64,000 bases of DNA, taken from assembly GCA_019119395.1 (NCBI GenBank), contig DWXC01000019.1, forward strand, positions 21,847 through 85,846, in the 5' to 3' direction. Within the stretch, counting starts at the first letter, position 1. Each line of letters begins with the position of its first letter. The notes below the pieces were generated by a model. That model worked only from the letters and a program-made list of their open reading frames with translations, was not told the origin of the DNA and did no database searches. This document shows positions 1 to 64,000 of this stretch, one piece after another. A program made the translations under genes and the position numbers. This stretch comes from Candidatus Borkfalkia stercoripullorum (GTDB taxonomy: Bacteria; Bacillota; Clostridia; Christensenellales; Borkfalkiaceae).

Positions 1-50
1 CCAGCTTCCCAAGCTGGTTCCCGCGGGTTCGATTCCCGTCTCCTGCTCCA
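1..50 (+). tRNA. tRNA-Gly (anticodon CCC), 3' part only, truncated by window start
   Basis: Anticodon arm CCAGC-TTCCCAA-GCTGG (anticodon CCC), T arm with GGTTCGATTCC, terminal CCA. Confidence 0.85.
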
Positions 51-88
51 AAAATCGGCCGACATTCCCGTGTCGGCCGATTTTCTTA
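51..88 (+). terminator. Rho-independent terminator after tRNA-Gly
   Basis: Perfect stem AAAATCGGCCGACA/TGTCGGCCGATTTT followed by CTT. Confidence 0.75.
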
Positions 89-383
89 TGCAAAGCCGCG
101 CGCCCGGCATGCAAAAGCGCAGAACGCCGTTTCGCGGCCGATGCAAGCCGAACGCAATACAAGTCCCCCAAATCAGCCACACCCCTCCCGCGCCCATATC
201 TACCCGTCCTGCCGCAACGCTCTCCTCCGTACCCGACTTGTATGCCGTTGCCGGGCCCATACGGTTTTGCCCGTATGAGTTTTTTCATCCCCGCGAAGGC
301 TTGAACCCAAAGTTTATTCCGCCTGCCGTGCAGGCGGCTGACAAAGCGCCCGCCGTGAAACGGCGGCATTTTTTATAAACAAA

Positions 384-416
384 CGCCGCGCTTCCGCAAA
401 AAGCGGAAGCGCGGCG
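384..416 (-). terminator. Terminator of the foldase-like lipoprotein gene
   Basis: 14-bp perfect stem CGCCGCGCTTCCGC/GCGGAAGCGCGGCG, T-rich on the minus-strand 3' side. Confidence 0.75.
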
Positions 417-439
417 CAAATTTTGCCGTTGATTTAGCA

Positions 440-2725
440 TTACGCAATGCTTCTGAAATCTTCGTATCTGCTCTGATAGATCGTTACGTTCGCGTCGACG
501 TTGAGCAACTCCATGACCCTGGTGTTGATCTCATCCACATAGTTTGTGGTGACCTTATCTTTCATTGCTTGATAGAAATAATAGGAGAACGTGCCCTCTT
601 CGTTGCGCTGATCGTAATCAAAGCCTTCAGCGCCGTACACGTTGCCGGCGGGAAGCGTCATGCTGACGTACATGATGTGCCAGCCGTATTCGGTCGCAAC
701 GACGTAAACCGTGCCCGTGCCGTTCGCAACGGCCTGCTGTGCGGCATATTCGAACTCTGTGACGTATGAAGTGGAGTACCCTTCCGCCGCGATCGAATAA
801 CCGAGGTAAGTGTTGAGGCAACCCGTATCGGTGGAATAAGCGAACATCAGCTCGTTAAAGACAGAGATCGCGTTGTAAGAATCGCTGCCCTCTTTGAGAA
901 GGTCTGCCGCCGTCGTGTTTTTCAGCCCGTTCTCGACGCCGCCGACCGCGATGCTCCCTTTGTAGTAGATCATCTTTTCATAATCGTAAGCGAAGCCGTC
1001 GGGCGAGGAGGAAGAGATGAAATCACTTGCCGAACGGGTATAGAAATCCGTATCGTAGCCGTCCGTTCCGAAAGCGCCGTCACCCGCGAGGGTCAGATCG
1101 CCGTCGATAAAGTTGAGGTAGTCGTTGAACTCGTCGAGGAGCTGTTCGACGGAAACTTTGTTGGGGATAAGCGTGTAAACGCCGTCGCCGTCATCGTCGC
1201 TTACAGAACCGTTATAGGGATATTTGCCCGCGTAACGGTCGATGCCGTCATTCTTCGTGTAGCTGTCCTCGAAGAAGAGATAGGACGAGTTGGTGAAATT
1301 GTCCGACTTGAAATAATCGACGCCCGCCGTCCCGGTCTCGCTCGCGTCGTAACTGTAATCTTCCGAACCGTTGAACCAGGAAGAGCGCTGATCTGTGCCG
1401 CGCACGTTTTTAAGCATAGCGTTGCGCGCCGCATAGTAATCGGCACCCGTTCCGCTGTTCTGTACGGACGTGAGATACGCCGACTGCATCGAACTGAACG
1501 GGAGCAGGATATTGTAGACGAAGCCGTAACCGGAAGAAGGCGAGTACAGCACGAAAGAGGAATCGGACATGCTGTTCATCGTCGTCGTAAAGTCGGACGA
1601 AGAGCCGTCTTCGGCAGAGCCGGTCTGCGCCTCCAGCAAGAGGCTGTACTCCTTGTTCAGGTCGTTCTTCTCGCGCTGATTGGACATGTTCAGCGTAAGC
1701 GTATCGGAAAATTTATTGATCATCATCTGCTCGTAGTACGTTTTGAGTTCGAGCGAATAATAATTGAGCGCGGTGATGTCTGTGGGCGATTCGGATTCGT
1801 CTTTGAGGTAATTGCGGATCAGGGAATTGATAAACTGGTTATACGCCTTTTTCCTCGTGACGGGGGTAGACCCTTCGATCGTTTCGTATTCGCCGAGATC
1901 CTGATCGTAATTCGAACCGGTATAAACCTGATAGTCAAGCTCTCCGGTCTCCGTTTTGGGATAATAATTCTCATCCGTTTCGTTCGCCCCGGTCGGCGTA
2001 GCCCTGTCGGAAGAAGAATCGGAAGAAGAATTGCTCTCCGCGTTGATGATCGCCTCTTCGTTGGAGTCGATCGCATTGTTGATGGAGAGGCGGAGCTGGT
2101 ATTCCGCGAAATTCTTTTCGTCCTCCGTCAGGAAATAGCCGATCGACGCGATGGTCTGCGCATAGCCCGAAAGCCCTTCCTGATTTTTCGCTTCGAGATA
2201 CCCCGAAACGGTCAGGTCTTTCTTGACGCGGATGCCGTCAGTCCCCTCCACGGTTTCATAACCGTAATCGTCGAGGTTTTCCAGGACGTCGGGGCTCAGG
2301 CTGTCGCGGTCAACGACGATCTCGCCTTCGCTCAGATAATAGATCATCGCATACTGGACGATGATCTTGTTGCTGACAAGATTGTCCATGAGAGAATCGA
2401 ACGCTTCGGCATACGTGCTGCCGCCCGAAACCAAAGAGTAACCGTAGTTGATGAAGTACGCGAACAGGTCTCTTTTATAGATGTTTTCGGTCGTGATGAT
2501 CTCGGAAAGGGAATCGGTCACGGAAGACGACAGCGTATATTCGCCGAAAATCGTGTTGAACATGCTTTCGAGCGCGTCCGCATCGCCGCCGATGTTGACC
2601 TCGGCAACGACCTGTTCCATGTCCGCCCTGCTGTCGGTCTCGATAAGGTCGCAGCCGGAAAACATTCCCAGCCCGAACACCGCCGCAAGCAGGCAGCTTA
2701 TTGTTGTGATCAGTTTTTTCTTCAT
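440..2725 (-). CDS. Large secreted lipoprotein, probably SurA/PrsA-like foldase-related
   Basis: Signal peptide with lipobox FSGC; SurA-like N-terminal pattern; parvulin-like 'GWHIMYV' near the C-terminus; lies downstream of pth-mfd. Confidence 0.5.
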   Translation of the reverse strand: MKKKLITTISCLLAAVFGLGMFSGCDLIETDSRADMEQVVAEVNIGGDADALESMFNTIFGEYTLSSSVTDSLSEIITTENIYKRDLFAYFINYGYSLVSGGSTYAEAFDSLMDNLVSNKIIVQYAMIYYLSEGEIVVDRDSLSPDVLENLDDYGYETVEGTDGIRVKKDLTVSGYLEAKNQEGLSGYAQTIASIGYFLTEDEKNFAEYQLRLSINNAIDSNEEAIINAESNSSSDSSSDRATPTGANETDENYYPKTETGELDYQVYTGSNYDQDLGEYETIEGSTPVTRKKAYNQFINSLIRNYLKDESESPTDITALNYYSLELKTYYEQMMINKFSDTLTLNMSNQREKNDLNKEYSLLLEAQTGSAEDGSSSDFTTTMNSMSDSSFVLYSPSSGYGFVYNILLPFSSMQSAYLTSVQNSGTGADYYAARNAMLKNVRGTDQRSSWFNGSEDYSYDASETGTAGVDYFKSDNFTNSSYLFFEDSYTKNDGIDRYAGKYPYNGSVSDDDGDGVYTLIPNKVSVEQLLDEFNDYLNFIDGDLTLAGDGAFGTDGYDTDFYTRSASDFISSSSPDGFAYDYEKMIYYKGSIAVGGVENGLKNTTAADLLKEGSDSYNAISVFNELMFAYSTDTGCLNTYLGYSIAAEGYSTSYVTEFEYAAQQAVANGTGTVYVVATEYGWHIMYVSMTLPAGNVYGAEGFDYDQRNEEGTFSYYFYQAMKDKVTTNYVDEINTRVMELLNVDANVTIYQSRYEDFRSIA

Positions 2726-2849
2726 TGAAACTACTCCGAATACCGTTTAATCGCAATATATATAATTATAGCTTATTTTGCGTATAATTGCAATCGCTTT
2801 TCATGAAAAACTCGTTAAAATTTTGAGTTTTTGAAAGGCTTTTGCCCGC

Positions 2850-5800
2850 TTAGGCGCTCTTTCCGCTCTCCGCGAAGCGCAGGAATTTCGTCATGCCCAA
2901 CATCACGTCGCGCGCGGACCGCGCGGCGGGAAACTCGATCGCGGGCGTCTTTGTCATATCCAGCCGCACGGAGGAGGCGAATTTATCGAGCGCGGAGGAA
3001 AGCCTTTTATCCGCAAGGGAATTCAAAGACGGCAGCTCCAGCCGCCCGCCCTTCGCGCTCACGGAAATTTTGCGGACGTTGAACTTGGCGGCATACGATT
3101 TGAGCACGGCGATGACGAGCAGGTTAAGGACTTCCTGCGGCATTTTGCCGTAATTCTCTTCCATGGAAAGGCAAACGCGCTTATAATCGCCGATACTGCG
3201 GATCTCGGCGATCTGTTTATAACAGTCCAGACGGGAGGCGCTCGCCTCAATGTATTTTTCGGGGATAAACGCGTCCGCGCGGATGTCGAGATCGGCGACC
3301 GTCTGCTCTTCGCCCGTAAGTTCCTCTTTGAGCAGTTTTGCGTACAGCTCGTACCCGACCTTGTCCATATGTCCGTGCTGTTCCCGTCCGAGAACGCTGC
3401 CGGCGCCGCGGATCTCCAAATCGCGCATGGCGATCTTGAACCCCGAGCCGAGTTCGGTAAATTCCATGATGGCCTGCAACCGCTTGCTCGCCGTTTCCGT
3501 CATCACCTTTTCGGGCTTGAACGTAAAGTAGGCGTGCGCGAGCGCGGAGCCGCGCCCCACCCTGCCGCGAAGCTGATAAAGTTGGGAGATGCCCAGCCTG
3601 TCCGCGTCGATGACGATGAGGGTATTCGCGCGGGGAAGATCGATGCCGTTTTCGATGATGGTCGTGGAGACGAGAATATCCGTTTCACCGCCGTAAAACT
3701 TCATGATCGAATTTTCCAGCACGGCTTTGTCCATTCTTCCGTGCGCGACGGAAATTTTGCCCTCGGGAACGATCTCGCCGATCTTGGCGGCAAAGGTAAA
3801 GATGCTTTCGACCCTGTTATACAATATAAATACCTGCCCGCCGCGCGAAAGTTCTCTTATGCACGCGTCGCGGATGAGCGTTTCCGTCTCCTCGACCACG
3901 TACGTCTGCACGGGCAGGCGTTCCGCGGGCGGCGTTTCGATGGTGCTGATGTCGCGTATGCCCGAAAGGGACATATGCAGGGTGCGCGGAATGGGCGTGG
4001 CCGTCATCGTGAGACAGTCGATGTCGCTCTTCATGTTTTTGATCTTTTCTTTGTGCTCGACGCCGAAGCGCTGTTCCTCGTCCAAAACGAGAAGCCCGAG
4101 GTCTTTGAACTTCACGTCGCCCGACAACAGCCTGTGCGTACCTATGATAAAGTCCACTTCCCCCCGCGAAAGGCGGGCGAGCGTCTTGTCCTGCTCGGCG
4201 GGGCTTTTGAAGCGGTTCAGAACCTCTATGTTCACCCCGAAATCGGCGAAGCGTTTGAGCGCCGTTTCATAGTGCTGCTGACAGAGAATGGTGTTCGGGC
4301 ACATGAGCGCGGCCTGTTTGCCGTTCAGCACGCAAAGGTACGCCGCGCGGAACGCGACTTCCGTTTTGCCGTAGCCGACGTCTCCGCACAGCAGCCTGTC
4401 CATCACCTTTTCCGAACACATGTCCGCCCTGATCTCGGCAAAGGAAGCGAGCTGGTCGGGCGTCTCCTCATACGGGAATGCGGATTCGAATTCCTGCATA
4501 AGTTCGTCGTACGGAGCAAACGCAAAACCCCGTTTTTCCGCGCGCTCGGCGTACAGTTTTCTGAGGTCGAACGCCATTTCTTTCAACGAGGCTTTGACCC
4601 TCTGTTTGACCTTTTCGAATTCCGCGCCGCCGATCTTGGAGAGCGACGGCGTTTCCTCGCCCATGTAGCGGGAGAGGATGTCCATCTGCTCGACGGGAAC
4701 GTACAGCACGTCTCCCCCGCGGTATTCGAGGGCGATGTATTCCTTCGTGCCGTCCGTCGTTTCGATCTTTTTCGTACCGACGATCTTACCGACGCCGTGC
4801 GTTTCGTGTACGGCGAAATCGCCGACCTCGGGAGAGGTGAACATATCGTTCCGCTTGCGGCGGATACGCTTTTTCGCGGGAGACTTGGTATACATGTCGC
4901 CCGTGCCGATGACGGCGAGCTTGCAATCGTGCAGGATCAGCCCGCGGTCAAGCTCCTCGTCCAGCACGGCGACCCCTTTGAGCATGGTCAGCTCCGCGGG
5001 GCATTGCGCGTAAGATATGCCCTCGTCCGAGAGCATCCCGCGCATTTTTTCCGCGCGGGAAGGGCTGCCGCAGTACAGCATGACGCGGTAACCGTTCGAT
5101 CGCCAGCTGCGGATATCGTTCGCAAGGTTGAGAAAGCTGTTCAGATACCGCCCCACGGGCGTGGAGTGCATGTTGTAAATTTTAAGCGGATCGAAAAAAT
5201 ACGTTTTGGACGCGAAAGACTGGAGCGCCGCGCATTGAAACTTTGCGATCTTTTCGGAAAACGCCCCGCGGGACAACAGCTGACCTTCGGAAAAGGGAAA
5301 AATCTCCCCGCCCTTTACGAGACGGTGAAAGCGCTCGGCATGCTCTTTGCAGAGCGCGTCGAGCCTGTCGGAAATGAGTTTTGTCTCGTCGAAAACATAC
5401 ACCGCGCCGCCGATGAATTCGTCGAAGGCCGCCGCGTTTTCCAGCACGGGCAGCAGGAAAGAAGCCCCGCCGAAAGGCGCGCCCCCTTCGAGCTTTGCGG
5501 AGATCTCCCCCGCGACCGCCGAGGCACGGTTGTACGCGGCGGCGTCCTTGAAGTCGGAAAGTTCGCCGAAGAGGATCTCCTTGACCCGCCTTTGCTCTCC
5601 CTCTTCGAAAAAAACGTCCGTGGCGGCACAGACGGAAAGTTCCTTCACGAGAGGCAGCCGCTCTCCCGTGATAAAATTATAAGGTTTGATCTTTTCCGCC
5701 GTGTCGCCGAAAAAGTCGACTCGGGCGGGATTTTCCGCATTCACGGGAAAAATATCGAGGATGTCTCCGCGCAGGGCGAACGCGCCCTTGCTTTCCACCG

Positions 5801-6272
5801 CGGCCGAACGGACATACCCCATCGCCGTCAAGCGGGACGCAAGCGAAGAAAAATCGACGTCCTCGCCCTCTTTCAGTTCAAGAACGGGCAGTTTTTTCGG
5901 GAAAATCTGCATGAGCGCTTCAACGTCCGCAACGATGCACTTTGCCCCGCGGGAAATTTCGTACAGGGCGTTCAGGCGGCGGAACAGCGCGTCTTTGGAA
6001 ACGGCGTCTTTATACAGCAGCACCTCGTCTTTGGCTGTGAGAAGCGCAGGCTGTTCGCCCGAAAACCCCGCGATCTCTTCCGCCGTGCGGGCGGCGGTCT
6101 GGGCGTTGTCGCACACGTAGACGAGCCGTTTTTCGAAGCATGTCGCCGCGATGAGGGCGCGGTGCGGCGCGGACACGCCGAAAACCGCCGTCGGCGTGCC
6201 GAGGCGGATATCGTTTGCAAGATCGAGCCAGTCGGCCCCCATGTTGTGCGGTGAAAAGAAATTTTTCGGCAT
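2850..6272 (-). CDS. mfd: Transcription-repair coupling factor
   Basis: 1140 aa; CarD-like 'GDFAVHETHGVGKIVG', helicase motifs GDVGYGKTEVAFRAA, DEEQRFGV, TATPIPRTL, QLRGRVGR. Confidence 0.97.
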   Translation of the reverse strand: MPKNFFSPHNMGADWLDLANDIRLGTPTAVFGVSAPHRALIAATCFEKRLVYVCDNAQTAARTAEEIAGFSGEQPALLTAKDEVLLYKDAVSKDALFRRLNALYEISRGAKCIVADVEALMQIFPKKLPVLELKEGEDVDFSSLASRLTAMGYVRSAAVESKGAFALRGDILDIFPVNAENPARVDFFGDTAEKIKPYNFITGERLPLVKELSVCAATDVFFEEGEQRRVKEILFGELSDFKDAAAYNRASAVAGEISAKLEGGAPFGGASFLLPVLENAAAFDEFIGGAVYVFDETKLISDRLDALCKEHAERFHRLVKGGEIFPFSEGQLLSRGAFSEKIAKFQCAALQSFASKTYFFDPLKIYNMHSTPVGRYLNSFLNLANDIRSWRSNGYRVMLYCGSPSRAEKMRGMLSDEGISYAQCPAELTMLKGVAVLDEELDRGLILHDCKLAVIGTGDMYTKSPAKKRIRRKRNDMFTSPEVGDFAVHETHGVGKIVGTKKIETTDGTKEYIALEYRGGDVLYVPVEQMDILSRYMGEETPSLSKIGGAEFEKVKQRVKASLKEMAFDLRKLYAERAEKRGFAFAPYDELMQEFESAFPYEETPDQLASFAEIRADMCSEKVMDRLLCGDVGYGKTEVAFRAAYLCVLNGKQAALMCPNTILCQQHYETALKRFADFGVNIEVLNRFKSPAEQDKTLARLSRGEVDFIIGTHRLLSGDVKFKDLGLLVLDEEQRFGVEHKEKIKNMKSDIDCLTMTATPIPRTLHMSLSGIRDISTIETPPAERLPVQTYVVEETETLIRDACIRELSRGGQVFILYNRVESIFTFAAKIGEIVPEGKISVAHGRMDKAVLENSIMKFYGGETDILVSTTIIENGIDLPRANTLIVIDADRLGISQLYQLRGRVGRGSALAHAYFTFKPEKVMTETASKRLQAIMEFTELGSGFKIAMRDLEIRGAGSVLGREQHGHMDKVGYELYAKLLKEELTGEEQTVADLDIRADAFIPEKYIEASASRLDCYKQIAEIRSIGDYKRVCLSMEENYGKMPQEVLNLLVIAVLKSYAAKFNVRKISVSAKGGRLELPSLNSLADKRLSSALDKFASSVRLDMTKTPAIEFPAARSARDVMLGMTKFLRFAESGKSA

Positions 6273-6288
6273 GGTCTTAACGCTGCGT

Positions 6289-6855
6289 TCAGTTTTTGTT
6301 GAACGCGCTCATGACGTGTTCGATGCCCTCTCCCCGCGCAAAGGCGATCGCCGCGTCCGCCGCGGCGGAACAGGCGTCGGCAAAGAGCGGGTAATCCTCC
6401 TTGCGGATATTGGCGAGGACATAATTGACGATGGGAATATTGACGTCGGGGTCTTTGATGCCGATGCGGATGCGCGGGAAATCCTGCGAGCCGATCTCGC
6501 CGATGATGCTGCGCATGCCGTTGTGCGTGCCCGCGCTGCCCGACGCACGAATGCGCAGTTTTCCCTTGGGAAGGTCGAAATCGTCATAAATGACGATCAT
6601 ATTCTCGGGCGGAAGTTTATACTTCGCGAGAAGTTGTTTGACCGCCCTGCCGCTCGCGTTCATATACGTGACGGGGCGCGCGAGAATGATCTTTTCTCCC
6701 CCGACGTGCGCTTCGGCAACGGAGGCTTCGCATTCCTTTTTTTTAAATTTTACGCCGAGTTTGTCGGCGGCTTCCCCTACGGCGAGAAAACCCATGTTGT
6801 GAAAGGTCGTCTCGTACTGTTTTTCGGGGTTGCCGAGACCTACGATGAGATACAT
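6289..6855 (-). CDS. pth: Peptidyl-tRNA hydrolase
   Basis: 188 aa; MYLIVGLGNPEKQYETTFHNMGF, KPxTYMNxSG-type motif, GGxxGHN-type 'GSAGTHNGMRSI'. Confidence 0.96.
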   Translation of the reverse strand: MYLIVGLGNPEKQYETTFHNMGFLAVGEAADKLGVKFKKKECEASVAEAHVGGEKIILARPVTYMNASGRAVKQLLAKYKLPPENMIVIYDDFDLPKGKLRIRASGSAGTHNGMRSIIGEIGSQDFPRIRIGIKDPDVNIPIVNYVLANIRKEDYPLFADACSAAADAAIAFARGEGIEHVMSAFNKN

Positions 6856-7222
6856 AAAATTTCCTTTGCGCGGCTTTCAAATCCATTGTACGCGCGAACG
6901 CCGCGTTTTTTGCAAAACGCGGCACAAAAAGGTCTCACGCGTTTCTCGTGCAAAGGCACTGCGAAACGCCGTGATTTGAGAGACAACCGCCGTTCGCCGA
7001 CGCGCGGGTCGGCTCTGCGGCGTTTTTCTCTCTGCGGCGTCGCGGCAAAATATTTTACGCAAGCATTTACAATGTTTGCAAATGCTTTGCTCTTATATAT
7101 TTGCCGCTCCTTATTTCCAAAAATCTCACACCGCTGCGCGCGTTGCGATTTTTGGAAGCCTTAATTTAAGGACTTTCCTATTATAGCAATTTTCGCATTC
7201 ACTCTTTTTCGGCAAGCCGCAA

Positions 7223-7281
7223 GTATGCGGCAAATTGTGTGCGCTTTTTGAAAAGCGTGGTTTTCAAACGCGCCTTAAATT
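7223..7281. repeat. 59-bp direct repeat, copy 1
   Basis: gtatgcggcaaattgtgtgcgctttttgaaaagcgtggttttcaaacgcgccttaaatt, identical to 7413-7471. Confidence 0.95.
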
Positions 7282-7290
7282 GTTTGGGTT

Positions 7291-7329
7291 CACGAAAAAT
7301 GATTTGAGCAGACAAATCATTTTTCCGTG
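7291..7329. repeat. Inverted repeat / hairpin
   Basis: CACGAAAAATGATTTG-agcaga-CAAATCATTTTTCCGTG, one bulged base. Confidence 0.85.
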
Positions 7330-7412
7330 ATTTTTAGGGCTCTGCCCTCTGCGGCGCGCTTTTTGAGGGCACGCCATAACATGCGCGCCGCATTCACCCG
7401 TTGAGACCGCAG

Positions 7413-7471
7413 GTATGCGGCAAATTGTGTGCGCTTTTTGAAAAGCGTGGTTTTCAAACGCGCCTTAAATT
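7413..7471. repeat. 59-bp direct repeat, copy 2
   Basis: Identical to 7223-7281; the two copies are offset by 190 bp. Confidence 0.95.
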
Positions 7472-7663
7472 ATTTAATACTAATTCGCGCAAGGGAAATC
7501 GCAATTTTCCGCAGCGCACCCCTATTTAGCAACGCTTTGCTTTACGGGAAGAGGGTGAATTTGCGCCCTTGCATATTATGTGTGCCCCTGAAAAGGGCGC
7601 AAAGAGCGGAGAAACCGTTGCCGAGCCGACCATTGGCGGCGAACAACGGTGTCGCCCTAAAAC

Positions 7664-7705
7664 TCACGGAAAACCGCAGGCGTCAGCTCGCCGAGGTTTT
7701 CGTGA
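7664..7705 (-). terminator. Probable prs terminator
   Basis: TCACGGAAAACC...GGTTTTCGTGA stem directly downstream of the prs stop. Confidence 0.5.
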
Positions 7706-7710
7706 ATGAT

Positions 7711-8664
7711 TTAGTCGTAAATCTTCGACATCGGTTTGTCGAGATAGACGTTTTCGATCGCCGCGGCAAAAATGTCTGCAACGGAGATGACCGTGATCTT
7801 GTCCAGCCTTTTTTCGGGGGGAAGGTCGATCGTGTTGAGTACGACGAGTTCTTTGATCGGCGCTTTTTCCAGCCGCTCCATGGCGGGGCCGCTGAATACG
7901 GCGTGCGTGCATCCCGCATACACTTCCTTCGCGCCGTGATCCATGAGCGCCTGCGCGCCCTGGCAGATCGTGCCGGCAGTATCGATCATGTCGTCGATCA
8001 TCAGGCATTTTTTGCCCTCGATGTCGCCGATGATGTTCATGACTTCCATCACGTTCGCTTTGGGGCGGCGCTTGTCGATGATCGCCATCTGGCAGTTGAG
8101 CTTCATGGCGACGTTGCGCGCGCGGGTGACCGAACCGATGTCGGGCGATACGACGACGAAGTTTTCGTCCACGATCTTCTTGGATTTGAAATAATTATAT
8201 AAGGTAGGCCCGCCGAGCAGGTGATCGAGCGGGATATTGAAAAATCCCTGTATCTGGGCGGCGTGCAGATCCATGGTAAGCACCCTGTCCGCCCCTGCCG
8301 CGGTGATAAGGTCGGCAACGAGCTTTGCCGTGATGGGATCGCGCGAACGCGCTTTCCTGTCCTGACGGGCATAGCCGAAGTAAGGCATGACCGCCGTGAT
8401 GCGCCCCGCACTCGCGCGGCGCGCCGCATCGATGAGGATGAGCAGTTCCATCAGATTGTCGTTGACGGGCGCGGACGTGGACTGAATAATAAACAGATCC
8501 CTGCCGCGGACGGTCTCGTCGATGTGCACAGCCGTTTCCCCGTCGGAAAACCTGCCGACTTCCGCCCCGCCGAGCTCGGTGTTGAGCTTCTTTGCGATCG
8601 CTTCCGCCAAAGGGCGGTTGGAATTGCCCGCAAAAATTTTGATCTCGTTGCCGTGTGTTATCAT
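7711..8664 (-). CDS. prs: Ribose-phosphate pyrophosphokinase
   Basis: 317 aa; [52 protein letters not shown]. Confidence 0.97.
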
Positions 8665-8967
8665 GTGTACCTCCGAAAAACGCTATACATACGGCGCGCC
8701 CCGCCGAACGCGTGCGCACCTTTTTTGACAGATACCGATAACGGCTTTTTGTTGTAAAAGCCGCGCAAAACTTTTTCGCTTTGCCGCTCCCCCCGGCCGC
8801 GCCCCGAAACGTTCACCTTTCCGAACGCGACGAAACCCCGCGATTTGCCTCGACGGGAGTTTACCACTCTATTTTACGGAATTTGCGCCGAATAGTCAAA
8901 CAAAATATGACCCGCCCGGCAAATTTCCGCACGATAATTTTTCCGGCGGGTCTCCCCGTCCCGGAAG

Positions 8968-9435
8968 CTATTCTTTATCGGCCTTCGCGCGCCCCCGCAT
9001 TTCGCGGAAGAAACCGCTCAAAAGCGCGGAACATTCCTCTTCGAGCACGCCCCCTTCCACCTCGACCGTGTGGTTGAGCAGGTTGCTCCCCGCAAGCTCT
9101 TCCGTCATGGAACGGCCCTTCTGTTCATACGCGCCGAAATAAATTTTGCGGATGCGGGCGTTGAGCGCCGCGCCCATGCACATCGGGCAGGGCTCGAGGG
9201 TGACGTACAGGTCGCATTCGGGAATGCGCCAACTGCCCAGTTTTTTGCAGGCGCGGTCTATCGCGTAAATTTCCGCATGGGAGATCGCCGTCTGCGTCTT
9301 TGTCCTGCGGTTATAGCCCGAAGCGATGACTTTGCCGTCCGAAACGACCACCGCGCCGACGGGCACTTCGCCCTGTTTTTGCCCCTTTTTCGCCCGCGCG
9401 ATCGCCGCGCGCATGAATTTTATTTTGTCTTCCAT
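8968..9435 (-). CDS. tadA: tRNA-specific adenosine deaminase (start moved to internal Met, MEDKIKF)
   Basis: HAEIYAI and TLEPCPMCMGA zinc-deaminase motifs; ORF track start is upstream in the neighbouring gene. Confidence 0.92.
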   Translation of the reverse strand: MEDKIKFMRAAIARAKKGQKQGEVPVGAVVVSDGKVIASGYNRRTKTQTAISHAEIYAIDRACKKLGSWRIPECDLYVTLEPCPMCMGAALNARIRKIYFGAYEQKGRSMTEELAGSNLLNHTVEVEGGVLEEECSALLSGFFREMRGRAKADKE

Positions 9436-10196
9436 TTTAAAAGCTCCTCGGCGAGCCGTTCCGGCACGCCGATATTTTCCCGTACGATATCGGGAAGGCA
9501 CGCCTCCCCCAGCGGGTGCGAAAGCGCGTCGCTCCCCGCCTCTATCGTAAAAGAGGGAATACGCAGCGCCCGTATGCACCAATCTTTATAGCCGCCCGCG
9601 CTGCCCGAAATCATTTTTGCCGCATACCCCGTTTCTTCCGCGAGCGCCGCGGCGATCTTGCCGTCGCGCAAAAGCGCTTCGCCCCTCTGCCCGAACTCCC
9701 AGTAAATTTCGCCGCCCTTCGTATGATAACTTACCGCGGCGTCCGGCGTAACCGCGCGGGTAAAGCGGGCGAGCGCGCGCGATTCGGGTGCGCAGAGCGG
9801 AAACGCTCCCGCATAATTTTCGGGCGCGGGCAAAAAGACGTTCGCCCTGCCCGTTCCCCAGAGCGCGGGGAAATTGACGTTCAGATCCACCCCTTCCGCA
9901 TTCGCCTTCCAAAGGGAAAAACCCTCTTCGCGCAGAGAAAGCGCCGCGCCGTCGGGATTGGCAAGGGGCAGGATATACGCGCCACCGCGGGAAAGCCCCC
10001 GCTTTACGTGTTCGAGCGCGAGGAGGGCCGTGACCCACTCCCGCGCGTGTATGGCGTATTGAAAGAGCGTGACGGGGTATTCTCTTCTGCCGATAAAAAA
10101 GCCGACGAGCGGCAGCCCCCGCGCGCTTTTGCCGTACACGAATTTTTCGTGGCGGCAGCTTTCGTAAAAGCGATATACCTTTTCGACCGCATCCAT
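9420..10196 (-). CDS. M14-family zinc carboxypeptidase (gamma-D-glutamyl-meso-DAP peptidase-like)
   Basis: 'YAIHAREWVTALL' Zn site, 'NPDGAAL', 'SYHTKGGEIYW', 'FTIEAG'. Confidence 0.85.
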   Translation of the reverse strand: MDAVEKVYRFYESCRHEKFVYGKSARGLPLVGFFIGRREYPVTLFQYAIHAREWVTALLALEHVKRGLSRGGAYILPLANPDGAALSLREEGFSLWKANAEGVDLNVNFPALWGTGRANVFLPAPENYAGAFPLCAPESRALARFTRAVTPDAAVSYHTKGGEIYWEFGQRGEALLRDGKIAAALAEETGYAAKMISGSAGGYKDWCIRALRIPSFTIEAGSDALSHPLGEACLPDIVRENIGVPERLAEELLKWKTK

Positions 10197-10299
10197 ATTG
10201 TATTATACGGCGAAAACAAGGCGTTTGCCCCTTGTACCGCGAGGCGGAAAGCCCGCGCGGACATAGGTCTCCCGCAACGCCCGCACGGAAAACCCGCTT

Positions 10300-10737
10300 T
10301 TATTTGTGATACTCCCCGCCGCCGTTGATCATGAAAGCGCGGTAGATCTGTTCGCACAAAACGACGCGCATGAGCTGGTGCGGGAAAGTCATGTCTGAAA
10401 AGGAAAGCAGAAGATCCGCCCTCTTTTTGACGCTTTCGTCCAGCCCGCAGGATGAACCGATGACGAACGTCACTTCCCTGCCCGCGTCGGCAAAACCCTT
10501 CATCTTTTCGGCAAACGCTTCGCTGGAAAGTTTTTTGCCCTCCACGGCGAGAACGACGCACGCGCCGCGCATTTCCTTCAAGATGTTTTCCGCTTCCTCT
10601 TTAAGGGTGCGCCGCTCGGGCAGTTCGCGCACGGAGACCGCCGCGAAGCGCGACAGGCGTTTGAGGTATTCCGCGACCGCGTCCGAAAAAAATTTCTCTT
10701 TCAGTTTACCGACGCAGACGACGTTGATCTTCTGCAT
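10300..10737 (-). CDS. rlmH: 23S rRNA (pseudouridine1915-N3)-methyltransferase
   Basis: 145 aa; VGKLKEKFFSDAVAEYLKRL, FVIGSSCGLDESV, FPHQLMRVVLCEQIYRAFMINGGGEYHK. Confidence 0.96.
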   Translation of the reverse strand: MQKINVVCVGKLKEKFFSDAVAEYLKRLSRFAAVSVRELPERRTLKEEAENILKEMRGACVVLAVEGKKLSSEAFAEKMKGFADAGREVTFVIGSSCGLDESVKKRADLLLSFSDMTFPHQLMRVVLCEQIYRAFMINGGGEYHK

Positions 10738-10740
10738 ATC

Positions 10741-11718
10741 TCACCCCGCGATACCCGTGACGAGCGCGGATATCCACATGATGCCCGTGACGACGATGCC
10801 GACGAGGGCGGAACAGATGAACGGCTTGATCGGGCCTTCCTTTTTGCGGTTGGTCTTTTTGTCGAAAAAGATGAGGTAGACGAGCGAGCCGACGAGGGCC
10901 GCCGCCGACACGAGACACACGATCAGGTACGCCGTGCCGTTCATGTTGGTCAAAAAACCGTACTTCGCGTCAAAAATGATGATCGCGTTGTTGACGAAGT
11001 GCATCAGGACGGCGGGTAAAATCGAATCCGCGCGTATCGCCACGAGGGTGAACACCGCGCCGCAGATGAACTGATAGACCGTCTGCGCAGGGTTTTGATG
11101 AAATATCGAAAACAAAAGCCCGCCCAACAGGCACGCGGCGACCGTGCCGACATCTTTGATGCCGTCCAGAATGATCCCGCGGAAGATGGTCTCTTCGAGG
11201 ATCGCGGGAAGAACCGCCACCACGATGAGCACGCCGACGATACCGCCCCCTTCAAGGGATGGCAGAGAGCTTTCGGGAGCGGTATAACCGATCAGTTCAA
11301 ACAGTTTTATGAACTGCCCGTTGACCCAGTTCAGACTGAACAGGAGCCCGAACGCGGCGAGCAGCGCGATGACAAAATACTTCGGGTGCGTTTTGCGGTA
11401 ACCGAATTCGCGCGGCTTTTGGCGGTACAAAAAGGCGAACAGGAGCACGACCGCGATATACGCGACCTGATACAGCCCGTAAGAGAGGTATTTATACCAA
11501 TCCTGTTTTTTTAAAGTTTCGAGTTCGATCCCCGTGGAGGAGACGACGGCGGTGAGCGTGAACGAGAACAGCAGGCTGACCGCGAGCATGATGACGATGG
11601 TCGCCGAATATACGACGCCGCTCATCGCCTTGCGCGGGTATTTGAGCCAGCCGCTCTGTTTTTGCCCGGGCGCGCCCTGCCCGTCCTGCCGCCGATCGTT
11701 TATGTTTTTGTTTTCCAT
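10741..11718 (-). CDS. CPBP-family intramembrane metalloprotease
   Basis: Multiple TM segments; EETIFRG and 'HFVNNAI' CAAX-protease/bacteriocin-processing motifs. Confidence 0.88.
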   Translation of the reverse strand: MENKNINDRRQDGQGAPGQKQSGWLKYPRKAMSGVVYSATIVIMLAVSLLFSFTLTAVVSSTGIELETLKKQDWYKYLSYGLYQVAYIAVVLLFAFLYRQKPREFGYRKTHPKYFVIALLAAFGLLFSLNWVNGQFIKLFELIGYTAPESSLPSLEGGGIVGVLIVVAVLPAILEETIFRGIILDGIKDVGTVAACLLGGLLFSIFHQNPAQTVYQFICGAVFTLVAIRADSILPAVLMHFVNNAIIIFDAKYGFLTNMNGTAYLIVCLVSAAALVGSLVYLIFFDKKTNRKKEGPIKPFICSALVGIVVTGIMWISALVTGIAG

Positions 11719-11838
11719 GACAAATATTATATCGGAAATCGCCTTTTAAGTAAATAAAAATCTTTTCCTTTTTCAAATTTTTTGCTATAATATCATTATT
11801 CATAGGAAAAGGACGGGCAGCGTTCCCGCCCGGGAGGT

Positions 11839-12684
11839 ATGCGCATGAGGATCGTTGCATCAAAAGAAATAGAAGACGCGGTTTATAACCTCGCGAAGGA
11901 GGCATGCCTGAACCTGATCCCCTCCTGCAAGGCCGCACTCGAACGGGCGGAAAAAGCGGAATCGGGGGAAGGGGCGAAATTCGCCCTTTCCGCCATACTG
12001 GATAACGCCGAAGTCGCCGCGAAAGAAAATATGGCAGTATGCCAGGATACCGGTTACACCGTCATCCTCGCAGAGATCGGGCAGGACGTTCACATCGAGG
12101 GCAAACTCTTTTCCGCCGCGGTGAACGACGGCGTGCGCAGGGCCTACGAGGATTTTTACTTCCGCAAGAGCATATGCGACCCGCTCACGCGGGTGAACAC
12201 GGGCGACAACACTCCCGCCGCCGTACACACGGAAATCGTCGCGGGAGATAAAATTTCGCTCACCTTTTTGCCCAAAGGGTTCGGGAGCGAAAACATGTCG
12301 CGCATTTACATGCTTACCCCCGCCAAAGGCGTAAACGGCGTGATCGACGCCATCGTCGAGACGGTGGCGCTCGCGGGGAGCAAGCCCTGCCCGCCCGTGT
12401 ATGTGGGCGTGGGCATCGGCGGGACGTTCGATACCTCCGCCTTTCTCGCGAAAAAGGCCCTGGCCCGCGAAGTCGGTTCGAAAAACCCGCGCAAAGACGT
12501 GGCCGAAATAGAGCGGGCGGCGCTGGAAAAAATCAACGCACTCGGCATCGGCCCGCAGGGCTTCGGCGGAAAGGTCACCGCCATCGGCGTTTCCTGCGAG
12601 ATCGCCCCCACGCACATCGCGGGGCTGCCCGTGGCGGTCAATATCCAATGCCACTGCGTGCGCTGCGCAAAAGCGGTCATCTGA
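11839..12684 (+). CDS. Fumarate hydratase (class I) alpha subunit
   Basis: 281 aa; MAVCQDTGYTVILAEIGQDV, RVNTGDNTPAAVHTEIV, GIGGTFDTSAFLAKKAL, NIQCHCVRCAKAVI. Confidence 0.93.
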   Translation: MRMRIVASKEIEDAVYNLAKEACLNLIPSCKAALERAEKAESGEGAKFALSAILDNAEVAAKENMAVCQDTGYTVILAEIGQDVHIEGKLFSAAVNDGVRRAYEDFYFRKSICDPLTRVNTGDNTPAAVHTEIVAGDKISLTFLPKGFGSENMSRIYMLTPAKGVNGVIDAIVETVALAGSKPCPPVYVGVGIGGTFDTSAFLAKKALAREVGSKNPRKDVAEIERAALEKINALGIGPQGFGGKVTAIGVSCEIAPTHIAGLPVAVNIQCHCVRCAKAVI

Positions 12685-12745
12685 CCCGAAAATCCGTTTT
12701 TTACCGCATTATGCCTCGCATAGTACTTGAAAAGGAGGCCGTTTT

Positions 12746-13432
12746 TTGAAAAACACACGCAAATTCCCCGACCCGAACGCCGTATTCCCCAACGAGTACG
12801 GGACGAGTTGTTTCATCAAAAACGTCATCAAAGCGCCCAACATCAGCGTCGGCGACTATACCTATTACGACGACGATAAAGACCCGACGGGCTTCGAAAA
12901 GAACAACATTTTGTTCAACTACCCCGTATTCGGCGACAAACTCATCATCGGAAAATTCTGCCAGATCGCGAGCGGAACGCAGTTCATTATGGGCGCGGCG
13001 AACCACAGGCTTTGCAGCGCGACCACCTACCCTTTCAACATAATGAGCGAGGCATGGGCGGAGATCGCGCCCGTACACCTTTCGCAGCTTCCGCACAAGG
13101 GCGACACCGTGATCGGCAACGACGTATGGTTCGGCAGGAACTGCGTCGTGATGCCGGGAGTGAAGATCGGAGACGGCGCGATCGTCGCGGCGCATTCGGT
13201 TGTGACCAAGGACGTAGAGCCGTACAGCGTCGTCGGCGGCAACCCCGCGCGCTTCATCAAAAAGCGGTTCGACGACGAACTGACCGAACTTCTGCTCCGC
13301 TTCAAGTGGTGGGATCTTCCGCCCGATGAACTTGCGGAAGTCATGCCGCTCTTGTGCGACGCCGACCTCGAAAAGGTCAGGCGCGAACTCAAAACACGCA
13401 TCGAAAACAAACAGCGGAGGCAAACGAGATGA
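12746..13432 (+). CDS. Vat/CatB-type hexapeptide-repeat xenobiotic acetyltransferase
   Basis: TTG start 8 nt after AAAGGAGG; '[16 protein letters not shown]', '[36 protein letters not shown]', '[12 protein letters not shown]', 'KWWDLP'. Confidence 0.88.
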
Positions 13433-13971
13433 AAAAAATAACCCTTCCTTTGACAGACGAGGATATTTCTTTACTGAAAGCGGGCGACAGCGTTCTGCTT
13501 TCGGGCACGATCTTGACGGGGAGAGACTGCGCGCACAAGCGCATCTGCGAATTCCTCGACAGGGGCGAAAAACCGCCCTTCGATCTTAAAGGGGAAACCA
13601 TCTATTATGCGGGCCCCTGCCCCGCACCCGAAGGCAAGGCCTGCGGCAGCTGCGGCCCCACCACGAGCGCGCGCATGGACGCCTTTGCGCCGCGGCTGCT
13701 CGATCTCGGACTGAAGGGCATGATCGGCAAAGGAGAGCGCAGCGACGAAGTGGAAAGATCCATCGTGAAAAACCATGCCGTATATTTTGCGGCGATCGGC
13801 GGGGCGGGCGCGCTTTACGGCAACGCCGTAAAAAAAAGCGAACTCGTCGCCTTTGCCGACCTTTTGAGCGAGGCGGTGTACCGCTTCGAAATCGAAGACT
13901 TCCCTTGCGTGGTCGCGATCGACTGCCGCGGCGGAAACATCTATAAAAAAGGGCAAGGAGAAAACATATGA
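13429..13971 (+). CDS. Fumarate hydratase (class I) beta subunit (start corrected)
   Basis: [55 protein letters not shown] overlap with preceding gene. Confidence 0.93.
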
Positions 13972-14489
13972 AAACTTTCGACTGCATCGAAGCGAGAAGA
14001 TCGGTGCGCGATTTTGAAAGCACGCCCGTGGAGGACGCCGCGCTCGGAAAGATCGTGACGGCGGCGCTCTGCGCGCCCGTCGGGATGCGCGCTTACGACA
14101 GCCTGTGCATCCGCTGCGTCGCAAGCAAAGACGCGCTTTCCGAATTTTTGAAAATGTCGAGGAAAGAAATGCGGGACGAGACCGCCGACCCGATACACGG
14201 AGCGCCCGCTCTCATCGTCGTCGCCGTCAGGGAAGTCACGAACGTCGCCTTTGCGAACTCCGCGTGCATGATCGAAAACATGCTGCTGGCGGCAACAGAC
14301 CTCGGCCTCGGCAGTCTTTACGTTTGCGGCATCGTCAACGCGCTGCGCGACAAGCCGGAATTCAGGCAGCTTCTGCAACTGCCCGAAGGCTTCGCACCCG
14401 TCGGCGCCGCCGCGATCGGCTATGCCAAAGACGGAGCGCCTTCGCGCCGCCCGATACCCAACAGGATCAGCCAAGTTAAATATATCTGA
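13968..14489 (+). CDS. Nitroreductase family protein
   Basis: [46 protein letters not shown] overlap with fumarase beta. Confidence 0.9.
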   Translation: MKTFDCIEARRSVRDFESTPVEDAALGKIVTAALCAPVGMRAYDSLCIRCVASKDALSEFLKMSRKEMRDETADPIHGAPALIVVAVREVTNVAFANSACMIENMLLAATDLGLGSLYVCGIVNALRDKPEFRQLLQLPEGFAPVGAAAIGYAKDGAPSRRPIPNRISQVKYI

Positions 14490-14505
14490 AGCGACGCATA
14501 AAGAA

Positions 14506-14556
14506 TCCCCCTGCCGCGCCGATTTTCATCGGTTCTGCAGGGGGACTTTTTTGTTT
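14506..14556. terminator. Terminator after fumarase/vat/nitroreductase operon
   Basis: TCCCCCTGC...GCAGGGGGA stem followed by CTTTTTTGTTTT. Confidence 0.8.
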
Positions 14557-14819
14557 TATCCGTTTTTGCTCCGGGTTTCGGGCTCATCCTCTTTGGGTTC
14601 GACCTTCTCCTCCGCGGGTTTTTCGGGCAATCCTTCCGAATACGGTTTTTCCTTTCGATCGTATGCCTCTCCTCGTTCGCGCACCAAAAAAGCCGCGACG
14701 ATAAGAATGACAGCGACGCAGCCGAGCACGACCGAAAACTCCGCACTTCCGCACAATGCGGTGATAACGCCGCAAACGCCGACCGAGATCGACGCGAGCA
14801 ACAATTTGATTCCCGGCAT
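14556..14819 (-). CDS. Small two-TM membrane protein with charged tail
   Basis: 87 aa; two hydrophobic segments then a Glu/Lys-rich C-terminus. Confidence 0.5.
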   Translation of the reverse strand: MPGIKLLLASISVGVCGVITALCGSAEFSVVLGCVAVILIVAAFLVRERGEAYDRKEKPYSEGLPEKPAEEKVEPKEDEPETRSKNG

Positions 14820-14932
14820 TTCCCTTTCTCCTTTTTGAAGTTCAAAAGAAGTATAGCACTTTCCCTACGCCATGTCAAGCGCGGCGCAAAAAGCGCATAA
14901 CGCTGCCGATTTTAAAGCGCCCCGACGCCGCG

Positions 14933-15886
14933 TCAGAGCGCGCCGCCGTCGAATATCGACGCCTGCCGGGCGGAAGAACGCAAAAAACTCCTTTGATCGC
15001 CGCAAATCAACACATCGTCTTTTTCGAGATGCCCAAGCAAAAGAGGCGACGCGGGGTCGTGCAGGCGGTAATTTTCCCGCGCTTTCTGCGGGCTCTTGTT
15101 GGCATAGCAGTATTTGCATCCGTTCAGACAGGTATCATAGGCGCCGATGTCGCGGCTTTCGATACAGTGGCAGCCCGCGCGCATCCCCTTGTGCTTTATA
15201 TCTTTGAATTCACAGCCGTTCGCCCCGCCGAGGATCTCCAGCGTGGCACAGCCCGAAACGTGGATACCGTAACGGGAATAATCGCAGTCCGTTCCGCACG
15301 TCTGCAGATATATGCCGTATTTTTGCGCAACGGCACCCAACCCTTTGGCGAGAGTTTCACGGTCGCGCTCGGTCAGCGGGATCAGTTCGGGCATGTTCGT
15401 TTCCAGTTTTTTATACATCTCCACAAAGCTGAAAATGCACCTGTCTATATGCGGCGCAAGTTTTTCCGCCATATACGCGAACGTTTCCAGATGCCGCTCC
15501 ACCGTGTATTTTTGCGTGAGCAATACGGGATCGTACCGCCAGGCGACCCTCTGCCTGCCCACCGTGCGGGAAAGTTCCGCGAGTGTTTTTATGCTTTCGT
15601 CCACGGAAGGCACTCCCGGCTCGACGTCTTTGCCGTAGGCGGTAACGGTATAGTGAAAATAGGTGCGGTATTTGTCCGTTATTTCGTGCAGGCGAGACAG
15701 TGCGGGCGCATAGTTTTTGGAACAAAACAGCACGGCGTCTATCTTTTCGGGCGAAAGCTCGTAGCGGATTACTTTATTCGGGAAGAGCGGATTGCGCGCG
15801 CAGACGTACCCTTCTTTGAAGCGCCTGAAAAGCCAATCCGAAAAATATTGCACGGTATCCGTCCGAGCGCCGGTATTGAGTATCAT
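14933..15886 (-). CDS. DUF1848 family protein
   Basis: MILNTGARTDTVQYFSDWLFRRFKEGYVCARNP, 'GCHCIESRDIGAYDTCLNGCKYCYAN' Cys cluster. Confidence 0.85.
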   Translation of the reverse strand: MILNTGARTDTVQYFSDWLFRRFKEGYVCARNPLFPNKVIRYELSPEKIDAVLFCSKNYAPALSRLHEITDKYRTYFHYTVTAYGKDVEPGVPSVDESIKTLAELSRTVGRQRVAWRYDPVLLTQKYTVERHLETFAYMAEKLAPHIDRCIFSFVEMYKKLETNMPELIPLTERDRETLAKGLGAVAQKYGIYLQTCGTDCDYSRYGIHVSGCATLEILGGANGCEFKDIKHKGMRAGCHCIESRDIGAYDTCLNGCKYCYANKSPQKARENYRLHDPASPLLLGHLEKDDVLICGDQRSFLRSSARQASIFDGGAL

Positions 15887-16347
15887 TTTCTTTCACCCGC
15901 CTTTTCCGCAAATTCTTTTTCCATAAATCCCGTAAAAACTTCCGTCAGCCGCACAAGTTCCGCCGCGTGCGTCAGCCCCAACCCCGACATGGCGCGGTTT
16001 TCCGCGTCGGCGGCGGGCGGAATGACAGATTCGGCGTAATCCTTCCCTTTTTGCGTAAATCGGATGCGTTTGTTGCGCCTGTCCTCGGCGACCTCCTCAA
16101 AAACAATGTACCCCTTTTTCAAAAACCTGCCCGCGATCGCCGCGACCGTCTGTTTGTTGGCGGAAAGGCGGTCGCAGATCTCTCTCTGCGTACAGCCCTT
16201 TCCGGGTGCGAACCAAAGGATGTCCAATACAAACAATTCGTTGACCGTCAGGCCGTGCTTTTTTGCGCATCCGGCGTAAACGGCCGTCTGCCTGTCGCGC
16301 AGCCTGCAATATGCATTCACCAGTGCGTTGAGCTCTTTCCCGCACAT
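15883..16347 (-). CDS. MarR family transcriptional regulator
   Basis: wHTH 'CTQREICDRLSANKQTVAAIAGRFLKKGYI', 'EDRRNKRIRFTQKGK'; 4-bp overlap with the DUF1848 gene. Confidence 0.9.
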   Translation of the reverse strand: MCGKELNALVNAYCRLRDRQTAVYAGCAKKHGLTVNELFVLDILWFAPGKGCTQREICDRLSANKQTVAAIAGRFLKKGYIVFEEVAEDRRNKRIRFTQKGKDYAESVIPPAADAENRAMSGLGLTHAAELVRLTEVFTGFMEKEFAEKAGERK

Positions 16348-16487
16348 ACCCGCCCTCCGAAAAAGTCCAATATCATACTAATATTATAACGCGCGACCGC
16401 TCCGACGGCAAGCATTTGACGCATCATTTTTATATACAAATTTTTTGCGAACAAAAACGCCGCCCGAAACGATATTTTCCGAATGAT

Positions 16488-16524
16488 AATAATCATCCAC
16501 GTGCAAAGCACGTGGATGATTATT
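16488..16524. terminator. Hairpin between atpC and marR, likely terminator
   Basis: 16-bp perfect stem AATAATCATCCACGTG-caaag-CACGTGGATGATTATT, T-rich on the plus-strand 3' side. Confidence 0.6.
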
Positions 16525-16597
16525 TGTTTTTATAATAAAATCTCTGCCGGAATCACAATAACGGCGGCGCGTATCGGTTGCGGCAGACGACCGCGCG

Positions 16598-17008
16598 CTA
16601 TTCTTTATTGCCGCGATGTTTTACGCGAAGGCGCGCGAACGCCCTTTGCAGAGCGAGACGGTTGAGCTGATATTCGGCGGCGCTGCGGTTGCGGCGCACC
16701 ATCTCTTCCGCGCGTTCCCTCGCCTCTTCCGCGCGGCGCTCGTCGATGTCTTCCGGCCATTCGACCGCCTGGGCAAAGGCGATCGTCTCGTCGGGGCGCA
16801 CTTCGATGAAACCTTCGCTCATGAATGCTTCCCGCGTTTCGCCGTCCGCCGTGATTCGGATCGTGCCGGGTTCGGTGGCAAAAACCATGGGCTGATGCCC
16901 CGCCATGATCGTGCATGCGCCGCCGATCGACGGAATGTTCACGCTCTCCGCCTCGCCGCGGAAAAAGACCTTTTCGGGCGTGATGATCTCCAGATAAAAT
17001 TTATTCAT
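16598..17008 (-). CDS. atpC: F1Fo ATP synthase epsilon subunit
   Basis: 136 aa; MNKFYLEIITPEKVFFRGEAESVNIPSIGG; position in atp operon. Confidence 0.93.
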   Translation of the reverse strand: MNKFYLEIITPEKVFFRGEAESVNIPSIGGACTIMAGHQPMVFATEPGTIRITADGETREAFMSEGFIEVRPDETIAFAQAVEWPEDIDERRAEEARERAEEMVRRNRSAAEYQLNRLALQRAFARLRVKHRGNKE

Positions 17009-17053
17009 TTCGCCCTCCCTTGCCGCAAGGCGGATCTTTCGGTGCGCAAAAAA

Positions 17054-18469
<1,416 letters not shown>

Positions 18470-19333
18470 TTATCGGCTCTGCGAAAACCTGCCCGAAGCG
18501 AGATCGAGCAATTCCGTCGTGATCGCGCTCTGGCGGGAACGGTTGTATTCGAGGTTGAGCGATTCGAGCATTTTATCCGCATTTTTGTTCGCGTTTGACA
18601 TCGCGAGCATCCGCGAGGCATGTTCGCTCGCGAATGAGTGGATGAGCACCGAATAGATCATGCCGACCAGATACTGCGGAACGAGCACGTTGAGCACTTC
18701 GTTCGGGGAAGGATCGTACAGGATCTCGCCCGTGAACGACGATTCGACGTCTCCGGGGATATCCGATTCGACGATCGGCAAAAGGCGGACGAGTTCGGGT
18801 TTTTGCACCGTCGTGGAATACATATGCGTAAAAACGACGACCACCTCGTCCATGAGATTCCTGTCGTAAAGGTCGAGGATGTCGCGCATGATGCCGCGGG
18901 CGTCGTGCAGGGTCGGATTGGTCACCGCATGGGTGAATTCGAGGTCTACCGGCTGATGCTTCCCTTCGAAAAACGCCCTTGCCATCTGCCCGATCGTCAC
19001 GACGTAATGCACCGGCCTGGTCTGCATGTGTTCCCATGCAAGATTGAGCACGTTGCTGTTGAACGCACCCGCAAGCCCTTTGTCTCCGGCTATGACGATA
19101 TATGCGGTGCGGTCGTTCGGGCGATGCACGAGATATTTATGCCGGATATCCGTGCTGTGACGCATGATGTCTTTGATCGTCGAACGCACGCTGTTGAAAT
19201 ACGCCGTGTTGACCGCCTGTTTTTCCATCGCCTTGCGCATTTTCGAAACGGAAATAAGCTCCATCGCCTTGGTGATCTGGTGCGTGTCGCTCACGCTCTT
19301 GATGCGGTGCTTGATTTCAGCGGTATCAGACAT
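18470..19333 (-). CDS. atpG: F1Fo ATP synthase gamma subunit
   Basis: EIKHRIKSVSDTHQITKAMELISVSKMRKA ... SRQSAITTELLDLASG. Confidence 0.96.
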   Translation of the reverse strand: MSDTAEIKHRIKSVSDTHQITKAMELISVSKMRKAMEKQAVNTAYFNSVRSTIKDIMRHSTDIRHKYLVHRPNDRTAYIVIAGDKGLAGAFNSNVLNLAWEHMQTRPVHYVVTIGQMARAFFEGKHQPVDLEFTHAVTNPTLHDARGIMRDILDLYDRNLMDEVVVVFTHMYSTTVQKPELVRLLPIVESDIPGDVESSFTGEILYDPSPNEVLNVLVPQYLVGMIYSVLIHSFASEHASRMLAMSNANKNADKMLESLNLEYNRSRQSAITTELLDLASGRFSQSR

Positions 19334-20855
19334 CGGCGCTCCCCCCTTCGTCTCCGAGGGTCATATTCATGTATTCGCCCGCGGCGGCAAGGATATCCGC
19401 TTTCAGTTCGTCGGTGAGAGCGGCATCCGGGTCGATACGCCCGAGCAGATCCGAACGGTTGATCCGCAAATAATCCAGCAGCCCGTCGTTGAATTCCGTC
19501 ACCTTTTTGGCGGGAACGCCGTCAATGAGATCGCTCTGCGAAACGACGAGCAACACGATCATTTCTTTTACGGAATAATTCAGATACTGCCGCTGCTTCA
19601 GCGTATCGGTCAGCTTTGCCCCGCGCGACAGCGTTTTTTGCGTCTGGCTGTCGAGATCGGAACCGAACTGCATGAAAATCGCAAGTTCCCTGTACTGCGC
19701 GAGGTTGATGCGAAGCTGCCCCGAGATCTGGCGGATCGCCTTTCTCTGCGCGCTGCCGCCCACACGGGAGACGGAAAGCCCCACGTTGACGGCGGGCCGC
19801 ACGCCGCTGTTGAACAATTCGCTTTCGAGATAGATCTGTCCGTCCGTGATGGAAATGACGTTGGTCGGGATGTATGCGGAAATATCGCCCGCGAGCGTTT
19901 CGACGATGGGAAGCGCCGTTATGGAACCGCCGCCCTTTTCTTCGGAAAGTTTTGCCGCACGCTCCAAAAGACGGGAATGCAGGTAAAACACGTCGCCGGG
20001 GTATGCCTCGCGCCCTGCGGGGCGCTTCAAAAGAAGGCTCATCGCACGGTACGCGACCGCGTGTTTGGAAAGATCGTCGTATACGATCAGAACATCCTTG
20101 CCCTGATACATAAAATATTCCGCCAGGGCGCATCCGCTGTACGGGGCGATATACTGGAGGGGCACGGCGTCGTCCGCCGTCGAGCAGACCACGCAGGTGT
20201 AATCCATCGCGCCGCCCGAGCGGAGCGTATTGACCGTTTTTGCCAGCGAAGACGCTTTCTGCCCGATGGAAACGTAAATGCAGATGACGTTCTCACCTTT
20301 CTGGTTCAGAATGGTATCCACGGCGATCGCGGTCTTACCCGTCTGCCTGTCGCCGATGATGAGTTCCCTTTGCCCCCTTCCGATCGGGATCATGCTGTCG
20401 ATCGCAAGTATCCCCGTCTGCAGAGGTTTATCCACTTTGCCCCTGTCCATAATGGCGGGCGCGGGAAATTCGACGGGACGGGATTTGCCCGTAACGATCT
20501 CGCCCAGACCGTCGAGCGCTTCGCCCAGAGGATCGACGATCCTGCCGAGCATCTCTTCGCCGACTTTCATTTCCACCGCTTTGCCCGTAGAATAGACGTA
20601 ATCGCCGAACCGAACCCTGTCTTCGCCCGAAAAAAGGACGGCACCGACGCTGTCGTGCTCCAGATTGAGCGCGAGCGCATGGTAGCCGCCCCGCACGTCG
20701 AGCAATTCGTTGTACTGTACGTCGGATAGCCCCGCTATTTTTATGATGCCGTCGCCCGAATAGACGATCCTGCCCGTGGAACGCTGCGAATTGTCGCCGG
20801 AAACGCGGGAGATCTTTTCCTTCAGGCCGCGGCCGATATCGTTCAAATCTAACAT
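19326..20855 (-). CDS. atpA: F1Fo ATP synthase alpha subunit (start at MLDLND preferred over ORF-track start)
   Basis: GDRQTGKTAIAVDTILNQ, PAVNVGLSVSRVGGSAQ. Confidence 0.96.
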   Translation of the reverse strand: MLDLNDIGRGLKEKISRVSGDNSQRSTGRIVYSGDGIIKIAGLSDVQYNELLDVRGGYHALALNLEHDSVGAVLFSGEDRVRFGDYVYSTGKAVEMKVGEEMLGRIVDPLGEALDGLGEIVTGKSRPVEFPAPAIMDRGKVDKPLQTGILAIDSMIPIGRGQRELIIGDRQTGKTAIAVDTILNQKGENVICIYVSIGQKASSLAKTVNTLRSGGAMDYTCVVCSTADDAVPLQYIAPYSGCALAEYFMYQGKDVLIVYDDLSKHAVAYRAMSLLLKRPAGREAYPGDVFYLHSRLLERAAKLSEEKGGGSITALPIVETLAGDISAYIPTNVISITDGQIYLESELFNSGVRPAVNVGLSVSRVGGSAQRKAIRQISGQLRINLAQYRELAIFMQFGSDLDSQTQKTLSRGAKLTDTLKQRQYLNYSVKEMIVLLVVSQSDLIDGVPAKKVTEFNDGLLDYLRINRSDLLGRIDPDAALTDELKADILAAAGEYMNMTLGDEGGSADV

Positions 20856-20868
20856 AATATTGCTCTCT

Positions 20869-21087
20869 TTAAATGGATTGGCGTATCGTTTCAAGACGGC
20901 TCCGCACAGAACCGTCGTACACCTTGTCGCCGATGCGGATGACGATGCCGCCGAGGATGTCGGGGTCGATTATATATTCCGTCTTATAACATCCCCGCTT
21001 TTTTACGAATTCGGCGACCATGCGGAGGATGTCGTCGTCCGGTTTTTCGGATACGACAACTTTGGCAACGAGCTGTTCTTTAGCCAT
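20869..21087 (-). CDS. atpH: ATP synthase delta subunit, C-terminal domain only (72 aa)
   Basis: 'DPDILGGIVIRIGDKVYDGSVRSRLETIRQSI' matches the delta C-terminal signature; lies between atpF and atpA. Confidence 0.8.
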   Translation of the reverse strand: MAKEQLVAKVVVSEKPDDDILRMVAEFVKKRGCYKTEYIIDPDILGGIVIRIGDKVYDGSVRSRLETIRQSI

Positions 21088-21631
21088 TTTCCTTTTCGCT
21101 CCACTCTTTAAGACTCTCTTCGATCAGGCGATGGTTGTCCGCCTTGGAAATATCTCTGCCGATGACTTTTTCGGCAACGACCAAAGAGACGTCCGCGATC
21201 TGCTTTTCGACGTCCGCCTGTAATTTTTTGCGCTCTTCGTCCATCTCCGTCTCGGTACGGTCGATCATGGCCTTTGCCTTCGCCTTGGCCTCGCCCACGA
21301 TGTCGCTCGCCTTTTGGTTGGCTACTTTGACGACGCTCTCGTGAATGGCGGCGGCTTCCTTTTTCGCGTCGGCAAGGACTTTTTCCGAACTGTTTTTGAG
21401 CGCCTTGACCTCTTCGTTCAGTTCGGCGTTCTCCTTTTCGATCTTTTTGACCTTTTCCTGCCGTTCGCGGATCATCTTTTTGACCGGCTTGAACAAAAGA
21501 AGATACAGCCCCACCGTGAGAATGACCAGCGCTATTAAATGGAGAAGAATGCTTGACCATGTGATGCCCATTTCGTCGAGCATATCCGAAAACGCGGACA
21601 AAAGCATACTTTCCGAAGTGAATTCAAACAT
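21080..21631 (-). CDS. atpF: ATP synthase b subunit (start at MFEFTSES)
   Basis: Single TM followed by long charged coiled coil; operon position. Confidence 0.93.
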   Translation of the reverse strand: MFEFTSESMLLSAFSDMLDEMGITWSSILLHLIALVILTVGLYLLLFKPVKKMIRERQEKVKKIEKENAELNEEVKALKNSSEKVLADAKKEAAAIHESVVKVANQKASDIVGEAKAKAKAMIDRTETEMDEERKKLQADVEKQIADVSLVVAEKVIGRDISKADNHRLIEESLKEWSEKENG

Positions 21632-21659
21632 TGCGCACCTTTGACACAAAAATTATTTT

Positions 21660-21917
<258 letters not shown>

Positions 21918-21954
21918 CTACCTCCGTAATAAGGTTTAGTCGTATCGTAAAGCG

Positions 21955-22737
21955 TCACGCGGTTTCGCCCTCGGGCTGTTTTTGCCGTTTACGCTTTTTT
22001 TTCTGCTTTTTGGGTACCGTTTCGATCGCTTCCGACACGAACGTCAAAGAGAGCGACGCAAACACGTACGCCTGAATCAGCGCGTGGAATAAAGTGAATA
22101 TCGGCGACAAAATCGCCGGAATGATGACCGGAAAACCGAGATACCATATCCCTTCCACGATAATATATATGAGATCCATAATGACCATGCCGCTCAAAAT
22201 GCTGCCGAACAGACGGAACGTCATGGACACGGGCACGGCAAGGTCGGTGATGATGTTGATCGGGTTCAGATAATGCCACAGCCGCCGTTGTTTGTTTTTC
22301 GCAAAACCCAGCGTATGGATAAAAATGAAAGAACACAGCGCGAGGGAAAGGCACGCGCACACGTCCGCGATGACGGGGCGCAGGCCGAACAGTTCGATGA
22401 GCACGCCGCAGCAGATATACGCCGCCGCGCCCAATGTGTAAGGCCCCATCAGCCCGCTGTACTTTTCCGTCATTTCGTCCGCGCTCTTATCGAAAAAACT
22501 GACGAGCCATTCGAGGAACATCTGCCCGCCCGTAGGCGTCGTTTTCCATTTCCTGATAATGGTCAGACGCAGGATGAGCGCGACGACCAAAAGGGCGAAC
22601 ACGACGATAAAACCCGAAATAACGCTGTCGTTGACGGCGAACGATCCGATTTTTATGACGTTTTTCGGAAATACTTTTTCCCGCAGTTCTTCGCTCAGCG
22701 CGAGAAGCTGCACCGAAGGGTCGAACACTGGATACAC
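21955..22737 (-). CDS. atpB: ATP synthase a subunit
   Basis: 260 aa; LAVPVSMTFRLFGSILSGMVIMDLIY, 'ALIQAYVFASLSLTFVSEA'. Confidence 0.96.
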   Translation of the reverse strand: MYPVFDPSVQLLALSEELREKVFPKNVIKIGSFAVNDSVISGFIVVFALLVVALILRLTIIRKWKTTPTGGQMFLEWLVSFFDKSADEMTEKYSGLMGPYTLGAAAYICCGVLIELFGLRPVIADVCACLSLALCSFIFIHTLGFAKNKQRRLWHYLNPINIITDLAVPVSMTFRLFGSILSGMVIMDLIYIIVEGIWYLGFPVIIPAILSPIFTLFHALIQAYVFASLSLTFVSEAIETVPKKQKKKRKRQKQPEGETA

Positions 22738-23015
22738 CTCACTTTCACCTTTCTCGAAACCCGAAGTTATTTTACACCTTTTGCCGACATTTTACAAGCA
22801 AAATGACAGTATATACGGATAAAAAAAACTTATATACATCTGTCGCAAAACGAAAACATCCGCCCTTTTGCGCTCTCCGCGGATAAAAAAGCATCAAACA
22901 CGGGAAACCCCCTTGCATTTTGTTCGCGTTTGTGGTACAATTCAAACAGATATATCCGAACGCCGGGCGCGCGGTTTTTCTCTCGCGCATCCGCCGATAT
23001 CGTACGGGGACTGCC

Positions 23016-23477
23016 ATGAAAAGCTATAAATTCAAATTTTCAAAACTGATATTCGTGCTAATGATCGCCGGGATCGTCCTTGCGGCGGGCGGCATCGCGT
23101 TGACCGTATTCAGGATCATCCGCGCGGGGTTTGCGACCGTATCGCTCGGCATAACGCACGTTCTGGTGCTGTTGGTGTGCGCCCTGCTCCTGGTGATCCT
23201 CCCCTCCATACTCATCCGCTCCGCCTATCAGATCACGGACAAGGAGTTGATTTTATGGTTCGGCATCATCAAGAGCAGTTATAAGATCTCCGAAATGGAA
23301 TCGATACACCTTTTCACAAAGACGAACAAGCTGGTCATCTATTTCAAGAACGACCGCTATACCGTCATCGTCGTAAAGCCCGAATGGTACAACGAATTCA
23401 CGAAAGAACTTCTGTCCAAAAACGACAAGATACGGTACGACGTTTCCACGACGGACGGAACGGACGATATCGGCTGA
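23016..23477 (+). CDS. PH-domain-like membrane protein (start corrected)
   Basis: Two TM segments, then 'AYQITDKELILWFGIIKSSYKISEMESI', typical of bacterial PH-like domains. Confidence 0.55.
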   Translation: MKSYKFKFSKLIFVLMIAGIVLAAGGIALTVFRIIRAGFATVSLGITHVLVLLVCALLLVILPSILIRSAYQITDKELILWFGIIKSSYKISEMESIHLFTKTNKLVIYFKNDRYTVIVVKPEWYNEFTKELLSKNDKIRYDVSTTDGTDDIG

Positions 23478-23542
23478 CGGCCGCGCAAATATTTTGCGCA
23501 ATCGCGGAGCGGGCATGCAAAAATCAAAGTTCTGAAAACGTA

Positions 23543-23582
23543 AAATCGGTCGGCTGCCTGTTTTCAGGCAGCCGACCGATTT
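23543..23582. terminator. Bidirectional terminator
   Basis: AAATCGGTCGGCTGCCTG-tttt-CAGGCAGCCGACCGATTT between convergent genes. Confidence 0.85.
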
Positions 23583-23587
23583 CTCCT

Positions 23588-24676
23588 TTAATCTTCATCG
23601 TCGCTCGGCAAACCGGGTTTGATGCGTATATAACTGTTTGACGCATTTACCAATTCAAAATATACGCGCAATATTTCATCTACCGCCTGTGCATCCATAT
23701 ATTCGAAAAGATAACTTTTCATCCTGCGAAAAATTTCCTCGGCTCTCTTTTTTGAACTTACCACCAAAATTTCGTTTACGATCTCTTCGTGGCGCGGTTC
23801 GATGAGCCGCGTCGCCAATTTCTTCCATGTACTGTCCTGATAGTAAACTTCATAAACATTCGGATTCTCTTCATAACAGATATTATCCTCCGCTATCAAT
23901 ACTGTTATGAGAAGATATTTACTGCCCCTATCTCCCGATCGACTTGCCGCAAGCAACCATTTTTTTGTATATTTTAACCTGAAATATGGACTATACTCGT
24001 GCAAATAGAGTTGTGCCAACGCAAACATTGCCGCCGCATCCCCCGCGCGCGCTCTGTGCAACAATTTATCCGGATGATAAAAATCATACAGCGGCACTCC
24101 GTCCGAATCTTCTTCGTCATCCGTTTCGGCATAGCCATGACATTCGCTTAAAGAGGTCAACATCATTTCCGCTTGTTTATCTCCGTCGTCCGCCGCGCAC
24201 AGATAACATCCGAAACCGTACCAATAATATTGTGATGTATCGACTCCGGGCAGATCGATTTTCCGTCCTATCAATAATTTTGCCATTTCGATTTTTGCTT
24301 TGGCATATTCTTTTTCTTCTGAAAAAGCGGCTCCATCCGCATCCGCATCCATTTTGGCTGCAATCAAATAATAATCAAACGCTTTATTTAGATCCTGATC
24401 GACGACAATCCCCTCTTTATATTCTTCCCCGATATAAAACGCGGCGACAGACAAGCGTTTCTTCTCAAACAAATAACAAAACAATGCAAAAGCCCTGGCG
24501 CGGTTCTTTTCTGTTCCGCCGATCCCGAAAAACGCCCCGCGGGCCGTATTGAATAGCAGCGCATTCGCAATGACTTCATCTTCAAAATCCTGCATACCGT
24601 TTAATCGTTTGTAAGTTGCAACCGCTGTTTCCAATTTTATCAAGTCTTGCCTGATATCGTACATTTTCCCCTGCAT
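23588..24676 (-). CDS. Sel1/TPR-like repeat protein
   Basis: Repeats such as 'AGDAAAMFALAQLYLHEY', 'DLNKAFDYYLIAAKMDADADG'; AT-richer than neighbours. Confidence 0.55.
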   Translation of the reverse strand: MQGKMYDIRQDLIKLETAVATYKRLNGMQDFEDEVIANALLFNTARGAFFGIGGTEKNRARAFALFCYLFEKKRLSVAAFYIGEEYKEGIVVDQDLNKAFDYYLIAAKMDADADGAAFSEEKEYAKAKIEMAKLLIGRKIDLPGVDTSQYYWYGFGCYLCAADDGDKQAEMMLTSLSECHGYAETDDEEDSDGVPLYDFYHPDKLLHRARAGDAAAMFALAQLYLHEYSPYFRLKYTKKWLLAASRSGDRGSKYLLITVLIAEDNICYEENPNVYEVYYQDSTWKKLATRLIEPRHEEIVNEILVVSSKKRAEEIFRRMKSYLFEYMDAQAVDEILRVYFELVNASNSYIRIKPGLPSDDED

Positions 24677-24834
24677 AATCTTTTCTCCTTTTTCCCACAT
24701 TATAACAAATGCCTGTATCAGGTTTTGAGAATACGAAAAAAATTTTTTGATTTTTTTAATATTTTTTTACACCCCCGAAAAATTGCGGAAAAGGTTGTTT
24801 CGATTGCCGCTCGATGAATTTATCCGCTCAAGCA

Positions 24835-24863
24835 AAAAAGGACAGGCTTTACCTGTCCTTTTT
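24835..24863 (-). terminator. Terminator downstream of proS
   Basis: AAAAAGGACAGG-cttta-CCTGTCCTTTTT. Confidence 0.8.
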
Positions 24864-24951
24864 GATCCTCAAGCGCGACTTTCATGCGCACTTCCGCTTG
24901 CTTTTCGTATCTCGCCGGCCGCCCTGTTCACCGCAAAAAACGCGGTGCGGA

Positions 24952-26382
24952 TCAATACGCGCGCGCGAACAGCACGACCTCTTTCGCCTCTTTTCCGCAG
25001 CAGACGCATTTTTCGGCATGTTCGCCCTCGACGATCACGCGCGCGGTCGCCGCGGTCTGCTCTTTGATCTTATCCTCGCACTCGCGGCAGCCGCACCAAC
25101 CCGCCTTGACGAAGTTTCCGCCTTCCACGCCTTTGAGGAGTTCCTCTACCGTTTCCGCCGTCACGATGCGCTCTTCTTTGCGCTTTTTTGCCATGTCGAA
25201 GAGGTTTTGCTGTACCTCCGCGAGCAGTTTTTTGACTGCATCCGCCGCGTCGGCAAGGGGCGCTTCCGTCTTTTCGTGCGTATCTCTGCGCACAAGCACC
25301 ATTTTGCCCGCTTCGATGTCGCGCGGGCCGATCTCGATGCGTACGGGCACGCCCTTCATTTCCCACTCGTTGAACTTCCAGCCGGGGCTGTTGTCGGTGG
25401 TATCGCAATCGGCGCGCACGCCCGCGGCGACAAGTTTTGCTTTCAGTTCCGCGGCCGCTTCCAGAACGCCCTCTTTTTTTGCCGCGATCGGCACGATGAT
25501 CGCCTGCACGGGCGCGACGACGGGAGGCAAGACCAGTCCGCGCTGGTCGCCGTGCGCCATGATGAGCGCGCCGATGAGCCGCGTGGAAACGCCCCACGAA
25601 GTCGTGTACGCATATTTGTGCGTGCCGTCTTTATCCAAAAACTGAATGTCGAACGCCTTCGCGAAATTCTGACCCAAATAATGGGAGGTGCCCGCCTGTA
25701 AGCTTTTGCCGTCGTGCATCATCGCTTCCATGCCGAACGTGGCGACCGCGCCCGCAAACTTTTCCTTTTCCGTCTTTCTGCCCGTAAATACGGGGATGGC
25801 CAGGCAGTTCTCGGCGAACTCTTTATAGACGCCGAGCATCTTCATCGTCTCTTCCATCGCCTCTTCTTCCGTGGCGTGCGCGGTGTGGCCTTCCTGCCAC
25901 AAAAACTCGCTCGTGCGCAGGAAGGGGCGCGTCGTCTTTTCCCAGCGCATGACGTTCGCCCACTGATTGATGAGGATGGGAAGGTCGCGGTACGATTGCA
26001 GCCATTTGGAATACATTTCGCCGAAAATGGTCTCGCTGGTCGGGCGGATGACCAAAGGTTCGGCGAGTTTTTCGCCGCCGCCCACGGTGACGACCGCAAC
26101 TTCCGGCGCGAACCCTTCGACGTGTTCGGCTTCGCGCGTCATATAGCTGTAAGGGATGAGCAGCGGGAAATAGGCGTTCTGATGCCCCGTCGCCTTGATG
26201 CGCGCGTCCAATTCTTTCTGAATATTTTCCCAGATCGCATAGCCGTACGGGCGGATGACCATCGTGCCCTTGACGGGGCCGTAATCGACGAGTTTGGTCT
26301 TTGTGACCACATCGGTGTACCAACGGGGGAAGTCCGTTTCGATGTCCGCGATCTGATTGACGAACTGATTCTCTTTAGCCAT
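24952..26382 (-). CDS. proS: Prolyl-tRNA synthetase (short, archaeal/eukaryal-type)
   Basis: MAKENQFVNQIADIETDFPRWYTDVV, RPTSETIFGEMYSKWLQSYRDLP, RTSEFLWQEGHTAH, C-terminal Cys-rich Zn domain. Confidence 0.95.
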   Translation of the reverse strand: MAKENQFVNQIADIETDFPRWYTDVVTKTKLVDYGPVKGTMVIRPYGYAIWENIQKELDARIKATGHQNAYFPLLIPYSYMTREAEHVEGFAPEVAVVTVGGGEKLAEPLVIRPTSETIFGEMYSKWLQSYRDLPILINQWANVMRWEKTTRPFLRTSEFLWQEGHTAHATEEEAMEETMKMLGVYKEFAENCLAIPVFTGRKTEKEKFAGAVATFGMEAMMHDGKSLQAGTSHYLGQNFAKAFDIQFLDKDGTHKYAYTTSWGVSTRLIGALIMAHGDQRGLVLPPVVAPVQAIIVPIAAKKEGVLEAAAELKAKLVAAGVRADCDTTDNSPGWKFNEWEMKGVPVRIEIGPRDIEAGKMVLVRRDTHEKTEAPLADAADAVKKLLAEVQQNLFDMAKKRKEERIVTAETVEELLKGVEGGNFVKAGWCGCRECEDKIKEQTAATARVIVEGEHAEKCVCCGKEAKEVVLFARAY

Positions 26383-26414
26383 AAAATTCTCCGGTGCGCC
26401 CTCGCGCAAAACAA

Positions 26415-26448
26415 AAATGTGATATACTTATTTAAGTATACCACATTT
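26415..26448. promoter_or_regulatory. 34-bp near-perfect palindrome between degV and proS (terminator or operator)
   Basis: AAATGTGATATACTTATTTAAGTATACCACATTT, one mismatch; minus-strand side followed by TTGTTTTG. Confidence 0.6.
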
Positions 26449-26501
26449 CTTCGCGCGTGTAAATGTATTTTCCGACCTCTTCGGCAAGAAAACCGAAAAA
26501 A

Positions 26502-27392
26502 TCAGTCCTGCCGCTCTTCTTTGCTCTTCCAGATCATGGAAACCGATCCCGGGCCGACGTGCGAGCCGATGACCGGGCCCATGATCGTCACTTCGGGGCG
26601 GAATCCCCACGCCTGTTCCACCATGCCGCGCAATTCTTCTGCTTCCTGTTCCGCGTCGGTGTGCACGATCCAGATCATGCGGTTTTCCTCTACGGGCGGG
26701 AAACGCTTCATTTTTTCGAGCGCGTAGGCGAACGCTTTTTTCATGCCCTTGCACTTTTCCACGACGGTCAGTTTTCCTTCGTTCGTAAAGGAAAGGACGG
26801 GTTTGATTTTCAGCACCGTTCCCGCCGCCGCGGCAAACGCGGAGACCCTGCCGCCCTTTTTGAGATAGTAAAGATCGTTCGCGATGATGACATACTGGAT
26901 GTGGAACGGCATGTTTTTGACCGCATCATACGCCTCTTGTGCGCTTTTGCCCTCCGCGCGCAGGCGCACCGCCTCTTTTACGAGAGCGCCCTGCCCGATG
27001 GTCGCGGCGTAGGAATCCACCGCATAGATCTTACAATCCGGGTACTCTTCCATGACGTCCGCCGCGGCGTCCTTTGCAGCCTGCGCCGTTGCGGAAAGCC
27101 CGCCCGAAAGACTGAAATGCAGGATATTTTCCGCGCCCTCTTCCGCAAGTTTCTGAAAATGCAGGAAGTGGTGGTCGTAATTGAGCATGGACGTGCGCGA
27201 AAAGCCGCCCTCCCTGAGCTGCCTGTAAAAATCGACGTACTGCGAATAATCGGTAAAGGCATCTTTGCTTTCGGTAAGCCGCCCGCCCTTTTCCATGGTA
27301 TAAGTCAAAGGCACGATGCGGATATCGTGTTCCTTTACGTAATCGCTGTAAAGGTCGCATGTGGAATCGCTGGAGATGACAAAATCTTTCAT
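26502..27392 (-). CDS. DegV family fatty-acid-binding protein
   Basis: FVISSDSTCDLYSDYVKEHDIRIVPLTY, 'SGGLSATAQAA', 'YVIIANDLYYLKKGGRVS'. Confidence 0.92.
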   Translation of the reverse strand: MKDFVISSDSTCDLYSDYVKEHDIRIVPLTYTMEKGGRLTESKDAFTDYSQYVDFYRQLREGGFSRTSMLNYDHHFLHFQKLAEEGAENILHFSLSGGLSATAQAAKDAAADVMEEYPDCKIYAVDSYAATIGQGALVKEAVRLRAEGKSAQEAYDAVKNMPFHIQYVIIANDLYYLKKGGRVSAFAAAAGTVLKIKPVLSFTNEGKLTVVEKCKGMKKAFAYALEKMKRFPPVEENRMIWIVHTDAEQEAEELRGMVEQAWGFRPEVTIMGPVIGSHVGPGSVSMIWKSKEERQD

Positions 27393-28027
27393 GTCTTTTT
27401 TACCTCGTCCGCGAGGGGCGTTGCGCCGCCTTTCAGGGGCGCGCCCGCGGTTTTATTTTTTACAAAAAGCGCGCGGCGGCCGCCCTTCGCCGCGGACAGG
27501 ATTTTTTCGAGCGGGTAAAACAGGAGCGAGACCGTCGCCGCGGCGCATACGCATTGCGCCGCCATGACGGGCAGGGAGAACAAAAAGTATGACTTCCACA
27601 CCCTGCCCCGCAGCCCCGCCCAAAGGGGGTAAAGCAGATCGTCCAAAAGCGTAAAGCACGCCGTAAACGCCACGGCGGCAAAGACGATGACGACAAATTG
27701 CGGCAAACCGCGCCCGCGCCCCGCGAACGAGCCGAAAAAGAGCGCGAACGCATTGAAATAAACGAGGTACAGCACGATAACGTACGGCATGAACCCGAAC
27801 ACGATGCCGCGCAGCACGGAAAACGCCGTCGCCGTCAGAACGCCGGCGCGCCTTCCGAACGTACAGCAGAAAACGAGCAGCATCACCGTAACGATCTCCA
27901 CCCCCGCCACCGAAGAAAGGGCATATTGCCCGCCTATGAGGAGCGCCGTCATCAGCGCGGAAACGGAGATCTCTTTTGCCGTGAACAGCGGCGCGCGCGC
28001 CTCGCCGCCCCTTCCTTCTCCTTTCAT
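27389..28027 (-). CDS. ECF transporter S component-like membrane protein
   Basis: Five to six TM segments; 'ISVSALMTALLIGGQYALS', 'GRRAGVLTATAFSVLRGIVFGF'. Confidence 0.65.
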   Translation of the reverse strand: MKGEGRGGEARAPLFTAKEISVSALMTALLIGGQYALSSVAGVEIVTVMLLVFCCTFGRRAGVLTATAFSVLRGIVFGFMPYVIVLYLVYFNAFALFFGSFAGRGRGLPQFVVIVFAAVAFTACFTLLDDLLYPLWAGLRGRVWKSYFLFSLPVMAAQCVCAAATVSLLFYPLEKILSAAKGGRRALFVKNKTAGAPLKGGATPLADEVKKT

Positions 28028-28028
28028 A

Positions 28029-28568
28029 TCAGTATGAAGAGAGCATGAAATAATATACCGCGCCGCCCGAAAGGCTCAAAGACGATACGCCGAGCATCGC
28101 GTAATAGACGCTTACGCCCCCGTATTCGATCGTTCCGCCGTACGAATCGGCGTCGGGGTTGCCCTCGTCGACGTCGGACGTGTACAGCGCGATATAACTG
28201 CTCCCCTCCGCTTTCAGGATCGGCGTCTGCACCGTTTCGCCCTCGTAAGAGGGGTTTGCGGCAGGAGTTTCCGTGCCGATCTCCGTAAGGTACGCGCCGA
28301 ACGAACTCGTGTACGTGCCGCTGTAATACAGCCCCTCGCGTTCTTTGAGCGCTTCGAGCACGTCGATCGCATGATCCGCCGTCGTAAGCCCCGCTTCGGC
28401 AAGGTCGAGCGTAAACTCGGTATATCTGTTTTCCGCGCCTTCGCCCTTGTCGAGCACGACCGTAACCGAGCCTTCCAGGGCGCTTCCCTTTTCCTCTTCG
28501 CAACCTATAAAGGCGGCGAGCGCCAGGGAAAGCAGGAGCGCCGAAAAAAGCGCAACAAGTTTCTTCAT
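28029..28568 (-). CDS. Lipoprotein with DUF4430-like domain (start corrected)
   Basis: Signal + lipobox AFIGC; 'ADHAIDVLEALKEREGLYYSGTYTSSFGAYLTEIG' pattern. Confidence 0.6.
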   Translation of the reverse strand: MKKLVALFSALLLSLALAAFIGCEEEKGSALEGSVTVVLDKGEGAENRYTEFTLDLAEAGLTTADHAIDVLEALKEREGLYYSGTYTSSFGAYLTEIGTETPAANPSYEGETVQTPILKAEGSSYIALYTSDVDEGNPDADSYGGTIEYGGVSVYYAMLGVSSLSLSGGAVYYFMLSSY

Positions 28569-28623
28569 GTTTTTCCTCCGAATGCAAAGCGCGCCGTGAT
28601 TGCGGCGCGCGGGATATTTTGTT

Positions 28624-29514
28624 TCAGTCTTGACGCTCTTCCCTGCTCTTCCAAAGCACCGCCACGGCGCCCGGGCCGACGTGAGCGCCGATGACCGGTC
28701 CCAAAATGGAAATTTCGGGACGGAAGTTCCAGCGTTCTTCGATCTTGTCGGCAAGTTCCTGCGCGTCTTTTTCCGCGTCTGAATGCACGACGTGGATGAC
28801 CCGCCCTTCTTCGACGGGGTTGAACCGATCCATTTTATCCAAAGCGTAAGCGATCACTTTTTTCATGCCGCGCACTTTGTCTATCACGGTCAATTTTCCG
28901 TCACGCGTGAAAGAAAGGATCGGCTTGACGCCGAGCGCCGACCCTACGACCGCCGCCGCGGCCGAGACCCTGCCGCCGCGTTTGAGATAGAACAGATCGT
29001 TCGCCGCGATGACGTATTGAAGATGCAGAGGGATCTGCGACACCGCTTCGTAAGCCTCGTCGAGAGTCTTGCCCGCATCGCGCAGGCGCACCGCTTCGTA
29101 TACGAGTTCGCCCTGCCCGATCGTTGCGGCGAGCGAATCGACGGCTTTGAGGTTGAATTCGGGGTACTCCTTTTTCACGTCCGCCGCCGCCTGGCGCGCC
29201 ACGTTGATGGTGGAAGCGAGGCCTGTGGAGATCGTGAAGTGCAACACGTCTTTCGCGCCCTCTTCCGCCATTTTTTTAAAATGATTGTAATGGCTCTCGT
29301 AATTGAGCATGGACGTTTTCGGCATCGCTTTCTCGCGCAGCTGCTGAAAGAAATCGACGTACTGCGAATAGTCCGTGAACGCATCGAGGTATTCGGTCAT
29401 GGCCCCGCCCTTTTCGATCGTGAACGTGAGCGGCGCAAGCCGGACGTCGTGCTCCCTGACGTAGTCTGCATACAAGTCGGCCGTAGAATCGGTCGATACG
29501 ATAAATTTTTGCAT
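28624..29514 (-). CDS. DegV family protein, second paralog
   Basis: MQKFIVSTDSTADLYADYVREHDVRLAPLTF; colinear with 26502-27392. Confidence 0.92.
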   Translation of the reverse strand: MQKFIVSTDSTADLYADYVREHDVRLAPLTFTIEKGGAMTEYLDAFTDYSQYVDFFQQLREKAMPKTSMLNYESHYNHFKKMAEEGAKDVLHFTISTGLASTINVARQAAADVKKEYPEFNLKAVDSLAATIGQGELVYEAVRLRDAGKTLDEAYEAVSQIPLHLQYVIAANDLFYLKRGGRVSAAAAVVGSALGVKPILSFTRDGKLTVIDKVRGMKKVIAYALDKMDRFNPVEEGRVIHVVHSDAEKDAQELADKIEERWNFRPEISILGPVIGAHVGPGAVAVLWKSREERQD

Positions 29515-29550
29515 AAAGCCCTCTTTGTTCATCCGTTTTTGATTGAATCC

Positions 29551-29579
29551 ATTATATCATACCTGCGATTATTTGTAAA
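29551..29579 (-). promoter_or_regulatory. Sigma-A-type promoter for the degV/DUF4430/ECF operon
   Basis: Minus strand TTTACA-17-TATAAT. Confidence 0.7.
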
Positions 29580-29687
29580 CCGAATGATACAAATTAGTTT
29601 GCGGGCGGCGCGTTTGGGAGTATTTCGCATTATATCGTTTTTTTTGAGCGTTTTTACAAAAAATTGCATGGTTTTTTCAAAAAGCGC

Positions 29688-29716
29688 TTGAAATGGAACG
29701 CGTTTTACTATATAAT
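29688..29716 (+). promoter_or_regulatory. Sigma-A-type promoter for the phosphohexomutase gene
   Basis: TTGAAA-17-TATAAT, followed by GGAGG RBS before ATG 29748. Confidence 0.75.
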
Positions 29717-29747
29717 AGAAAGGAAATAAGAGCGGACGGAGGAAACA

Positions 29748-31265
29748 ATGCAGGCAAAAGACTGGCAGGCATTCAAGAGCGGTTCGGACGTGCGCGGCAC
29801 CGCGCTCGAGGGCGTGGCGGGCGAACACGTTGACCTTACCGACGAGGCGGTGGAAAGCATCGTAAAGGCTTTCCTTTACCGCCTTTCGGGCAAACTGAAC
29901 AAAAAATCGCTGACCGTGGCGGTCGGGCACGATTCGCGCCTTTCGGCAAAAAGGCTGTCGGATGCCGTCCTCAAAGCGATCGCGGAAAGCGGGTGCGACG
30001 CCCTGTTCACGGGGCTGTCCTCCACGCCTTCCATGTTTATGCTGTTGAAAGAAGAAAAGTACGGCGCGGACGCTTCCGTCATGATCACGGCAAGCCACCT
30101 TCCTTTCAATAAAAACGGATTGAAATTCTTTACGCAGGAAGGCGGGCTGGAAGGAAAAGACATTTCCGAAATATTGTCGTTCGCGGCGGAGGGAAAAGCG
30201 CTCACCCCCGACAAAAACGGAAGCGTGAGAGAGATAAATTACATCGATGCGTACGCCGAAAGCCTCGTAAAATTCGTGCGGGAAAAGACGGGAAGAGAAA
30301 AGCCCCTGTCCGGCAAAAAGATCATCGTGGACGCGGGCAACGGCGCGGGCGGCTTTTATGTGGACAAGGTCTTAAAGCCCCTCGGCGCGGATACGGAAGG
30401 CAGCCAATTCTTGGAGCCCGACGGCAGATTCCCCAACCATATCCCCAATCCCGAAAACAAGGACGCGATGCGCTCGATTTCCGAACAGGTGAAAAAAGTG
30501 AAAGCGGACTTCGGCATCATCTTCGATACCGACGTCGACCGCGCGGGCGCCGTCGATTCCCAAGGCGAAGAGATCAACCGCAACCGCCTCATCGCTCTCA
30601 TTTCCGCAATACTCCTTTCGGAAAAGCCGGGCGTGATCGTGACCGATTCGGTGACGAGCGACGGGCTTGCGGAATTCATCAAAAACCACGGCGGCGTGCA
30701 CCGCAGGTTTAAACGCGGCTACAAAAACGTGATAGACGAATCCAAGCGGCTGAACGCGGAAGGGATATATTCCCCTCTCGCCATCGAGACGAGCGGGCAC
30801 GCGGCGCTCAGAGAAAATTACTTCCTCGACGACGGCGCGTATCTCGTAACGCGCATCCTCATAAGCCTTGCGAAACTTTCAAACGAAGGCAAAGACATTT
30901 CCGAACTCATCAAAGACCTTCCCGAACCCGCCGAGGCGGCGGAAGTGCGTCTGACCTTTGCGGAGGGCGCGGACTTCAAAACGCTCGGGAACGGCGCGAT
31001 CGAGGACATCAAGACGCGCGCCCCCGCGATGGACGGGCTGTCTCTTGCGCCCGACAATTTCGAAGGGGTGCGCATCGTATTCGGCAAGGATGCGGGCGAC
31101 GGCTGGGCGCTGGTGCGGATGAGCCTGCACGAGCCGATCATGCCGATCAACTTCGAAAGCAACAAACCCGGCGGATGCAGGCAAATCGCAAAAGCGCTGC
31201 TTTCCCTGCTCGGCAAATACGATTTTCTGAATACGGAAAACCTCGAAAAATATCTTGCAAAATAA
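29748..31265 (+). CDS. Phosphomannomutase/phosphoglucomutase family protein
   Basis: 505 aa; 'VMITASHLPFNKNGLKFF' phosphoserine loop, 'GIIFDTDVDRAG', 'IETSGHAAL'. Confidence 0.9.
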   Translation: MQAKDWQAFKSGSDVRGTALEGVAGEHVDLTDEAVESIVKAFLYRLSGKLNKKSLTVAVGHDSRLSAKRLSDAVLKAIAESGCDALFTGLSSTPSMFMLLKEEKYGADASVMITASHLPFNKNGLKFFTQEGGLEGKDISEILSFAAEGKALTPDKNGSVREINYIDAYAESLVKFVREKTGREKPLSGKKIIVDAGNGAGGFYVDKVLKPLGADTEGSQFLEPDGRFPNHIPNPENKDAMRSISEQVKKVKADFGIIFDTDVDRAGAVDSQGEEINRNRLIALISAILLSEKPGVIVTDSVTSDGLAEFIKNHGGVHRRFKRGYKNVIDESKRLNAEGIYSPLAIETSGHAALRENYFLDDGAYLVTRILISLAKLSNEGKDISELIKDLPEPAEAAEVRLTFAEGADFKTLGNGAIEDIKTRAPAMDGLSLAPDNFEGVRIVFGKDAGDGWALVRMSLHEPIMPINFESNKPGGCRQIAKALLSLLGKYDFLNTENLEKYLAK

Positions 31266-31296
31266 ATTTTAATTCATATAAGGAGATCAAAAAACT

Positions 31297-33279
31297 ATGG
31301 ACGTTCGTCAGCAAACGGTAAACGCGATCAGGATCCTCTCGGCGGAGGCGATCCAGAAGGCCAATTCCGGGCATCCCGGCCTGCCCCTCGGCAGCGCGCC
31401 GATCGGCTACACCATTTTCGCGGATTTTCTCAAATTCAATCCCAAAGACCCCAAGTGGGACGACAGGGACAGGTTCATCCTCTCCGCAGGGCACGGCTCG
31501 ATGCTCGATTATTCCCTGCTCTATCTGTTCGGTTACGACATTTCCAAAGAAGACCTGATGAACTTCCGTCAGCTCGGATATAAGACGCCCGGCCACCCCG
31601 AATACGGCCACACGCCCGGCGTCGAAACGACGACGGGCCCCCTCGGCCAGGGCATCGCAAACGCCGTGGGCATGGCGGTCGCCGAGGCGCACCTCGCCGC
31701 CACGTTCAACCGCGAGGGCTTCCCCGTCGTAGACCACTACACCTACGCGCTCTGCGGAGACGGCTGCCTCGAAGAAGGCATCTCCTACGAAGCCTGCTCG
31801 TTTGCGGGGACGCATAAACTCGGCAAACTCATCCTCTTCTACGACGACAACGACATCACCATCGAAGGCGATACGGACATCACCTTCAAAGAAGACGTCG
31901 CGATGCGCTTCAAGGCGCAGGGCTGGCAGGTGCTGAAAGTGGACGACGCGAACGACCTCGATCTTCTGCGCCGCACCATAAGAAAAGCGAAAGCGGATAC
32001 CGAGCGCCCGTCCATAATCATCTGCAAAACGGTCATCGGGTTCGGGTCTCCCCTCGCAGGCTCGCACGAATGCCACGGCGCACCCCTCGGCGCGGACAAC
32101 CTCGCCAAAACGAAGGAAAACCTCGGCTGGACGTGCGCGCCCTTCGAGATCCCCGACGAAGTCGCCGAACATTGCGGCGCGATCGCGCGCAAAGGCGTTT
32201 CCCGCCAGGGCAAATGGAAGAGAATGTTCAAGCAGTACGAAGCGGAGTACCCCGATCTTGCCGCACTGTACAAAAAATATATGAGCGGGGAGCTGCCCGA
32301 CCTCAAAAACGACGCGGAACTGTTCGAGTTCGCAAAGCCCGACGCCACCCGCAACACGAGTTTCGCCGTGCTCAATAAGTTGGCGGACAGGATCCCCAAC
32401 CTCATCGGCGGCTCGGCCGACCTCGCCCCCTCCAACAAATCCAACATGAAAAAGCGCGGCGACTTCACCGCGGAGGACAGGAGCGGCTCGAACATGCACT
32501 TCGGCATCCGCGAGCACGCGATGGCGGCGATCACCAACGGCATGCAGCTGCACGGCGGCCTGCGGGCGTACTGCGCGACCTTCTTCATCTTCTCCGATTA
32601 TATGAAGCATGCCATGCGCCTTTCCGCGCTCATGCACCAGCCCGTCGTCTATATCCTCACGCACGACTCCATCGGCGTCGGCGAGGACGGCCCCACGCAC
32701 GAGCCCGTCGAACAGCTCATCGCGCTCCGCTCCATTCCCGGCATGAAAGTCTACCGCCCCGCGGATGGCAAAGAAACGGCGGCGGCGTGGATCTCCGCCC
32801 TTACGGGCAACGCGCCTACCTGCCTCGTCCTGACAAGGCAGAACCTGCCGCAGTACGAAAATTCGGGGCTGGAAGCGCTCAAAGGCGGCTATATCCTTGC
32901 CGACAGCGAAAAGAAAGTGCCCGACGTTCTGCTCATCGCCAGCGGCTCGGAAGTGGAACAGTGCATGCAGGCGAAGGATATCCTCAAAACGAAAGGCGTG
33001 GACGCGCGCGTCGTTTCCATGCCCTGCATTGAAGAATTCGAAAAACAGCCGCAGTCGTATAAAGACGGCGTCATACCGCCCGAAGTCAAAGCGCGCGTAT
33101 GCGTGGAGGCGGCGTCCCCCTATTCCTGGTACAAATATGCGGGCGACTACGGCGAGATCATCGGCATGACGACCTTCGGCGCGAGCGGCCCCGCGAACAA
33201 ATTGTTCGAGATGTTCGGTTTCACCGCCGACAACGTCGTGGAAAAGGCGTTCCGTTCCCTCAATAAACTCAACGCCTGA
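31297..33279 (+). CDS. tkt: Transketolase
   Basis: 660 aa; 'ANSGHPGLPLGSAPIGYTIF', 'GPLGQGIANAVGMAVAE', 'THDSIGVGEDGPTHEPVEQL'. Confidence 0.98.
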   Translation: MDVRQQTVNAIRILSAEAIQKANSGHPGLPLGSAPIGYTIFADFLKFNPKDPKWDDRDRFILSAGHGSMLDYSLLYLFGYDISKEDLMNFRQLGYKTPGHPEYGHTPGVETTTGPLGQGIANAVGMAVAEAHLAATFNREGFPVVDHYTYALCGDGCLEEGISYEACSFAGTHKLGKLILFYDDNDITIEGDTDITFKEDVAMRFKAQGWQVLKVDDANDLDLLRRTIRKAKADTERPSIIICKTVIGFGSPLAGSHECHGAPLGADNLAKTKENLGWTCAPFEIPDEVAEHCGAIARKGVSRQGKWKRMFKQYEAEYPDLAALYKKYMSGELPDLKNDAELFEFAKPDATRNTSFAVLNKLADRIPNLIGGSADLAPSNKSNMKKRGDFTAEDRSGSNMHFGIREHAMAAITNGMQLHGGLRAYCATFFIFSDYMKHAMRLSALMHQPVVYILTHDSIGVGEDGPTHEPVEQLIALRSIPGMKVYRPADGKETAAAWISALTGNAPTCLVLTRQNLPQYENSGLEALKGGYILADSEKKVPDVLLIASGSEVEQCMQAKDILKTKGVDARVVSMPCIEEFEKQPQSYKDGVIPPEVKARVCVEAASPYSWYKYAGDYGEIIGMTTFGASGPANKLFEMFGFTADNVVEKAFRSLNKLNA

Positions 33280-33294
33280 ACGGATCGGATCGAC

Positions 33295-33324
33295 AAAGCC
33301 GCGGGGAATCCCCGCGGCTTTTGA
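33295..33324 (+). terminator. tkt terminator
   Basis: AAAGCCGCGGGGA-a-TCCCCGCGGCTTTT. Confidence 0.8.
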
Positions 33325-33342
33325 AAACTTTAAACGGATGAT

Positions 33343-34164
33343 ATGGATTTCAAAATCTTGACAAAAAAACTCGGCTTTTGCGAAGAAGCCGAACGGTTCA
33401 TCTTCGATTTCGATAAAAATTACCGACACGCCGACTTTGCGCCGCATTGGGAAAAGCTGTACGCCGCGGGAGAGGAAGCGGAAGGGCTGAACGGCCTCCG
33501 CGCCGCGCTGTCCCCCGACCCCGACGGCATGAAGATCCTCGTATGTATGCTGCATTGCGCTTTGCACACGCACGAAGCGTACCGGGCGCGCGGCATTCCC
33601 GATCGCATATTTTTTGAAACGATGCGATTCCTGCCGCGGTTCGTGAACGCCCGCGCACGCGTTTACGGGCGGCCGATCTTCCCCAACGACTGGTGGTTTT
33701 ACAGGGAGCTTTCTCTCCGCGAATTCCGCCTCGGCGCGCTCGAATACGAGATGCTTGCGGATAACGGGGAACGGAAAATATCCGTGCACATCCCCGAAAA
33801 AGCGGATTTGTCCCCGCCCTCCCTGCGCGCTTCCCTGCGGGAAGCCCGGAAGTTTTTCGCGGAGTTTTTCCCCGAATACGCGGACGCCGAAATGTACTGC
33901 GATTCCTGGCTGATGTCGCCCGCGCTCAAAGAACTTTTACCCGCAAGCTCGAACATCCTCGGCTTTCAGAACGGATTCGAACTCGTCCGTTGGGACAAGG
34001 AAAGCGACGCTTGCCTGGACTGGATCTTCCCGCGGCGGGACATGCCCCCGGAACAGCTTGCGGAAAACACTTCCCTGCAAAGAAAAGCGAAAGCATATCT
34101 TATCGGCGGCGGAAAGATCGGCTGGGCGCTCGGCAAAATGAAAAAACATCCCTTTGCGGAGTAA
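33343..34164 (+). CDS. Acyltransferase-domain protein (DUF5596-like)
   Basis: 'LAENTSLQRKAKAYLIGGGKIGWALG', 'SPALKELLPASSNILGFQNGFEL' pattern. Confidence 0.6.
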   Translation: MDFKILTKKLGFCEEAERFIFDFDKNYRHADFAPHWEKLYAAGEEAEGLNGLRAALSPDPDGMKILVCMLHCALHTHEAYRARGIPDRIFFETMRFLPRFVNARARVYGRPIFPNDWWFYRELSLREFRLGALEYEMLADNGERKISVHIPEKADLSPPSLRASLREARKFFAEFFPEYADAEMYCDSWLMSPALKELLPASSNILGFQNGFELVRWDKESDACLDWIFPRRDMPPEQLAENTSLQRKAKAYLIGGGKIGWALGKMKKHPFAE

Positions 34165-34176
34165 ACGGCAGGCAGA

Positions 34177-34650
34177 TCACCCTTTTACCCTGAATTTCAG
34201 GACGAGTTCCCTGCCGCCGAGCGAATGCGAAATCGTGAACGCGCCGTTTTTGAGTTCCGCACGCTTTTCGTAGCGCTTGCCGCCGTGTTCCGCGCGGAAG
34301 GTCAGAACGCCGCTCTCCTCATCGTATTCGTACGAGCCGCTCTTTTCGGCGGACAGCCCAGCCTTGTTTTTTGCGGAAACGGTGAACGTGCCGTCCCGTT
34401 CCAGAGAGAGATGTACGAAACGGGTTTTGCCCAAAAGGTCTTTGCCGCCGAGTGTCGCTTCGAAACATTCGTATTCCCCCGCATACGCGCGCGAAAACTC
34501 CCGCAGAGAGGACAATTCGTTCACGTCGCAGGCGCAGAATACGCATAAAAGCGCCAAAACTGCCGCCAGCGCCGCTATTTTTCGGATTATGCCCGCCGAC
34601 GCCCTTTTTTGATTGATTTTTCCGCGACTTTTCTTTATAATGATAGCCAT
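34177..34650 (-). CDS. Putative lipoprotein
   Basis: Hydrophobic signal ending in lipobox 'VFCAC'; beta-rich small domain. Confidence 0.5.
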   Translation of the reverse strand: MAIIIKKSRGKINQKRASAGIIRKIAALAAVLALLCVFCACDVNELSSLREFSRAYAGEYECFEATLGGKDLLGKTRFVHLSLERDGTFTVSAKNKAGLSAEKSGSYEYDEESGVLTFRAEHGGKRYEKRAELKNGAFTISHSLGGRELVLKFRVKG

Positions 34651-34703
34651 AACATAAGTATTCGTATCAAGCGGAAAAACATGCGCCCGCGCGGCGCAAA
34701 CAG

Positions 34704-35534
34704 GTGAAAATTATGCAATTCGACGTAGAACTGGTAGGCAAGATCGGTTCGATGGCGCTCATCGACAAAAAGGACAACATGATCGATTACACCCGCGTGG
34801 CGAGGCTTTCGCGGGAACTCAAACCGGGGTACATCTGGATATCGAGCGGCGCGACGGAGATCGGGCGGCTGGACTACATGATGCGCGCAGGGAAAGAACT
34901 GCCCGACACAGAAGAGTCCAAAACCGATTACAGCGCACAGGGACAGGCGATCCTCATGCAGACATACCGCCAGTACGTGGACAGCAAATATTCGGTGCGG
35001 CAGATACTCGTCGAGCACCACCACTTCAACGACGAGGTCAAGCGCGAGCATATCCGCAAACTGCTGCTCCGCTGTAAAGAGCAGAACGCGATACCGATCA
35101 TCAACTACAACGACGCAGTCTCCGAATCGGAAAACAGAAGGCTGGAACTTTCCGCACTCGCAAAGTCGCACGCCAAAGTGTACGAATGCGTGGACAACGA
35201 CGAGACCGCTTCCCTTGTCGCGTGCCTCGTCAAAGCGAGAGTGCTGCTCATCCTCACGAGCGTGGACGGCATATACACCGATCCGCACGACCCTTCCACG
35301 CTCATCGAAGAGATCGCGGGCAAGGACGATAAAGAGATCGTCGAACACATCGAATTTTACAAAAAATACTGCGAAGGCGCTTCCCGCAAGGGAGCGAACG
35401 GCGCGAAAGCGAAGCTCGAATTCGTGAAAGACGCCGCCGCGCAGGGAACAGAAGTACTCATCGCGAACGCGTGCTATTCCATAAAAGAGATCTTATCGGG
35501 AGGCGTGCGCTGCACGCGCATCCATATCCGATAA
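34704..35534 (+). CDS. Amino acid kinase, glutamate 5-kinase-like without PUA domain
   Basis: 'PGYIWISSGATEIG', 'QAILMQTYRQY', 'NDETASLVACLVKARVLLILTSVDGIYTDPH'. Confidence 0.75.
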   Translation: MKIMQFDVELVGKIGSMALIDKKDNMIDYTRVARLSRELKPGYIWISSGATEIGRLDYMMRAGKELPDTEESKTDYSAQGQAILMQTYRQYVDSKYSVRQILVEHHHFNDEVKREHIRKLLLRCKEQNAIPIINYNDAVSESENRRLELSALAKSHAKVYECVDNDETASLVACLVKARVLLILTSVDGIYTDPHDPSTLIEEIAGKDDKEIVEHIEFYKKYCEGASRKGANGAKAKLEFVKDAAAQGTEVLIANACYSIKEILSGGVRCTRIHIR

Positions 35535-35584
35535 CCGCCCGTTTCGCGGAAACGGCGCAGACAAATCCAAACTCTTAATATTTT

Positions 35585-35616
35585 ACGGGAGCGCCCGCAC
35601 GGCGCTCCCGTTTTTA
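35585..35616 (+). terminator. Terminator of the amino acid kinase gene
   Basis: ACGGGAGCGCC-cgcac-GGCGCTCCCGT then TTTTAT. Confidence 0.85.
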
Positions 35617-35620
35617 TATG

Positions 35621-35650
35621 CAAAAACGGGCGTTCCATTCGGAACGCCCG
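35621..35650 (-). terminator. Terminator of the alpha-galactosidase gene
   Basis: CGGGCGTTCC-attc-GGAACGCCCG, minus-strand T-tract TTTTTG. Confidence 0.85.
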
Positions 35651-35667
35651 CTCTGCCCGACGGTTTT

Positions 35668-37791
35668 TTACTTTGCTTTTTTGAAAACAAACATTCTGGC
35701 ATACAGCCTTCTGCTGTTCTCCCAGGACTGCGTATCCGCGTAAAGGTCGCGCATCGGGATCTTCCCGTTCATCAACAGGTCTCCGCCCGCCGTAAAGGAG
35801 AGAACGTCTTTATAGTTGTCCTGCTCGCGCGTCGTCACTTCATACACCGCCGCAGGGTTGAGCCCTTTGAACCCGATCGTAAGTTCGGGGCCGGCTATGA
35901 TATATTCGTAAGCGATAACGACCGCGACCGCCGTGTTCTTGTCTTTCGAAACGGTCATAAATCCCGTAACGTTCCCGCCGAACGCATCGCCCAAACGGTA
36001 ATAATCGCCGAATTGCAGGACTTTGCGGTACTCCTTATAGAAAGCGATCTGCTTCGACACGATCTCCAATTCCTCTTCCGAGAATTTGGACATGTCGAGC
36101 TCGTAACCGAGCACCCCGCCGCACGCAACGTTGAAACGCGTTTCCAAAGGATTGCTGTCCCCCGTCTGATGGTTGGGGCAGGCGGAAACGTGCGCGCCCA
36201 TAATGGTTTGCGGGTATCCGTAAGACGTGCCGTCCTGTATTTTCACGCGCTGGCGCGCGTCCGTGTCGTCGCTCGTCCAGAACTGCTGGAGGTAGCACAG
36301 GTTGCCCAGATCCAGCCTTCCGCCGCCGCCCGCGCAGCCTTCGAACAGCACCGAAGGGAATTTTTTCGTGATGCGCGAAACGATGCGGTAGTACCCCAGC
36401 ATATAACGGTGGAAGTACTCGCCCTGCACAACGCCTTTCCCGTAACAATCGGTGAAAGAGCGGTTATAATCCCATTTCACATACGCGGCGCCGCTCCTGG
36501 CGATGACGTCGGTGATGACGCGCACGACGTAATTTTGCACCTTTTCGTCCGCGAGATTGAGCATGAGTTGATCGCGCATGCGCGTAGGTTCTCTCCCGGG
36601 GATGCGCATCGCGAAATTGGGATGCGCGCGGAAAAGGTCGCTGTCCTCGTTGATCATCTCAGGCTCTACCCAAATGCCGAAGTCCAGCCCGAGTTCCCTG
36701 ATCTTATCCGCGAGGTGTTTGAGCCCGCCGCCCGTCTTTTCGACGTTGTCGTACCAGTCGCCGAGCGCCCTGTGATCGTCGCAGCGGTTTCCGAACCAGC
36801 CGTCGTCGAGCACGAAGAGTTCCACCCCCGTCCTTTGGGCCGCCCGCGCGATGTCGAGGATCTTTTCTTCGTTGAAATCGAAATACGTCCCCTCCCAGTT
36901 GTTCACGAGAACGGGGCGCTCCTTTTTCTTCCATTTGCCGCGCACGATGTGTTCGCCGACGAACGCGTGCATTTCGGAAGAAACGCCGTCCTCGTCGGGC
37001 GCGTAACACATCACCGCTTCGGGCGCGTCGAACTCTTCGCCGGGTGCGAGCGTCCAGCGGAACATGAAATCGTTGATACCCGTCAAAACTCTCGTCCTGC
37101 CCGATTCGCACGCTTCGAATATTTCTTTATGATTGCCGGAATAGACGAGATTGAACGCGTAAACGCCGTCCTTCCCTTCCGCCATGACGAAGGGGTTGCG
37201 ATTGTGCGAGGACGACCCTTTTTTGGAATCGTTGTAAAACACGCCCTTGCCCACCGTGCGGGAAATTTTCTGGCGTTCGCGCGCCCAAGTGCCTTCGAAC
37301 GTGACGAAGGAATAATCCCCCAAAAGGTCGAGCTGCAGGCTCGCAAGGCGACGGATATGCAGCTCCTTTTTGGATGCGTTGACGAGTTTTGACGACACGG
37401 CGATCACGTCGCTGTCCTCAAACACCGTATAATAGAGGTACAGCGCCACCCGCGTGGGCGTGTCGACGTATTTGAGTTCTATGGTTTTCCCCTCGCCGTA
37501 AGAGGAAGGAAGCCCCGGGATCTCGGGCTTTTCCGTCAATATTTTACTCCTGGAATAGGTAAATGCGGTGCTGAACCCGCCGTCCGCGTTTTCAAGCAAT
37601 ACGCTCGGCTCGGTATAGTCGTCAAACCCATATTGCGAGAACATTTTGCAGGGAGTGCCCGCAAGATATTCGAACCCGACCGTGCTCGCCAATTTTTTGC
37701 CATAATACAGGTATTCCGCCGAATCCGCCTTGACGACGAGCGTCGTGTGCGGCGTATCCAGCCTGATGATCTGTCCTTTTTTTCTGATCAT
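35668..37791 (-). CDS. Alpha-galactosidase (GH36)
   Basis: 'ELFVLDDGWFGNRCDDHRALGDWY', 'AYVKWDYNRSFTDCYG', 'LFEGCAGGGGRLDLG', 'GAHVSACPNHQT'. Confidence 0.95.
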   Translation of the reverse strand: MIRKKGQIIRLDTPHTTLVVKADSAEYLYYGKKLASTVGFEYLAGTPCKMFSQYGFDDYTEPSVLLENADGGFSTAFTYSRSKILTEKPEIPGLPSSYGEGKTIELKYVDTPTRVALYLYYTVFEDSDVIAVSSKLVNASKKELHIRRLASLQLDLLGDYSFVTFEGTWARERQKISRTVGKGVFYNDSKKGSSSHNRNPFVMAEGKDGVYAFNLVYSGNHKEIFEACESGRTRVLTGINDFMFRWTLAPGEEFDAPEAVMCYAPDEDGVSSEMHAFVGEHIVRGKWKKKERPVLVNNWEGTYFDFNEEKILDIARAAQRTGVELFVLDDGWFGNRCDDHRALGDWYDNVEKTGGGLKHLADKIRELGLDFGIWVEPEMINEDSDLFRAHPNFAMRIPGREPTRMRDQLMLNLADEKVQNYVVRVITDVIARSGAAYVKWDYNRSFTDCYGKGVVQGEYFHRYMLGYYRIVSRITKKFPSVLFEGCAGGGGRLDLGNLCYLQQFWTSDDTDARQRVKIQDGTSYGYPQTIMGAHVSACPNHQTGDSNPLETRFNVACGGVLGYELDMSKFSEEELEIVSKQIAFYKEYRKVLQFGDYYRLGDAFGGNVTGFMTVSKDKNTAVAVVIAYEYIIAGPELTIGFKGLNPAAVYEVTTREQDNYKDVLSFTAGGDLLMNGKIPMRDLYADTQSWENSRRLYARMFVFKKAK

Positions 37792-37951
37792 AACAGCCTC
37801 CGTACTGTTTTGCATGATTTTTTTCGGTTATCGCGAACCGTCCCTGTAAGTATAGCATAAAAAAATATGTTTGTATAGCAAAAAAACAAAAAAATACGGG
37901 GCGAAACAAAAAATTCACCCCGCACTCATCGTTCACTCCGCGCGCCGCCGT

Positions 37952-38248
37952 TCAGTTTTGCGCGATTTCTTTGCCCATTTTGATAAAATCTTCGCTTTTT
38001 TGGTCAAGCATCTGCTTTTCCGCGGGCATAAGCTTGTAATATCCCTTCTCTTTCATCTCGGAAAACACCGTAAACTGGTTTTCCTGCGCTTTGGTGAAAC
38101 AGCTCAAAAACTGCGAGCGCAGACTCTTCGTGCAGCCCTCCTTGATCGCGAGAGAGTAGCTGTCGAGCAGCATCTTTTCGGTGTTGAGCATATCCGTAAG
38201 CGAATCTTTTTCGTTCAGCGAACCTTCCATTTTGGATAATTTTGCCAT
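37952..38248 (-). CDS. CotF-like spore coat protein
   Basis: 98 aa; 'LTDMLNTEKMLLDSYSLAIKEGCTKSLRSQFLSCFTKAQENQFTVFSEMKEKGYY'. Confidence 0.75.
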   Translation of the reverse strand: MAKLSKMEGSLNEKDSLTDMLNTEKMLLDSYSLAIKEGCTKSLRSQFLSCFTKAQENQFTVFSEMKEKGYYKLMPAEKQMLDQKSEDFIKMGKEIAQN

Positions 38249-38257
38249 AAAGCCTCC

Positions 38258-38449
38258 TTACTTCCCCTCCAATATGCAAAGAAGGGTATTGTACCTCTGT
38301 TCGTGGCAGTCCGCGATCCGGCCCATGCACTCGGCGAGCGCCGTATCGGTGAGCGTTTTGGAATACATTCTCGCCTTTTTACACGCCATGCCTTCGCCCA
38401 TGAGAAGCCCGGAAAGCACTTCGAGGTCTTTGGATGTGAGTTTTGTCAT
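38258..38449 (-). CDS. Small CotF-related/spore-coat-associated protein
   Basis: 63 aa; 'TSKDLEVLSGLLMGEGMACKKARMYSKTLTDTAL...CHEQRYNTLL', next to the CotF-like gene. Confidence 0.6.
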   Translation of the reverse strand: MTKLTSKDLEVLSGLLMGEGMACKKARMYSKTLTDTALAECMGRIADCHEQRYNTLLCILEGK

Positions 38450-38533
38450 GTTGATCCCTCCGCAAAAGAGTATGTGCCGAACGCCGCACCGTTATTCCGC
38501 CGAACAAAAATACGTACAAAAAACCATGAAAAA

Positions 38534-38558
38534 CCGCGCGCCCGAAACGGGCGCGCGG
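38534..38558 (-). terminator. Terminator of the histidine phosphatase gene
   Basis: CCGCGCGCCCG-aaa-CGGGCGCGCGG, minus-strand TTTTTC. Confidence 0.75.
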
Positions 38559-38567
38559 CGCAAAAAT

Positions 38568-39293
38568 TCAATGCCTTTCATTGAAATCGTCATACGTCTC
38601 GCAAAACCTTCCCGAAAACGCGGGCGGCTCGTTCGCGGCGTACAGATGCGACACATCCCCGTAGGACGCACAGCGGAAGGACGCGATCCCTTTCTCCCTC
38701 TCTTCGGTGTAAAGAGTGGTTACCGAAGAGGGCGCGGCGCAGAAGTGCTGCAGGAGCGCCACGGGCGATATATGGAAAAGATGCGAAAGCACGATGCCCG
38801 TCGCGCCGAAATGGCAGAAAAACACGAGCGTGCCGCGGTTCGGGGAAACGGCCTCGTAAAACGTCCCCTTTCGCCGATAGCCGTGTTCGGCCAGAACGCC
38901 GTCTATCCCCCTGCACACCTCGCCGTATGCGGCAGGCACGCCGCTCTCTGCGATGAACGGGACTTTCATCCAGCGCTCCGCGGAATACAGGTCGGGATAT
39001 TTTTCCATAAACGACGGCATAAAATCCCAGATCAGATGCTCTTCCCCCGTTTCGGGAAGCCGCACGGGATCGGTAAATTCCTTTAACCAGCCGCAGGTGA
39101 CGCCCGCGCGGCCGACCCGCGCGAGCGTCGCCGCGGCCGTCCTCTGCGCCCTGCCCTTCGGCGAAAGATAAAACGCAGCGACTTTTTCCCGCTGCATTTT
39201 ATCCGCCAGAAGTTCGATCTCCCGCTCTCCTTTTTCTGTCACGGAATCCCTTTCGTAATCGGGATCGCCGTGACGGATAAAGATCAATCTCAT
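38568..39293 (-). CDS. Histidine phosphatase family protein (start corrected)
   Basis: 'MRLIFIRHGDPDYERDSVTEKG', 'FYLSPKGRAQRTA', 'FFCHFGATGIV'. Confidence 0.88.
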   Translation of the reverse strand: MRLIFIRHGDPDYERDSVTEKGEREIELLADKMQREKVAAFYLSPKGRAQRTAAATLARVGRAGVTCGWLKEFTDPVRLPETGEEHLIWDFMPSFMEKYPDLYSAERWMKVPFIAESGVPAAYGEVCRGIDGVLAEHGYRRKGTFYEAVSPNRGTLVFFCHFGATGIVLSHLFHISPVALLQHFCAAPSSVTTLYTEEREKGIASFRCASYGDVSHLYAANEPPAFSGRFCETYDDFNERH

Positions 39294-39336
39294 ATTACAC
39301 CCATAACGCCCCGAGAACGGGCGTTTCCCATGAAAT

Positions 39337-40521
39337 TTACCTGCCGTATTCCTCGGCAAGCAGTTTGAAATAAGGAAGAGAGCGGGAGATCATATCGGGC
39401 GAAACGCAATAGGCGATGCGTACGTACCCCTTGCAGCCGAAATCGTCGCCGGGCACGAGCAGAAGCCCGTACTTTTTGGCGCGCTCGCAGAATGCGTTCG
39501 CGTCCTCTTCGAGCGCCTTGACGAACAGATAGAACGCGCCGTCCGGCCGCACGCAGGTATAGCCGTACTCTTTGAGCGCGCCGACGAGCAGATCGCGGTT
39601 CTTCTCGTAAACGGAAACGTCGGAAGTCACGCCCTGGCACTTTGCGATCATCTTCTGGAAGAGAGAGGGTGCGCAGACATAACCGAGCGCCCTGCCCGCC
39701 CCGCAGACGGCAAAGTACAGCCGTTTCGCGTCTTCCGCCTCGGGACAGACGAAAATATAACCGATGCGCTCACCCGGCAGCGAGAGCGACTTCGAATAGG
39801 AATAACAAACGACCGTGTTTTTATAGTAAGCGGTCAGGTACGGCACCTTCACGCCGCCGTACACGAGTTCGCGGTACGGCTCGTCGGTGACAAGATAGAT
39901 CGGTTTTCCGTATTCGCGGCTCTTCTTTTCGAGCATGGCGGCGAGTTTTTTGACCGTTTCTTCGCTGTACACGACGCCGCTCGGGTTGTTCGGGGAATTG
40001 ACGAGAACCGCCGCCGTCCTTTCGCTGAATGCCTTTTCCAACAGATCGAAATCGATCTGGAACGTGTCGGGGTCGGATGAAAGTTCCATAAGTTTCGCCC
40101 CCGCCGTTTCGGTAAACACCCTGTATTCGGTAAAGAAAGGCGCAAACGTGATCACCTCGTCCCCTTTGTTGCAAATTGCGGAGAGCGTGATCGTGAGCGA
40201 AGCCGCCGCCCCGCACGTCATATAAATGAGGTCCGGGTCTGTCTTTACGCCGTGTTTCGACGCGATGAACGAGGCGATCGCCCTGCGCGTTTCGAGATCG
40301 CCCTGCGCGGAAGTATAGCCGTGCAGCGCGGTCGCGTTTTCCGTTTTTAAGAGGGTTTCGAGCGTTTCCTCCACGACTGCGGGAGGCGCGACGCTCGGAT
40401 TGCCCAGGCTGAAATCGAAAACCTTGTCCGCGCCGACTTCCGCCGCGCGCTGTTTGCCGAATTCAAAAATTTCGCGTATCACGGAGCGCTTGCTTCCGAG
40501 TTCGTACATTCTCTTGTTCAT
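39337..40521 (-). CDS. PLP-dependent aminotransferase, class I/II (start corrected)
   Basis: 'NSPNNPSGVVYS', 'SYSKSLSLPGERIGYI' Schiff-base Lys, 'GYVRIAYC'. Confidence 0.93.
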   Translation of the reverse strand: MNKRMYELGSKRSVIREIFEFGKQRAAEVGADKVFDFSLGNPSVAPPAVVEETLETLLKTENATALHGYTSAQGDLETRRAIASFIASKHGVKTDPDLIYMTCGAAASLTITLSAICNKGDEVITFAPFFTEYRVFTETAGAKLMELSSDPDTFQIDFDLLEKAFSERTAAVLVNSPNNPSGVVYSEETVKKLAAMLEKKSREYGKPIYLVTDEPYRELVYGGVKVPYLTAYYKNTVVCYSYSKSLSLPGERIGYIFVCPEAEDAKRLYFAVCGAGRALGYVCAPSLFQKMIAKCQGVTSDVSVYEKNRDLLVGALKEYGYTCVRPDGAFYLFVKALEEDANAFCERAKKYGLLLVPGDDFGCKGYVRIAYCVSPDMISRSLPYFKLLAEEYGR

Positions 40522-40643
40522 ATGACCACCCGTATGATTATATTTCCGCAATATTATAGCACAAAACGGCGCGGCTTTCAACCGTATAACGGCGCGCGCC
40601 AAAAAAAATCGCACGGCGGAGACGCACGTTTTTGCGGCAACGC

Positions 40644-40672
40644 TTGACAAAACTTTCGGAAAAAATTATACT
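40644..40672 (+). promoter_or_regulatory. Near-consensus sigma-A promoter for mgtE
   Basis: TTGACA-17-TATACT. Confidence 0.85.
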
Positions 40673-40725
40673 TGTTTGGGAAAACGGCAGCGATGGCACA
40701 ACGAAAACAAAAGGAGGTAACCGCC

Positions 40726-42480
40726 GTGAACGAACAGCAAGACATGCCCGAGCAGGAAGCAGGCAGCGAAAGTATCCTGCAAAAGATCGTTCAGCTTTTG
40801 GACGAAAACAGGACGGACGACCTCCAATCCGTCATCGAAGGGCTTTCGGAAGAAGATCTTACGCACATTTTGGAATCTTTGGACGCCGATCACATGCCGA
40901 AGTTTTTCGGCTGCCTCGACAAGGAGGCCGCGGCGGACGTGTTCGTCCTGCTCAACAGCGATACGCAAAAGCGCATCCTCAAAGATTTCAGCGACGTAAA
41001 ATTGCAGGAAGTCACCGACGAGATCATCGACGACGACGTTGAAGAGCTTTTCGAAAGCATGCCGACGGACGTCGTGCACGAAGTCCTTCTCAAAGCGACC
41101 CCCGAAAACCGAAACGATAAGATCGTCGAGATCGTCGATTATCTCGAAGAGCGTAAATTTTCACAGCTGAAGCCGTTGCTCGCGGAGCTCGAACCCGCCG
41201 ACCTTGCGGAGATCTTTTCCGATCTGAGCGAAACCGATCTCCCCATCGTTTTCAGGCTGCTGCCCAAAGAACTTGCCGCGGAAACGTTCGTGGAAATGAA
41301 CAGTACCCAGCAGGAACTTCTGATACGGTCGTTTTCGGACAAAGAGCTCAAACTCATGCTCGAAGAGCTGTTCGTGGACGATACGGTCGACCTGATCGAA
41401 GAGATGCCCGCAAACGTCGTAAAGCGCATCCTTTTGCAGGCAGACAGCGAGACGCGCAAGGAGATCAACGAGATCCTCAAATATCCCGAGGACAGCGCGG
41501 GCAGCATCATGACGACGGAGTGTATTTCCCTGCGCGCGCACATGAGCGTGCGGGAATGCTTCGACAAGATCCGCAAAGAGGCGATCGACAAGGAGACCAT
41601 TTACACCTGCTACGTAACGGACGACCAGAAAAAGCTGCTCGGCATCGTATCGGTGAAAGATCTGCTCCTGCACGGTTACGACGAAAAGGTGGAATCGTTC
41701 ATGGAGAGCAACTTCATTTACGTGGACACCCAGCAGGATAAGGAGGAAGTGGCGAACCTCCTCTCTAAATACGACCTGCTCTCCGTGCCCGTCGTCGATC
41801 AGGAAAAACGGCTGGTCGGCATCGTCACCGTCGACGACGCGCTCGACGTCATCACCGAAGAGGCCACGGAAGATATTTCGTACATGAACTCGGTCACCCC
41901 TTCCGACAAACCCTACTTCGAAACGAGCGTGTTCAGCATTTATATACACCGCATACCGTGGCTGCTCATCCTCATGATCGGGGCGACGTTTACGGGCATC
42001 ATCCTCAACACTTACGAGGCGCGGCTCGTTTCCGTGCTTGTCGCTTGCGTGCCTATGGTCATGGGCACTGCGGGCAACGCGGGAAGCCAGGCTTCCGTCA
42101 CCGTCATCCGCGGCATGACCCTCGACGAGATACGACCGAGAGACATCCTTAGAGTGATCTGGAAAGAACTTCGCGTGGCGCTCATCGTAGCGGTTTCCGT
42201 AGGCGCGGTGTGTTTCGCAAAACTGTTTTTCCTCGACGGGATGGCGTTCGGCTACGACTATAAACCGATTTACTGCCTTGCGACCGCCGTGGCGATCGCA
42301 TTCGCCGTCATCGTGGCGAAGATCGTCGGGTGCTGCGTGCCGATCTTTGCGAAAGCCATTCATATCGACCCCGCGGTGTTCGCCAACCCCTTTATCACGA
42401 CCATTACGGACGTTCTGTCCCTGCTCATTTTCTGCGGCGTCACGATCGGGCTGTTCGGCCTCGTCGAGCCCTTGGTTTAA
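40726..42480 (+). CDS. mgtE: Magnesium transporter MgtE (GTG start preferred)
   Basis: MgtE N-domain, CBS pair, C-terminal TM region 'AGNAGSQASVTVIRGMTLDEI'; GTG 8 nt after AAAGGAGG, whereas the ORF-track ATG lies at the -10 element. Confidence 0.93.
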   Translation: MNEQQDMPEQEAGSESILQKIVQLLDENRTDDLQSVIEGLSEEDLTHILESLDADHMPKFFGCLDKEAAADVFVLLNSDTQKRILKDFSDVKLQEVTDEIIDDDVEELFESMPTDVVHEVLLKATPENRNDKIVEIVDYLEERKFSQLKPLLAELEPADLAEIFSDLSETDLPIVFRLLPKELAAETFVEMNSTQQELLIRSFSDKELKLMLEELFVDDTVDLIEEMPANVVKRILLQADSETRKEINEILKYPEDSAGSIMTTECISLRAHMSVRECFDKIRKEAIDKETIYTCYVTDDQKKLLGIVSVKDLLLHGYDEKVESFMESNFIYVDTQQDKEEVANLLSKYDLLSVPVVDQEKRLVGIVTVDDALDVITEEATEDISYMNSVTPSDKPYFETSVFSIYIHRIPWLLILMIGATFTGIILNTYEARLVSVLVACVPMVMGTAGNAGSQASVTVIRGMTLDEIRPRDILRVIWKELRVALIVAVSVGAVCFAKLFFLDGMAFGYDYKPIYCLATAVAIAFAVIVAKIVGCCVPIFAKAIHIDPAVFANPFITTITDVLSLLIFCGVTIGLFGLVEPLV

Positions 42481-42511
42481 AACAGCGCCGATCATCCCGA
42501 ACAAAAAACGG

Positions 42512-42553
42512 AAGCGCCGCGCCTCCCGATCGCGGGAGGCGCGGCGCTTTTTC
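42512..42553. terminator. Bidirectional terminator after mgtE
   Basis: AAGCGCCGCGCCTCCCG/CGGGAGGCGCGGCGCTT stem followed by TTTTCC. Confidence 0.85.
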
Positions 42554-42558
42554 CTGTT

Positions 42559-43491
42559 TCAGTTTTTCTTTTTAACGATCGCTTTGTACGGCTTGATGAG
42601 CCCTTTCGAGATGAGCTGTTCGTCCGTCCTGTACGGAAAATGATAGTCCATATAGATACATCCGACGTTTGCGACCTCAAATTTTTCGGCGAGCGCCGAG
42701 ATGAGCTCCTTGGCGTGTTTGACGGCACGGACGCCCGTAATGCGCAGCTTCATGGGCGTTTCGGCATAAGATCTCCTGTCCGACACATCGGAAAAGCGGT
42801 ACTTCGAATCCTCGTAATCGGCTGGATCGAGCGCCAGATAAAGGACGAGCGTTTTTCCGCCGATATTCAGCTTGGCGACCTTGTTTTTCCCGATCCGAAA
42901 ATTTTCGCACCCCTGGCACATACGGGAGCGTATCCCCGAAAGCCCCGCGAGGGCGTTTTTGAGTTCCGTATAAAAATCCTGCGCTTTTTCGTTCTGAATG
43001 AGCCGCGCCTTGAACGAACGGCGGTAACGGGTCACCTCTTCATACCCCGCGGGGAGCGCCTGCGCGCCCTTCGGCCCCGCTTCTGCGGCGGATTGCCGCA
43101 CGGGCGAATCGCTCATGATCTCCTCCGCCGCGCGGCGGGGAGAAACTTCCTCTCCCTCGCTCTCGTCGGCGAGCATTTCGGCGGCGATCTCTTCCGCGCA
43201 TTCTTCCCCGATCTCCGAGCGCGTTTCGGCCGTCGGCCCGCTCTCCGCGGAAGAACCGTCCGCAGCGGCGGCTTCCGAACCGAGTTCTTCGAGCGCTTCG
43301 CGCATTTTATAACGAAATTCCGCTTTTGCGCAGGGGTTCGTCTCCCCTTTCACGCAAAAGCCGCAAAAGCTCAGCGTGCCGCAAAGGTCGCGCCCCGCGC
43401 GCTCGCTCGCAAGCCATTTTTCCACGTCGAGCATCTGTTGCCTTGCAAGAAAATCGCTGCCCGCAATGGCAGTCAGGTCTTTCCCTTCCAT
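42559..43491 (-). CDS. Uncharacterised protein: N-terminal Cys cluster plus C-terminal 'RRSF-ARLIQ' domain
   Basis: 'CGTLSFCGFCVKGETNPC' and 'CQGC'; C-terminal half aligns by eye with part of 47199-48836. Confidence 0.6.
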   Translation of the reverse strand: MEGKDLTAIAGSDFLARQQMLDVEKWLASERAGRDLCGTLSFCGFCVKGETNPCAKAEFRYKMREALEELGSEAAAADGSSAESGPTAETRSEIGEECAEEIAAEMLADESEGEEVSPRRAAEEIMSDSPVRQSAAEAGPKGAQALPAGYEEVTRYRRSFKARLIQNEKAQDFYTELKNALAGLSGIRSRMCQGCENFRIGKNKVAKLNIGGKTLVLYLALDPADYEDSKYRFSDVSDRRSYAETPMKLRITGVRAVKHAKELISALAEKFEVANVGCIYMDYHFPYRTDEQLISKGLIKPYKAIVKKKN

Positions 43492-43614
43492 TTTTCCGCT
43501 CCTCTCGTTTTCCGTGCCCGTGTTCCGGCCCTTTTCCCATGTAATATTATAGTACAAATCTCCCGCAAAAGCAAGACTTGCGGGAGATTTTTTCATAATA
43601 AATTGCGTTTTCGC

Positions 43615-44337
43615 TTACCAGAACTGACGCACGCCCGCGGGCATCGCGTCCTCTTTTTCGTCTTCCGTCTGCTTTTCCAGGCTTTCGATGCGCTTTCGGA
43701 TGCCGAGCATGCGCGCGTCCGTCGCGGCAATGGTTTCGGCGCAGCTTTTCAGTTCCGCCGCGATCTCGGGGCGGTCGGCACTCTCCTTTTTGTACTTCAT
43801 CTGATGCTCGAGGCTCGCCCAAAAATCCATCGCGACGGTGCGCAGCTGTATCTCCACGCGCATCATCCGTTTCCCTTCCGAAAAGAAAACGGGTATTTCC
43901 ACGATCATGTGGTAGCTCCTGTACCCGTTGGGTTTGGGCTTGCGTATGTAATCTTTGACCTGCACGACGGTGATATCGTCCTGCACGGCGAGCATCTCCG
44001 CGACTTTATAAATGTCGTCTATAAACGGACAGATCACGCGGATGCCCGCCACGTCGTTCAGATATTCGGAGATCGCCTCGATCGTGATCGGCTTTCCCAG
44101 CCGTTTGAGCTTGCCGACGATGGATACGGGTTTTTTGACGCGGGAAGTGATGCTCTCGATCGGGTTGCGACCCGCTTTATAGGAAAGTTCTTCGTTGAGC
44201 ACCTCGAATTTTGTACGCACTTCGCGTATGGCGCAGTCGTAACGGGTCATCAGTTCCATAAAGCGGTTGACCTTTTCAAACGTACTTCCTTCGCCGCCCA
44301 AAAAATCTCCGATCAGTTCGTGTTCGCTTTCGTTCAT
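43615..44337 (-). CDS. Small alarmone synthetase (RelA/SpoT-domain GTP pyrophosphokinase)
   Basis: 240 aa; 'VEIPVFFSEGKRMMRVEIQLRTVAMDFWASLEHQMKYK', 'VAGIRVICPFIDDIYKVAEML'; no HD domain. Confidence 0.93.
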   Translation of the reverse strand: MNESEHELIGDFLGGEGSTFEKVNRFMELMTRYDCAIREVRTKFEVLNEELSYKAGRNPIESITSRVKKPVSIVGKLKRLGKPITIEAISEYLNDVAGIRVICPFIDDIYKVAEMLAVQDDITVVQVKDYIRKPKPNGYRSYHMIVEIPVFFSEGKRMMRVEIQLRTVAMDFWASLEHQMKYKKESADRPEIAAELKSCAETIAATDARMLGIRKRIESLEKQTEDEKEDAMPAGVRQFW

Positions 44338-44347
44338 GTATGACCTC

Positions 44348-45124
44348 TTATAGGAAAAATTCGGGATTTCGCCGCGCGGTGCAATTTTTCTCCAACCGCT
44401 CTTTCGCCGCCAAGACCCCTTCGTCCGTAAACGAACGGGCGCCCGCGGGGCAGAATTTTACGCACGCCGCGCACGCGACGCACCTGCCCAGATCGGTCAG
44501 ATCCGCCGCAATGTTGCATACGGGGCAGACGGATATGCACTTTCCGCAACGCGTACACTTTTCCGCGTCCGGGGCGGGCATTTTTTTAGGAGCAAGAAGA
44601 AACGGGCTGTACGCCTTGTAAGGCGCACCTTTCATCCGCTTCGTTATACCTTTGCCCGAAAGAACGTTTTCGTACGCGCCCAACGCAAAGGAGGAAGCCG
44701 CGACGAGATCGTCCGCGTCGGGGCGGGACGTACCCACTTTATCCGAATAGGAATGCTCGCCGATAAACGCCGCGGCCGCCGAAACGGCAAAACCCGCTTC
44801 TTCGAGCAGATCGCGCGTTTCCGCGAGCGCGTCGTCATAGTCGCGGTTTCCGTATACGGACAGCGCGACGGCGCGCGCGCCGTTCCCCGAAAGCCCCCGC
44901 AAAAAGGGCACGAGCAGCGGCGGCACTCTGCCGCCGTATACGGGCGCGCCGAATATGAGGACGTCGTCCTCCCCGAACGCGTATCCCCTCATGCGCGCCG
45001 CAAGCGGCGTGATATCCGCGATGCGCGTTTCGCACAGCATCCTTTCGAAAAAAACTTTCCCGACCGCGCTCACGATCTTTTTCGTCGCGTGCGTCGGGCT
45101 GAAATACATGAGCGTGAGCCGCAT
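44348..45124 (-). CDS. EFR1-type flavodoxin/4Fe-4S ferredoxin fusion
   Basis: Flavodoxin-like N-terminus 'MYFSPTHATKKI', then CTRCGKCISVCPVCNI and CVACAACVKFCP. Confidence 0.88.
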   Translation of the reverse strand: MRLTLMYFSPTHATKKIVSAVGKVFFERMLCETRIADITPLAARMRGYAFGEDDVLIFGAPVYGGRVPPLLVPFLRGLSGNGARAVALSVYGNRDYDDALAETRDLLEEAGFAVSAAAAFIGEHSYSDKVGTSRPDADDLVAASSFALGAYENVLSGKGITKRMKGAPYKAYSPFLLAPKKMPAPDAEKCTRCGKCISVCPVCNIAADLTDLGRCVACAACVKFCPAGARSFTDEGVLAAKERLEKNCTARRNPEFFL

Positions 45125-45192
45125 ATCATCCCCCATATTTGGCTTCCGAAAATATTCTATCACGAAAAAAACGTTTTGTAAAGCGCAAACGC

Positions 45193-45221
45193 AAAAAGCC
45201 TCCGTTTGACGGAGGCTTTTT
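45193..45221 (-). terminator. Terminator of the GntR/ABC operon
   Basis: AAAAAGCCTCCG-tttga-CGGAGGCTTTTT. Confidence 0.85.
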
Positions 45222-45231
45222 CTTCGGTTTT

Positions 45232-45837
45232 TCAGAAATCTTTATGCCGGTAGATCGTTAAAGAGACGCAAACGGAAACGGGCAGGCCTATGATCCCGAC
45301 CGCCAGAGCCGCCAAAGAACCGATAAGCGGCGCATATCCGCCCGTAAGGCCAATAAACGATGCCGCCCCCACGCACAGCGCCATGACAGCGACGACGAGC
45401 ACGACGTAAACCGTACGCGCCTTTTCCACACCCAGTTTGAATACGAGCGGCAGCACCCCGTCCGTCACCGCAAGCCCCAACCCGCCGAAGGCGAGCACCG
45501 TGTACAGGTTTTCCTCCGTGCAAAAGCCCGGAATGGCAAAAAACACGAACGATATGGCCCACACGGGCACAAAGATCGCCAATCCCAACGCATAGCGCGA
45601 GAGTGCGAGCGACTTTCTCGATACGCCCGAAGCGAGGGCGAATTTATCCCAATTGTCCTTTTCGTCATAGGAGATCGCAGAGAGGGGCGCGACGACTCCG
45701 CAGAAAATGGAAACGCCCGCATAAAAATAAATGTTGCCCGAGACCACCCCGACCGCAAAGAAAAAAACGACGATAAACGCATAATAGAGCATCTGCCCTT
45801 TCAGATTCATGATGTCCTTCAAAAAAGTCCCTTTCAT
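45232..45837 (-). CDS. ABC-2-type transporter permease
   Basis: Six-TM pattern; 'AISYDEKDNWDKFALASGVSRKSLALSRY'. Confidence 0.85.
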   Translation of the reverse strand: MKGTFLKDIMNLKGQMLYYAFIVVFFFAVGVVSGNIYFYAGVSIFCGVVAPLSAISYDEKDNWDKFALASGVSRKSLALSRYALGLAIFVPVWAISFVFFAIPGFCTEENLYTVLAFGGLGLAVTDGVLPLVFKLGVEKARTVYVVLVVAVMALCVGAASFIGLTGGYAPLIGSLAALAVGIIGLPVSVCVSLTIYRHKDF

Positions 45838-46685
45838 AACCGTTCCCCTCTGGAAAAATACAGCATGATGTCCTCTATTCCCGCCCGCTCGAGCGCCGTG
45901 CCCGCGGGCGCTTCATCGCGGTATACGAGCGCGCTCATGCCGAAACCGCCCGGAATATAGGCGGCGACGGCCCGCTTTCCGAGCGCGGCGACCTCTTCCG
46001 CCGAACCTCGGAATATCGCATACTTTTCTTTCAAAGCGTCCTTCTCTTCCGCGAATACGATCTTGCCGCCGTGGATAAACACAATATAATCGCACAGTTT
46101 TTCAAGGTCTGAAACGATGTGCGACGAAATGAGGACAGACCTGCTTTCGTCCTGCATGAAGTCGTATAAAATGTCGAGGATCTCGTCGCGCGCGACGGGA
46201 TCGAGCCCCGAGGTCGGCTCGTCCAGCACCAGAAGCCGCGCCTCGTGCGACAGCGCCACCGCGATCGCCGCTTTCTGCTGCATCCCACGCGAAAATTCAC
46301 GCATCTTTTTCTCCTCGGGGAGAGCAAATTTGCGGGCATACTCAAAAAAGCAGCCTTCGTGCCAGTTCCCGAAAACGTTTTTCATGACGGCGCTCACCTC
46401 TTTGAGCGTCAGGTTTTCGGGCAGGCAGTTTTCTCCGAGCACCGCGCCTATCCTGTTCTTTTCCTCTTTCGAAAGGGTTTCGGCGGGTTTCCCGAACACT
46501 TCCGCCTTGCCGCCGTCGGGGTTCACGAGTCCCAAAAGGCACTTGATCGTCGTACTTTTCCCCGCGCCGTTTTCGCCGATAAACCCGACGACGCAGCCTT
46601 CGGGCACGGCGAAGCTCACCCGATCGAGCGTGAAATCTCCGAATCTTTTGGTAAGGCCTATGACTTGCGCGTTGTTCATACTCAT
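45834..46685 (-). CDS. ABC transporter ATP-binding protein
   Basis: GENGAGKSTTIKCLLGL, FSRGMQQKAAIAVAL, LLVLDEPTSGLDPVAR. Confidence 0.96.
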   Translation of the reverse strand: MSMNNAQVIGLTKRFGDFTLDRVSFAVPEGCVVGFIGENGAGKSTTIKCLLGLVNPDGGKAEVFGKPAETLSKEEKNRIGAVLGENCLPENLTLKEVSAVMKNVFGNWHEGCFFEYARKFALPEEKKMREFSRGMQQKAAIAVALSHEARLLVLDEPTSGLDPVARDEILDILYDFMQDESRSVLISSHIVSDLEKLCDYIVFIHGGKIVFAEEKDALKEKYAIFRGSAEEVAALGKRAVAAYIPGGFGMSALVYRDEAPAGTALERAGIEDIMLYFSRGERL

Positions 46686-47056
46686 TCTCCTTTTAATATC
46701 AGGCGGAACATTTCTTCGATCTCTTCCGAAGAAGCGCCGCCCAGGCGCGCGAGTTCCACGCCTTCCGAAAATTTCTCCTCCGCCTGTTTGAGATGTTCTT
46801 CACGGATCAATTCCCCGTTTTTTTCCGCGACGAAACTCCCCTTGCCCTGCACCGTGCAGATGAACCCGTCGCGCTCCAAATCGTCGAAGGCGCGCTTCGT
46901 CGTGATCACGCTGATGCGCAGTTCCTTCGCAAGCGCGCGGATAGATGGCAGAAGCTCCCCTTCCTTGACCTCTCCGCGCAGGATCGCGCCTTTGATCTGG
47001 CTGTAGATCTGCTCGTAGATGGGCTTGTCGCTCGCGTTGCTGACGATTACATTCAT
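46682..47056 (-). CDS. GntR family regulator (YtrA subfamily)
   Basis: 'PIYEQIYSQIKGAILRGEVKEGELLPSIRALAKELRISVITTKRAFDDLERDGFI'; 4-bp overlap with the ABC gene. Confidence 0.93.
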   Translation of the reverse strand: MNVIVSNASDKPIYEQIYSQIKGAILRGEVKEGELLPSIRALAKELRISVITTKRAFDDLERDGFICTVQGKGSFVAEKNGELIREEHLKQAEEKFSEGVELARLGGASSEEIEEMFRLILKGE

Positions 47057-47074
47057 TTCGCCCTCCGAAAATTA

Positions 47075-47115
47075 ACTGTATATATACATTATATACAGTA
47101 TTCACAGATTGTCAA
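47075..47115 (-). promoter_or_regulatory. Promoter plus palindromic operator of the GntR/ABC operon
   Basis: Minus strand TTGACA-16-TATAAT; ACTGTATATA-n5-TATATACAGT overlaps the -10. Confidence 0.85.
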
Positions 47116-47147
47116 GCATATTCCTCAACTTTGCCGAAAATAATAAA

Positions 47148-47183
47148 AAAACCTGCCTGCGGCATTTGCCGAAGGCAGGTTTT
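47148..47183. terminator. Terminator hairpin
   Basis: AAAACCTGCCT...AGGCAGGTTTT downstream of 47199-48836. Confidence 0.75.
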
Positions 47184-47198
47184 AATGCAGATCGACTT

Positions 47199-48836
47199 TT
47201 ACGCTTTTCTGATCTTGACGACTCTGCCACCCGTCAGCGCGATCATTTTGACCGCGGGGAGAGAGAAATCGTTCGCTTCGATCGTGAGGGATTTATCCAG
47301 GCTGCCGCGCGCGAGCACTTTATATGCCGTCGCTTTTTTATCGACGAGCCCCTTTGCCTGCAACGCCGCCAGATCGACTTTCTCCCCTTCTCGGAAATTC
47401 GCCGAAACGGTATCGAGGTTGACGTACGAACGTTTCGCCCGCGCGGCGCGGGGCTGTTCCTCCGCCTCTTCCGCCAGGGCGACGAGCTGTTTCGCCGTCG
47501 CGTCGGAAATGAGGATCTCCGCCTCGTTCACGCTGACGCGGTCGGTAACGGTATATGCCGAAAGGCTCTCCACCGTAGCGCCCTCTTCGATGTATTGCTC
47601 GAGTTCTTCTTCGGTGACCGTTTCGCCCGTTTCGCGCTTGGCGTAAACTTTGATGAGACGTTTTTTGATGAGTTCATCCCGCTCTTCGTAAGGAATGTCG
47701 AGTTTTTCCTCAAAACGCTTGTAATCCAGCCCGAACTCCGCCGCGGCCTGCGCGATGAGTTCGATCGCATATTTGAAGCTGCGGCTGCCCGTGATTTTAT
47801 AGCGGACGGGCACGGCGGCGTAACGCTTTTTTTCGGAAACGTCGCGGAACGTGTATTTTTCGTCCACGGAAGCGGGCGCGAGCGCGAGATACAATATAAT
47901 GCTTTTGCGGTTGGCATTGATCTTGGCAAATTGTCTGCGCCCGACATTGTAGCTGTCATAATTCCAGCTGACGCGCTCTTTGACGCCTACATAAGACAGC
48001 AGTTCGCTGCGGAGACCGTTGTAATAATCCTTCATCTCGTCGTCCGCCTGAATGAGGCGGGCGCGGAAACTGCGCCTGTACTGTACAAACACCTTTGTAC
48101 CGCTTACAAGCGTAACGAGCGCGTTGTCGATCTCGTCCCCTTCCGACGCTTCGTCCTCGTCTTCGGTTTCTTCCTCGTCTTCCTCGGAAACAGATGTTTC
48201 GGCGGTTTTTTCCTCTTCGGAAGCGGAAACGTCCTGCAAGGGCGGTTCTTCCGCCGATTCTTCCTGCGGAGCAGGTTCAAAGGCGGGTTCTTCCTGCGGA
48301 GCCGGTTCGGACACGTTCTCCTCTTCCGCAACGGACGCTTCGGGTTCGCAAGCCTGCTCCTCTGCGGCAGGTTCTTCCCGCACGGCTTGCTCATCGAGCG
48401 ATGTTACGGCAGACGATTCGGCGGACGCGTTTGCAGGAACTTCCGAATCGTCCTGCGGAAGTTTTTCCTCGGCAATCTTTTCCCATTTGGCGTACAGGGT
48501 CATGCTCTTTGCGCTTGCCTGCACCGTCCCGTCCGCGCGCTTCGTACACGCGGCATCCGTATACCATCCTTCGAAAGTATACCCGTCGCGTTCCGGCGCG
48601 GGCAGTCTGACTGCCTTATGCCGCCCCGTCTTTATGACGGTCTTTTTCCCGTTGCCCTCGTCGAGGACGATTTTCGAACGGCGCGCCAGCAGAATAAGGC
48701 ACGCGACAAGCAAAACGACCGCCGCCGCGGCAACGATCATCAAAACGATCATCGTAGGGCCGCCCGTACCGCTGCGCAAGTCCTCCCAAAAAGACGAAAG
48801 CAATGCGCTATTGTAAAAAGCATTCACTCGTATCAC
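47199..48836 (-). CDS. Membrane-anchored multidomain protein: TM + InlB-type repeat + acidic linker + 'RRSF-ARLIQ' domain + uL15-like C-terminus
   Basis: TM 'MIVLMIVAAAAVVLLVACLILLARR'; 'DGYTFEGWYTDAACTKRADGT...MTLYAKWE'; C-term 'VNLDTVSANFREGEKVDLAALQAKGLVDK...LARGSLDKSLTIEANDFSLPAVKMIALTGGRVVKI'. Confidence 0.65.
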   Translation of the reverse strand: MIRVNAFYNSALLSSFWEDLRSGTGGPTMIVLMIVAAAAVVLLVACLILLARRSKIVLDEGNGKKTVIKTGRHKAVRLPAPERDGYTFEGWYTDAACTKRADGTVQASAKSMTLYAKWEKIAEEKLPQDDSEVPANASAESSAVTSLDEQAVREEPAAEEQACEPEASVAEEENVSEPAPQEEPAFEPAPQEESAEEPPLQDVSASEEEKTAETSVSEEDEEETEDEDEASEGDEIDNALVTLVSGTKVFVQYRRSFRARLIQADDEMKDYYNGLRSELLSYVGVKERVSWNYDSYNVGRRQFAKINANRKSIILYLALAPASVDEKYTFRDVSEKKRYAAVPVRYKITGSRSFKYAIELIAQAAAEFGLDYKRFEEKLDIPYEERDELIKKRLIKVYAKRETGETVTEEELEQYIEEGATVESLSAYTVTDRVSVNEAEILISDATAKQLVALAEEAEEQPRAARAKRSYVNLDTVSANFREGEKVDLAALQAKGLVDKKATAYKVLARGSLDKSLTIEANDFSLPAVKMIALTGGRVVKIRKA

Positions 48837-48950
48837 CTCCCGAATACATAAATTATATCACAAAACCGACAGCAAAGCAAGGCTTTTGCTCGTTTTTCGC
48901 AAATACGTATGCGCCAAAATGCGACACGATCCGCCGCGTCGCATTCCCGA

Positions 48951-50045
48951 TCAGCCGCCGACAGATCTTTTGAGAACGCGGTAAAGATCTTCCTCTCCGA
49001 AAAACACGCTGCAATTTTTGATGTTTTTGTTGACGGAAGCTTTCCGCGCATATGCGCGCAGACGATCGTCGGCGATCGCTTCCCGCTTGCCCAAAAGAGG
49101 CGCGAGCGCTTCGGCAAATTCTTTATGCGAAGCAAAGCCTGCGGCATGCAAGATCTCTTTCGCACGGGCGGGAGACTTTTCCTCGCACACGGCAAAGAAT
49201 TCGGGAAGCAAAAGTCCGTTCGCCCTGCCGTGCGGCGCACCGTGGAAATAAGTCAGAGAATACCCCATGGAATGCACGGCGCAAGTGCCCGTGTTCGCGA
49301 TGACCATGCCCGCGAGCGTCGCCGCATACAAAAGCGCGTCGCGGTCGCCATCGGTATATTCTCCCTTTGCGAGCGCGGGAAGTTCGCCGTGCAGAATGCG
49401 CAAGCTCTCCCTTGCGAGCGCGTCCGTCAATGCCCCCGCCCGTACGGAGAGCATCCCTTCCATCGCGTGCGACATCGCGTCGACCGCCGTGTAAACCGTC
49501 GTCGACTGCGGCAGTCCGCGCATATATTTCCCGTCCAAAAAAGCGATCTTCGGAAAATATGCGGGGTTAGAAATACTCGTTTTGGTCTCCTTTTCGTCGT
49601 TGGTCAGGATAGCGTAAGGGGTCACCTCGCTGCCCGTACCCGCCGTCGTCGGAATATGAAGCATCGGCAGGACGTCGCCCGTGGCGCTGTAAGAAAAAAT
49701 ATCCTCCGCCTCCTGTTTTGCGAGCATGGCGATCGCCTTTGCCGCGTCCATGGGCGACCCGCCGCCGATCGCGACAACGAACTCCGCGCCGAACCCGCGG
49801 GCGAGCCTGCCGCCTTCGCGCACGCTCGCGACGGTTGGATTGGGCGGTATGCTGTCATAGACGAGCCATTTTTGTCCGTTTGCGGAAAGCGCCGCTTCGG
49901 TATCCGCCAGAGCGCCGTTTTTTGCCGAACTCTTCCCCGTTACGATGAGCGCCTTTTTCCCGAACCCGGAAAAAAGGTCGGCGCGCTCCCGCACGCAATC
50001 TCGCCCGCACACGAGCCTGACGGGCATATAATACTGAAACTGCAT
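48951..50045 (-). CDS. Iron-containing alcohol dehydrogenase
   Basis: 'VAIGGGSPMDAAKAIAML', 'PTTAGTGSEVTPYAIL', 'DAMSHAMEGMLS', 'VHSMGYSLTYFHGAPHGRAN'. Confidence 0.93.
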   Translation of the reverse strand: MQFQYYMPVRLVCGRDCVRERADLFSGFGKKALIVTGKSSAKNGALADTEAALSANGQKWLVYDSIPPNPTVASVREGGRLARGFGAEFVVAIGGGSPMDAAKAIAMLAKQEAEDIFSYSATGDVLPMLHIPTTAGTGSEVTPYAILTNDEKETKTSISNPAYFPKIAFLDGKYMRGLPQSTTVYTAVDAMSHAMEGMLSVRAGALTDALARESLRILHGELPALAKGEYTDGDRDALLYAATLAGMVIANTGTCAVHSMGYSLTYFHGAPHGRANGLLLPEFFAVCEEKSPARAKEILHAAGFASHKEFAEALAPLLGKREAIADDRLRAYARKASVNKNIKNCSVFFGEEDLYRVLKRSVGG

Positions 50046-50110
50046 AAAATTCACCTCTGAAATATTAAACAAGCGACGGGCCCGCGCGGCACGCGATCCC
50101 GCTCAGACGA

Positions 50111-50435
50111 TCATTTGAAGCGCGGAGAAATTTTCTTTCTTCCCGTAAGCACGCCGGCGTCGTTGACGTTCAGAAACGAGCGTTTCCTTGCAAGGATAAG
50201 CGCTTTGCGGCCCTTTTCCGTCCGCGTATACATGTATTCGGCTTTTCAACCCTTTTTGCGGAGATGCGAACAAAACGACCGCACTTCGTCCGCATTTTTA
50301 AAAACGTCCGGACAGGCAAAACACGACCCGAACTTTCCGATCCCGCTTTTTACGATAAGATATACGGGATCGTCGACAGGCGAAAGCATCGTGCGCATCG
50401 CGCGGATAAAGATCTGCCGTTCCCTGCCCGAAGCC
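50111..50435 (-). pseudogene. Displaced C-terminal coding segment of the helicase (other frame, interrupted by TGA at 50246-50248)
   Basis: Other frame reads RERQIFIRAMRTMLSPVDDPVYLIVKSGIGKFGSCFACPDVFKNADEVRSFCSHLRKKG*KAEYMYTRTEKGRKALILARKRSFLNV...PRFK*. Confidence 0.65.
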
Positions 50436-52811
50436 GAAAAGGAGGGAAACGGCGAGTCCGGGCGCGCCTTTCGGCGCACAAATCTCCGCGTAAGCCCCGT
50501 GAGAGACGGCGCCCGCGCTTTTGAGCGTTTCGAGGAGCGCCTCGCTCCAACGGCGGATCGTCTTTCTCGGAACAAGCGCAAATGTCAGAAAACGTATGAG
50601 GGCATATTCCAAAAAAACGATCCCCGCGACCGCCGCGGCGGCAATAACGAGCGCCGCCCACAGCGGTGCGCCGCGTAAGCCCGCGGAGGCAGAGCCCCAG
50701 ACTGCGGCGGCAACTGCGCCCTGCACCGCCGCGCAGACCAGCAACAGGGTAAAGTTGATGAACGCAGCCGATTTCTGAACATAACCTTTGCGCTTTCCCG
50801 CGCCGATCTCCGCCGTGACGGACAGCGCGTTTTCGCCCAGCGCCCGCTTCCACGACTCGGCGACCGCGGCGCGGTCGGCGGCGCGCTCTTCCGCCTTTCG
50901 GTTGAGTTCTTCAAATTTTTTCTTTGTGAACGGCGGCTCTGCCGATACCACGCGAGCGATGCCGTTGGTCACGACGTCTTCCGAATAAGAAGGCCCCCAA
51001 AAGGCTTCGAACCGTCTTTTCAGCGTCTCATAATCGGACGATACGAACGAATTTTTATCCCGTACGATCTTTGCGTACACCCCGGGCGCGCCGCGGTCAA
51101 ACAAGCCGTCCGGCTCTACCGTCGCCAGATGCCAGATGTTTGAAACTTTTGCACGGCAGGAAGGGTCGCTCCGTATCGCCCTGCCGCGCATCTGATTGGA
51201 GAGGACATAGCTTCCCACAAAACTCGCCATGATCAGCGTATTGACGCAGGGCGAGTCCCAACCCTCTCCCAAAAGCGCTTTCGTCCCTATCAGTATATGC
51301 AGAACGCCCTCCTCCAACAGCCGCGTCACGATATCGACCTTAACGCGGTTGCCGCCCGAAAAGCAAACTTTACAATACTCCGTAACGCCGAGCGATTCCG
51401 CGTCCGCCGTAACGCCCCTTTCCGAGCATAGACCGTATACCCTTTTCAGCGACGCCTGCGGAAGTACGGTCAGCGCCCCGGAAACTATGCCGAGCGCCTT
51501 GTCCGTTCCGTCTCTGCGGCGTATCGCTTCGAACAGGCTGATCACGCTGATCTCCGTGAGCGCCTCCTGCGAGCCGATCAAAGAAAGAGTGCCCGCCCGC
51601 ACGTAATCCGTCAAAACGAGCATGCGAAGATCTTCGCGCATGGAAAGGCTTTCCAGCCGCGCCGCCTCTGCGGCGGAATGCAGCTTCCCGACGGAGGAAG
51701 CGAGCGCCCTGTCAAGTTTTTCGCTCCCCGACAGGCGTATCCGCCTTCGCTCGGTGAGGCGATGATCGGCAAAAATCGAATATACGCCTTCCGAAAGCTC
51801 TTTTCCGAATAAATCCTCCCGCGCCGCGATGTAATTGAGCGCGGATTCGGTCAATTCCCGATCCGCCCGCGGCAGATCGCCGCGCAGCGTCAGTTTTTTT
51901 ATAAATTTTTTCGGCAATCCGACCCCGAACGCATGCAAGAGCGAACAAACGCGGATGTTCTCTTTCGCGCTCCGATACAATTCGGATTCGGGCAATGCCG
52001 CCACCTTTTCCGCAATGCGCGCAGGAAACCCGCTTTCGCCGAACGCGGAAAGGGCCGCGTCCGCCCGCGCATAATACGCCCTGACCTCGCGCAGTTCCTC
52101 CTTCGCGGGATAATTGAAATAGACGTAATCCTGATGCGGGCAGAGCGCGCCCGCCTGCACAAGTTCGGGCGCAACGATCTCGAAATCGATCTCCCCGCAA
52201 AGGTCGGTATACCGCTTCCATTCTCCCGCGTCGCCGTCGTAAGGCGGCGTTGCCGTAAGCGCGACCACGGCGACTTCCGTATCGGACAGCAGTTCCGTAA
52301 GCGCCTTGTGCCATTCGCGGTGAAGGTGGTGCGCCTCGTCCAGGCAAACCGTTCCGACCCCTCCGCGCCGCAAGATCGCTTTCAGATCCGTACCCGCATA
52401 ATCGGTCGTCTCCGTCTTCCCCGTCAGCTCGTCGCATTCCGTATCTTTCAGGCCGCGCATTGCGGAATACATTGCCTGATACGTGGACGAAACGATAAGG
52501 GCGGGCGCGCATATATCTTCCGAAACATATGCCGCGCGGTCTGCGTTTTCAGGCAGAAAACGCTCACAAAACCGCTGTACCCACTGACTTCGGATCGTGA
52601 CCGTCGGAGACAGGATGAGCGCGGGCCGCCCGAGCCTTCGGATCAATTCAAGCCCCAGCACCGTCTTGCCCGCTCCCGGCGCCGCTACGATATGTATTTT
52701 TTTGTCTTGCAGATATTCATCCGCATGCGCAAGCACCTCGCTTTGGTAAGGGCGGAAGTCCCCGTCAAAACGGACGTCTGCGAATGCGTCTCCGCCGATA
52801 TTATGATCCAT
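50298..52811 (-). CDS. SF2 DEAD/DEAH-type helicase with C-terminal TM region; 3' end appears frameshifted
   Basis: 'VAAPGAGKTVLGLELIRRLG', 'CLDEAHH', 'ALTATPP', 'LSNQMRGRAIRSDP'; two hydrophobic segments around 'FINFTLLLVCAAVQGAVAAAV...AALVIAAAAVAGIVFLEYALI'. Confidence 0.85.
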   Translation of the reverse strand: MDHNIGGDAFADVRFDGDFRPYQSEVLAHADEYLQDKKIHIVAAPGAGKTVLGLELIRRLGRPALILSPTVTIRSQWVQRFCERFLPENADRAAYVSEDICAPALIVSSTYQAMYSAMRGLKDTECDELTGKTETTDYAGTDLKAILRRGGVGTVCLDEAHHLHREWHKALTELLSDTEVAVVALTATPPYDGDAGEWKRYTDLCGEIDFEIVAPELVQAGALCPHQDYVYFNYPAKEELREVRAYYARADAALSAFGESGFPARIAEKVAALPESELYRSAKENIRVCSLLHAFGVGLPKKFIKKLTLRGDLPRADRELTESALNYIAAREDLFGKELSEGVYSIFADHRLTERRRIRLSGSEKLDRALASSVGKLHSAAEAARLESLSMREDLRMLVLTDYVRAGTLSLIGSQEALTEISVISLFEAIRRRDGTDKALGIVSGALTVLPQASLKRVYGLCSERGVTADAESLGVTEYCKVCFSGGNRVKVDIVTRLLEEGVLHILIGTKALLGEGWDSPCVNTLIMASFVGSYVLSNQMRGRAIRSDPSCRAKVSNIWHLATVEPDGLFDRGAPGVYAKIVRDKNSFVSSDYETLKRRFEAFWGPSYSEDVVTNGIARVVSAEPPFTKKKFEELNRKAEERAADRAAVAESWKRALGENALSVTAEIGAGKRKGYVQKSAAFINFTLLLVCAAVQGAVAAAVWGSASAGLRGAPLWAALVIAAAAVAGIVFLEYALIRFLTFALVPRKTIRRWSEALLETLKSAGAVSHGAYAEICAPKGAPGLAVSLLFGFGQGTADLYPRDAHDAFACRRSRISYRKKRDRKVRVVFCLSGRF

Positions 52812-52957
52812 CTTATGTCTATTGTACCACGGGCAGGCCGGAAATGCAACCGTTGCCCGAAAAAAGACCCGCGCAAAGCCCGTACATATTTTTTGCCGCC
52901 CGTATCGCGATCGATTTCAACGCCCCGCGGCCGCCGCGGGTTTTTGGCATACAAAAA

Positions 52958-52985
52958 CCCCGCGCCTTTCGCAAAAGGCGCGGGG
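52958..52985 (-). terminator. pnp terminator
   Basis: CCCCGCGCCTTT-cgca-AAAGGCGCGGGG, minus-strand TTTTTG. Confidence 0.85.
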
Positions 52986-53007
52986 AACAAACGTTTCAGT
53001 CTGCGGT

Positions 53008-55107
53008 TCAGCCTTCCATTTTTTCGAGAAGTTTCAGATCGATGCCCTTTTCGCCGATCTTGATGATCTCGACTTTCACGACGTCGCCGATGTTCAGGAC
53101 GTCCTCGACCTGATTGACGCGCTTGTCGGACAAGCGGGAAATGTGGATCATGCCGTCTTTGCCGGGCGCGAGTTCGACGAACGCGCCGACTTTGGACAGA
53201 ACGCGGACGACCGAACCGATGAACATATCGCCGACTTCGGGATCGCGCGCGATGGAGAGGATGATCGCCTTCGCGCGTTCGGCGTTTTCGGTATTCTCGC
53301 CGTAGGTCGCGATGCAGACCTTTCCGTCGTCGTCGATGTCGATCTTGACGTTCGTCTCTTCGATGATCTTGTTGATGACCTTGCCGCCGCTGCCGATGAC
53401 TTCGCGGATCTTTTCGGGATCGATATTGAAGGAAATGATCTTGGGCGCGTATTTGGAAAGCTCCTTGCGGGGAGCGGGCAGAACGTCGAGCATTTTGTGA
53501 AGAATGAACTGCCTGCCCTCGTTCGCCTGCGCGATCGCGCGGCGGAGGATATCCTCGGAAATGCCCTTGATCTTGATATCCATCTGAATGGCGGTGATGC
53601 CCTTTTCGGTACCCGCGACCTTAAAGTCCATATCGCCGAGGAAGTCTTCGAGGCCCTGGATATCGGTAAGGATAGCGACGCGGTCGCTGTTCGCGTCTTT
53701 GATGAGGCCCATCGCACAGCCCGCGACGGGCGCTTTGATCGGAACGCCCGCATCCATGAGCGCCAGCGTGGAGCCGCAGACGCTCGCCTGCGAGGTAGAA
53801 CCGTTGGAGCTCATGACGTCGGACACCATGCGGATCGCGTACGGGAATTCTTCCGCGCTCGGAACGACGGGTTCGAGCGCGCGCTCCGCGAGCGCGCCGT
53901 GGCCGATCTCGCGGCGGCCGGGGCTCTTGAGGCCCTTTGCCTCGCCCGTGGAGTACCCGGGGAAGTTATATTGATGCATATAGCGCTTGGACGTTTCGTC
54001 GTCGAGGCCGTCCAGTTTCTGCACTTCGGAAAGGGTGCCGAGGGTGCAGGTGGAAAGAACCTGCGTCTGCCCTCTCGTGAACACGGCGGAACCGTGCACG
54101 CGGGGAAGCACGCCCGTTTCGCACCAGATCGGACGGATCTCTTTCAAAGACCTGCCGTCGGGGCGGATACCCTTGTCCAAAATCTTTGCGCGAACCTTTT
54201 CTTTGGTGAGGTAATACAGGCTGTCTTTGATCTCGCGCGCCTTGTCGGGATAAACGTCGGCAAAATGCGCGAGCGTGTCCTTTTCCACTTCGTCCTGTTT
54301 TTCTTCGCGCGCCTGCCTGTCATACTCTTCGAGAGCGGCGTCGAGCTTCGCGGAAGCATAGGCGCGGACTGCCGCGTCGATGTCTTCGGGAACGTGATAA
54401 AGCTCCATCCGGCGCTTGGGTTTGCCGATCTCTTTCTGAATGCCTTCGATGAACGCGCACTGCTTTTTGATCTCTTCGTGACCGAAAAGGATCGCGCCGA
54501 CCATCTCTTCGTCGGAGATCTCTTTCGCGCCCGCCTCTACCATCATGATGGCGTCTTTCGTGCCCGAAAGCCCGAGGTTCAGGCGGCTCTTTTCGCGCTG
54601 CGCGTTGTCGGGGTTGATGACGTATTCGCCGTCCACAAGCCCGACCTGTACAGAGCCCGTGGGGCCTGCCCAAGGGATGTCGGAAATGCTGAGGGCAATG
54701 GAACTGCCCATCATCGCGAACGGTTCGGGGGGGATGTTCGTATCGACGGAAAGCGCGGTCGCGATGACAACGACGTCGTTATACAGCCCCTTCGGGAACA
54801 GCGGGCGGATCGGGCGGTCGATGAGGCGGGACGTAAGGATGCCCTTGTCGCTCGCTCTGCCCTCGCGCTTTTTAAATCCCCCGGGAATTTTGCCTACCGC
54901 ATACATCTTCTCTTCGAAATCGACCTGAAGGGGGAAGAAGTCCATACCCTCTCTGGGCGTTTCGGACATGGTCACGTTGACCATGACGACGGTGTCGCCG
55001 CAGCGCACGACGCACGAGCCGTTTGCCTGTTCGGCATATTTGCCCGTTTCGACGATGACTTTCCTGCCGCCGACTTCCGTTTCGAACTGCCTGAAATTCT
55101 TTGTCAT
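53008..55107 (-). CDS. pnp: Polyribonucleotide nucleotidyltransferase
   Basis: 699 aa; RNase PH repeats, KH 'KIREVIGSGGKVINKIIEETNVKIDI', S1 domain. Confidence 0.98.
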   Translation of the reverse strand: MTKNFRQFETEVGGRKVIVETGKYAEQANGSCVVRCGDTVVMVNVTMSETPREGMDFFPLQVDFEEKMYAVGKIPGGFKKREGRASDKGILTSRLIDRPIRPLFPKGLYNDVVVIATALSVDTNIPPEPFAMMGSSIALSISDIPWAGPTGSVQVGLVDGEYVINPDNAQREKSRLNLGLSGTKDAIMMVEAGAKEISDEEMVGAILFGHEEIKKQCAFIEGIQKEIGKPKRRMELYHVPEDIDAAVRAYASAKLDAALEEYDRQAREEKQDEVEKDTLAHFADVYPDKAREIKDSLYYLTKEKVRAKILDKGIRPDGRSLKEIRPIWCETGVLPRVHGSAVFTRGQTQVLSTCTLGTLSEVQKLDGLDDETSKRYMHQYNFPGYSTGEAKGLKSPGRREIGHGALAERALEPVVPSAEEFPYAIRMVSDVMSSNGSTSQASVCGSTLALMDAGVPIKAPVAGCAMGLIKDANSDRVAILTDIQGLEDFLGDMDFKVAGTEKGITAIQMDIKIKGISEDILRRAIAQANEGRQFILHKMLDVLPAPRKELSKYAPKIISFNIDPEKIREVIGSGGKVINKIIEETNVKIDIDDDGKVCIATYGENTENAERAKAIILSIARDPEVGDMFIGSVVRVLSKVGAFVELAPGKDGMIHISRLSDKRVNQVEDVLNIGDVVKVEIIKIGEKGIDLKLLEKMEG

Positions 55108-55175
55108 GTTACACTCCTCTTTTCTTTGTTCTTGCGAAGATCCTCCCGTTGCCGGGAGTCTCCTCTATTTGATAA

Positions 55176-55201
55176 AAGGGCCGAGCACCTGCTCCGCCCT
55201 T
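55176..55201 (-). terminator. Intercistronic terminator between rpsO and pnp
   Basis: Minus strand GGGC-GGAGCAGGTGCTCG-GCCCTTTT. Confidence 0.65.
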
Positions 55202-55209
55202 CAACGCAC

Positions 55210-55473
55210 TTATTTTCTCAGATCGAGACGCGCAATGATATCCCTGTATTTTTCGATATCTTTGGATTTGATGTAGTCGAGAAGCCCCCTCCTCTGGCCG
55301 ACCATTTTCAAAAGACCGCGGCGGCTGTGATTGTCGTGCGGGTGCTCTTTGAGATGCTCGTTGAGGTGGTTGATGCGCTCGGTCAAAAGGGCGATCTGCA
55401 CTTCGGAAGACCCGGTGTCGCCGTCGTGACGCTTGTACTCGTTGATGATCTGTGTTTTCTTTTCCTTTTCCAT
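55210..55473 (-). CDS. rpsO: 30S ribosomal protein S15
   Basis: 87 aa; [51 protein letters not shown]. Confidence 0.98.
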
Positions 55474-55582
55474 TTTTTTACTCCTTGGAAATTTATTCGC
55501 GCAAACAAAGCGCGCCGAGGAGAACCGAACGGCCTTGATTGCGTACTGTAGTTATTGTACCATATTCTTTTCAGAAAGTAAA

Positions 55583-56956
55583 CTAAATCGAGCCGAAAAA
55601 TTCACCTTTCTCCGCAATGATTTCGTCTATCTTGCGGATATAGGTCGGAATGTCTTTGGGAGAGCCTATGCGTTCGATGCGTCCCTCGCCGAAAAACACC
55701 CTTTTGGACACCGCGTTCGCCCCGCAGGCGATGTTGTCGGTGATCTCTTCCATCACGTCCACGTTGTAGACGCACGCCTTGCCTTGCTTTGTCCACCCCG
55801 TGTTCTCGGCATTGCCCGCCGCGTATTTCTGCCTGTACATATAATACGGCTTGTAGCCCGCAGCGTACAGTTTTTCGCGCGAAAAGGCGATCATCTTTTC
55901 TATATCGGATACAAAAAGGCGGCTTTCCTCTTCTTTGAGTTTCGCGCCCTTTTTCAGGCAAAGGCTGTGCACGGTGATGTTGTCGGGCGAAAGGGATACG
56001 GCGCTCTCTATGCTGTTTTCGAACTCGCCGAGGCTCTCGCCCGTCAGCCCCGCGATGAGGTCGCAGTTGATATCGAACCCGTACTTTTGCGCCATACCGA
56101 AAGCGCGGTAAATGTCGGCCGCGGTGTGTTTTCTTCCGATGCGCCCGAGCGTTTTATCCGAAAAGGTCTGCGGGTTGACGCAGATCCGCGTGACGCCGTA
56201 ATCCTTCAGAAGCGCAAGTTTTTCTTCGGTGAACACGTCGGGCCTGCCCGCCTCGACGGTATACTCCGTCCCGCGGGGAATGAGCCCCGCCGCAACTTCG
56301 AGCACGCGCTCCAGATCCTTCATTTCCAACACGAGGGGCGTGCCGCCGCCCATGTATGCGCTTTTCAGCCTGCCCGGGCCCTTGCAGGCGGCAAGCTCTT
56401 TTTCCAACGCGTCCAAATAAGCGCCGATGTATTTTCCAGTTTTGCCGATATCCGCCGTGATAAAGGAACAGTAATTGCATTTGGAAGGGCAGAAAGGTAT
56501 GCCGATATACAGATCCGCCGCGCCTTCCTCCTTCGCGTAGATCCCTTCCTGTGCGGAAAGCACGTCGGAAACGAGGGCGATATTTTCGGCAGACACGCCG
56601 AACTTTTCAAAGAGGGGCACGAAATCCCTGCCCGCTTCCCGTTCCCCGTAAGCAAGTTTTGTCGGGCGTATGCCCGTCAGCGCGCCCCAGGGCATGCTTT
56701 TGCCCGTTTCCGCGCGCAACGCCTTGTAAAGTGCGAGTTTCGCGAAGCGGCGGGCATAGCGTTTGAATTCGATCTCCCCGCGCCACTCCTGCTCTTCGGT
56801 AAAATTATATTCGTTTCCGCCCGCGACGACGGTATTGGAAAACCTTCCGCCCTCCTGAACAAAGAAGTGCGAAATGTCGGGCGCGTCGTCCCCGTAAAAG
56901 AGGCGGACGACGTCCATGAGTTCGCCGTACAATATATCGGCATTGGTGATCAGCAT
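55583..56956 (-). CDS. hemZ: Coproporphyrinogen III oxidase-like radical SAM protein HemZ
   Basis: 'IGIPFCPSKCNYCSFI', 'YMGGGTPLVLE', 'SLCLKKGAKLKEE', 'YMYRQKYAAGNAENTGW'. Confidence 0.9.
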   Translation of the reverse strand: MLITNADILYGELMDVVRLFYGDDAPDISHFFVQEGGRFSNTVVAGGNEYNFTEEQEWRGEIEFKRYARRFAKLALYKALRAETGKSMPWGALTGIRPTKLAYGEREAGRDFVPLFEKFGVSAENIALVSDVLSAQEGIYAKEEGAADLYIGIPFCPSKCNYCSFITADIGKTGKYIGAYLDALEKELAACKGPGRLKSAYMGGGTPLVLEMKDLERVLEVAAGLIPRGTEYTVEAGRPDVFTEEKLALLKDYGVTRICVNPQTFSDKTLGRIGRKHTAADIYRAFGMAQKYGFDINCDLIAGLTGESLGEFENSIESAVSLSPDNITVHSLCLKKGAKLKEEESRLFVSDIEKMIAFSREKLYAAGYKPYYMYRQKYAAGNAENTGWTKQGKACVYNVDVMEEITDNIACGANAVSKRVFFGEGRIERIGSPKDIPTYIRKIDEIIAEKGEFFGSI

Positions 56957-56973
56957 AGTCCTTTCCTTTCCGC

Positions 56974-57573
56974 TCAACGGAACGGGTTGTATTTTCTTTC
57001 ATATCCGAGCGTGGTCGCCGCATCGTGCCCGGGATAGACGGTATAGTCGCCCTCGAGCGCGAACAACTTCAGAAGGCTGCGGTGAAGCTCCGCCGCGCTC
57101 CCGCCGGGGAAATCCGTGCGCCCCACGCTGCCGCAAAAGAGCGTGTCTCCCGTAAAGAGCGCATTCCCCGACAAAAAGCATACGCCGCCCGGCGTGTGCC
57201 CCGGCGTTCCGACGACGGTAAATTTCATGCCGCAAATGTCGAGCACGTCCCCGTCGTTATAGGTCATATCCACGGTAAAGGGCGGTACGGCAAAGCCCAT
57301 CGCGGCGGCAAGGTTTCCCTGCGAAGAAATGAAAGGGAGATCCCCTTTCGGCGCGCCGATTTTCGCGCCCGCTGCTTGCAGCGCCGCACACCCCGCAATA
57401 TGGTCGAAATGCCCGTGCGTCAAAAGCACGGTATCGACGGCGAGGCCCTTTTCCTTCGCAAAGAAAAGCGGCTCGGCTCCGCCGCAGTCGATGAGCACGG
57501 CGTTTTTCCCGTCCTCGGTGACGATATAGCTGTTTGCGCGCAGAGGCCCTGCGGGCACGGTGAAAATATCCAT
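56974..57573 (-). CDS. MBL-fold metallo-hydrolase (glyoxalase II-like)
   Basis: 'LLTHGHFDHIAGCAAL', 'VVGTPGHTPGGVCFL', 'LFTGDTLFCGSVGRTDFPGGS'. Confidence 0.93.
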   Translation of the reverse strand: MDIFTVPAGPLRANSYIVTEDGKNAVLIDCGGAEPLFFAKEKGLAVDTVLLTHGHFDHIAGCAALQAAGAKIGAPKGDLPFISSQGNLAAAMGFAVPPFTVDMTYNDGDVLDICGMKFTVVGTPGHTPGGVCFLSGNALFTGDTLFCGSVGRTDFPGGSAAELHRSLLKLFALEGDYTVYPGHDAATTLGYERKYNPFR

Positions 57574-57584
57574 ATCCCTCCGAA

Positions 57585-57612
57585 AGGGCGCGCCGCCGCG
57601 GCGGCGCGCCCT
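57585..57612. repeat. 28-bp loopless perfect GC palindrome
   Basis: AGGGCGCGCCGCCG/CGGCGGCGCGCCCT, just upstream of the MBL gene RBS. Confidence 0.9.
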
Positions 57613-57633
57613 GCACGATCCTTTTGTCCGTCT

Positions 57634-59775
57634 TTATGCGCCCGTCGCGGTGCGGTACACCTCGTCGATGCGCTCGTCCGAATCGATCTTTTTGATGAGC
57701 AGGTCGATGTCCTGCTTGCCGTTGAGGCGGATGTTCGCCTCGATGACGGCGTCTTTGTTTTTATCGAAGCGTGAATTGACGCTCGTGATCATCAACCGCA
57801 TGTCGCTGACGACCGAAGTGAGCACCGAAAGCGCCACGCCCTGATCTTTCGCCTTGATGACGATGCCCGCGACGAACCTGCCGCTCGAAGCGCCGTCCGA
57901 CCAGGACGCGGGCAAGATCCTGCCCTGTTCCTGCTCGAGGTTCTTCACGTTCGGGCAGTCTGCGCGGTGAATGACCACCCCCCTGCCGCGGGACACGAAC
58001 CCCACGATCTCGTCGCCGGGGACGGGGTTGCAGCAACCCGCAAAACGAGTCAGAAGCCCGCTCATGCCCTTGACGATGACCCCGCTCGAATCGGCGCGCT
58101 CATCGCCGCCGTGATAGACGGGCTGTTTGGGGATCTCCTTTTTATAAAAATCGATGAGCTTGAACAGCACCTGGTTGACGGTGACCGCGCCGTAACCTAC
58201 GGACGCGAACATTTCGTCCTGGTTGGAAAAGGAGAATTTCTCCGAGACTTTGGCAAAGCTCTCTTCGGTGAGGATGTCGGAAAGGCTGTATCCCCTTCGC
58301 TTCGCCTCGCTTTCGAGCATGCTCTTGCCCAGCTTGATGTTTTCGTCTTTCATCTCGCGCTTGAAGAACTGCTTGATCTTCGCGCGGGCGCTGGACGATT
58401 TTACGATCTTCAGCCAGTCCCACGAGGGGCCTTTGGATGCGGTGGAGGTGAGCACTTCCACCACGTCGCCCGTCTGCAGAACGCTGTTGAGAGGCACGAT
58501 CTTGCCGTTGACGCGCGCGCCCGTGCAGCGGTTGCCTATTTCGCTGTGGATGGCGTACGCAAAATCGATGGGAGTTGCGTCCTTGGGAAGGGATATGACC
58601 TTGCCCTTCGGGGTGAATACCAACAGTTCGTTGCTGTACAGCTCGGTTTTGAGCGACTGCATGAACTCCTTGGAATCTTTCAATCCCCCTTCCCAGTCGA
58701 GCACTTCGCGTATCCAGGAAAGGCGCTCGGTAAACGAGGTATCCTCCGATTTCTTTTCCTTATACTTCCAATGCGCCGCGATACCGAACTCGGCGATGCG
58801 GTGCATCTCGAAGGTGCGGATCTGTATCTCGAAAGGCTGGCCGAAGTTGGTCACGACCGTCGTGTGCAGGGATTGATACATGTTCGCCTTGGGGGTCGCG
58901 ATATAATCTTTGATGCGCCCCGGAATAGGTTTCCACTTTTTGTGTATCTTGCCGAACACCTCGTAACACTCGTCCACCGTGCCGACGATGACGCGCACCG
59001 CCGTCAGGTCGTAGATCTGGTCGAGCGTCTTGTTCTGTGTCTTCATCTTTTTATAGATGGAAAAAAAGTGCTTGGGCCTGCCGAAAACTTCCCCTTCGAT
59101 GTGGCTCTCGTCGAGGATGGCCTTGATCTCCTTTACCACGGAATCGACGAATTTGTGCCGTTCTTCCAACTTCTGGTGTATGTTTTCGACGAGGAATTCG
59201 AACGCTTCGGGTTCGAGGTATTTCAGGCACAGATCTTCCAGTTCGCACTTGATCTGCGAAATACCAAGCCTGCCCGCGAGGGGCGTATAAATATCGAGCG
59301 TTTCCTGCGCCATTTTGATCTGCCGCTCTTTGGAAAGGAAGTTCAGCGAACGCATGTTGTGCAGTCGGTCTGCAAGTTTGATGATGATGACGCGGATATC
59401 CTTCGCCATCGCCACGAAAATTTTGCGGAAGTTTTCCGCCTCCTCTTCCTCTCGCGATTTAAAAACGATCTTGTCGAGCTTGGTCACGCCCGAAACGAGG
59501 CGGAGTATTTCCTCTCCGAATTCGCGGCGGATATCCTCCTCGGTAACGGGGGTATCCTCTATGACGTCGTGCAGAAAGGCGGCGGCGACCGTGGCGCTGT
59601 CAAGCCCCAGTTCGATGAGGATCTGCGCGACCGCGCACGGGTGGATAAAGTATGCTTCGCCCGACGCACGCTTCTGCCCGCTGTGCGCCTGCTCGGCATA
59701 GTGGTACGCGCGGACGAGGAGTTCCCTGTCCGCCCCCGTATAGTTGTCGTAGATCATCTGCAAGACGGTATTCAT
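57634..59775 (-). CDS. Bifunctional (p)ppGpp synthetase/hydrolase (RSH)
   Basis: 713 aa; HD 'HPCAVAQILIELGLDSATVAAAFLHDVIEDT', synthetase, TGS 'TPKGKVISLPKDATPIDFAYAIH', ACT domain. Confidence 0.97.
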   Translation of the reverse strand: MNTVLQMIYDNYTGADRELLVRAYHYAEQAHSGQKRASGEAYFIHPCAVAQILIELGLDSATVAAAFLHDVIEDTPVTEEDIRREFGEEILRLVSGVTKLDKIVFKSREEEEAENFRKIFVAMAKDIRVIIIKLADRLHNMRSLNFLSKERQIKMAQETLDIYTPLAGRLGISQIKCELEDLCLKYLEPEAFEFLVENIHQKLEERHKFVDSVVKEIKAILDESHIEGEVFGRPKHFFSIYKKMKTQNKTLDQIYDLTAVRVIVGTVDECYEVFGKIHKKWKPIPGRIKDYIATPKANMYQSLHTTVVTNFGQPFEIQIRTFEMHRIAEFGIAAHWKYKEKKSEDTSFTERLSWIREVLDWEGGLKDSKEFMQSLKTELYSNELLVFTPKGKVISLPKDATPIDFAYAIHSEIGNRCTGARVNGKIVPLNSVLQTGDVVEVLTSTASKGPSWDWLKIVKSSSARAKIKQFFKREMKDENIKLGKSMLESEAKRRGYSLSDILTEESFAKVSEKFSFSNQDEMFASVGYGAVTVNQVLFKLIDFYKKEIPKQPVYHGGDERADSSGVIVKGMSGLLTRFAGCCNPVPGDEIVGFVSRGRGVVIHRADCPNVKNLEQEQGRILPASWSDGASSGRFVAGIVIKAKDQGVALSVLTSVVSDMRLMITSVNSRFDKNKDAVIEANIRLNGKQDIDLLIKKIDSDERIDEVYRTATGA

Positions 59776-59776
59776 T

Positions 59777-62089
59777 TTATCTTTCCTTCAAAGCGCACAC
59801 GGCGCGATAGATCGCGGAGAGCGACAGATCCGAACGTTTTCCCTTCGGGAAAGAAGGTTTTGCGTTTTCAAAACGCAAAAGCCCGAGTTCGGCAAACACT
59901 TCCGCCGCGAAAATCGCCTGCTCCGCAGGATAATCTTTCAGCCCCAGCGCTAAGGCGACGCTGTTTTCCCCCGCGGGGAGACTGCGCAGCGCAAGGTAAA
60001 TTTCGCCGAGCATTCCCCGCGAAGTATCCAGCGCCGCAATACTATTATAACCGCAAAGTTCCCGATTGACAAGAACTTTTTTGCCTTTCAGAGCGGGAAT
60101 ATTGAAATCGGCGGGCGCGTCGAGAAAAACGACTTCCCTGTAATAGTCGAGTTCCGCGTCCGCCGCGGGAGATACGAGCACCGCGTTGCCGACGTTGGAG
60201 GAAGCGAGCGTGAACAGGTCTTTTTCCAGCCCTTCCGCGCTTTCCGCAAACGCTTCCGGCACTTTTTCGGACGCGACGAGCAAAAGCCCGAACGGGCACT
60301 CCGCGCGGCGGCGGCAGATCTCCTCTTTCAGCTCTTCCTGACTGCGTTTTTCGGGCGCTATGTCCGCAGGCGGGCAGGCAAGGCGCAAAAGATTGTTGCG
60401 GAAGATGTACAGGCGGGAGATCTCTCCCTGCTTCTGTCCGCAGATCATGTCCTTGACGATGCCGCGCGCCGATTCTTCCCCGCGGAAACGGGATACGCCG
60501 CTCTCGAAAACGAGATGTTTTTCGACGTCAGCTTCGAGAAGGGGCAACGCCTTGCCGCCGCCGAACCAGACAAGTTCGATCTCGTCCGTTTTGACGGAAA
60601 CGTGCGGCGATCCGTCTTTGAGCGGCTTTGCGGCAACGCTCCCGACCGACAGCGCAAAGAGCGGCTTGCGGTTGCCCACGCCGCAGGGCTCGAGCCTTTC
60701 CAATTCTTTCGCAAGCCCCACGTCGAAGCGGAAATCCACGTCCGCCGCCACGCTGACGGAAGGGATAAAGTCCTCGCGGGTATATTTTTCGTCCAAATAG
60801 CGGCAGAGCGCGCGCTTGAATGCGGGGAAATTCTCCTCTTTTACCTTGACGCCCGCCGCCTGCGAATGCCCGCCGAATTCTTCGATATATCCGGCGCAGG
60901 CTTTGAGCGCCTCGTAAATGTTGATGTTGTCGATCGTGCGGGCGGAACCTTTGAGCATTTCGCCGTTTTTGACGAACAGGATCGCGGGGCGGTTGAACTC
61001 TTCGGATATTTTTGCGGCGACGATGCCGACCAGCCCCGTGCTCCAGCCCTCGTCGTAGAGAAGAACGGCGCTTTCGTAGGCGCAGCCTTCCTCTTCGATC
61101 TTGCGCTTCGCGCTCTGATACACCTCGTCGCAGACCTGCTGGCGCTCGAGATTGAAAGAATTCAGGCGGCAGGCGAGTTCGTAGATCTCGTCCGCGTTTT
61201 CGCTCGTGAACAGTCGGAGCGCACAGTTCGCGTCCCCCATCCTGCCCGCCGCGTTGATGCGCGGCGCGATCGTGAACGCGAGCGTCTGCGCGCAGACCTC
61301 GTCTTTTTTGGTCGCAAGCAGATATTTGAGTGCGGGGCGGGGCTTTTTATTGATGAGCCTGAGACCTTCGAAAACGATGTCCCTGTTTTCGCCCGTCAGA
61401 GGAACGCTGTCCGCCACCGTCGCGATCGCCGCAAAATCGAGCAGAGAATACGCCTTTTCGCCCAAAAGAGCGCAGGCGACTTTAAACGCGACCCCCGCCC
61501 CGCAGAGATTGTCGTAAGGATAATCGTCTTTGAGTTTGGGGTTTACGATCGTGCAGTCCGGCAATTCGTCCGGCAGCTCGTGGTGATCCGTCACAATGAC
61601 GCGCACGCCGCGGGATTTTATGTATTCCACCTCTTCCCTGTTGCTGATACCGCAGTCCACCGAGACGATGAGCGCGGGGGCGTATTCGTCTATGATCTTT
61701 GCGAGCGCTTCCCTGTTCATGCCGTACCCTTCGGCGCGTTCGGGGATGTACGCGACGCCGTGCACGCCGAATTCTTTGAGCGCCGCGGAAAGGATGGACG
61801 AAGCGCATATACCGTCCGCGTCGTAATCTCCGAACACGGCGACGGTTGCGCCCGCGTTTTTCGCGTCCGTCAGCGCCCCGACCAGTTCCTTCATCCCGCG
61901 CATCAGAAATGGAGAAAGAAAATGCTTTTTCGAGGGCGACAAAAAGCGCGCCGCCTTTTCGGGCGTGTCGATCCCCCGGGAAAAAAGGATCTTTGCGGTG
62001 AATTCCCGAATGCCGCACGCCGAAGCGAGCGCACGTATATTTTTGAGTTGTCCTTCGGAAAATTCGCATTCCCGCAAAATTTTTTTCAT
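59777..62089 (-). CDS. recJ: Single-stranded-DNA-specific exonuclease RecJ
   Basis: 'VAVFGDYDADGICASSIL', 'VSVDCGISN', 'VIVTDHHELPDELP', 'APRINAAGRMGDA', 'FGGHSQAAGV'. Confidence 0.95.
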   Translation of the reverse strand: MKKILRECEFSEGQLKNIRALASACGIREFTAKILFSRGIDTPEKAARFLSPSKKHFLSPFLMRGMKELVGALTDAKNAGATVAVFGDYDADGICASSILSAALKEFGVHGVAYIPERAEGYGMNREALAKIIDEYAPALIVSVDCGISNREEVEYIKSRGVRVIVTDHHELPDELPDCTIVNPKLKDDYPYDNLCGAGVAFKVACALLGEKAYSLLDFAAIATVADSVPLTGENRDIVFEGLRLINKKPRPALKYLLATKKDEVCAQTLAFTIAPRINAAGRMGDANCALRLFTSENADEIYELACRLNSFNLERQQVCDEVYQSAKRKIEEEGCAYESAVLLYDEGWSTGLVGIVAAKISEEFNRPAILFVKNGEMLKGSARTIDNINIYEALKACAGYIEEFGGHSQAAGVKVKEENFPAFKRALCRYLDEKYTREDFIPSVSVAADVDFRFDVGLAKELERLEPCGVGNRKPLFALSVGSVAAKPLKDGSPHVSVKTDEIELVWFGGGKALPLLEADVEKHLVFESGVSRFRGEESARGIVKDMICGQKQGEISRLYIFRNNLLRLACPPADIAPEKRSQEELKEEICRRRAECPFGLLLVASEKVPEAFAESAEGLEKDLFTLASSNVGNAVLVSPAADAELDYYREVVFLDAPADFNIPALKGKKVLVNRELCGYNSIAALDTSRGMLGEIYLALRSLPAGENSVALALGLKDYPAEQAIFAAEVFAELGLLRFENAKPSFPKGKRSDLSLSAIYRAVCALKER

Positions 62090-62131
62090 AGAGACACCTT
62101 CGGCCGAAATAACTCTTTGGGATAATATATC

Positions 62132-62163
62132 AAAAAAGGCGGGAGTTCCCGCCCGCCTTTTTT
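62132..62163 (-). terminator. Terminator hairpin between secF and recJ
   Basis: AAAAAAGGCGGG...CCCGCCTTTTTT. Confidence 0.8.
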
Positions 62164-62186
62164 ATCGAGGCTTGCCGCCGGAGCGG

Positions 62187-63218
62187 TCAGCCCTCCTGTT
62201 TCGCGTTTTTCTTCGCCGCCTTTTCGGAAGCGTAGTTGTATTTTGCGCGCTCGGCACGCTTCGCATCCGACTTTTCCTTGATCAAGGTATAGATCGCAGG
62301 CGAAAGGACGAGGGACGAGTACGTGCATGCGATGACGGCGACAAGAGCGCCGAGCATGAACGAAAACAAATCAAACCCGATGATGAGCCCGACCACGGCG
62401 AGAACGACGAGCGCCGACGCCGCGAGGATCGCGCCGATGAAAATGCCCTTCCTGCTTTCGCGTACGGAAAGCGCGACGGCTTCTTTTGCGGAAAGCCCCT
62501 GACGGTCTTCCAAGCGGAAATCCTGACGCATTTTCCCGAACACTTTGACGTTGAAGAACATGGACAGGAAAAGCGCAAACAGCGCGACGCAAATCACCGC
62601 AGGCCCCGCCGGTATGCGCAAAAGCGCGATCACTGCAAGCGTGAGCAGGATGTCGTGCGCGGCGGCGATCACGGAAGTGACGCCCATGCCGACCTTGAAA
62701 CGGATCGCAACGTATGCGAACAGAAGGACGAGCACGACGCCCGCGCCGATCGCGGTACGCCAGATATATTCATAATGCGGAACATAAACGTCGCTGTGAT
62801 AGGTGACGGAAATATCGCCGATATCCTTGAAAGTGCTGCCGGAATCGCCGAACGATGCGGATGCGAGCGCCGAATCCAGTTCCTGCGCAAAAGAAGCGAG
62901 CGTTGCTTCCTCCACCGAACCGGAAAGGACAAATTCAAGGCTGCCTGCGCCGCCCGAAGCTTCGGACGTATAGGAGACGTTGCCGATCTTATACCCCGCG
63001 CCTTCGATCTCGGAAGTGCAGAGCTCTTCGAGCGAGGAGCGGAATTCGCTGTCGATGACCATGCTGCCGTTGTCCGCGACTTCGACGGACATATAATCTT
63101 TGGACGACGAATCCGCGTTGAAGCCCAAAAAGCCGAACAGGAACGCGCCCGCCACGATCAGGACAAGGCTCACGACGAGGCACAAAAGAAGGGTCTTTTT
63201 CGCTGAAAGTTTACTCAT
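62187..63218 (-). CDS. secF: Protein translocase subunit SecF
   Basis: 343 aa; six TM pattern, 'IAAAHDILLTLAVIALL', 'ALSVRESRKGIFIGAILAASA'. Confidence 0.88.
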   Translation of the reverse strand: MSKLSAKKTLLLCLVVSLVLIVAGAFLFGFLGFNADSSSKDYMSVEVADNGSMVIDSEFRSSLEELCTSEIEGAGYKIGNVSYTSEASGGAGSLEFVLSGSVEEATLASFAQELDSALASASFGDSGSTFKDIGDISVTYHSDVYVPHYEYIWRTAIGAGVVLVLLFAYVAIRFKVGMGVTSVIAAAHDILLTLAVIALLRIPAGPAVICVALFALFLSMFFNVKVFGKMRQDFRLEDRQGLSAKEAVALSVRESRKGIFIGAILAASALVVLAVVGLIIGFDLFSFMLGALVAVIACTYSSLVLSPAIYTLIKEKSDAKRAERAKYNYASEKAAKKNAKQEG

Positions 63219-64000
63219 CTTCCGTTTCCTCCCTCTTGAAACCTACAAAAGCGATCTTGTTTTTGGGCTGCGCCATAAACATATACAGATAGAAGCGCGT
63301 CACGAGCAGAGTGCACAGCGCGGAGATCGCAACGGCAAGCAGGAACGGCAGCGCCATAAACTTCGCCGCGCCCGTCGAGATCAGCCATACGGCAAGGCCC
63401 GCAAGAATGAGTATCGCGTGCACGTCGATCGTGAACGCAAGGCTCTTTTTATAGCCCGTCTTGATGGATGCCGTCAGAGTTTTGCCCGTGGCAAATTCTT
63501 TTTTGATGTTGTTGAAAGCGAAATAGTTGCACGACACCATGATCGCCGATGCGAGCAGAATGCCGATCACCCCGCCCAGCGTGATCTGAACGGCAGGGAT
63601 CAGGGAAATGCAGGCGATGACCGCGACCGCGTACGTCACGAAACCGTATACGTGCGCCAGCCCCATCCCCTTGAATTTAACGAGGGAGAATACGAGCATC
63701 GCCAACACGAGCACGCCGATGCAGATCGCGACGATCAGCGCGGAATTCGTGCCCGCGACGGGATCCATCGAATAACACTCCGGCGTTTCGAACGAAAGGT
63801 CGATGATGTCCGAATCCGAAATGCAGGAATCGAGGAGCACCGCCCTGACCGTGGCTTCTTCCTCGGTAAAACCGCCGATATACAGCGTATCCTGATCCAT
63901 TTCGCCCTTCACGCCCGCGCTCAGCAAAGTCTGGTCGCCGACGTGCACGTACACCGTCGCCGAAGAGGACGAGGAGGACGAGGAGGACGAGGAGGACGAA
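63211..64000 (-). CDS. secD: Protein translocase subunit SecD, C-terminal part (5' end beyond the window)
   Basis: 'GVIGILLASAIMVSCNYFAFNNIKKEFATGKTLTASIKTGYKKSLAFTIDVHAILIL'; open upstream through a poly-Ser tract to the window edge; 8-bp overlap with secF. Confidence 0.85.
   Translation of the reverse strand, partial: SSSSSSSSSSSSSATVYVHVGDQTLLSAGVKGEMDQDTLYIGGFTEEEATVRAVLLDSCISDSDIIDLSFETPECYSMDPVAGTNSALIVAICIGVLVLAMLVFSLVKFKGMGLAHVYGFVTYAVAVIACISLIPAVQITLGGVIGILLASAIMVSCNYFAFNNIKKEFATGKTLTASIKTGYKKSLAFTIDVHAILILAGLAVWLISTGAAKFMALPFLLAVAISALCTLLVTRFYLYMFMAQPKNKIAFVGFKREETEDE
63965..64000. repeat. 9-bp tandem repeat (gaggacgag, about 4 copies, reaching the window edge)
   Basis: gaggacgag x3 + gaggacgaa; encodes poly-Ser on the minus strand. 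Confidence 0.9.

Follow-up and report, generated by a model that had tools for sequence, protein, structure and literature searches.

Ribosomal proteins that have taken on a second job are known. The case described here concerns a C-terminal domain whose closest described relative is ribosomal protein uL15 (rplO, TIGR01071, PF00828), with which it shares a homologous C-half domain of the same fold; unlike ribosomal uL15, it has no N-half, shares one chain with a membrane anchor, a linker and a YjbR-like domain, and belongs to a separate clade. The domain that precedes it finds its best structural match (2fki) in the YjbR/MmcQ (PF04237), YdhG/DUF1801 and CyaY/frataxin-like fold, from whose YjbR and YdhG proteins it differs by an additional C-terminal helix and strand and by the lack of any detected sequence-profile relation. 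InlB B-repeats or Listeria-Bacteroides repeats (PF09479) are not expected on the cytoplasmic side of a membrane; one clear repeat is present in the protein studied here, on the predicted cytoplasmic side of the membrane segment and in this respect unlike the known ones, and several occur in the ectodomains of some giant relatives. These giants resemble the sortase-anchored and giant surface proteins of Gram-positive bacteria in having a signal peptide and a very long repetitive ectodomain, whereas their family has no sortase and their C-terminus is a large folded, predicted cytoplasmic tail instead of a sorting signal. We know of no description of transmembrane or giant surface proteins that all end in a uL15-derived domain, and a search of the open-access literature returned no paper on such a tail.

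The window, i.e., the whole stretch of 64,000 nucleotides from Candidatus Borkfalkia stercoripullorum that was analyzed, carries on its minus strand an open reading frame of 545 aa at positions 47199-48836, counted from the first GTG of the frame (48836). Because this first GTG overlaps the Shine-Dalgarno sequence GGGAGG (48842-48837), translation likely starts at the second GTG (48827), which gives a product of 542 aa and a gene at 47199-48827 (-). A TATAAT read from the sequence at 48852-48857 (-) is a possible -10 element that is absent from the output of the consensus promoter scan, and the -35 candidate TTGCTT at 48880-48875 is weak. A hairpin followed by a T run lies 3' of the stop codon (47143-47183, -) and is a probable intrinsic terminator.

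The protein is a succession of distinct parts, all of them encoded on the minus strand. A single transmembrane segment (about residues 28-51; 48684-48755), followed by RRSK, was assigned from the sequence and its flanking charges. The InlB-type repeat (residues 65-117; 48486-48644) matches PF09479 with 48.2 bits against a cut-off of 27 and is also found in the orthologues of the genus, and the acidic Glu/Pro/Ser linker behind it (residues 121-238; 48123-48476) has a computed net charge of -42. These three features had been named in an earlier sequence-only reading of the DNA and were all recovered. The same reading spoke of an uncharacterised domain, which is accurate insofar as no Pfam family covers this region; the basic middle domain (about residues 250-396; 47649-48089) nevertheless belongs to a widespread family, across which it behaves as a repeat domain, and its predicted structure suggests a YjbR/YdhG-like fold. 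The uL15-derived domain (residues 469-545; 47202-47432) ends the protein, with the PF00828 match at residues 472-540 and further support from a PDB search, structure prediction and a tree. A membrane paralogue of 530 aa is encoded on another contig of the same genome.

The likeness of the C-terminus to uL15, put forward in the sequence-only reading, withstood comparison with the databases. PF00828 is matched with 45.2 bits (E 1.3e-11, cut-off 21.5), and phmmer against the PDB finds Staphylococcus aureus uL15 at 9e-7. Two of the checks that had been proposed, an AlphaFold model and a Foldseek search against uL15, agree with this result: the AlphaFold2 model, based on an alignment of 88 sequences, reaches a mean pLDDT of 89.6, and Foldseek aligns it with ribosomal uL15 chains (best E 8.5e-6, probability 1.00). 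By its sequence and its modeled structure, the C-terminus is homologous to the C-half of uL15, with a match far above chance.

A second, alternative ribosomal uL15 was considered as an identity for the protein and rejected. The N-terminal half of uL15 is missing, and the equivalog model TIGR01071 is matched only at profile positions 70-143 of 144, with 34.5 bits against a cut-off of 77.95; the ribosomal uL15 of this genome is a separate gene of 148 aa beside secY (G000:C4) that scores 158.6 bits. Conserved residues are also replaced, as seen when 109 tail domains were compared with 59 ribosomal C-halves (positions are alignment columns). The fold-core residues N7, V21, K46, L48, G51, S65, A68, I72, G76 and G77 are kept in both sets. 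D9, K29, A49, R50, K55, K70 and M71 are near-invariant in the tail domains, and only K55 among them occurs in ribosomal uL15, at 64%. Conversely, ribosomal E80 falls from 98% to 2% acidic, E52 from 83% to 3%, and K34 from 88% to 0% basic, and ribosomal E70 has become K70. The outcome is a basic signature, KVLARGxLDK...AVKMIxLTGG, and a mean net charge of +4.8 versus -0.2 for the ribosomal C-halves. In a tree of 100 domains, a single branch (SH-aLRT 99) separates the tail domains from the ribosomal ones. With every tail domain on the same side, a single origin is the simple reading, and the 78 alignment columns are too few to place that origin within uL15.

The relationships of the middle domain are less direct. 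AlphaFold2 on the domain's own alignment yields a pLDDT of 96.5, and the top Foldseek match of the model is E. coli YjbR, with a probability of 0.99 but an E value of 0.013, a target TM-score of 0.50 and an rmsd of 5.0; YdhG and a frataxin-like protein follow as weaker matches. PF04237 is matched by 2/58 members, at best with an E value of 0.0095 and below the Pfam cut-off, searching the PDB with a profile yielded nothing beyond a pyrin match at chance level, and hhalign detected no relation between the profiles of the middle domain and of YjbR proteins (probability 0.2%). Membership in the YjbR family is accordingly not supported; the middle domain appears YjbR-like in its fold, by a moderate match, without being a family member. 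Its mean net charge is +9.6. For YjbR itself, DNA binding via a double-wing motif has been proposed, according to a passage in PMC7641849 that cites Singarapu 2007. Two loci (L043:3543-6830 and L044:3808-6807) encode three or four tandem middle domains without a uL15-derived domain, so that the middle domain also spreads as an independent repeat.

Judged from domain content, the window protein belongs to a family of membrane proteins with a common cytoplasmic tail module, which also ends giant surface proteins. A scan of genome contigs returned 296 matching stretches, and the 80 best of them stem for the most part from uncultured Clostridia (the named members are Ca. Borkfalkia, Ca. Protoclostridium, Ca. 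Gallimonas and Ca. Limihabitans) and additionally from AT-rich contigs (31-33% GC) of Anaeroplasma/Anaeroplasmataceae. Within the same GTDB family, a search with the middle and uL15-derived regions gave matches in 95 of the 101 genomes covered, mostly to the middle domain alone. Tail-type matches occur in 21/200 genomes of the order. Among 399 genomes drawn from the phylum, a tail-type match was absent outside the window's own genome, whose two tail domains score 121-132 bits; the other matches (49-70 bits, frames of 146-216 aa) are such as ribosomal uL15 would give.

The domain order is nearly constant: a transmembrane segment with its basic stop-transfer is followed by an acidic linker, by between one and three middle domains and by the uL15-derived domain, and in the closed frames examined the latter ends 0-14 residues from the C-terminus. 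Genomes with tail proteins have several of them. The linker has a median net charge of -22 and an extreme of -98. Many members, including the window protein, have no ectodomain, and the giants range from about 1,500 to more than 6,000 residues (e.g., 5,220, 5,224 and 5,398 aa; the largest figure, 6,374 aa, is from an open frame). Giants with a closed N-terminus start signal-peptide-like, MBG, InlB or Big_2 repeats precede the transmembrane segment in some giants, and three giants (L034-L036) possess the uL15-derived domain without a middle domain.

Several deviating architectures were recorded. L086:8384-10894 combines a signal-peptidase-like N-terminal part (SDSMEP motif; PF00717 weak and below cut-off) with a middle domain and the uL15-derived tail. 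L144:2990-3769 joins a class II aldolase domain (PF00596) directly to the uL15-derived domain, as either a genuine fusion or an assembly chimera. Basic repeats like KRTRTKKPTETAATEETPKP replace the usual acidic linker before the uL15-derived domain in L147:3-755, whose frame is open at the 5' end. On a contig catalogued as viral (L251, IMGVR_UViG_3300032007_003637), one frame of more than 1,076 aa contains two or more middle domains together with a uL15-derived domain; this gene may stem from host contamination.

The orientation of the tail can be read from several features. The flank on the C side of the transmembrane segment has a mean charge of +2.2 versus -0.4 on the N side and is the more positive one in 71 of 89 proteins. 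In the giants, a signal peptide and a long ectodomain precede the membrane segment, which places their tail in the cytoplasm, and in four loci (L013, L106, L125 and L128) the segment gives way to a short N-terminal stretch that is basic and amphipathic-looking (e.g., MIVKLIEFFRRLFGRKK or MSLFDFFRRKKSK), which fits only a cytoplasmic protein. On these grounds, we consider the architecture and the cytoplasmic placement of the tail to be very probable. The flank charges likewise predict a cytoplasmic InlB repeat in the window protein, and the layout of membrane segment plus repeat recurs in the genus orthologues. The earlier proposals that the bulk of the protein, the InlB repeat included, lies inside the cell and that a uL15-type domain faces the cytoplasm on a membrane anchor thus stand as far as sequence can tell.

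Sortase (PF04203) was absent from all 61 family genomes searched, with three control genomes positive, and a C-terminal sorting signal was not found in the window protein, whose C-terminus is the uL15-derived domain. Among 200 genomes of the order, sortase occurs in 76 and the middle domain in 82, with zero overlap. At the level of families, the counts are 17/33 and 11/33, and the chance of zero overlap would be 2.3e-5 if families were independent. In an RpoB tree built from frames chosen by similarity, the sampled sortase families and middle-domain families nevertheless lie on opposite sides of one 100/100 branch, and because of this one deep split the exclusion counts as about one evolutionary event. 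Four sampled families without sortase have no middle domain either. A replacement of sortase by the tail, as one correlated change, is consistent with this distribution, which is no proof of it.

What the tail does is a question on which we take a tentative position: it is possible, though somewhat short of probable, that the exapted cytoplasmic tail acts as an inner anchor or plug for membrane and surface proteins via a polyanionic partner. The hold on the protein would come from the cytoplasm, through the tail module; the long acidic linker would keep two kinds of basic folded domain at a distance from the membrane, and these domains would bind a large or abundant polyanion, i.e., nucleoid DNA, RNA or ribosomes; if there is no polyanion, the ligand might be a dedicated protein partner. 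In the giants, such binding would resist the extraction of thousands of ectodomain residues in sortase-less bacteria, and the window protein, having no ectodomain, would be a stand-alone link from the membrane to the same partner. The basic shift and the near-invariant Lys/Arg residues suggest a nucleic acid or another polyanion as the ligand. Binding, partner and anchoring are what we infer on top of a homology, an architecture and a topology that were read from sequence. Against anchoring, the basic domains could simply pair with their own acidic linker, many members offer no ectodomain that would need anchoring, a few seem to be soluble (L028, L096 and L124), the exclusion of sortase is about one event, and the relation to YjbR is one of fold only. 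An integrin-like arrangement in this sortase-less clade, in which the exapted uL15 and YjbR-like tail would link the giants mechanically, across the membrane, with the nucleoid or else with ribosomes and RNA, seems doubtful to us.

Pairing of opposite charges would be productive in itself if the basic domains bound their own or sister acidic linkers, or a dedicated protein, and clustered the membrane proteins in patches. Such a scaffold would agree with the charge complementarity within the molecule (linkers to -98, domains of +5 and +10), with the number of tail proteins per genome and with the existence of soluble proteins that have only the middle domain, one of them within the window; it is rendered rather unlikely by the 6 of 105 members whose linker is non-acidic (net charge -3 or higher) although the basic domains are retained, and by near-invariant residues that point to a specific ligand and not to a diffuse one. 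The true uL15 homology, the kept fold-core residues and the basic character of both tail domains could also mean that the uL15-derived domain attaches to ribosomes or rRNA, keeping them at the membrane, in line with the tethering role suggested by the sequence-only reading. The tail has, however, lost the N-terminal half of uL15, falls below the TIGR01071 cut-off, has abandoned the ribosomal residues E80, E52 and K34 and turned E70 into K70, all in a genome that retains a normal uL15, and we regard a tether of this kind as unlikely.

Transmembrane proteins with conserved folded tails might alternatively relay a signal, with ectodomain contact altering the tail and acting, e.g., through nucleic acid binding or the neighboring alarmone synthetase. 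A middle-domain protein adjoins a RelA/SpoT-type synthetase in several species, but this is the soluble paralogue and not the membrane protein; moreover, the tail has no catalytic or known signaling domain and many members have no ectodomain, which makes a signaling role quite improbable. An origin of the fusion from frame errors, assembly chimeras or contamination had to be weighed, given that nearly all genomes are metagenome assemblies and that the aldolase fusion is odd. The domain order is the same in 80 loci whose assemblies are independent of one another and whose GC contents span 31% to 59%, which contradicts such an origin, as does the separate clade of the tail domain with its own residue signature; an artefact was rejected as extremely improbable.

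For Ca. Borkfalkia and its relatives, which are uncultured bacteria of the gut, the data suggest that surface proteins are tethered from within by a means not described so far. Should the tail serve as an internal anchor, this would explain how a large sortase-less clade keeps hold of surface proteins that are 3,000 to 6,000 residues long, and the cell surface would be coupled to an intracellular structure. Caution is advisable in annotation, since automatic pipelines can label such proteins ribosomal protein uL15.

With respect to the genomic neighborhood, a soluble protein with the same middle domain and no uL15-derived domain is encoded downstream of the gene of interest (42562-43491, -), and the gene of the RelA/SpoT-type small alarmone synthetase (PF04607, 117 bits) lies directly upstream of it; the pair, at 42562-44337 (-), recurs in six other loci (L056, L060, L062, L068, L070 and L071). 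Further neighbors are an Fe-dependent alcohol dehydrogenase, a helicase, a GntR regulator, an ABC transporter and a ferredoxin protein, and the neighbors are partly conserved around the genus orthologues. An operon-based function was considered, but no neighbor explains the membrane-anchored protein. A consensus promoter (TTGACA-16-TATAAT) is located at 47088-47115 (-), upstream of the genes for the GntR regulator and the ABC transporter, which come after the gene of interest.
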